Below, piece after piece: positions 1-26,350 of a stretch of DNA of 26,350 nt; within the stretch, counting starts at the first letter, position 1; each line of letters begins with the position of its first letter. The stretch spans positions 1 through 26,350 of IMG/VR virus record IMGVR_UViG_3300025570_000095. One strand, given 5' to 3'. The notes beneath the pieces were generated by a model. It was not told the origin of the DNA, made no database searches, and was given only the letters and a program-made list of their open reading frames with translations. This DNA comes from a virus. The position numbers and the translations under genes are program-made.

Positions 1-1
1 A

Positions 2-1723
2 GAAAGCGTGATGCTGTTCTTTCATGAGGACGTACCATCACAGAGACTGATTAATCTAGGCACAGATACAGATTGGTTCTTGGATGAGGTGCCATTTACT
101 AATGTGCCTACCTATGACTTTGATGATGATCTGAGTCCTACGCCTGTTACCGATGTGCAGAGCATTGCATTCCATACTGGATTCGTATCTGGTGATCAGT
201 ACCAGATAGATGTTGAAGGCGTACTGTCTAAAAACATTACCTATGCAGGTGATGCGACTGCTGACGAGCAAAACTCTACCATATTCAACATGCAGAGAAA
301 TCTGCAAGACATGCCTGTATACGGTGAAACTGGTGTAACGGTTACGAGGACGGGCACAAGAACATACAGCATCTCTGTGTCGGGAGAGTCTGCTAAAGAC
401 TTTGAGCTATATAGCGCATTCCCTACTAGCGGCACAGCGAAACCTATTACCATTACAAAGCTGGCTAACGGATCACCTAGAAAGGAACCTGTCTGGTCTG
501 CTAATCGCGGATACCCAAAGACCGGATGTTTCTTCGAGGGACGATTAGTTTTAGGCGGCACTAAGTCCAAGACTGCATCTATATTCTTCTCCAAGTCTGG
601 ATCGTTCTTTGACTATGAGATTGACGATGGTGATGACGATGAAGGTATCTTTGCCACCATATCCTCGCGCAAGCTGAACGAGATCATTGATGTTTATCCA
701 GGCCGGAACCTGCAAGTATTTACGTCTGGTGCAGAGTTCTCAGTGACCAGTACGCCTGTTACGCCTTCATCTGTAGGGATTACGCCACAGACTAATCATG
801 GCGCATCCTATATCGAGGTAGTGGATGTAGATGGATCTACCATATTCGTCGATAGAAACGGCAAGACGATCTATGATTTTGTCTACTCGTTCAATGAAGA
901 TGCCTATGTCACGCACGATAGATCTGTACTCTCGTCTCACCTGATCAAGCAGCCTACTGACATGGCAATGCTATCGGGTACGACTAGCGAGGATGCTAAC
1001 TGGCTGTTTATACCCAACTCAGATGGTTCGGTCACTATCCTAAACACGCTACGAGACCAAGACATCAACGGGTTTACTCAGTGGATATCCGCTAATTCTG
1101 GCTTTATCACTAACGCTACCGTGGTAGATGATGAGCTATACATGATCGACAAGAGAAATATCGCGGGGAATGTCGAGTATCACATAGAGAAGTGGTCATT
1201 CGATCACCTGATGGATGATTCTATTATCTTCAATCCAGGGCCAACGGATACACAGATCACTGGTTTGGGTCATTTGCAGGGTGAGACTGTTCAGATTGTA
1301 GCGGATGGCATCGTGCTACCAGAGAGGACAGTGGTGGGTAGTAAGATAATACTCACATCAGAGGAAGTAGGCTACACCAACGTAGAGGTCGGGCTAAACT
1401 TCCCTGTAGAAGTCACAGGCATGCCACTTAATACCAATATCGGTAGCGGTGAGAACCAGATGCGTATCAAGCGTATTGTTCGCATGAACATCAGGGTCTA
1501 TCAGTCGTATGGTTACTATGTAGATGGTCAGCCAGTACCCATTAGAGAGTTTGGTTATTCATCTGTTTCACCACTAGATACCTCTCCCAACTCAAAAACT
1601 GGCATAATAGAAGATGTATTAAATACAATAGGCTGGACTAGGGACGCAATGCCGTCAATAACTGCACCCGATCCTACTCCGGTACATATACAGATGATTG
1701 AATACGAGGTCGAATCATCGTGA
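2..1723 (+). CDS. Tail tube nozzle protein (T7 gp12-like), 5' partial
   Basis: Virion protein that would form the nozzle of the short tail. The reading frame is open to the left edge (Glu-Ser precede the first GTG/ATG at 8 and 11), so the true start lies outside the window; 573 codons remain, while podovirus nozzle proteins are usually about 700-900 residues. The diagnostic stretch is near residues 165-205, where a GYPKTGCFFEGRLVLGG block is followed by a phrase ending SGSFFDYE; this matches the family pattern of an aromatic-rich block plus 'S.S.FFDF'. The rest is beta-rich with few charged helices, as expected of a propeller-like nozzle. Its stop overlaps the next gene's GTG (GTGA). Family call by motif recognition and by context in front of the ejection proteins. 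Confidence 0.78.
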   Translation, partial: ESVMLFFHEDVPSQRLINLGTDTDWFLDEVPFTNVPTYDFDDDLSPTPVTDVQSIAFHTGFVSGDQYQIDVEGVLSKNITYAGDATADEQNSTIFNMQRNLQDMPVYGETGVTVTRTGTRTYSISVSGESAKDFELYSAFPTSGTAKPITITKLANGSPRKEPVWSANRGYPKTGCFFEGRLVLGGTKSKTASIFFSKSGSFFDYEIDDGDDDEGIFATISSRKLNEIIDVYPGRNLQVFTSGAEFSVTSTPVTPSSVGITPQTNHGASYIEVVDVDGSTIFVDRNGKTIYDFVYSFNEDAYVTHDRSVLSSHLIKQPTDMAMLSGTTSEDANWLFIPNSDGSVTILNTLRDQDINGFTQWISANSGFITNATVVDDELYMIDKRNIAGNVEYHIEKWSFDHLMDDSIIFNPGPTDTQITGLGHLQGETVQIVADGIVLPERTVVGSKIILTSEEVGYTNVEVGLNFPVEVTGMPLNTNIGSGENQMRIKRIVRMNIRVYQSYGYYVDGQPVPIREFGYSSVSPLDTSPNSKTGIIEDVLNTIGWTRDAMPSITAPDPTPVHIQMIEYEVESS

Positions 1724-2088
1724 ATGTAGCGTTACAGAGTAATATCTACAAAGCACAAGATGTGATGCTGGCTATGCCTCAAGCTGAAACAGAGGTCACG
1801 CATCATTTTGCTGATGGTATTTACGCTAGAGAGCTATTGATCCCTGCTGGTGTATGTCTAGTAGGTGCGCTGCACAAGACGAACCATCTATTCACTGTAT
1901 CTGAAGGTGAATGTGTAGCGGTCACACATGAAGGCAGAGAAGAAATCAAGGCTCCATATATGGGTCAGACGCATCCAGGCATGAAGCGAGTGATATACGC
2001 AATTACGGACACGGTATGGACTACGTTCCACGTTACCGAGGAGACAGATGTGGACAAGATAGCAAATGAAATATTGGAGGCCGTATGA
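1720..2088 (+). CDS. Cupin-like small virion-region protein
   Basis: A 122-residue protein starting at a GTG that overlaps the nozzle stop (GTGA), so it is probably translationally coupled. The core around residues 27-107 reads like a one-domain cupin: a histidine pair (THHF), the phrase YARELLIPAG, then LVGALHKTNHLF, a GE turn, an APYMGQTHPGMKR segment and TVWTTFH. Cupin-fold proteins of this type recur between tail and internal-protein genes of marine podoviruses. Whether it binds a metal or is a virion component is not shown; the histidines are suggestive only. Its end overlaps the next gene by ATGA. Confidence 0.55.
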   Translation: MNVALQSNIYKAQDVMLAMPQAETEVTHHFADGIYARELLIPAGVCLVGALHKTNHLFTVSEGECVAVTHEGREEIKAPYMGQTHPGMKRVIYAITDTVWTTFHVTEETDVDKIANEILEAV

Positions 2089-2546
2089 GTTGGGTAATCA
2101 CTGCAATCGCGGTAACGTCTGCTGCGGTATCTGCTAGAGGTCAATATGTTGCTGGTAAGACCCAAGAGATTGAGCTAAACCGTCAAGCTGAAGAAGAGCG
2201 TCTTGCTGCTCAAGGCCGAGAACTGCAACGTCGAGAACAATTGAACAGGGCATTGGCCGCTAATGTAGTCGGTCAGGCTATGTCTGGTATTTCTGGAGAA
2301 GGCACACCAGCCAGTATCGCATTAGCTAGTGCAAAGAAAGCAGGGTTGAGTGAGGCTACTATAAGTTTGTCAGACAAGTTAAAACAGGCTCAACTACGCA
2401 GACAGGGTAAGGCGGCAAAGCAAGCTGGATATATGGCTGCTACATCTACATTATTAAAAACTGGGGTCGGTCTAGCTGAGACGGGCGCATTGCAGAAAGC
2501 AGGTGCCTCGATTAAAGACGTATTTAAATCTGGCGGTAAAACATAA
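2085..2546 (+). CDS. Internal virion (ejection) protein, T7 gp14-like
   Basis: A 153-residue protein with a short hydrophobic N-terminus (WVITAIAVTSAAVSA, residues 3-17), then a long charged helix rich in Gln, Glu and Arg (residues 27-62) and an Ala/Gly-rich C-terminal half. This architecture and size fit the smallest of the three T7-type internal core proteins, which in T7 inserts in the outer membrane during DNA ejection. A strong GGAGG lies four bases before the ATG, the same GGAGGCCGT leader that precedes the gene at 12777. It is followed with a one-base overlap by the next ejection gene. Assignment rests on position and architecture more than on sequence. Confidence 0.6.
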   Translation: MSWVITAIAVTSAAVSARGQYVAGKTQEIELNRQAEEERLAAQGRELQRREQLNRALAANVVGQAMSGISGEGTPASIALASAKKAGLSEATISLSDKLKQAQLRRQGKAAKQAGYMAATSTLLKTGVGLAETGALQKAGASIKDVFKSGGKT

Positions 2547-4147
2547 TGGCCCAGAAACCTATTGGATATTACGGAGAGTTCAGGCCAACGGGAGTAGATC
2601 AATCTGCTGCTCGTAGGTTTGAGGCGCTCGCTGGTATCGCAGATCAAGTGAATGAAATCGCATTCAAGGTTGCAGCTAAGAAACGTGCAGAACAGGGCCA
2701 GGAAGCGGGTCTTGCTGCGGGTATTGAAGCGGCAGAAGCAGGTAAGCCAGTAGAAGAAAAGAAAGGGTTTTTGTCCGGTATATCGATATACGATCAAGCC
2801 TATAATTCTGCGCTAGAGAAGTCTTATGTTGCGTCTATAGACACAGATGCAAGAGAGAATATTGCCAGGATTGCAGAAGAAAGCAATGGGGATTCTGAGA
2901 AATTTGATCAGCTATCTAACCAATATCTTAATGGCTTGCGCGGTGGTATATCTGAGGATTACCGAGACATAGTGCAATTATCTATAGACCCTGTAGTTGC
3001 ATCCGCAAGATCACAGGTTCAATCCCAGCAGATTACTAGGCAAAGACAAGAGACAGATGAGCGGTTAGTAAACAATATTAACTCTGCTATCGATAGCGGT
3101 ATTCGCCTTGCGAGTCTGGGTGACTCTGAGGCAGCGATGGCCAGCTTGCAGTCTTCTACGGAATCGATAAAGGCTAGGGTTGAGTCTGGCGCAATATCTC
3201 AGGCAGCAGCAGATAATATTATAAAAGAATCCTCTGTTACAGTAGAGTCTGCCATTGGTCGGGGTGCTTTAAAAAACACATACGAAGAGCGTGGTGCTAT
3301 TGCTGCTGTAGAATACATTGAAAGGGTACAGGATACGCCCCTTAAAGGATTTACTGTCGAACAGCAGGGAAATCTAGTAGATGTATTTAGACAAGACTTA
3401 AATCAATTCATGCAGCTAGATAACATCAAAGAAAAAGCATCAGAAGACGCGCTCATTGTCAGACAAGAGAAAAATGCTTCTGAGTTATTTCTAGGAATTG
3501 CTGAAGGAACAGCAGACGCTGGAGATATTGCTCTTGCCGCAAGAAATCAGAATATTGGTTTTACTCAATTAACTCAGCTTACAGCCATTGTGAACAGCAG
3601 GGGACAGGGTGTTGATGATTATTCTGTCATTCGAGAAGCGCAGACTTTAATCAATAGTAATCCGCAAGAAGCCTTGACCTTTATCGAAAACAATACGAAT
3701 AGAACTATAACGGGGGCTACTAGCCAGCAACTGTATCAGAATGCACTTGCCCAACTTGATGCAGAGTCCCCTATTAATACAAGTAGAGCTAAAAGGTTCC
3801 GGTCATTCTTGGAAAACAGTGTTGTCGAGAAAGGGCCACTAGGCGCTTTAGATTTCAACTCTCAAGAAAGGCTCGCTAAGTTGCAGCTAGTGTATAACGA
3901 AAGAGTACTGGACGGGGAAGATCCCCCTGTAGTAGCTAGGGAATTGATTGATGTTAACGAATTAATTTTGAATCCTATTGAAGATCCTAAAGCAAAACGA
4001 GCAGATCTAAACAGACAACTAAAAGAGAACATTATTACGGACTCTGAATATAACGAAGAAATCTACAGAATTGATAATTATGAGAGTCTGAAAAGAAATG
4101 CAGATGCTTTTGAAAGAGCTTTAGATCAAGCGTTAAAGGGACAATAA
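2546..4147 (+). CDS. Internal virion (ejection) protein, T7 gp15-like
   Basis: A 533-residue, almost entirely helical protein rich in Gln, Glu, Ala and Asn, with no signal peptide or membrane segment. Size and position between a gp14-like and a very large gp16-like gene fit the middle internal core protein, which in T7 builds the periplasmic part of the ejection channel. No enzyme motif was seen. The ATG overlaps the previous stop by one base (TAATG) and the stop is directly followed by the next ATG, so the three ejection genes form one translational unit. Function is inferred from context. Confidence 0.55.
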   Translation: MAQKPIGYYGEFRPTGVDQSAARRFEALAGIADQVNEIAFKVAAKKRAEQGQEAGLAAGIEAAEAGKPVEEKKGFLSGISIYDQAYNSALEKSYVASIDTDARENIARIAEESNGDSEKFDQLSNQYLNGLRGGISEDYRDIVQLSIDPVVASARSQVQSQQITRQRQETDERLVNNINSAIDSGIRLASLGDSEAAMASLQSSTESIKARVESGAISQAAADNIIKESSVTVESAIGRGALKNTYEERGAIAAVEYIERVQDTPLKGFTVEQQGNLVDVFRQDLNQFMQLDNIKEKASEDALIVRQEKNASELFLGIAEGTADAGDIALAARNQNIGFTQLTQLTAIVNSRGQGVDDYSVIREAQTLINSNPQEALTFIENNTNRTITGATSQQLYQNALAQLDAESPINTSRAKRFRSFLENSVVEKGPLGALDFNSQERLAKLQLVYNERVLDGEDPPVVARELIDVNELILNPIEDPKAKRADLNRQLKENIITDSEYNEEIYRIDNYESLKRNADAFERALDQALKGQ

Positions 4148-7100
4148 ATGGCTAAGAATGAAAATGCACAAGTCTCTGAAGCTATCAAAGAGATTAACAC
4201 TAAAGACATAAATCTGAATCCAGAACCGTCTACCGTGTTTCCGTTTTTTGCCAATGATGATGCTACTGGCAAGGTGCTGAATGCGCGTCAAGATGCCGAT
4301 CTAACCCCTGCACAACTAGCAAGGCAACAATTTGCGGCAGAGGAAGTCCAGGAACAAGGGCCAATATCTCGAAAATATGAGCAGACAAAACGGTTGTTTG
4401 AGGCTGGTGTATCTGAAATCGGAGACAAGCCAGTAGCAGTATTTAAAGATATTGCTGGCGGTATTGTTGAAGCTCCAAGGCAAGCTGTTGCAGGAGCATT
4501 AGACGCAGTTGCTGAGATTGCAGATCTGATTGATGTTGATCCTGTGGTTGCTGGCGCATTTACAATGGCCCTTGGTGGAGGAGTAACTGGTGCAAAGGTT
4601 GCGGCAAAAGCTGCCAAGGCTGTTAGTGATGTAGAAACGCCAACAATAGAAGGCGATCCAAGGACTGTTACAGGCAGTTTAGTAAGAGGTGTATCACAAT
4701 TCTTAACGGGATTTGGCCCAGCATTTAAAGCTGTAAAGGGTACTGGCAAAGCTGCGCCATACATTGCGGGTGCTATTGCTGACGCTACAGTGTTTGATCC
4801 TATGGAGGCTCGTCTTTCTGATTTAGTCGAGGAAGTTCCTGCGCTATCTAATCCAGTAACAGAATATTTGGCATCAAGTCCAGATGATACCGAGGCTGAA
4901 GGTAGATTTAAAAATGCGATAGAAGGTTTGGCGCTAGGTGGTTTGGCCGATGGATTGATGTCTGCGGTTAAGTTTATTAAGTCAGGCAAAGAAATCAGAA
5001 AAGTATCAGAAGACACTGGTGTTCCTGTAGAAGACATTATAGATGACACAATATCTACAGATGTGGCAATTGTTAGGCAAGTAGATGAAGTGCCTGAAGA
5101 TGAATTTATTCCCTTTGACAAGGCTGCTGAAGACGCAAGCGTTACTATCAAAGTTCCAGAATTTAAAACTGGAGCAAAGAAAGCAACGCCAGAACGCGCA
5201 CAGAATATCAATCTGGCAAAATTAAATACCACCGAAGATGTGCAAAATTTGCTGGACAGGGTGGCACAAGCTGACTCTAAAGCTATCAATAAGGCTCGTA
5301 GGGAGATAATTACTAATCAAGAATTGCCTAAGTTAGCTGATGATCTTGGTATGTCGGTTGATGATTTGATGAATCGTCGGCAGGGTGAGGCTTTTAACGC
5401 AGAGCAAATTCTTGCAGCTAGAAAGATTCTAGTGGCATCCGGTGAAAATTTAATTGAGCTGTCCAAAAAAGCTGCGGATGGTGGTGACACTGAACTAGCA
5501 TTGTTTAGACGAGCCATGTCCCATCACAGAGCCATTCAGTTGCAAGTTTCAGGAATGACTGCTGAAGCTGGTCGGGCACTGCAATCATTTAACATTATTG
5601 CTGAAAGTTCTCGGGCACAACAACGAGCGATCAAAGAGGCTTTAGATGGTTCTGGTGGATCAGAAGTTAATCAAAAAATGGCCCAGATGTTTGCTGAGTT
5701 GGACGATCCTGCACAAGTAGGCAAGTTTGTACGAGATGCTAATAAGGTCACCACAGCAGACATGTTGTATGAGGTATGGATCAATGGCTTGTTATCTAGC
5801 CCGACTACTCATGCGGTAAACATTCTGTCCAATACTATGGTTGCTGGTTTAACGGTAGGAGAGCGAAGACTTGCTAGAGCAATAGGCGGGAACATACCCC
5901 CTGGAGAAACAACAGCGCAAATGAAGGGCCTTATTGATGGCGCTAGGGATGGTTTACGTTTGTCTTGGAGAGCACTCAAGACCGGAGAGCCTACTGATGT
6001 AATGGAAAAGGTTGAGGTAGAGCAGCGTCGATCTGTTTCTGGAGAGTCATTAAACATTTCAGGGCCAGCAGGAAGGTTTGCGGATTATCTAGGTGAGTTT
6101 GTTCGGATTCCAGGTCGCTTGCTGACTGCTGAAGATGCTTTCTTTAAGTCTGTCGGATATAGAATGGAGTTATATGCACAAGCCTACAGGCAAACTTTTA
6201 ACGAAGGTTTGAAAGACGAGGCTGCTGCAAGACGAGTACTAGAGATTATTGATAACCCGCCCGAAAATATAAAGCTGTCTGCTATAGATGCGTCACGATA
6301 TCAGACTTTTACTAATAAGCTGGGAAAGGCAGGGCAATCTGTAGAGAACGTCAGAAACAATATTCCTTTGGCTAGAGTAATCATGCCGTTTGTTAGAACG
6401 CCAATAAACATCATGAGCTTTACTTTTGAGCGCACTCCATTGGCTCCCATAATGGGATCTGTTCGAGAAGAAATTGCCGCTGGTGGAGCTAGGCGAGACC
6501 TTGCTTTAGCTAAAATCACAATGGGTTCTATGGTAATGGCGGTATCTGCTGATCTTACATTAAGCGGCAGCATTACCGGAGCGGGGCCAGTTGATCGAGA
6601 TCAGAAGAACATACTAAGAGCTACTGGGTGGCAACCTTATTCAATCAAGGTGGGTGATACTTATTATGCTTATAATCGATTAGATCCTACTGGAGCATTA
6701 TTAGGTCTAGCGGCAGATATGGCTGAGATTATGGGACAGACTACGGAGGCAGATGCTCAACAAATTGCTGTTGCGGCTAGTTTGTCAGTTGCTCAGAACA
6801 TGGCAAGTAAAACATACATGAGCGGTTTAGTAGATTTCATGGATGCTTTCTTTTCATCTAGCACAGATCCAGAAGCGAACAACTATAAGCTGAATTCTTG
6901 GCTAACTAGAACTGCTGCATCGGTCATTCCATCTGGAGTTGCTGCTGTAGAACGATCTATAAGCCCTGAACTAAACGCAACTTATGGAATACTGGACAGA
7001 ATAAAGTCTAGGATTCCAGGTTACTCTGAAGACTTGCCACCAAGAAGAAACATCTTTGGCGAGCCTGTTGTGCTGGAAGGTGGTATCGGGCCTGACATTA

Positions 7101-7492
7101 TGTCCCCTATCTACATCAGTACAGCTAAAGAAGACCCTATCGCTGATGAGCTAGTAGCTCAAGAAGTATCGATTTCTATGCCAAGAAGGGTCATAAATGA
7201 GGTAGAATTAGATGCTCAACAATACGACAAATATATTTTATTGTACTCTGGTCAAGACAATAAAGGGATGAGAAGTGTTCCTTTAAAGACCAAGCTGAAA
7301 GAATTGTTTGCACAGTCTGGATACAAGCAAGCAACTGATGGCCCAGAAGGTGGTAAGGCGTTAGCGATACAAGCTGTATTTACCGCATATCGAGACTCTG
7401 CTAAAGCACAGTTAATAAAAGAAGACCCCACACTTGAAGCTGATGTGCGTACTGCCACAGCAGGAAGATTAGAGAAATTAACAGGACGCTAA
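4148..7492 (+). CDS. Very large ejection protein (gp16-like position)
   Basis: A 1114-residue protein, the largest here, in the slot of the T7 gp16 ejection motor. The N-terminal 120 residues are charged; glycine/alanine-rich segments able to enter a membrane lie near residues 130-155 and 195-215. Around residue 541 there is YEVWINGLLSSPTTHAVNI, near 745 MPFVRTPINIMSF, near 792 the hydrophobic MGSMVMAVSADL, and near 841 YNRLDPTGALLGL. These blocks resemble C-terminal domains shared by giant polyvalent or ejection proteins of podoviruses. I see no lytic transglycosylase motif at the N-terminus, unlike T7 gp16, so cell-wall opening is probably done by another protein. The next gene begins one base after the stop. 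Confidence 0.6.
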   Translation: MAKNENAQVSEAIKEINTKDINLNPEPSTVFPFFANDDATGKVLNARQDADLTPAQLARQQFAAEEVQEQGPISRKYEQTKRLFEAGVSEIGDKPVAVFKDIAGGIVEAPRQAVAGALDAVAEIADLIDVDPVVAGAFTMALGGGVTGAKVAAKAAKAVSDVETPTIEGDPRTVTGSLVRGVSQFLTGFGPAFKAVKGTGKAAPYIAGAIADATVFDPMEARLSDLVEEVPALSNPVTEYLASSPDDTEAEGRFKNAIEGLALGGLADGLMSAVKFIKSGKEIRKVSEDTGVPVEDIIDDTISTDVAIVRQVDEVPEDEFIPFDKAAEDASVTIKVPEFKTGAKKATPERAQNINLAKLNTTEDVQNLLDRVAQADSKAINKARREIITNQELPKLADDLGMSVDDLMNRRQGEAFNAEQILAARKILVASGENLIELSKKAADGGDTELALFRRAMSHHRAIQLQVSGMTAEAGRALQSFNIIAESSRAQQRAIKEALDGSGGSEVNQKMAQMFAELDDPAQVGKFVRDANKVTTADMLYEVWINGLLSSPTTHAVNILSNTMVAGLTVGERRLARAIGGNIPPGETTAQMKGLIDGARDGLRLSWRALKTGEPTDVMEKVEVEQRRSVSGESLNISGPAGRFADYLGEFVRIPGRLLTAEDAFFKSVGYRMELYAQAYRQTFNEGLKDEAAARRVLEIIDNPPENIKLSAIDASRYQTFTNKLGKAGQSVENVRNNIPLARVIMPFVRTPINIMSFTFERTPLAPIMGSVREEIAAGGARRDLALAKITMGSMVMAVSADLTLSGSITGAGPVDRDQKNILRATGWQPYSIKVGDTYYAYNRLDPTGALLGLAADMAEIMGQTTEADAQQIAVAASLSVAQNMASKTYMSGLVDFMDAFFSSSTDPEANNYKLNSWLTRTAASVIPSGVAAVERSISPELNATYGILDRIKSRIPGYSEDLPPRRNIFGEPVVLEGGIGPDIMSPIYISTAKEDPIADELVAQEVSISMPRRVINEVELDAQQYDKYILLYSGQDNKGMRSVPLKTKLKELFAQSGYKQATDGPEGGKALAIQAVFTAYRDSAKAQLIKEDPTLEADVRTATAGRLEKLTGR

Positions 7493-7493
7493 T

Positions 7494-10334
7494 ATGACAG
7501 TATTAGACAGTACCCCGAGAGACCAATATACCGCTACTAGCGGCCAGACCGTATTCCCATATACGTTCGAGATCGCTGCTGCCGGAGACATTAAGGTACT
7601 ACAGAATGGTACGCTTATCAATCAAGGCGCAGGTGCTGGCGAGTACGCAGTTAGTGGCGTAGGCGTAGACACTGGTGGTAATGTCACACTGGTCACTGGT
7701 GCAACTACTGGTGATGTCCTTACAATCTATAGGGATATGGCGTTAGAGCGTCTCACTGCTTACACCAATGCTGGTGATTTCCTAGCGGCAGATGTGAACA
7801 ATGACTTTGATCGACTATGGCTAGCACTCCAGCAGAATGGTGGTGATCTGGATGGCCGTGTACTGATAGCGCCTAACACTGATCCTACTAGCATAGACAT
7901 GACGATACCTGACAAGGCTACTCGTCTAGGTAAATATCTCAAGTTCAATGATACTACTGGCAACCCTGAAGCTGGCGATGCTGCTGGTTTGTATACCTCT
8001 GCTGGCATGAACAACTATAACTTTATTGGTAATGGTTCTACTACAGCTTTCACTCTGGGCATGGAGCCTGGAGGCGAGAACAATACTCAGGTCTACATTG
8101 ACGGGGTATACCAGCAGAAAGATACCTACAACGTATCTGGTGCTGTCGTACAATTCTCTGCTGCGCCACCGAATCTCAGCACGATCGAGGTTATGGTCGT
8201 TCAGGTATTACCAGTAGGCTCCACTACTGCGTCACAAGTATCCTTCACTCAAGCGGGATCTACTTACGGTAGGAATGTCCAGCTCAAGCTGCAAGAGTCA
8301 GTATCGGTTAAAGACTTTGGTGCTGTCGGTGATGGCGTTACTGATGATACGGCGGCTATCCAAGCGGCCCTTAATTATGCGGCTACTTTTACATCTGCTG
8401 TTGTTGTTTTCCCTAGCGGTGGAATTTTTCGTAATGATAGCCAGATCACTTTAACATCAGCCTCAAATATAACCCTAGAAGGGTCTGGATCAATTATATA
8501 TGACGGTGGAATATCAGATCTTGACTCTAATGGCACCGGCCCTTTGCGGAGATTCGCAGGATATCTTTTTACATCTTGTAATAATATTATTGTTCAAAAT
8601 TTTGTATTCCAGTCTAATACTAATTTTGCAGGCAATGGAGTTATTAAAAGCTCGGTAAACTATAGTAACCATTTTAGATTTTATCAGTGTGAAACAGTTT
8701 ATTTTTTGCAAAATACTTTAGATTATCGCAACAACAAACCTGACAGCGGATATAGAAGTGAAGCAGGTTTTGTAAATGATACTCTAAGATCTTTTTGCTG
8801 GTACTTTGATGAGTCGGATAACGTCCACATGTATAACTGTGGGGTAGCCCCAACAAATGATACTGGCGAAATTATAGGATATCGAAGTTGTGTAGGCGTG
8901 ACTATTGTAGGATTTCATAGCTTAAAGGGAGTAGGTGCCGGAACAAATCATTCTGCGTTATTTAAAGTTATTGCATGTCAAAATGTAGATATTTCAAAAC
9001 TCCAAGTGGCTAATGATTATAACGGGACTTTGATGGATGTTTCAGGCAACCATATCCGCATCCATGATTTTCATGTTCAATGCCCGAGTGCTGGAGTTGT
9101 TGATATTACTAGGGAGTTTGGGCCTTCTGGCGGCCCAGTTTCAGATGTGGTTATTACAAATGTTTCCACTACAGGGAAAAATTGTATTTCTACTGCTCCT
9201 GCTACTGGAGTTCTTAGCGCTAACACAGGTAACACTTATACCTCTGTAGATAATCCTATTTCTAAAGTTCGCGTAATAAATTGTTCTACTATTGATAACT
9301 CTCATCCTTTTTGTGATGACGAATCTGGCGTTCCTCATAGTATTAATTCGAGTGACATTAGAGATGGAATGTATCTTGAGGGTGCAGGACAAAGAATTAA
9401 AAATCCAGAAGCGCTTGTGTACCAGTGTACTTCCGCAGACACTACGAAAAATTATGAGTTTTATGTAGAAGGCTATGAATACTATCAAGATGAGATCGCT
9501 CAAGATTGGCAAGCAGAATGTACCGTTGGTGGATTAGGTGTTTTTGTGAATTGTGATTTCAATTTTTCATCTACAATAGCCACAACAAATAAATCTCTTT
9601 TAGACTTAAATGATTTACGTCTTACTAACGGTGACGCTGGCATAACACCAGAAAATACAACAGCACAATTAAGATTTGTAAACTGTAATTTTAAAAATGT
9701 TACTTTAAAAATAAGATGCAACTCTGATTTTATTGGGTGTACGTTTGATAATTGCATTATATACGACGCTGGTATAGCCAATATTGTAACTTTTGATAAA
9801 GATTGCAGAGCTACCTTAACAGATGCTTCAACTTCTTTGGTCGGGTCTGTCGCTAATACTACTTTTATATTTTTCCAGACCATTAAAAATATCTCTTGGA
9901 GCGGTCTAGTATCGGGACAGTATGTAAAGCCAACAGGATATGGAGTAATAACATCTATTACTAGCTCTGGCGTAAAGCAGTCTTTTATTGGCGCAGAATT
10001 TTCAGTAGAAGCGTTAGCATCAACAGGGGGATCGGCAGTAGAAGATTATTGCATTAGCCATTGGGATAGAAACGATAATGCGACCTTTATTCAAGACACT
10101 GCAAATAAAGCAAGCACTATGGTTCTAGTTCAAGCGATAGCTGCGGCGGCCTCTACAAGTGCAAGATTAGATGTTATCGACTGCTACACTATTGGAAAAT
10201 TATTAAAAGATAGTGGAACTTTTACTAACTCCACCTTAATGGTTGTCGGAAACCGATGTAATAGCATAAGGTCGGTAGTGGCAGGAACTTTCACCACAAA
10301 ACTTGAAACAGATAACACCACAGGTTTAAGCTAA
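7494..10334 (+). CDS. Tail fibre/tailspike with T7-fibre N-terminus and pectate-lyase-like helix
   Basis: A 946-residue receptor-binding protein. Residues 1-120 match the T7 tail-fibre anchoring domain (DQYTATSGQTVFPYTF near the start, then LTAYTNAGDF and NNDFDRLWLALQ), which docks onto the tail. Residues 170-250 hold a second small beta domain (FIGNGSTTAFTL, VYIDGVYQQKDTY). From residue 273 VKDFGAVGDGVTDD marks a right-handed beta-helix of the pectate-lyase superfamily, usual in tailspikes that bind or cleave surface polysaccharide. Base composition changes sharply near 8385: the anchor is balanced, the helix and C-terminus are AT-rich. This indicates that the receptor-binding part was swapped in. 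Catalytic residues cannot be assigned. Confidence 0.82.
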   Translation: MTVLDSTPRDQYTATSGQTVFPYTFEIAAAGDIKVLQNGTLINQGAGAGEYAVSGVGVDTGGNVTLVTGATTGDVLTIYRDMALERLTAYTNAGDFLAADVNNDFDRLWLALQQNGGDLDGRVLIAPNTDPTSIDMTIPDKATRLGKYLKFNDTTGNPEAGDAAGLYTSAGMNNYNFIGNGSTTAFTLGMEPGGENNTQVYIDGVYQQKDTYNVSGAVVQFSAAPPNLSTIEVMVVQVLPVGSTTASQVSFTQAGSTYGRNVQLKLQESVSVKDFGAVGDGVTDDTAAIQAALNYAATFTSAVVVFPSGGIFRNDSQITLTSASNITLEGSGSIIYDGGISDLDSNGTGPLRRFAGYLFTSCNNIIVQNFVFQSNTNFAGNGVIKSSVNYSNHFRFYQCETVYFLQNTLDYRNNKPDSGYRSEAGFVNDTLRSFCWYFDESDNVHMYNCGVAPTNDTGEIIGYRSCVGVTIVGFHSLKGVGAGTNHSALFKVIACQNVDISKLQVANDYNGTLMDVSGNHIRIHDFHVQCPSAGVVDITREFGPSGGPVSDVVITNVSTTGKNCISTAPATGVLSANTGNTYTSVDNPISKVRVINCSTIDNSHPFCDDESGVPHSINSSDIRDGMYLEGAGQRIKNPEALVYQCTSADTTKNYEFYVEGYEYYQDEIAQDWQAECTVGGLGVFVNCDFNFSSTIATTNKSLLDLNDLRLTNGDAGITPENTTAQLRFVNCNFKNVTLKIRCNSDFIGCTFDNCIIYDAGIANIVTFDKDCRATLTDASTSLVGSVANTTFIFFQTIKNISWSGLVSGQYVKPTGYGVITSITSSGVKQSFIGAEFSVEALASTGGSAVEDYCISHWDRNDNATFIQDTANKASTMVLVQAIAAAASTSARLDVIDCYTIGKLLKDSGTFTNSTLMVVGNRCNSIRSVVAGTFTTKLETDNTTGLS

Positions 10335-10365
10335 CAAATAGCAAATTAAAATTTAGGAGTAAATA

Positions 10366-11160
10366 ATGACCATTAAACAAAATGGTGGTGTTTTTGGCCG
10401 CAATCCAACATTCAACGATGTAACTATTGAAGGGGAGTTAACTTTTGATGGTGATATTGATGTGAATTCGGATTTAAAAGTTGACGGAAATCTTGAAGTT
10501 ACAGGAACATCTACGCTTGATGGCGCTGTTTTAGTTAATCAAACTGTTTCTTCAAGCGATGCGCTACAAGCAACTGGCGACGCTAATTTATTTGCGGCAC
10601 GACTCAATGGATCGACGACTGTAAGTCAAAGTTATGGACTTAGAATTAGAGCAGGAACAAACGAAATTGACAAGTCGATACTTGTTGAGAATACTGGCGG
10701 CATAGATATATTTACAGTGAAAGGTAATGGTGACGTTGGCGTTGATATCGGCAACGTAATCATAGGCACATCCGGCAAAGGCATCGACTTCTCTGCTACC
10801 GCTGGCACTGGCACTAGCGAGCTTTTTTCGGACTACGAGGAGGGTGTATGGTCTCCGAATTTTTCAGGCAGCGGCGGGCAAGCAGTAACTGAATCAAGTG
10901 ATGATTGCACTTATGTAAAAATAGGAAATCTTGTTACCATCAAGATGTCGGTCACTATAACAACTGCATATAATGAAGGTTCATATATGGCTTTATCGGG
11001 ACTTCCTTTTAGTGTCTCAGATATGGGGGATACAGTAGTTTATTCGAGCAATGATTCTGATTTTTTAAGAATTATTCCTGCTGGGACAGGGATGCGCCTT
11101 TATATCGCCTTAAACAATACAAGCTCAACATTATCCGCCCAAATAATGTATGAAGTTTAA
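10366..11160 (+). CDS. Tail fibre-like protein, mosaic
   Basis: A 264-residue protein with a repetitive beta N-terminus (alternating Asp-Gly and Val-Asp strands, for example DGDIDVNSDLKVDGNLEV), typical of phage fibre shafts. Residues 128-165 carry the block VIIGTSGKGIDFSATAG followed by SELFSDYEEGVW, a recurring module at the C-terminal end of marine-phage fibre proteins. The tail beyond it is a small beta domain. The gene is AT-rich except for this block (about 10740-10860). RBS is TAGGAG before TAAATAATG, a leader nearly identical to that of the next gene. Probably a second fibre or an accessory tip subunit; receptor unknown. Confidence 0.6.
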   Translation: MTIKQNGGVFGRNPTFNDVTIEGELTFDGDIDVNSDLKVDGNLEVTGTSTLDGAVLVNQTVSSSDALQATGDANLFAARLNGSTTVSQSYGLRIRAGTNEIDKSILVENTGGIDIFTVKGNGDVGVDIGNVIIGTSGKGIDFSATAGTGTSELFSDYEEGVWSPNFSGSGGQAVTESSDDCTYVKIGNLVTIKMSVTITTAYNEGSYMALSGLPFSVSDMGDTVVYSSNDSDFLRIIPAGTGMRLYIALNNTSSTLSAQIMYEV

Positions 11161-11200
11161 TGATTAATCTTATATCAATCGCTATCAAAAGGACTAAATA

Positions 11201-12727
11201 ATGGCTTTAACAAAAGTAACACAGTCAATGATTGATGGCCCATATGTAGACCCTGCTCAATTCGGAGCTGTTGGTGACGGTGTTACTGATGACAGCACTG
11301 CATTACAGGCCTGTTCTGATTATCTTTACGGCCTTGGTGGTGGTGTTATGACACTTTATGCCAACAAGGAATACAATGTTGGCTCTAAAGCGCTATACAT
11401 TAGAGGTGACGTAAGTATCGAAGGTAATGGCGCTACAATTAGCAAAACCTCGATCGCTACAGATGGAATGATTATCAGGCCATATCCGCAAGATCTTAGT
11501 GCTCAACGTACAATTAATGTTGGCTCAAGCAAGTATGAAACTTCCGTAACGACTTCAACTGCATCTGATGCTGGCGACTTCTCATCTGGAGATGTTGTCC
11601 TTATGCAGTGGGGAACTGACCCATACGATGTTACTCAACGATACGCTTCTTACATTGCCAAGGTTGCAAGTTCTAATGCTTCAACTGGTGTCATTAGTCT
11701 CTCCTCAGCAATCCCATATGATTGGGCATATTCTACAAGCCCAAGTATTAGAAAATTAACTGGCGCTTGGAGCGGCTTCATTAGAAACATTACAATTAAA
11801 AGTACTGTTCCATCGCCGGGAATTTGCAACGGCATTTATCTGGGAAATGCTTATGAAGCGCGCATTGAAAATGTAAAAAGCATTGATGTGACAGGTGCTA
11901 CTGTTGTTTCAGCATACTGCACAAGCATAGACATTGATGGAATTATTAATGAATACATTGAAGCTGTTGATGCTGGTTTGGAAAGAGGCCGTTCATTTAA
12001 CTCTTGGAGCAGTCAGTATATTTCTGTTGACGCTATAACAGACAACAATACAAGAGACTATGCAAACTCTGCGGTCTTCATTGAAAGTGGTTGTCGAGGG
12101 ATAATCATTTCAAATTCTCATATGTCCGGAACAGGAGTGGCTGGTGCATTTGGCGTAACAGTCAACGGTGGCAGTGAGGACATTCTTCTGTCGAACAATA
12201 TCGTCGAAAACTTTGTCACTGCGTTTGATGTCACTGAAGCATCGGAAGTTTATTTCAAAAACAATGTCATTAGAAAAGGTGGTGCCCAGCCTTTGCGTGC
12301 AATGGTTATAGACTACATTGGAAATACTGTTGAAAGTGGCGCAAAGATGAGAAACCTCAATGGTCTTGCAACAGTGAACTATACTACGTCAAGCATTGCC
12401 GTTGGAATTAGCACCTTCCTAACCGCAAGCACACTTTCCAATGCCATTACGGATGGAATTGTTGTTGGCCTTTCTTGGAAATTGTCTAACGGCCCAATTA
12501 CTCAAGGCACATTGACAATCGAAGTATTTAATTCTGCTGCTGGAATCCAAAGCACATCCACGGCGGTGACTGGAGATGGAGAAGTTATTTTTAATTTCAA
12601 TACTGAAAATACTCCAGCAATTATGTTTGATGCTGGTGATAGTTTGAATGTTAGAGTAACTGCATCAGCGGATCTACTTCCAGCCGCAACACTGGATTTA
12701 GAAGCTAATTTACTTGTTGCTTATTAA
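11201..12727 (+). CDS. Second tailspike, pectate-lyase-like beta-helix
   Basis: A 508-residue protein that starts almost directly with the beta-helix entry motif FGAVGDGVTDD (residues 22-32), the same phrase found near residue 276 of the fibre at 7494. Helix repeats follow (IRGDVSIEGNGATI, IIISNSHMSG, ILLSNNIVENF, VYFKNNVIRKG), then a C-terminal beta domain of about 120 residues. It has no T7-type anchor, so it must attach through another tail protein or a short N-terminal adaptor (residues 1-20). RBS AAAGGAC sits before TAAATAATG. Likely a branched receptor-binding or depolymerase subunit; substrate unknown. Confidence 0.68.
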   Translation: MALTKVTQSMIDGPYVDPAQFGAVGDGVTDDSTALQACSDYLYGLGGGVMTLYANKEYNVGSKALYIRGDVSIEGNGATISKTSIATDGMIIRPYPQDLSAQRTINVGSSKYETSVTTSTASDAGDFSSGDVVLMQWGTDPYDVTQRYASYIAKVASSNASTGVISLSSAIPYDWAYSTSPSIRKLTGAWSGFIRNITIKSTVPSPGICNGIYLGNAYEARIENVKSIDVTGATVVSAYCTSIDIDGIINEYIEAVDAGLERGRSFNSWSSQYISVDAITDNNTRDYANSAVFIESGCRGIIISNSHMSGTGVAGAFGVTVNGGSEDILLSNNIVENFVTAFDVTEASEVYFKNNVIRKGGAQPLRAMVIDYIGNTVESGAKMRNLNGLATVNYTTSSIAVGISTFLTASTLSNAITDGIVVGLSWKLSNGPITQGTLTIEVFNSAAGIQSTSTAVTGDGEVIFNFNTENTPAIMFDAGDSLNVRVTASADLLPAATLDLEANLLVAY

Positions 12728-12728
12728 T

Positions 12729-12759
12729 ACCCCTAGCGGGTGGACAGGCCCATTTGGGC
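12729..12759 (+). other. Two small hairpins in tailspike/12777 intergenic gap
   Basis: Two inverted repeats lie in the 49-base gap: ACCC/GGGT at 12729-12741 and GCCC-ATTT-GGGC at 12748-12759. Neither is followed by a T-run, so they are weak as terminators and could instead mark an mRNA processing or stability site. The strong RBS AGGAGG (12767-12772) of the next gene follows. Confidence 0.35.
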
Positions 12760-12776
12760 GATAAACAGGAGGCCGT

Positions 12777-13028
12777 ATGGCACTTTCAGAAGTAACATTG
12801 AACGACAAGATCGAGGTATTAAACCTAGCTGCTGGATACCCAGTGGTGCAGGTTCGCACTGCTTCTATCATCAAGCGTGATGACGTAGAAATATCAAGAA
12901 ACTTTCACCGTCATGTACTGACACCTGATGCAGACCTGTCAGGCGAAGACGCTGATGTTGTAGCAATTGCGAACACAGTATTCACAGACGAAGCGAAGGC
13001 TGCTTATGCTGCACAGGAGGCTGAATAA
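12777..13028 (+). CDS. Conserved small phage protein, unknown function
   Basis: An 83-residue acidic protein beginning MALSEVTLNDKIEVL, with a beta-rich first half (YPVVQVRTASIIKRDD) and a C-terminal acidic helix. No enzymatic motif was found. The RBS AGGAGG is near perfect, so it is probably well expressed. Its stop overlaps the next gene's ATG (TAATG). Position between tailspikes and lysis genes suggests a minor virion or tail-assembly role, but this is only inference. Confidence 0.6.
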   Translation: MALSEVTLNDKIEVLNLAAGYPVVQVRTASIIKRDDVEISRNFHRHVLTPDADLSGEDADVVAIANTVFTDEAKAAYAAQEAE

Positions 13029-13327
13029 TGACTACGCTAATTGAGAAGAACATCACTGCGGCTAACACATTCAGCGATTCGTTCCGGTTCGATGGAGACT
13101 TTAACTTCTCTGTCCGTGGTACTTTAACTTCAGGCACTATCGTCACTGTACAACGTAGCATCGACAACTCTACCTGGACAGATGTAGATACATTTACATC
13201 TATCAGCGAGAACGTAGGGTATGAGCCAGAGCTGCTGTACTATCGAGCTGGCTGTAAGACCGGAGAGTTTACTGGTGGAGATAACATTACCATCCGATTC
13301 GGTTCCAAATGGCAGTCATTAGTATAG
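13028..13327 (+). CDS. Small beta-rich protein, possible virion component
   Basis: A 99-residue protein that appears all-beta: alternating hydrophobic strands (FNFSVRGTL, TIVTVQRSID, ITIRFGSKW) with a Thr/Ser-rich surface and few helix-formers. It resembles single-domain beta-sandwich proteins found near marine-phage tail genes. It is coupled to the preceding gene by a one-base overlap. The function is not recognisable. The next start is seven bases after the stop. Confidence 0.58.
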   Translation: MTTLIEKNITAANTFSDSFRFDGDFNFSVRGTLTSGTIVTVQRSIDNSTWTDVDTFTSISENVGYEPELLYYRAGCKTGEFTGGDNITIRFGSKWQSLV

Positions 13328-13334
13328 GTGATGT

Positions 13335-13502
13335 ATGCAAGAGGAAGCTAAAACAGTAATGGATCAAATAGCGGTAGGTGGTACTGTGGCAACATTAGCT
13401 GGTTGGCTTCCAAGTGTGGCTAGCCTATTTACAATTGTCTGGCTCGCTCTCAGGATATGGGAGTCTGATACGGTTCAGAAGACAGTCAAGCGATATAAGT
13501 AA
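13335..13502 (+). CDS. Small membrane protein, holin candidate
   Basis: A 55-residue ORF starting at the second of two close ATGs; the first (13331) stops after six codons. The only long hydrophobic stretch is ATLAGWLPSVASLFTIVWLALRIW (about residues 19-42), split by a Trp-Leu-Pro hinge, with a basic C-terminus (KTVKRYK). Short proteins with this layout are common in T7-like lysis cassettes and act as pinholins or holins. It overlaps the next start by one base (TAATG) and lies three genes ahead of basic small genes and the endolysin. Holin function is inferred from size, topology and location. Confidence 0.6.
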   Translation: MQEEAKTVMDQIAVGGTVATLAGWLPSVASLFTIVWLALRIWESDTVQKTVKRYK

Positions 13503-13657
13503 TGGAGGTCTGGGAGGTCATTGTCTCAGGCTGGCCCATTGCTGCTGGTCTGTTTATCCTTGTCCTGACCATTGGCCGCATACTGAATAGGCTAGAGGTT
13601 CTTGAGCAGAAGATGATCGAAGTCTGGAAAGCCATTAATGAGTTGATCAGAAAGTGA
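13502..13657 (+). CDS. Small single-span membrane protein with coiled tail
   Basis: A 51-residue ORF sharing one base with the preceding stop. Residues 11-28 (WPIAAGLFILVLTIGRIL) form one membrane span; residues 29-51 are an amphipathic charged helix (RLEVLEQKMIEVWKAINEL). The N-terminus is short and the positive charges follow the span, so the tail probably stays cytoplasmic. It could be an antiholin, a spanin-like component or a second holin. There is no lipobox or proline-rich region to support a spanin. Confidence 0.55.
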   Translation: MEVWEVIVSGWPIAAGLFILVLTIGRILNRLEVLEQKMIEVWKAINELIRK

Positions 13658-13664
13658 GATTGCT

Positions 13665-14042
13665 ATGAGTATATTCACTGCACTGCTCGGGCCTATTGCT
13701 GATATTGGCAAGACGTTTCTCAACAATAGAGCAGAAGAGAAACAAGCCAAGCATCAGGCCAAGATGAGCGTGATCCAGAACGATGCGAACTGGGAAGCTA
13801 AGATGGCAGATGCTAGCGCCCATTCCTGGAAGGATGAATTCTGGACGATCATACTATCTATCCCCCTGTTCATGGTGGGCTATGCTATTGCTGCCAATGA
13901 TGTTACTGTTATTGATCGGGTAGACGCAGGGTTCCAGGCGCTGTCACAACTCCCAGAATGGTATCAATATTTGCTGTTCATTGCGATCAGTAGCTCATTC
14001 GGTATCCGTGGTGTATCTAAGATAATGGACATGAGAAAGTGA
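13665..14042 (+). CDS. 3-TM-type holin-like membrane protein
   Basis: A 125-residue protein. A charged N-terminal half (residues 18-55, rich in Lys, Glu and Gln) is followed by SWKDEFW and two hydrophobic segments (TIILSIPLFMVGYAIAA, residues 61-77; YQYLLFIAISSSFGIRG, residues 99-115). The SWKDEFW phrase leading into a membrane span is a hallmark of the GTA/3TM holin-like family. Three membrane proteins in a row make this the lysis block. Its stop overlaps the next ATG. Confident membrane protein; holin role is a family-level inference. Confidence 0.65.
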   Translation: MSIFTALLGPIADIGKTFLNNRAEEKQAKHQAKMSVIQNDANWEAKMADASAHSWKDEFWTIILSIPLFMVGYAIAANDVTVIDRVDAGFQALSQLPEWYQYLLFIAISSSFGIRGVSKIMDMRK

Positions 14043-14317
14043 GTGATTCTTTATTAAGTCGTATTGGTGTATCAGGGTACAACAAGCCCAAGCGTACACC
14101 AAAGCATCCTACCAAAAGCCATGTCGTAGTGGCTAAGTCTGGCGGGAAGGTCAAGACCATTCGGTTCGGACAGCAGGGTGTAAGTGGATCACCTAGTAGT
14201 AAGGGTGAATCTGAATCTGCTAGAAAGAGACGGGCATCATTCAAGGCGCGTCATGCTAGAAACATAGCCAAGGGCAAGATGTCTGCGGCATACTGGGCAA
14301 ACAAGGTGAAGTGGTAA
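14039..14317 (+). CDS. Basic conserved phage protein (DUF6321-like)
   Basis: A 92-residue, strongly basic protein. Near residue 13 it has GYNKPKRTPKHPTKSHVVV, then KTIRFGQQGVSGS, and it ends RNIAKGKMSAAYWANKVKW. I recognise this pattern from many marine podovirus genomes, where it is annotated only as a domain of unknown function. High Lys/Arg content suggests contact with nucleic acid, perhaps inside the virion. It begins with ATGA overlap to the holin-like gene and its TAA shares one base with the next ATG. Confidence 0.65.
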   Translation: MSDSLLSRIGVSGYNKPKRTPKHPTKSHVVVAKSGGKVKTIRFGQQGVSGSPSSKGESESARKRRASFKARHARNIAKGKMSAAYWANKVKW

Positions 14318-14682
14318 TGAAGAAACCAAAGAAAGGATTGTACTCTAGCGTAAAAAAGCAAGATAAATCCATGTACAGAAGGGATGGCAGCATAAAGTCT
14401 AAGCGCGGGTTTCTTGGGCCGATTAAAAATAAGATCTCTGGCGGCACAATGACTGAGTTTTCAACAGACATGATGCATAAAGGGAAAAGTATTGACATAC
14501 CTACAATGGTTCCAACTTTATCTAAAGAAGAAATAGAGTACATGAGAAACATGAAGCCTGGAGCTGGGTGGAATCTTTCAGGATCATCAATAGAAAGATC
14601 TATAGTTAATAAGGCTAGAAAACACGCACAAGAAAGACTGTCAAAAGGCAAGAGTCAATTTTACCAAGACGGCAAAGATTAG
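14317..14682 (+). CDS. Unknown basic protein, probable inserted gene
   Basis: A 121-residue ORF; I chose the ATG at 14317 (TAATG overlap) over the in-frame GTG at 14311. The first nine residues, MKKPKKGLY, are the same as in the gene at 14697. The C-terminal part reads IDIPTMVPTLSKEEIEYM and ends NKARKHAQERLSKGKSQF, a motif shared by uncharacterised phage proteins of otherwise different make-up. The gene is clearly more AT-rich than both neighbours and lies between copies of a 26-bp repeat, which points to acquisition. Function unknown. Confidence 0.6.
   Translation: MKKPKKGLYSSVKKQDKSMYRRDGSIKSKRGFLGPIKNKISGGTMTEFSTDMMHKGKSIDIPTMVPTLSKEEIEYMRNMKPGAGWNLSGSSIERSIVNKARKHAQERLSKGKSQFYQDGKD
14318..14343 (+). 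repeat. 26-bp direct repeat, copy 1
   Basis: Bases 14318-14343 are identical to 14698-14723. Each copy is the start of a gene (codons for KKPKKGLY after the start codon). The homology ends abruptly on both sides. Confidence 0.9.
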
Positions 14683-14696
14683 TAAGGAACAGTATT

Positions 14697-14852
14697 GTGA
14701 AGAAACCAAAGAAAGGATTGTACGCAAACATTCAAGCCAAGCGTAAGCGCATAGCTGGTGGATCTGGTGAGAAGATGAGGAAGCCTGGAGCGAAGGGCGC
14801 ACCTAGTGCCAAGGCATTCAAAGACTCAGCGAAGACTGCATACAAGAAATGA
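14697..14852 (+). CDS. Small basic phage protein (KKPKKGL...MRKPGAKGAP type)
   Basis: A 51-residue GTG-started ORF of the sequence type MKKPKKGLYANIQAKRKR, then GSGEKMRKPGAKGAP and a short C-terminal helix. This small, lysine-rich protein recurs near lysis genes of marine podoviruses and has no assigned role. It ends with an ATGA overlap onto the endolysin, so the two are probably translated together. Basic composition suggests nucleic-acid or polyanion binding, but nothing more specific is visible. Confidence 0.65.
   Translation: MKKPKKGLYANIQAKRKRIAGGSGEKMRKPGAKGAPSAKAFKDSAKTAYKK
14698..14723 (+). repeat. 26-bp direct repeat, copy 2
   Basis: Exact second copy of the 26-bp word at 14318-14343, at the start of the next gene; the two copies are 380 bases apart and flank the AT-rich gene 14317-14682. 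Confidence 0.9.
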
Positions 14853-15196
14853 CATTCAGGCACTTCACCCGCAAGGAATTCGACTGCCAACAAACTGGCG
14901 AGAATGATATGCAAGATGAGTTTATCCATTCACTGGATACACTACGTCATGAGTGCGGGTTTAGCTTTAGGATTACCAGTGGTTACAGATCACCTAGCCA
15001 TTCAATCGAAGCTAGGAAGGCCAAGCCAGGAGTACACGCCCAAGGTATTGCTGCGGACATAGGCACTACGGATGGGTACGAGCGTTACATCATAGTCAAG
15101 AATGCTATGGCGATGGGGTTCAGTGGCATAGGCATACACAAGACTTTCGTACATGTGGATACCCGTACCACTACTCCCGTGGTCTGGACGTACTAG
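14849..15196 (+). CDS. Endolysin, M15-type zinc peptidase
   Basis: A 115-residue cell-wall peptidase of the M15 (VanY / phage T5-endolysin-like) fold, expected to cut peptidoglycan stem peptides after holin opening. The opening phrase FRHFTRKEFDC is typical, followed by SGYRSPSHS (44-52). Zinc-ligand candidates are His63 and Asp70 (GVHAQGIAADI) and His102 (FVHVD), with Asp104 nearby. No signal peptide, so it depends on the upstream membrane proteins. The small size is normal for a single catalytic domain. It is the last gene of the rightward late block and its stop overlaps the convergent minus gene by four bases, leaving no room for a terminator. Confidence 0.85.
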   Translation: MTFRHFTRKEFDCQQTGENDMQDEFIHSLDTLRHECGFSFRITSGYRSPSHSIEARKAKPGVHAQGIAADIGTTDGYERYIIVKNAMAMGFSGIGIHKTFVHVDTRTTTPVVWTY

Positions 15197-15387
15197 ACCC
15201 AAGCCCTAGACAACAGCTCGGTTGCCTCATTGTACATCCATGTATCGTCCTGATTCATTGTTGCGTTATCGCAGCTAGCACGTTGGGCCGCTTTGCGGGT
15301 TAACTGGTAACACTCATCAGAACAGTATCGTTTACTAGCATGCGCCCCCTTTGGGAGTACTGCATCACATGCTCTTCTCCTGCACAT
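15193..15387 (-). CDS. Small zinc-ribbon protein
   Basis: A 64-residue protein using the ATG at 15387; a TTG at 15393 is also in frame, and the start is uncertain because the only SD (GAGG) touches the ATG. Cysteines at positions 2, 7, 22 and 26 (MCRRRACD, then RYCSDECYQ) form a probable zinc ribbon of the type seen in many phage early proteins. It is the last gene of the leftward recombination operon and converges on the endolysin. Partner and role unknown. Confidence 0.55.
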   Translation of the reverse strand: MCRRRACDAVLPKGAHASKRYCSDECYQLTRKAAQRASCDNATMNQDDTWMYNEATELLSRAWV

Positions 15388-15389
15388 CC

Positions 15390-15680
15390 TCAAAACGGAA
15401 CATCATCATAGACTTCATAGCCAGTAAGCTCAGTCTTTTTAGGTGTATGGGATTCATCGTTCGATGCTTGGGGTTTTTTAGGTACAAAGGTGTTTACTTC
15501 AAAATACCATTTTCCGCCCCGTGCCTCTTTCAGATCTAGGTTGATCCACTCATCGCTCTTACTTCGCAACCAGTTACCTAAGTCCGCTCGTTTAATGCTC
15601 AATGATGCCTTGACAAAATCAGGCGCTCGTTCATGTGGTGCCTTTGCAAACAGTCCTGCTACAAATTCTTTTTCGCTCAT
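15390..15680 (-). CDS. SSB-like protein with DDVPF tip
   Basis: A 96-residue protein. Residues 4-30 (EFVAGLFAKAPHERAPDFVK) and 44-66 (EWINLDLKEARGGKWYFEV) give a compact beta-rich domain. After a polar linker the chain ends YEVYDDVPF, which matches the acidic aromatic tip of bacterial SSB proteins (DDDIPF), the docking site for SSB-partner proteins. The gene sits next to an exonuclease and an annealing protein. I infer a single-strand-binding or SSB-mimicking role; fold not proven. ATGA overlap with the upstream exonuclease stop. Confidence 0.5.
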   Translation of the reverse strand: MSEKEFVAGLFAKAPHERAPDFVKASLSIKRADLGNWLRSKSDEWINLDLKEARGGKWYFEVNTFVPKKPQASNDESHTPKKTELTGYEVYDDVPF

Positions 15681-16498
15681 TTAATTGTTACCTTCTGATA
15701 AGTGGTGGTTGGTTTTCTGTAAGACTCCAGATCTACCTCTTTGATATTAGGAATAGACTTGTAGTCGATGGTGCCTTTCTTGCTGATGGTCTGTATCTGC
15801 ACGTTACCTGCTACAGAACTGACCTCGCATGATTGCTTTAGCTGTGTCTCTACCTCCTTTAGTTTCTTATTGGCTTCATCTGCTGCTGCTTTGAGTGCAG
15901 CGTACTCCTCGGCAAGTGGGATTAGATCATCCCTATTCTGGAACTTAGGCTCGGGTGGGTTGGCGTAGAAGTCATCCCAAGCTGCGCGTAGTTTCTCTAT
16001 GTCACCCTGATTAGGGAGCATAGGTATCGTTCTGTAATTGTTATCGTCGATGTACACAAAGAAGTAGCACCTCTCTGCTTTGCTCACCATCTGCTGGTGT
16101 ACCATCTGCCAGTAGTAATGCTCGGGAATCTGCCCCTCTGATGCTGTCTGCCACAGTTTAGATTGCTGCTTCTGGTACGGGCATTTGATCTCGACCAAGA
16201 TAGATTCATTGGAACCATCTAGGCTTGCACTGTACTCTCCATCTACAAATACCGTTGGCTCTAGCTTGACTTCCCATAGCTCCTCGAACTTGGCTAGTGC
16301 TTTGGGTTCCAGCGCAGTACCGTAGTCTGTGGCTGCATTACCTTTGAATGGTTTGCCCATGCCGTTCTTGGATTCCCACAGTTCACGGGGAGTCTGATAC
16401 GGACTGACCCCCATGACTGCGCCAGCCTCTGACGCATTGCGGTACTTGGCTCGATGCTCATGCCATTCGAGCGACCCTTGTTCTAGTTCAATCTGCAT
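15677..16498 (-). CDS. YqaJ-type viral recombination exonuclease
   Basis: A 273-residue 5'-3' exonuclease of the YqaJ / lambda-exonuclease group, which resects double-strand ends for the annealing protein. Motifs: EWHEHRAKY near the start and NASEAGAVMGVSPYQTP (21-37); GTALEPKAL with Glu64; Asp94 in SLDG; and the catalytic E-I-K at 103-105 (VEIKCPY). Residues 200-235 form a Glu/Lys-rich coiled coil and the C-terminus is a basic tail, both extra to the minimal nuclease. RBS GGAG lies seven bases before the ATG. Expressed with the annealing protein from the leftward promoter near 17580. Confidence 0.85.
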   Translation of the reverse strand: MQIELEQGSLEWHEHRAKYRNASEAGAVMGVSPYQTPRELWESKNGMGKPFKGNAATDYGTALEPKALAKFEELWEVKLEPTVFVDGEYSASLDGSNESILVEIKCPYQKQQSKLWQTASEGQIPEHYYWQMVHQQMVSKAERCYFFVYIDDNNYRTIPMLPNQGDIEKLRAAWDDFYANPPEPKFQNRDDLIPLAEEYAALKAAADEANKKLKEVETQLKQSCEVSSVAGNVQIQTISKKGTIDYKSIPNIKEVDLESYRKPTTTYQKVTIK

Positions 16499-16512
16499 TC
16501 ATCTGCTCCAGA

Positions 16513-16575
16513 TTAAGTTAATGCTTCTAATGGAAAGCCTATGCACCACTCAGGCTTCTTCTTAGATGCCTTCAT
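16513..16575 (-). CDS. 20-codon ORF between annealing protein and exonuclease
   Basis: A very short ORF encoding MKASKKKPEWCIGFPLEALT. It starts inside the annealing protein's last codons in another frame and fills the only gap in this operon. The 14 bases GGAGCAGATGAATG occur both at this start and at the exonuclease start, giving each an SD seven bases from its ATG. That repeat supports real initiation here, but the peptide may only couple translation. No similarity recognised. Confidence 0.4.
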   Translation of the reverse strand: MKASKKKPEWCIGFPLEALT

Positions 16576-17116
16576 TCATCTGCTCCCACTTCTTCTCTAG
16601 TGCGGATACAGCTTTGGCATACTGGTTAGACATGATGTCTGATGTGTCAGAGACGGATAGCCAATCACAGAATACTTGCTTGTCTGTGTCTGTCTTAGCG
16701 ATGAGATCCTCGATAACTTTGATCTCTGGTGGAGTGATTACAATGGCTGGCTCTGGTGCGGGCAGATCTTCCCCCGCATATATGTATGCACCTAGTCCAT
16801 GCATGGCTAAACCTTTGGTCAAGCAGCGCATCTTTGATGTGTTGATCTGGAATGCATTGGGATTTGGGATAGGCTTGTTGCGATGGTCAAGCACTGGTAG
16901 CCACATCTCATGGCTTAAACCGTCGATAGTGACATCACAGTGTACCGTCATTGTACCGTCACTGTGGATTTCACTCTCCCTGAAAAAGTAATTAGAGTCA
17001 GGGTAGTGGTCTTTGGTTACCGCCCAAGCCCATGCCCATGACAGGTAGGTGAGATTACCTTTCTTCTCAGTGTGATCGTTGACGTTGATACTGCTTAAAG
17101 TTTTCCATACGCTCAT
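16562..17116 (-). CDS. Single-strand annealing protein (DUF1071/Sak-type)
   Basis: A 184-residue phage recombinase of the DUF1071 family. The first 120 residues hold the family's signature: NLTYLSWAWAWAVTKDHYPD, a beta strand with HCDVTIDG, WLPVLDHRNKPI, and the NTSKMRCLTKGLAMHGLGAYIYAGEDLP phrase shared by members. Such proteins form rings on single-stranded DNA and anneal complementary strands, together with the exonuclease encoded two genes downstream. The C-terminal 60 residues are helical and charged, possibly for partner contacts. ATGA overlap with the upstream gene's stop. Confidence 0.8.
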   Translation of the reverse strand: MSVWKTLSSINVNDHTEKKGNLTYLSWAWAWAVTKDHYPDSNYFFRESEIHSDGTMTVHCDVTIDGLSHEMWLPVLDHRNKPIPNPNAFQINTSKMRCLTKGLAMHGLGAYIYAGEDLPAPEPAIVITPPEIKVIEDLIAKTDTDKQVFCDWLSVSDTSDIMSNQYAKAVSALEKKWEQMNEGI

Positions 17117-17307
17117 TTGATATCCCTCAGAATTGCGTTGATCTGGTCGAGACTATCCTGTGCGGAGTAGCCCCTGATGTATGCCTCAGAACCATTCTTG
17201 TCATGGCCCTTCCCGTTCTTACAGTCTGCTTGACCCTTGATGAAGTCACCGATGAAGTCTGTGTACTGCTCGGTGGATTCGTACACCTTACCCTTGGCGA
17301 GAATCAC
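17113..17307 (-). CDS. Small unknown protein
   Basis: A 64-residue ORF with GTG start overlapping the stop of the upstream gene. It contains YTDFIGDFIKGQADCKNG and a C-terminal amphipathic helix (SLDQINAILRDI). One cysteine, no transmembrane segment. Compact size and coupling to the annealing protein suggest an early accessory factor. I do not recognise a family. Confidence 0.55.
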   Translation of the reverse strand: MILAKGKVYESTEQYTDFIGDFIKGQADCKNGKGHDKNGSEAYIRGYSAQDSLDQINAILRDIK

Positions 17308-17531
17308 AAGGCCACCGCTGATCGATATGCGCTAAGATCATCCTGATGGCGCTGCTCTAGTGCGTGGTTCTCCCGCTCCTCTTCCATCAGATCCTCACTG
17401 ATACGATCTAGTTCACGATGGCACAACTCTAGGATGGCGAGATCACCTTTGCTGATGTCACACTCGTCCGCTAACCTGGCTATCTCGAATGTGAAATCAC
17501 TTAGCTCTTCTGCTAACTGCTGCTTGTTCAT
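17304..17531 (-). CDS. Small acidic coiled-coil protein, first gene of leftward operon
   Basis: A 75-residue, Glu/Leu-rich, probably coiled-coil protein (residues 3-60 helical, EERENHALEQ). It is the promoter-proximal gene of the recombination operon: the predicted -10 box lies about 30 bases before its ATG and an AAGGAAAG RBS precedes it. Function unknown. Confidence 0.6.
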   Translation of the reverse strand: MNKQQLAEELSDFTFEIARLADECDISKGDLAILELCHRELDRISEDLMEEERENHALEQRHQDDLSAYRSAVAL

Positions 17532-17560
17532 GTCTTTCCTTATCTGCTGATTGAGTTAGT

Positions 17561-17589
17561 AAGATAATCTAATTAAATGGGTCTGTCAA
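17561..17589 (-). promoter_or_regulatory. Leftward sigma70-type promoter
   Basis: On the minus strand a perfect -35 TTGACA (17584-17589), a 17-base spacer and -10 TATCTT (17561-17566) lie just upstream of the leftward operon. A second TTGACT (17622-17627) sits 38 bases further upstream and may be part of a tandem promoter. An eight-G run (17631-17638) follows. This is the best host-type promoter in the window and implies early transcription by host RNA polymerase. Confidence 0.75.
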
Positions 17590-17680
17590 CTTGTTTTTAT
17601 AAAAGATGTTTGATAAGGTGCAGTCAACTAGGGGGGGGTAAAGAGTGTCATTACTTACCCCATTACTGGTGAAATAGATA

Positions 17681-17729
17681 GGTTGAATGGGTTGAAGGGA
17701 AACACTGGAAGGGTTCAACCCTTTTTATT
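17681..17729 (+). promoter_or_regulatory. Operator-like repeats / hairpin before the regulator gene
   Basis: The heptamer GGTTGAA occurs at 17681 and 17690 and inverted (TTCAACC) at 17714. The last copy lies in the 11-base palindrome GGGTTCAACCC (17711-17721). The GGGTTGAA/TTCAACCC pair could form an 8-bp hairpin followed by TTTTTATTT, so a rightward terminator or attenuator is the alternative. The array lies between two divergent transcription units and in front of a Cro-size gene. No convincing rightward sigma70 promoter was found here. Confidence 0.45.
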
Positions 17730-17788
17730 TGGCAACAATTAAATGGTGAAGAATTGGTAATTTGAAATTCCAATTAATCGGAGAAGTT

Positions 17789-17980
17789 ATGAGAACACTA
17801 GAGTTAACAGAGTTCCTAGAGCATTCAGGAAAGAGTCTGCATAGATTTGCAGTAGAGTTGAGATTGTCACCGCCTAAAGTTCACTACTGGCGGCACAACT
17901 GCAACTGCCTAGTCGATTTCGAGGGCGATAAAGTACATGCAATACGGCTAGTAAAGGATAAGCTAGTCTACGAGGGATAA
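17789..17980 (+). CDS. Cro-size HTH regulator
   Basis: A 63-residue protein, ATG 17789 preceded by GGAG five bases upstream; the upstream in-frame ATG at 17762 lacks an RBS and is less likely. Residues 18-36 (HRFAVELRLSPPKVHYWRH) have a helix-turn-helix pattern, followed by a short beta region (KVHAIRLVKDKLVYEG). Size, layout and position divergent from the early operon resemble Cro repressors, which dock as dimers on palindromic operators such as that at 17711. No partner repressor is visible in the window. DNA-binding role is inferred. Confidence 0.55.
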   Translation: MRTLELTEFLEHSGKSLHRFAVELRLSPPKVHYWRHNCNCLVDFEGDKVHAIRLVKDKLVYEG

Positions 17981-18003
17981 AGAAAGGCCCACCTAAGTGG
18001 GCC
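17977..18003 (-). terminator. Leftward intrinsic terminator candidate
   Basis: A perfect 7-bp stem with four-base loop (GGCCCAC, CTAA, GTGGGCC; 17986-18003). On the minus strand it is followed by TTTCTTTAT, whereas on the plus strand no T-run follows, so it would stop leftward transcription. It directly follows the Cro-like stop. A second GGGG-AA-CCCC hairpin adjoins at 18013-18022. Confidence 0.5.
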
Positions 18004-18046
18004 GTGGGGCGAGGGGAACCCCCGTGTCAATCAGCAAGAGAGACAA

Positions 18047-18075
18047 TTGAAGTTTATCAGATATCAATTTAGAAA
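18047..18075 (+). promoter_or_regulatory. Weak rightward promoter candidate
   Basis: TTGAAG (18047-18052) and TAGAAA (18070-18075) with a 17-base spacer could read through the control region into the helicase operon. Both hexamers are only partial matches, so this is tentative. Confidence 0.3.
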
Positions 18076-18161
18076 AAAGGTTTTATTTATCACCGGATGG
18101 TGTTAGATTAAATGTGTCGGCGGGATTACCAGTCCCTGAAGGCCGATCGGACAAAGTAAGG

Positions 18162-18186
18162 AAAAAACCGTGCTCAACCGACACGG
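18162..18186 (-). terminator. Second leftward terminator candidate
   Basis: On the minus strand CCGTG and CACGG (18182-18186 and 18168-18172) form a 5-bp stem with nine-base loop, directly followed by six T (18162-18167). It would end leftward transcripts starting in or near the iteron region. It overlaps one arm of the 18114/18178 inverted repeat, so the two structures exclude each other. Confidence 0.45.
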
Positions 18187-18200
18187 CCACATTGTCCCAT

Positions 18201-18240
18201 AACGTCCTTCAACGTGCAATAACATGCGTTAACGTGTGTC
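18201..18240 (+). repeat. Four head-to-tail 10-bp iterons
   Basis: Four contiguous units, each beginning AAC: AACGTCCTTC, AACGTGCAAT, AACATGCGTT, AACGTGTGTC. The first five bases are AACGT in three and AACAT in one; the period is exactly one helical turn. Such phased arrays bind initiator or regulator proteins on one DNA face. They lie upstream of the helicase and zinc-finger genes. Confidence 0.7.
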
Positions 18241-18315
18241 TATTCAATTCCTGCCGATGGAAAGTGGCGCTTAACTGTGCGTCCAATCCAAATAGCGGTA
18301 ATTCGTGAGCATGTT

Positions 18316-18458
18316 TTAGGTCTGTCCACTTGACCCGATTCACGTCCTATATGCAGCAGACCCCAAGCGGGGGTTGTATGAGTTGCGTCATACAGAAAGC
18401 GAAAGCTATGAGTACCGCATCTTCGGATGTACACATGTAAGACCTAACGCTGCTAGCG
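18316..18458 (+). ncRNA. Candidate structured RNA / leader of helicase mRNA
   Basis: A closing helix TTAGGTCT (18316-18323) with AGACCTAA (18440-18447) encloses four hairpins: GACCCC/GGGGTT (18359-18375), GTATGA/TCATAC with loop GTTGCG (18376-18393), AGC-GAAA-GCT (18398-18407) and GCATC-TTCG-GATGT (18417-18430). A small CGCT/AGCG hairpin follows (18448-18458). The GNRA and UUCG loops and two G-U pairs are correct only on the plus strand, which argues for RNA in the helicase direction. GGTCTG (18319-18324) can instead pair with CAGACC (18357-18362), a mutually exclusive helix. It matches no RNA class I recognise. Confidence 0.5.
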
Positions 18459-18524
18459 CCAGTCAAGGTTATGTGTTGCAACAGGGAAAAAGTGGAGCTG
18501 TGCCTAAAATAAATTGGAGGTGAT

Positions 18525-19982
18525 ATGGAACTAAGAGAGCATCAAGCGAGAGCGATTGAGATGTGTAGGGACTCAGTCAGGAAGGGCAATAAGAGGATCA
18601 TGTTGGCAGCACCATGTTCATTCGGCAAGACTAGGGTAGCGGTAGAGATGCTAGCCAATGCTGCAAAGAAGGGGAAAGAGGGCATCTTCATCTGTGATCG
18701 TATCAAGCTGGTTCAGCAAACGGTTGCAGAATTCGACAAGCATGGGATAGAGGCGGGAGTCATTCAGGGGTGGGATCATCCTCGCGCTAACTGGCATGCA
18801 CCCATTCAGATAGCATCCATTCACACACTAGCAAGGCGCAGAAACTGGCCGATGTCTAGGCTCATCATCGTCGATGAGGCGCACGTTCACTATAAGACCA
18901 CCACCACACTCATGGAAAAGTACAGTCGAGTGCCTGTTATCGGTCTATCAGCTACACCATTCAGCAAGGGATTAGGCAATCACTATGATGATCTGATTGT
19001 ACCCATCACTGCTAGCCAGTTAACCGACAAGGGATACTTAGCACCTGCCAAATACTACGGTGGATCAAAACCTAATCTAAAAGGCATTAGGTCGAAACGA
19101 CTGAACACTGGAGCATCCGACTATGATCCAGGCCAGCTAGGCGAGCGGATGGAAAAGGATATTAAGTTAGTCGGGGACATCATCGACAACTGGAAGAGGT
19201 ACGGGGAGAACAGCCAGACAATCGCATTCTCACCTAGCATCAATCACAGTAAGACAATGGTTAAGATGTTCAACGATGCAGGGATTCCCGCCGAGCATAT
19301 CGACGGATACATGGATGATGCTGAGAGACAGATACTGTACCGCGAACATGACGAGGGCAAGTTTAAGATACTGTCATGCAGTCGATTGTTAAATACTGGA
19401 TACGATGCGCCCAGTGTGCGGTGCTTGATCGACGCATTCCCCACTAAGTCTCTATCGAGTTACGTCCAGCGTATAGGTCGGGTGTTAAGACTACACAAAG
19501 ACAAGCCCCACGCAATCATCCTCGACCATGCGGGTAACGTGGCCAAGCATGGATTCGCGGAAGACGTAGTACCTGATACTCTGCACGATGGCGAGAGAGA
19601 ATACAGGGAGCGCGATCAAACCAAAGAGAAGAAAGAACCCAAGACAATGGACTGCCCCGCCTGTTTCCAGACCATGATCATGCCTCGATGCGTGTGTGGT
19701 TACGAGGTGCCCAAGGCTGAGTTGCTAAAGACGGACAAGCAGATTCTCACTGAGATTAAGCGGGAAGACAAGGGCCGTTGGCTATACGAGTTCCAATACT
19801 ACGCACTCCAGAAAGGATACAAACCTGGATGGGCAGCATGGGCATACAAGTCTAAGTTTGGAGTGTGGCCTAGAGTCATGGCAGTTCCAGGCGAACGGAT
19901 GCCAGAGGTGCAAAGCTACGTTAAACACTTACAGATCAAGAGGGCGAAGAATGTTGAACGAGATTTTAGAAAGGCTGGATAA
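18525..19982 (+). CDS. SF2 DNA helicase (DEAH type) with zinc motif
   Basis: A 485-residue superfamily 2 helicase like those of phage replication modules. Walker A APCSFGKT (29-36), DEAH (117-120), SAT (142-144) and motif VI QRIGRVLR (315-322) are all intact. C-terminal to the motor is a four-cysteine pair (CPAC at 377-380 and CVC at 389-391), a likely zinc-binding element, then a basic helical tail. The SD GGAGGTGAT is close to ideal. It begins the rightward replication operon immediately after the control region, so it may unwind an origin or act at recombination forks. No polymerase or DnaB-like helicase is encoded nearby. Its end overlaps the next gene by 32 bases. Confidence 0.85.
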   Translation: MELREHQARAIEMCRDSVRKGNKRIMLAAPCSFGKTRVAVEMLANAAKKGKEGIFICDRIKLVQQTVAEFDKHGIEAGVIQGWDHPRANWHAPIQIASIHTLARRRNWPMSRLIIVDEAHVHYKTTTTLMEKYSRVPVIGLSATPFSKGLGNHYDDLIVPITASQLTDKGYLAPAKYYGGSKPNLKGIRSKRLNTGASDYDPGQLGERMEKDIKLVGDIIDNWKRYGENSQTIAFSPSINHSKTMVKMFNDAGIPAEHIDGYMDDAERQILYREHDEGKFKILSCSRLLNTGYDAPSVRCLIDAFPTKSLSSYVQRIGRVLRLHKDKPHAIILDHAGNVAKHGFAEDVVPDTLHDGEREYRERDQTKEKKEPKTMDCPACFQTMIMPRCVCGYEVPKAELLKTDKQILTEIKREDKGRWLYEFQYYALQKGYKPGWAAWAYKSKFGVWPRVMAVPGERMPEVQSYVKHLQIKRAKNVERDFRKAG

Positions 19983-20346
19983 GGTACGCAGACATGGTGA
20001 CAGATATAGGGCTGTATGTCCTGTGCATGACGGCAACAATCCCACAGCACTATCACTGAAGGAGGAAGACGGAAAGGTTTTAATTCACTGCCATGTATGT
20101 CTGGCGAATGGGCCAGATGTCGTGCAAGCAATCGGGTTAACAGATGCCGCGTTGTTCCGAGATGCACCACAAAGAACGGACGGAAAAAGTTACTTTTCTA
20201 GGGAGCAGAAAGAGGTAGCCACAGAGGATAAGTTCTTTATAGAGATTTACAACAACCAGATAGCGAACGGACATCAACCTAGCAGGGAAGAGTACCGGAG
20301 ATACAGATTAAGTCAGCAACGAGTGAAGATACTGGAGTCAGCATGA
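19951..20346 (+). CDS. Stand-alone CHC2 primase zinc-finger protein
   Basis: A 131-residue protein from ATG 19951 (RBS AGAGGG); a longer frame from 19858 lies inside the helicase gene and is rejected. Cys23, His26, Cys47 and Cys50 (AVCPVHD ... IHCHVC) form the CHC2 zinc finger of DnaG-type primases, followed by DVVQAIGLTDAALF, the usual end of that domain. There is no TOPRIM catalytic domain here or downstream. It could load host primase, bind the origin, or be the split zinc subunit of the helicase. Last part is basic and helical. Confidence 0.75.
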   Translation: MLNEILERLDKVRRHGDRYRAVCPVHDGNNPTALSLKEEDGKVLIHCHVCLANGPDVVQAIGLTDAALFRDAPQRTDGKSYFSREQKEVATEDKFFIEIYNNQIANGHQPSREEYRRYRLSQQRVKILESA

Positions 20347-20798
20347 GACTAGAAGCAGAGACAATAGAGATGACCATCGACAATCGGGATGGTCTGGAGC
20401 AGATGCTACAAATGTTTAGCGAGACGGACATTGAGTTCCCCGTCAGGTTAACCATAGACAAGAGGAAGAAGACTAGAACGTTGATCCAGAATAACACGGC
20501 TAACAAATGGTATCGTGACTGTGAGAAACAGGGAGATATGAAAGCGTGGGAATACAAGGCGTATTGTAAGCTGCACTTTGGAGTGCCCATCCTGCGTAGA
20601 GACAGCGTGAAGTATAAAGAAATGTATGATACAAAGGTCAAAGAGTTTCCATATGAAACCAAGCTGATGTTCATGGCTGAACCGTACTCGTTTCCTGTCA
20701 CGTCTATGATGAATGTGGCACAACATAGCGAGTTCCTAGAGATGGTCGAACGGCATTTCAGCCAGCAAGGATTCCAACTAACGGAGGTGAGGAAGTGA
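20343..20798 (+). CDS. NinB-like conserved phage protein
   Basis: A 151-residue protein with ATGA overlap to the preceding gene. The core RTLIQNNTANKWYRDCEKQGD (about 45-65) and YCKLHFGVPILRRD (73-86) resemble a family often annotated as NinB/Orf recombination mediators; the N-terminal 40 residues differ. NinB proteins bind single-stranded DNA and help exchange SSB for recombinases, which fits this operon. The match is by pattern only and should be treated as tentative. Confidence 0.5.
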   Translation: MRLEAETIEMTIDNRDGLEQMLQMFSETDIEFPVRLTIDKRKKTRTLIQNNTANKWYRDCEKQGDMKAWEYKAYCKLHFGVPILRRDSVKYKEMYDTKVKEFPYETKLMFMAEPYSFPVTSMMNVAQHSEFLEMVERHFSQQGFQLTEVRK

Positions 20799-20977
20799 CA
20801 AAGTTAACTAGAGGTAATGAGCGTAGCATCACGCCCAAGTTATTGACGTTTGCGGAGAAAGAGGCAGCGCGTATTAAACTGGAGCGAGACATGGAAGAGT
20901 TCTTTGCGCGAGATGGATTCATCCGCGAGATTCCACAGGGAAAGTCAGCTATCAATCTAAAGAAAGGCTTGCGGTGA
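20795..20977 (+). CDS. Small unknown protein
   Basis: A 60-residue GTG-started ORF with GTGA overlap. A charged helix (FAEKEAARIKLERDMEEFFARDGF) covers the middle, and the C-terminus is basic. Nothing recognisable; it may be a short adaptor helix for the neighbouring nuclease. Overlaps the next gene by GTGA. Confidence 0.5.
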   Translation: MTKLTRGNERSITPKLLTFAEKEAARIKLERDMEEFFARDGFIREIPQGKSAINLKKGLR

Positions 20978-21297
20978 GGAGCAAAGGCAATGCTCCAAGT
21001 GCTGAACAGAAGAGGTGGCATGATCAAGTGGCTAGCTTGGGATGTGTCGAATGCTTTTCCCCTGCACAAATCCACCATCCAGTGGGCGCAACAGCCAAGC
21101 ATAACAAGATAGCGATAGGCCATTGGTGGGTGCTACCGTTGTGTGAAGAGCATCATCGGGCCTTGCATGCGGGTGAATCTTTCGAGTATGACAGTAGAAA
21201 ACTGTTTGAAAAAGGGGAGTATGCTAGAATACTGGACGATAATAATCACCCTGTGCCTGAAGAGGTAGAAGCAGCGATTATGGACTATCACAGATGA
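20974..21297 (+). CDS. HNH-type nuclease, Ref-like
   Basis: A 107-residue protein. Cys24-x-x-Cys27, His34-His35 (IHHPVG), then LPLCEEHHRALHAG with Cys57, His60, His61 and His65, gives a zinc-stabilised HNH (beta-beta-alpha metal) core. The pattern resembles recombination-enhancement (RecA-dependent) nucleases of P1 Ref type and related phage proteins. It sits next to a PD-(D/E)XK nuclease and a NinB-like protein, consistent with processing joint molecules. The start is GTG 20974, overlapping the previous TGA. Confidence 0.65.
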   Translation: MRSKGNAPSAEQKRWHDQVASLGCVECFSPAQIHHPVGATAKHNKIAIGHWWVLPLCEEHHRALHAGESFEYDSRKLFEKGEYARILDDNNHPVPEEVEAAIMDYHR

Positions 21298-21590
21298 GCA
21301 AGTACGCGAGAAAGAAAGACGATAATCATGATGAGATTGTCGATGAATTCAAGCGTCTTGGATGTGGCGTGAAAGACGTGCACAATCTGCCAGACTTTGT
21401 AGACATCATCATCTGCTATAAGGGCCAGACAGTCATGGTCGAGATCAAGGATGGAGCTAAGCCACCAAGCGCGAGAAAGCTAACGAGTGGTGAGAAGAAA
21501 TTCAGCGATGAGTGGATAGCGAAGGGCGGAAAGTGGGCTTGCATTACTAACACTTGGGAAGCAAACGAACTGGTCAAAAGCATTGGGTGA
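21294..21590 (+). CDS. PD-(D/E)XK nuclease, resolvase-like
   Basis: A 98-residue minimal nuclease. Glu14 in DNHDEIVDEF, Asp37 within LPDFVDIIICYKG, and Glu50-Ile-Lys52 in VMVEIKDGAKPP are the expected catalytic set. This arrangement fits VRR-NUC / archaeal-type Holliday-junction resolvases. The domain is about the minimum length. Acts probably on replication or recombination intermediates before packaging. Start overlaps the HNH stop by ATGA. Confidence 0.7.
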   Translation: MSKYARKKDDNHDEIVDEFKRLGCGVKDVHNLPDFVDIIICYKGQTVMVEIKDGAKPPSARKLTSGEKKFSDEWIAKGGKWACITNTWEANELVKSIG

Positions 21591-21591
21591 A

Positions 21592-21825
21592 GTGTCGATT
21601 CTCGACCGGAACGCAGAGCAAGTGCGGGATGCGTTGAGGGATTTGATCGAGCAATGTGAGAGCGGGGATATATCAGGTGCGGTGATCATCACCGAGCATC
21701 AGGATTACTTTGATTTAGTAATGCCTGGAACCTTCTCAACTGACCCAGAATCTATAGCTAGCGTGGTTGGTCGCTTGCATATCGCGTCAAATATTTTTTG
21801 CGGCATGGTGGAAGAGGATGAGTGA
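21592..21825 (+). CDS. Small unknown protein
   Basis: A 77-residue ORF; GTG 21592 is preferred over TTG 21583 because it follows the nuclease stop. It begins MSILDRNAEQVRDALRDL, then a beta segment (SGAVIITEHQDYFDLVMPG) and an acidic end. No motif was recognised. Its stop overlaps the next ATG by several bases. Confidence 0.5.
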   Translation: MSILDRNAEQVRDALRDLIEQCESGDISGAVIITEHQDYFDLVMPGTFSTDPESIASVVGRLHIASNIFCGMVEEDE

Positions 21826-22990
21826 CAGCACTGAGCAACATTTAGATTTTTGCAACACTGAAAACCAAACTGAAATTATCAAGATGCGTATCAGCGGCAT
21901 GAGCAATGTTGAGATTGGTGCGGAGTTGGGGCGAGACCCGAAGCGCATCAGCGAGATCGTGCAAAAAGTACATCGACGCGCAGCCGCATCAGGCATAGCA
22001 CCTGATCAAAATTTGAACAGGGAAGTTGCCCCAGGATTTACCACCAAACGAGTCAGCACCGCCTATAACATGGACAACGAGATTGTGCTGCAATGGCACA
22101 TCCAAGAGCCAGAAAAGGTCAAGCTGGAAGAGTTAATAGCCCAATTTGTAGATGGATTTAAAGATGAAGTCACCGGAATCCACACTCCCATTGACCCGCC
22201 TAGAAGCACTGATGACGATCTCATGGTTAGCTATCTTATTGGTGATCACCATCTTGGCATGCTCGCTCACCACACTGAGACAATGGGTGATGACTACGAT
22301 GTCAAGATTAGCCAGAATCTTTTAGAAAATGCAATTGATCGTCTAGTTGGATCGGCACCATCTGGTGAGGTCGGGGTGCTTGTGAACCTTGGCGATTTCA
22401 TGCACATAAACGACTCGACTAGCTCAACGCCTAATTCTAAAAATCTACTAGACTCAGACGGTCGATACTCTAAGACCATTCGCGCTGCTAGTAATGTGAT
22501 AAAGCGTACGGTATTGCGTATGTTGGAGAAGCATAATCAGGTATGGCTTGTGAACGTCAGGGGAAATCATGATCCTGATGCGGCGTTGTGGTTGAACGAG
22601 GTAATGCGCTTGTACTTTGAAGATGATCCCCGCGTCAAGGTATTTGATAACGCGAGTAAATTTATTTGGTGGCAGTGGGGCAAAAATCTAGTCGTGACCC
22701 ATCACGGTGACAGGATCAAGATGTCTAATTTGCATGGGTCAATAGTCAGTAACTTGAGGCAAGAATGGGGCGAGTCAGATCATACTTTTGTTTGGACAGG
22801 ACACATACACCACAAGAATCAAGAGGAATACGGGGGCGCATTGTTCGAGTCTTGGAACATCCTAGCACCCGCAGACGCTTGGCACAGTGGCTCTGGCTAT
22901 GCCAGTTCGCGAAGTATGACCTGCGTAATCCTCCACAAATTGTACGGGGAGCAAGGCCGATTGAAAGCGAATATTCAGGAGCTGATGTGA
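21818..22990 (+). CDS. HTH-metallophosphoesterase fusion
   Basis: A 390-residue protein from ATG 21818, eight bases before the previous stop with GAAGAGG ahead of it. Residues 18-54 (EIIKMRISGMSNVEIGAELGRDP) are a helix-turn-helix of the resolvase or sigma-4 kind. The rest is a calcineurin-like metallophosphoesterase with all motifs: GDHHLG (142-147), GDF (192-194), GNHD (249-252), HHGD (295-298), GHIHH (328-332). The catalytic part resembles the Mre11/SbcD nuclease core; the HTH suggests DNA targeting. Such fusions recur in phages and may act as nuclease or phosphatase. Confidence 0.78.
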   Translation: MSDSTEQHLDFCNTENQTEIIKMRISGMSNVEIGAELGRDPKRISEIVQKVHRRAAASGIAPDQNLNREVAPGFTTKRVSTAYNMDNEIVLQWHIQEPEKVKLEELIAQFVDGFKDEVTGIHTPIDPPRSTDDDLMVSYLIGDHHLGMLAHHTETMGDDYDVKISQNLLENAIDRLVGSAPSGEVGVLVNLGDFMHINDSTSSTPNSKNLLDSDGRYSKTIRAASNVIKRTVLRMLEKHNQVWLVNVRGNHDPDAALWLNEVMRLYFEDDPRVKVFDNASKFIWWQWGKNLVVTHHGDRIKMSNLHGSIVSNLRQEWGESDHTFVWTGHIHHKNQEEYGGALFESWNILAPADAWHSGSGYASSRSMTCVILHKLYGEQGRLKANIQELM

Positions 22991-23193
22991 GCGCACTAGA
23001 CAGACAAATTTCAGGTAGCCATTACAAGACGATGAAGATTCAGCCGTTGGAATATGCTTTAGAAAACGACTTGGGCGTATGTGAGCATGCGGTGATCAAG
23101 TATGTGTCGAGATGGAGAGAGAAAGGGGGAGTGGATGACCTGAGAAAAGCCATCCACTATTGTGAGATATTGATTGAGCGGGAAGCTACCTAG
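22987..23193 (+). CDS. DUF3310 protein
   Basis: A 68-residue DUF3310 protein: QISGSHYKTMKIQPLEYALEN, then CEHAVIKYVSRWREKGGVDDL and KAIHYCEIL are the family's blocks. Related domains occur in the nucleotide kinase of T7-like phages (gp1.7), where the function of the DUF itself is not settled. The GTG at 22987 overlaps the previous TGA. It ends the rightward block and converges, with a four-base overlap, on the minus-strand operon. Confidence 0.8.
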   Translation: MSALDRQISGSHYKTMKIQPLEYALENDLGVCEHAVIKYVSRWREKGGVDDLRKAIHYCEILIEREAT

Positions 23194-23357
23194 TCACAAT
23201 CCGGTTCGATGTTTTGATAATCGGGAATGAGTCCGGCGCAAACGTCTTGGTTGTATTGTTCGGCCTGTTTCAGCTCATGGTTGAATTCGTCGTTACTCAG
23301 CCAGATAAAAGCAAAGGTGAGGACAGCGGCGAGGATTATTTTTTGGTATGTGTTCAT
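23190..23357 (-). CDS. Small membrane-anchored protein
   Basis: A 55-residue ORF with one hydrophobic segment near the N-terminus (IILAAVLTFAFIWL, residues 7-20) and a polar tail containing two cysteines (VCAGLIPDYQNIEPDCD). This resembles small phage proteins with a membrane anchor and a CxxxxxxDY-type tail. It overlaps DUF3310 at its stop and the next minus gene by ATGA at its start. Function unknown. Confidence 0.55.
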   Translation of the reverse strand: MNTYQKIILAAVLTFAFIWLSNDEFNHELKQAEQYNQDVCAGLIPDYQNIEPDCD

Positions 23358-23713
23358 TGGCTTATGCCCTCATCTCGTATTGTTTGATTGTCATAAAAGT
23401 CCCAATACTCCCCTAACTTTCTTGCGTAATTGTCAAATGTGAGGTGATTCTTGATTGACCACTTTTCAATGATTGGCTGCCCGTATGCGTCCTCATCAAC
23501 GACAATATCCACGACAGTTTTCTTAACGTTCGCATATCGCCAGCCTGACTCTGCTATGGGGTTATTACAGACCCACACGCGGTGAGGATAGTTGACGACT
23601 GGCAGCCAACTATCTTCAGGGCTGTTTATCACATAATCGAATGAGGTGTCGTATCCTTTATGCTTGAATGTGCCAATAACGTTTTTTATCTCTCTGATTG
23701 GTGCGTATGCCAT
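23354..23713 (-). CDS. Unknown phage protein
   Basis: A 119-residue protein with a beta-rich middle (SWLPVVNYPHRVWVCNNPI, KKTVVDIVVDED) and an aromatic C-terminus. No family recognised. RBS GAGGG sits eight bases before the ATG, inside the duplicated leader that also precedes the gene at 24566. It may thus be made from its own promoter as well as from the operon mRNA. Confidence 0.58.
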   Translation of the reverse strand: MAYAPIREIKNVIGTFKHKGYDTSFDYVINSPEDSWLPVVNYPHRVWVCNNPIAESGWRYANVKKTVVDIVVDEDAYGQPIIEKWSIKNHLTFDNYARKLGEYWDFYDNQTIRDEGISQ

Positions 23714-23790
23714 GCTGTAAACCCTCTGTTGTTTGATGTATAATTCGTTAGTACGGAATAAATACTAAACATTGAATAAAAAAATGTAAA
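23711..23790 (-). repeat. Duplicated promoter/leader, copy A
   Basis: About 80 bases upstream of and including the start of the 23713 gene align with 24564-24645. The first 20 bases after the ATG complement (CATGCTGTAAACCCTCTGTT) are identical; TGTATAATT and GTACGGAAT are also shared. On the minus strand the copy carries a TATACA -10-like box and the GAGGG RBS. Its far end encodes the last codons of the 23765 gene. Confidence 0.7.
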
Positions 23791-23956
23791 GCTCTAGTTG
23801 TTCTGTGGTAAAGCCTAGGCAAACGCCGGGGAACTTTACGAAAAAGTCACTAGATGTTTTGTGGGCGTGATCTTTAAAATCTAAATCAATCACAACATCG
23901 TCCGCCCATCTTGCACACTCGCAATAAGCAAGGGCCATTGTGTCTACGGGACTCAT
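23765..23956 (-). CDS. Small unknown protein
   Basis: A 63-residue ORF whose ATG overlaps the stop of the upstream gene by one base (TAATG). A patch DDVVIDLDFKDH is acidic; the C-terminus is hydrophobic (LYIFLFNV) and lies in the duplicated leader sequence. Unrecognised. The overlap with an ORF above makes coupled translation likely. Confidence 0.52.
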   Translation of the reverse strand: MSPVDTMALAYCECARWADDVVIDLDFKDHAHKTSSDFFVKFPGVCLGFTTEQLELYIFLFNV

Positions 23957-24345
23957 TACGCCACCTCCAAATCAGCGGTTTGGTAGTCGATAGAATCGAA
24001 AGCCGCCCAATCAAAGCCGTCTAGCATTTCGTCAAGATCAAAACGGTCATCATCCTTGATAGCATGGGCGTATAAATAAGATTTTTTGCAATGCAAGATA
24101 TCGCGGGGTCTGAAAGTATCGCTACGCATCGCGTTTCTAACGGCTCTAATGACCCAGTATTTAGCCACAATGCTTGCGGTAAATTTGGGGCGTATATCGA
24201 AAGGGGCAGCAGCTCGATGCTTTCTTTCTTGCTTGAGTTCTTCCGTGTACATAATGTGGAGGTAGTCAGTCCAATCCACAGTGCTGATAGGATATAATCT
24301 GTAATAGCCTTCGCTGATGATTTCTGTAATTTGCTTTTTGCTCAT
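23956..24345 (-). CDS. Unknown protein downstream of the ribozyme
   Basis: A 129-residue protein from ATG 24345, which has GGAG nine bases upstream. The in-frame extension to 24417 passes through the hammerhead ribozyme and is rejected as coding. It contains a central basic helical stretch (YWVIRAVRNAMRSDTFRPRD) and an acidic C-terminus (DDDRFDLDEMLDGFDWAAFD). No domain recognised. Its mRNA would be cut 32 bases before this start by the ribozyme at 24372-24431. Confidence 0.6.
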   Translation of the reverse strand: MSKKQITEIISEGYYRLYPISTVDWTDYLHIMYTEELKQERKHRAAAPFDIRPKFTASIVAKYWVIRAVRNAMRSDTFRPRDILHCKKSYLYAHAIKDDDRFDLDEMLDGFDWAAFDSIDYQTADLEVA

Positions 24346-24371
24346 TGGTGTTACTCCATTGCTGATTGGTT

Positions 24372-24431
24372 TTCTCATACGCCTTGCGGCGTTTCGACGA
24401 GGGAACCACCCTCGCAACTCATCAGTGAGAA
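24372..24431 (-). ncRNA. Hammerhead ribozyme, type I
   Basis: Read on the minus strand from 24431 to 24372. Stem I: TTCTCA with TGAGAA, 6 bp perfect, open end. Core: CTGATGA (24425-24419). Stem II closes with G24418-C24396, then a bulge, then CGAGGG/CCCTCG (24414-24409 with 24403-24398) and loop TGGTT. GAAA core (24395-24392). Stem III: A24392-T24379 and CGCC/GGCG with a GCAA tetraloop (24387-24384). The cleavage dinucleotide TA gives NUH as GTA with cut between 24378 and 24377. Every invariant hammerhead position is satisfied. The element begins at the base next to the stop of the 24432 gene. Confidence 0.9.
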
Positions 24432-24566
24432 TTAAGAGCCTAATTTGAGTTCTATGATTAATCGAATGATATTACGCTCTAGGTCATTGGTACGAGCGGT
24501 CTCAAGTTCGTAACCGAACTTTTCAATGTGCGCGTTGTATTGCATTAAAAGTTGGATGATTGTCAT
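24432..24566 (-). CDS. 44-residue ORF, first gene of minus operon
   Basis: A short ORF (MTIIQLLMQYNAHIEKFGYE..., ending IIELKLGS), probably one amphipathic helix pair. RBS GAGGG is eight bases before the ATG within the duplicated leader (copy B). Its TAA abuts the ribozyme, so after self-cleavage this coding region is the 5' fragment of the operon mRNA, with a hammerhead-derived 2',3'-cyclic phosphate end. Family unknown. Confidence 0.5.
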   Translation of the reverse strand: MTIIQLLMQYNAHIEKFGYELETARTNDLERNIIRLIIELKLGS

Positions 24567-24645
24567 GCTGTAAACCCTCTGTTTGTTTGTGTATAATTGC
24601 GGTACGGAATGAATCCTCGCAAATTCACTAAAAAATGTGAAATAC
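24564..24645 (-). repeat. Duplicated promoter/leader, copy B
   Basis: Aligns with 23711-23790; the start-codon-proximal 20 bases are identical, with TGTATAATT and GTACGGAAT also conserved and small indels between. On the minus strand it provides the -10-like TATACA and the RBS for the 24566 start. A TTCAC/GTGAA pair (24624-24641) lies at its distal end. Confidence 0.7.
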
Positions 24646-24683
24646 TATTTAGCTATATACCTTAGAACTAAATAGCATATACC
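24645..24683 (+). promoter_or_regulatory. Palindromic operator-like site before terminase genes
   Basis: CTATTTAG (24645-24652) is inverted exactly as CTAAATAG (24668-24675), and each arm is followed by a direct repeat (CTATATACC 24653, CATATACC 24676). It lies between the leftward small-gene operon and the rightward terminase operon. No strong sigma70 match was found, so the repeat could bind a phage regulator or be a pac-like recognition site for TerS. Confidence 0.45.
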
Positions 24684-24702
24684 GGTAAATATAGGGTAAA
24701 AC

Positions 24703-24873
24703 GTGCCAGATAATAGACATCGTTTAGATAAAGAAACAGTCAATAGACACTTTCCTGAGTACGATCACGGCGGGAAGGGCAGTCATGCTAGAAGGTATAA
24801 TTCTGCCTCAAAATCGGCCTATTCAGAAGGCTACGATAGGATATTCCGTAAGGGTAAGGATAAAGACAAATGA
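24703..24873 (+). CDS. Small conserved phage protein before TerS
   Basis: A 56-residue GTG-started ORF. NRHFPEYDHGGKGSHARRYN and AYSEGYDRIFRK are short blocks I associate with small genes beside marine-phage terminases. Basic and polar, no membrane segment. Overlaps the TerS start by ATGA. Role unknown. Confidence 0.6.
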   Translation: MPDNRHRLDKETVNRHFPEYDHGGKGSHARRYNSASKSAYSEGYDRIFRKGKDKDK

Positions 24874-25166
24874 CCACTAAAGGATTGCATACTAAAACGC
24901 GCAATAGGCTAGCGCGACAAGAAACCTTGCGGGAGTACATGCAACAACGGGGGTCAGTACAGTATCTATTTGATATTGTTGAGAAGATTGAAAAGTTAGA
25001 CCCCGAATCTGACACGTTCACGCAGGATTTAGCGAAGTATTCTAAGGTCGTTGATGTGCGGCATAAGATGTTAGGAAAATATCTTCCTGAACTGAAAGCA
25101 ACCGAAATCACTGGCGAGGGTGGCGGTGATCTCGTGATTAACGTCTCGGACTTCAAGAACTCGTAA
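24870..25166 (+). CDS. Terminase small subunit
   Basis: A 98-residue protein beginning with a basic helix (KTRNRLARQETLREYMQQRG), a helical middle (YLFDIVEKIEKLDP), and ending in KYLPELKATEITGEGGGDLV. The layout, size and position just ahead of TerL identify a short TerS, which recognises viral DNA and loads the packaging motor. No canonical HTH is obvious, as is usual for short versions. The recognition site may lie in this 5' region; TerS usually binds near its own gene. Confidence 0.7.
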   Translation: MTTKGLHTKTRNRLARQETLREYMQQRGSVQYLFDIVEKIEKLDPESDTFTQDLAKYSKVVDVRHKMLGKYLPELKATEITGEGGGDLVINVSDFKNS

Positions 25167-25198
25167 CTGTATATCCATCCAGTACTGTCAGGGGGCAT

Positions 25199-26350
25199 AT
25201 GACTGAGATATCAATCCCTTTCGAGTGGGAACCTAGGCCGCATCAGGTAGACTTCTTTCGAGCAATGGATACAGGCGTGAAGAGGGCTGTATGTGTATGG
25301 CACCGTAGGGCCGGAAAGGGTAGCGCAACGCTCAACTTTACAGCCAAAGAGATGTTCAAAAGAGTCGGGACATACTGGCACTTATTCCCCCATCAGACCC
25401 AGGCTAGAAAGGCCATATGGGCAGGTATTGATTCAGAAGGCCGCCCAATATTAGAGCAAGTATTCCCCAAGCAGATACGCAAGCGGACATCATCGCAAGA
25501 CATGGTGATAGAGCTAGTCAACGGCTCAACATGGCAGCTCACCGGATCGGACAACTATAACAATCTAGTCGGAAGCAACCCAGTAGGCGTGGTCTTCGAT
25601 GAATGGAGCTTATGCGACCCGAACGCATGGGGATATATCAGGCCGATACTAGCGGAAAACGGCGGATGGGCTGTCTTCATCTACACGCCTCGAGGAAAGA
25701 ATCACGGGCATAGCCTCTATCAAATGGCTAGGTCATCAAACGAATGGTTCTGCCAGAATCTCACAGTCAAGGACACCAAACGGGCAGATGGTAGTCCGGT
25801 CATCAATCCTGACATCATCGAGCAAGAACGACTCGAGGGCATGGAAGAAGCATTGATCCAGCAAGAGTTCTATGGATCATTCGAGGCACAGATAGCAGGT
25901 GCATACTTTGCTGACCAGATAGCAGCGGCCAAAGATCAAGGCCGAGTGACTAGGCTACCGATAGAGCCATCACTGAACGTCCATACTGCATGGGACTTAG
26001 GCATATCGGATGCAATGAGTATCTGGTTATTTCAGGCCATAGGCAAAGAGATCCGCCTGATTGGGTACTACGAGAACAACGGTAAGGGAATGGAGCATTA
26101 CATCCAATGGCTCAATCAATACGCATCCACCAACGGAGTCATGCTAGGCCAACATCTAGCACCACATGACATAGAGGTCAGAGAGCTTACATCGGGTAGA
26201 TCACGCAAGGATGTCGCCCGAGAGATGGGCATATCGTTCAGGACAGTACAGCGACCACGCACCAAGGCCGAAGGTATACAGGCAATACGTCGAATGTTCC
26301 CTAGATTCTGGTTTGATCAAGACAAGGCCGAACACGGGCTAAACTGTATC
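25199..26350 (+). CDS. Terminase large subunit, 3' partial
   Basis: First 384 codons of the packaging motor, still open at the right edge. ATPase: Walker A HRRAGKGS (35-42), Walker B VVFDE (131-135), and the coupling motif IYTPRGKNHG (161-170). Nuclease domain begins with AWDLGISDAMSIW (264-276), whose Asp266 is the first metal ligand. SD AGGGGG precedes the ATG. Portal and head genes would follow to the right. The protein packages DNA into the procapsid with TerS. Confidence 0.88.
   Translation, partial: MTEISIPFEWEPRPHQVDFFRAMDTGVKRAVCVWHRRAGKGSATLNFTAKEMFKRVGTYWHLFPHQTQARKAIWAGIDSEGRPILEQVFPKQIRKRTSSQDMVIELVNGSTWQLTGSDNYNNLVGSNPVGVVFDEWSLCDPNAWGYIRPILAENGGWAVFIYTPRGKNHGHSLYQMARSSNEWFCQNLTVKDTKRADGSPVINPDIIEQERLEGMEEALIQQEFYGSFEAQIAGAYFADQIAAAKDQGRVTRLPIEPSLNVHTAWDLGISDAMSIWLFQAIGKEIRLIGYYENNGKGMEHYIQWLNQYASTNGVMLGQHLAPHDIEVRELTSGRSRKDVAREMGISFRTVQRPRTKAEGIQAIRRMFPRFWFDQDKAEHGLNCI

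Follow-up and report, generated by a model that had tools for sequence, protein, structure and literature searches.

Hammerhead ribozymes are known from some phages, as the first-pass annotation of the DNA studied here remarked, and clusters of them were published in 2011 (Perreault et al., 2011; PMC3088659). According to the available text of that paper, the clusters occur in phages and prophages and flank changing genes, and for some of their members cleavage was shown both in vitro and in E. coli; the paper also mentions a halovirus hammerhead with a mapped 5′ end nearby. The authors' proposal was that cleavage divides long phage transcripts into mRNAs the length of an operon or a gene. Both the phage clusters and the mRNA-splitting role are therefore earlier proposals. 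In the literature that we searched, with partial coverage, especially of subscription papers, no later paper closer to the present system was found. The theta ribozymes of gut phages (PMC10879173) are likewise small, self-cleaving, phage-encoded and linked to RNA processing. However, as the available text describes them, they have an HDV-like fold and are tied to suppressor tRNAs, whereas the ribozyme reported here is a hammerhead between protein genes.

This ribozyme lies in a stretch of 26,350 nucleotides, IMG/VR virus record IMGVR_UViG_3300025570_000095, which was analysed at its full length (hereafter “the window”). Phage tail, lysis and recombination genes are present in it. A search of a phage collection returned only a short similarity near the terminase end, with no match for the 129-aa gene downstream of the ribozyme. 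The phage differs from those named in the available text of Perreault et al. (2011; PMC3088659), but the ribozyme class, the consensus and the position between phage genes are the same. Several ribozymes per locus, changing neighbours and a possible stem I/II pseudoknot, as in the systems described in that text, are also found in the present set. As for clustering, there is one ribozyme in the 26-kb window and there are two in a relative (L001), both records being fragments. The Rfam models RF00163, RF02275 and RAGATH-1-hammerhead (RF03152) represent the same core and three-stem fold, and their gathering scores are reached neither by the window nor by ten hammerhead-bearing loci.

RiboJ is a synthetic insulator, an engineered hammerhead placed behind a promoter and before a ribosome-binding site, which gives transcripts a uniform 5′ end and carries an added hairpin. 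The window ribozyme likewise stands just before a ribosome-binding site, but what precedes it is another gene, and no additional hairpin was observed. This layout, together with the swaps of upstream genes described below, would fit RiboJ-like insulation.

The minus strand from 24431 to 24372 reads UUCUCA CUGAUGA GUUGCGAGGGUGGUUCCCUCGUC GAA ACGCCGCAAGGCGU A UGAGAA, with three helices of 6, 8 and 5 bp around the core in type I order (Table 1). The core that characterizes the class, CUGANGA ... GAA with the A15.1-U16.1 pair and H17 at the cut, is matched exactly at 24425-24378. The first-pass annotation had called a complete type I hammerhead on this strand, and we identified every part that it named; a 2-nt UU bulge that interrupts stem II is a further detail. 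It had also described a fit to the intergenic gap that is exact to the base. This holds at the 5′ side, where the TAA of the upstream ORF (24434-24432) adjoins the ribozyme, which begins at the next base. It does not hold at the 3′ side, because a 26-nt leader with GGAG separates the ribozyme from the ATG at 24345. The two flanking ORFs, of 44 and 129 aa, are on the same strand. A listed TTG start of the 129-aa gene at 24417 was not used. A coding role for the ribozyme stretch, in the TTG-start frame that is in phase with this gene, was rejected because in L001 the stretch differs both by paired substitutions and in length.

Table 1. Features of the hammerhead ribozyme and its surroundings in the window.
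Feature	Position	Strand	Basis or remark
Type I hammerhead ribozyme, whole motif	24372..24431	(-)	sequence; held-out covariance model R1 43.2 bits, E 8.8e-12
Stem I 5′ strand, UUCUCA	24426..24431	(-)	sequence; first base directly after upstream TAA
Catalytic core, CUGAUGA	24419..24425	(-)	sequence
Stem II arm: G-C, UU bulge, 7 bp (last pair G-U)	24396..24418	(-)	sequence
Loop II, UGGUU	24408-24404	(-)	sequence
Core GAA, followed by A15.1 at 24392	24393..24395	(-)	sequence
Stem III, ACGCC-GCAA-GGCGU, A15.1-U16.1 first	24379..24392	(-)	sequence
Predicted cleavage site, A17 (24378) / U1.1 (24377)	24377..24378	(-)	inferred from hammerhead consensus
Stem I 3′ strand, UGAGAA; predicted first bases of downstream mRNA	24372..24377	(-)	sequence
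AACCA, possible pseudoknot partner of loop II UGGUU	24367..24371	(-)	sequence; pairing enriched in survey
Upstream 44-aa ORF, no family match	24432..24566	(-)	
Downstream 129-aa gene, conserved in phage contigs	23956..24345	(-)	ATG start at 24345
GGAG, ribosome-binding site of 129-aa gene	24354..24357	(-)	sequence, 8 nt before ATG
AT-rich operon leader, core repeated before 119-aa gene	24567..24640	(-)	

The leader block (ATTCCGTAC ... AATTATACA ... CAACAGAGGGTTTACA) occurs before two genes of the window, at 24567-24640 and 23714-23770 (minus strand), and is also found in L001. A consensus sigma-70 match was sought in the 24567-24640 copy and none was found, so the repeated block may be a phage-specific promoter.

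Loop II of the window ribozyme is complementary to the AACCA directly 3′ of stem I, and the L016 ribozyme has a counterpart of this pairing (GAUU/AAUC). Among the matches listed, loop II and the 3′ flank can form at least four consecutive Watson-Crick pairs in 24% of 131 type I hammerheads; permuting the partners 200 times gave 8%, with a maximum of 14.5%. Pairing of loop II with the 5′ flank showed no excess in the same set. In other hammerheads, stem I/II pseudoknots speed cleavage, according to the available text of Perreault et al. (2011; PMC3088659). Folding energy sets the window motif only modestly apart (z of -3.2 for the 60-mer alone, and of -1.8 and -1.4 when flanks are included), and with native flanks the minimum-energy fold of the region differs from the hammerhead.

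Protein similarity to the product of the 129-aa gene, with the ribozyme left out of account, served to gather relatives from IMG/VR. At the orthologous site of one of them, L001 (96% identity), there is a type I hammerhead whose stems II and III differ from those of the window. Its upstream ORF is a different one, of 52 aa, and the stop codon of this ORF also adjoins the ribozyme. The second L001 ribozyme (L001:3565-3622), about 1.1 kb from the first and on the same strand, has G-C in place of A-U in stem II and U-A in place of C-G in stem III relative to the window. One contig (L009/L016) carries a type I hammerhead with the core CUGAAGA, and another type I hammerhead was found in a more distant group (L027). 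L007 has a type III hammerhead at the orthologous site (core CUGACGA, stem III GGGU/ACCC and a stem I hairpin), for which the cut is expected after C17. In short, the ribozymes at orthologous sites vary in stems, in upstream genes and even in topology. The covariance model R1, made from 16 phage hammerheads, all of them from loci outside the gene family of the window, matched L001 (two sites), L016, L027, L030 and L031.

Beginning shortly before the start of the 129-aa gene, the window and L001 share 98% identity over 1.07 kb. The operon leader is conserved between them, and the small ORF between the leader and the 129-aa gene is replaced. In addition, L001 has an extra unit of ribozyme, leader and 80-aa ORF between a 117-aa and a 57-aa gene, in place of just a few bases in the window. 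The same operon region of L001 encodes a DNA methyltransferase-like protein (L001:4242-4808, phrog_757) with no counterpart there in the window.

In L004-L006, a type III ribozyme is reduced to its 3′ half, and the upstream ORF and the 129-aa gene comprise one open frame. The broken site was located at L004:2105-2160, and likewise in L005 and L006; the L006 stretch is nine bases shorter than that of L004, with the frame preserved. We also scored the 120 bp upstream of orthologues for promoters with a script, a match being a score reached by at most 5% of shuffles. A sigma-70-like match was detected upstream of 6 of 9 ribozyme-free orthologues versus 0 of 5 ribozyme-bearing ones (Fisher p 0.03, for sets that are hand-assigned, small and partly related). 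The fused L004 and also L028-L033, in which another gene directly precedes the orthologue, were excluded from this comparison. Ribozyme and promoter may be alternating ways to give the 129-aa gene a 5′ end, and the alternation is perhaps new.

Pattern scans of IMG/VR returned at least 120 stretches with the core CUGAUGA and at least 120 with the core CUGACGA. With a structural descriptor we identified at least 364 hammerheads in at least 223 loci, a set that includes loci fetched by protein. At least 330 of these are type I and at least 34 type III, and at least two of the type III matches look spurious (one in L141 and one in L146 that overlaps a type I). Type II descriptor matches were chance-like and were excluded. 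A search of IMG/VR for a strict pattern that included stem II of the window ribozyme returned no copy.

Among the matches listed, type I ribozymes start at -11 to +5 nt from the stop codon of an upstream ORF of at least 50 codons in 81 of 133 and 79 of 122 cases (two non-redundant sets). This corresponds to 61-65% of the non-redundant type I ribozymes listed, compared with about 5% at random positions, although part of the contrast shows merely intergenic location, because random positions include gene interiors. The distance from stop to ribozyme has its mode at 0 among the type I matches listed, and what is informative in the contrast is the sharp peak at 0 and -1. Cases at -8 to -10 use the UGA within CUGAUGA, and chance ORFs are possibly among them. 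By the same criterion, only 1 of 17 type III ribozymes among the matches listed has an upstream ORF, and thus we state the stop-codon rule for type I only. On the other side, the start codon lies at a median of 27 nt 3′ of type I ribozymes, and a Shine-Dalgarno match was found for 104 of 144 in the first type I set (both among the matches listed).

The 113 proteins encoded just behind ribozymes are mostly without a named family. Among the families listed, which for PHROG are the best 25, those with names include ArdC (3), ArdA, AcrIC5-like, DNA methyltransferase, RecT, RecE-like and Sak4-like. A scan of the 113 proteins for defence genes returned scattered weak matches only. A tRNA behind the L053 hammerhead (reverse-strand 7947-7996) was suspected by eye, and ARAGORN found none in this locus.

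We consider that the window motif is probably a cis-acting type I hammerhead that self-cleaves the operon mRNA and gives the downstream gene its own 5′ end (probability about 0.65). During transcription of the operon from the minus strand, the 60-nt RNA would fold into its three stems, possibly aided by the pseudoknot of loop II with the 3′ flank, and would cut itself co-transcriptionally after A17 (24378). The upstream message, with the 44-aa gene, would have its end shortly after the stop codon, with two hairpins and a terminal 2′,3′-cyclic phosphate. The downstream message, with the 129-aa gene and the genes behind it, would begin with a 5′-OH and a 32-nt leader containing the ribosome-binding site. 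Such 5′-OH and cyclic-phosphate ends are known hammerhead chemistry. A promoterless downstream gene would receive a defined 5′ end whatever gene precedes it, presumably to the benefit of its expression, and the two mRNAs may differ in stability. Programmed cleavage between the 44-aa and 129-aa genes, which the first-pass annotation had proposed from the tight fit inside this operon, is the best-supported reading, with comparative backing for a role at the downstream 5′ end. The layout, however, is found with hundreds of other hammerheads in phages and is not special to this operon. More generally, the sequences suggest that phages use hammerheads behind stop codons to split long messages, with a message start of its own for each gene.

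A function for the upstream gene has to be weighed against this, in which trimming after the stop codon matures the 3′ end, and the cyclic phosphate and the two hairpins left there slow down 3′ decay. Ribozymes flush behind stop codons and the hairpins that type I leaves on the upstream product would agree with it. However, the flushness is perhaps a mere effect of compact genomes, and the L007 type III ribozyme at the orthologous site leaves its hairpins on the downstream product. As one and the same orthologous site can hold either type I or type III, it is the cut, and not the hairpins on either product, that would matter. Moreover, ribozymes stay more often with the downstream gene, and upstream genes are swapped while the ribozyme position is constant, so we regard 3′-end maturation as unlikely. 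The bias in linkage and the alternation with promoters point instead to the downstream gene as the beneficiary of self-cleavage.

The linkage was determined from groups of near-identical ribozymes. Among the matches listed, 17 clusters keep the downstream flank with differing upstream flanks and 6 show the reverse (two are in both counts), a modest bias (binomial p 0.035). If ribozyme, leader and ORF travel together, an accessory gene could enter an operon of a phage and nevertheless have an mRNA start of its own. Phage hammerheads could be natural 5′ insulators of exchangeable units, with ribozyme and promoter as alternative 5′-end sources for the same gene, a suggestion that we make tentatively.

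The conserved ribozyme could also be a mobile or recombination joint, that is, a site for recombination of cassettes at which cleavage is minor or spreads the element itself. The near-identical ribozymes of L027 and L030, with unrelated flanks on both sides, and the ribozyme-leader-ORF unit inserted in L001 relative to the window are what such a joint would produce. However, compensating stem pairs and differing topology at one site are unexplained by recombination homology alone, and no integrase, repeat or target-site sign was found around the L001 insert. The mutated-core control described below also points against core-dead variants being equally common, and we find this origin rather improbable.

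Arrays of up to seven hammerheads extend along single loci, between successive genes, and ribozymes on both strands were found in one locus only (both among the matches listed). Most loci listed have one ribozyme, the loci being fragments. L192 and L211 have the same seven type I hammerheads with equal spacings, one per few genes. In L071:4213-4310, a second core-like stretch (CTGATGAG ... GAAACACC) comes only a few bases after a type I hammerhead, in a tandem-like arrangement. A search of the window with R1 found a single ribozyme in the 26-kb record, itself a fragment. Neighbouring ribozymes could free gene-length RNAs with 5′-OH and cyclic-phosphate ends that are ligated to circles, as the two same-strand ribozymes of L001 and the common arrays would permit. 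But the window has a single ribozyme, as do most loci, though these are fragments, and circular products were sought by Perreault et al. and none found, according to the available text (PMC3088659). We therefore consider circular RNA very improbable.

The runner-up to the R1 score of the window site (Table 1) reached only 10.9 bits in the 26 kb. R1 was built on a gap-poor alignment (A3); an earlier MAFFT alignment (A2, 30 mixed hammerheads) misplaced stem III. Base-pair counts on A3 were not used as evidence, since its members were selected for pairing and the counts are circular. The core-plus-arms pattern has one occurrence in the window and occurred in 0 of 100 shuffles, and on 30 shuffles of 96 kb the structural descriptor returned one type II match and no type I or type III. 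The IMG/VR survey pattern with one core base altered returned 7 stretches versus at least 120 for the intact core, and none of the 7 folds as a hammerhead.

The Rfam type I covariance model, named as a check in the first-pass annotation, failed to recover the motif: RF00163 had no match in the window even at E 10. A scan of the window at Rfam gathering thresholds (34 bits for RF00163, Hammerhead_1) returned no match, and the top permissive match was weak (RAGATH-1 hammerhead, 17.5 bits, E 1.6). Ten hammerhead-bearing loci scanned at the gathering thresholds also had nothing above cutoff, and in a permissive scan the textbook hammerheads of the L045 array scored 22-26 bits, under the cutoffs of 34 and 52. 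RF00163 and HH9 (RF02275) align to members of a hammerhead array. Thus, the missing Rfam match counts little, and the RF00163 cutoff does not define the hammerhead class. The survey suggests that environmental phages commonly carry such ribozymes and that the Rfam cutoff misses them. A chance or inert hammerhead-like sequence, in line with the missing gathering match and the weak RAGATH-1 match, is the least likely explanation of all, given the held-out R1 result (E 8.8e-12), the shuffles, the mutated-core control and the recurrence of hammerheads in relatives fetched by protein.

The role of hammerheads in phage operons was left open by the 2011 survey, as far as its available text goes (PMC3088659), and the literature searched gave no answer. 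Relative to that text, the rule on stop codons, the downstream linkage and the series in which one gene has a ribozyme, a promoter or a fusion may be new. The window and its relatives constitute a natural experiment, in which one gene is found behind a ribozyme of type I, of type III or in broken form (the last with fusion), or behind promoter-like sequence. This natural series makes the idea that phage hammerheads split mRNAs directly testable.
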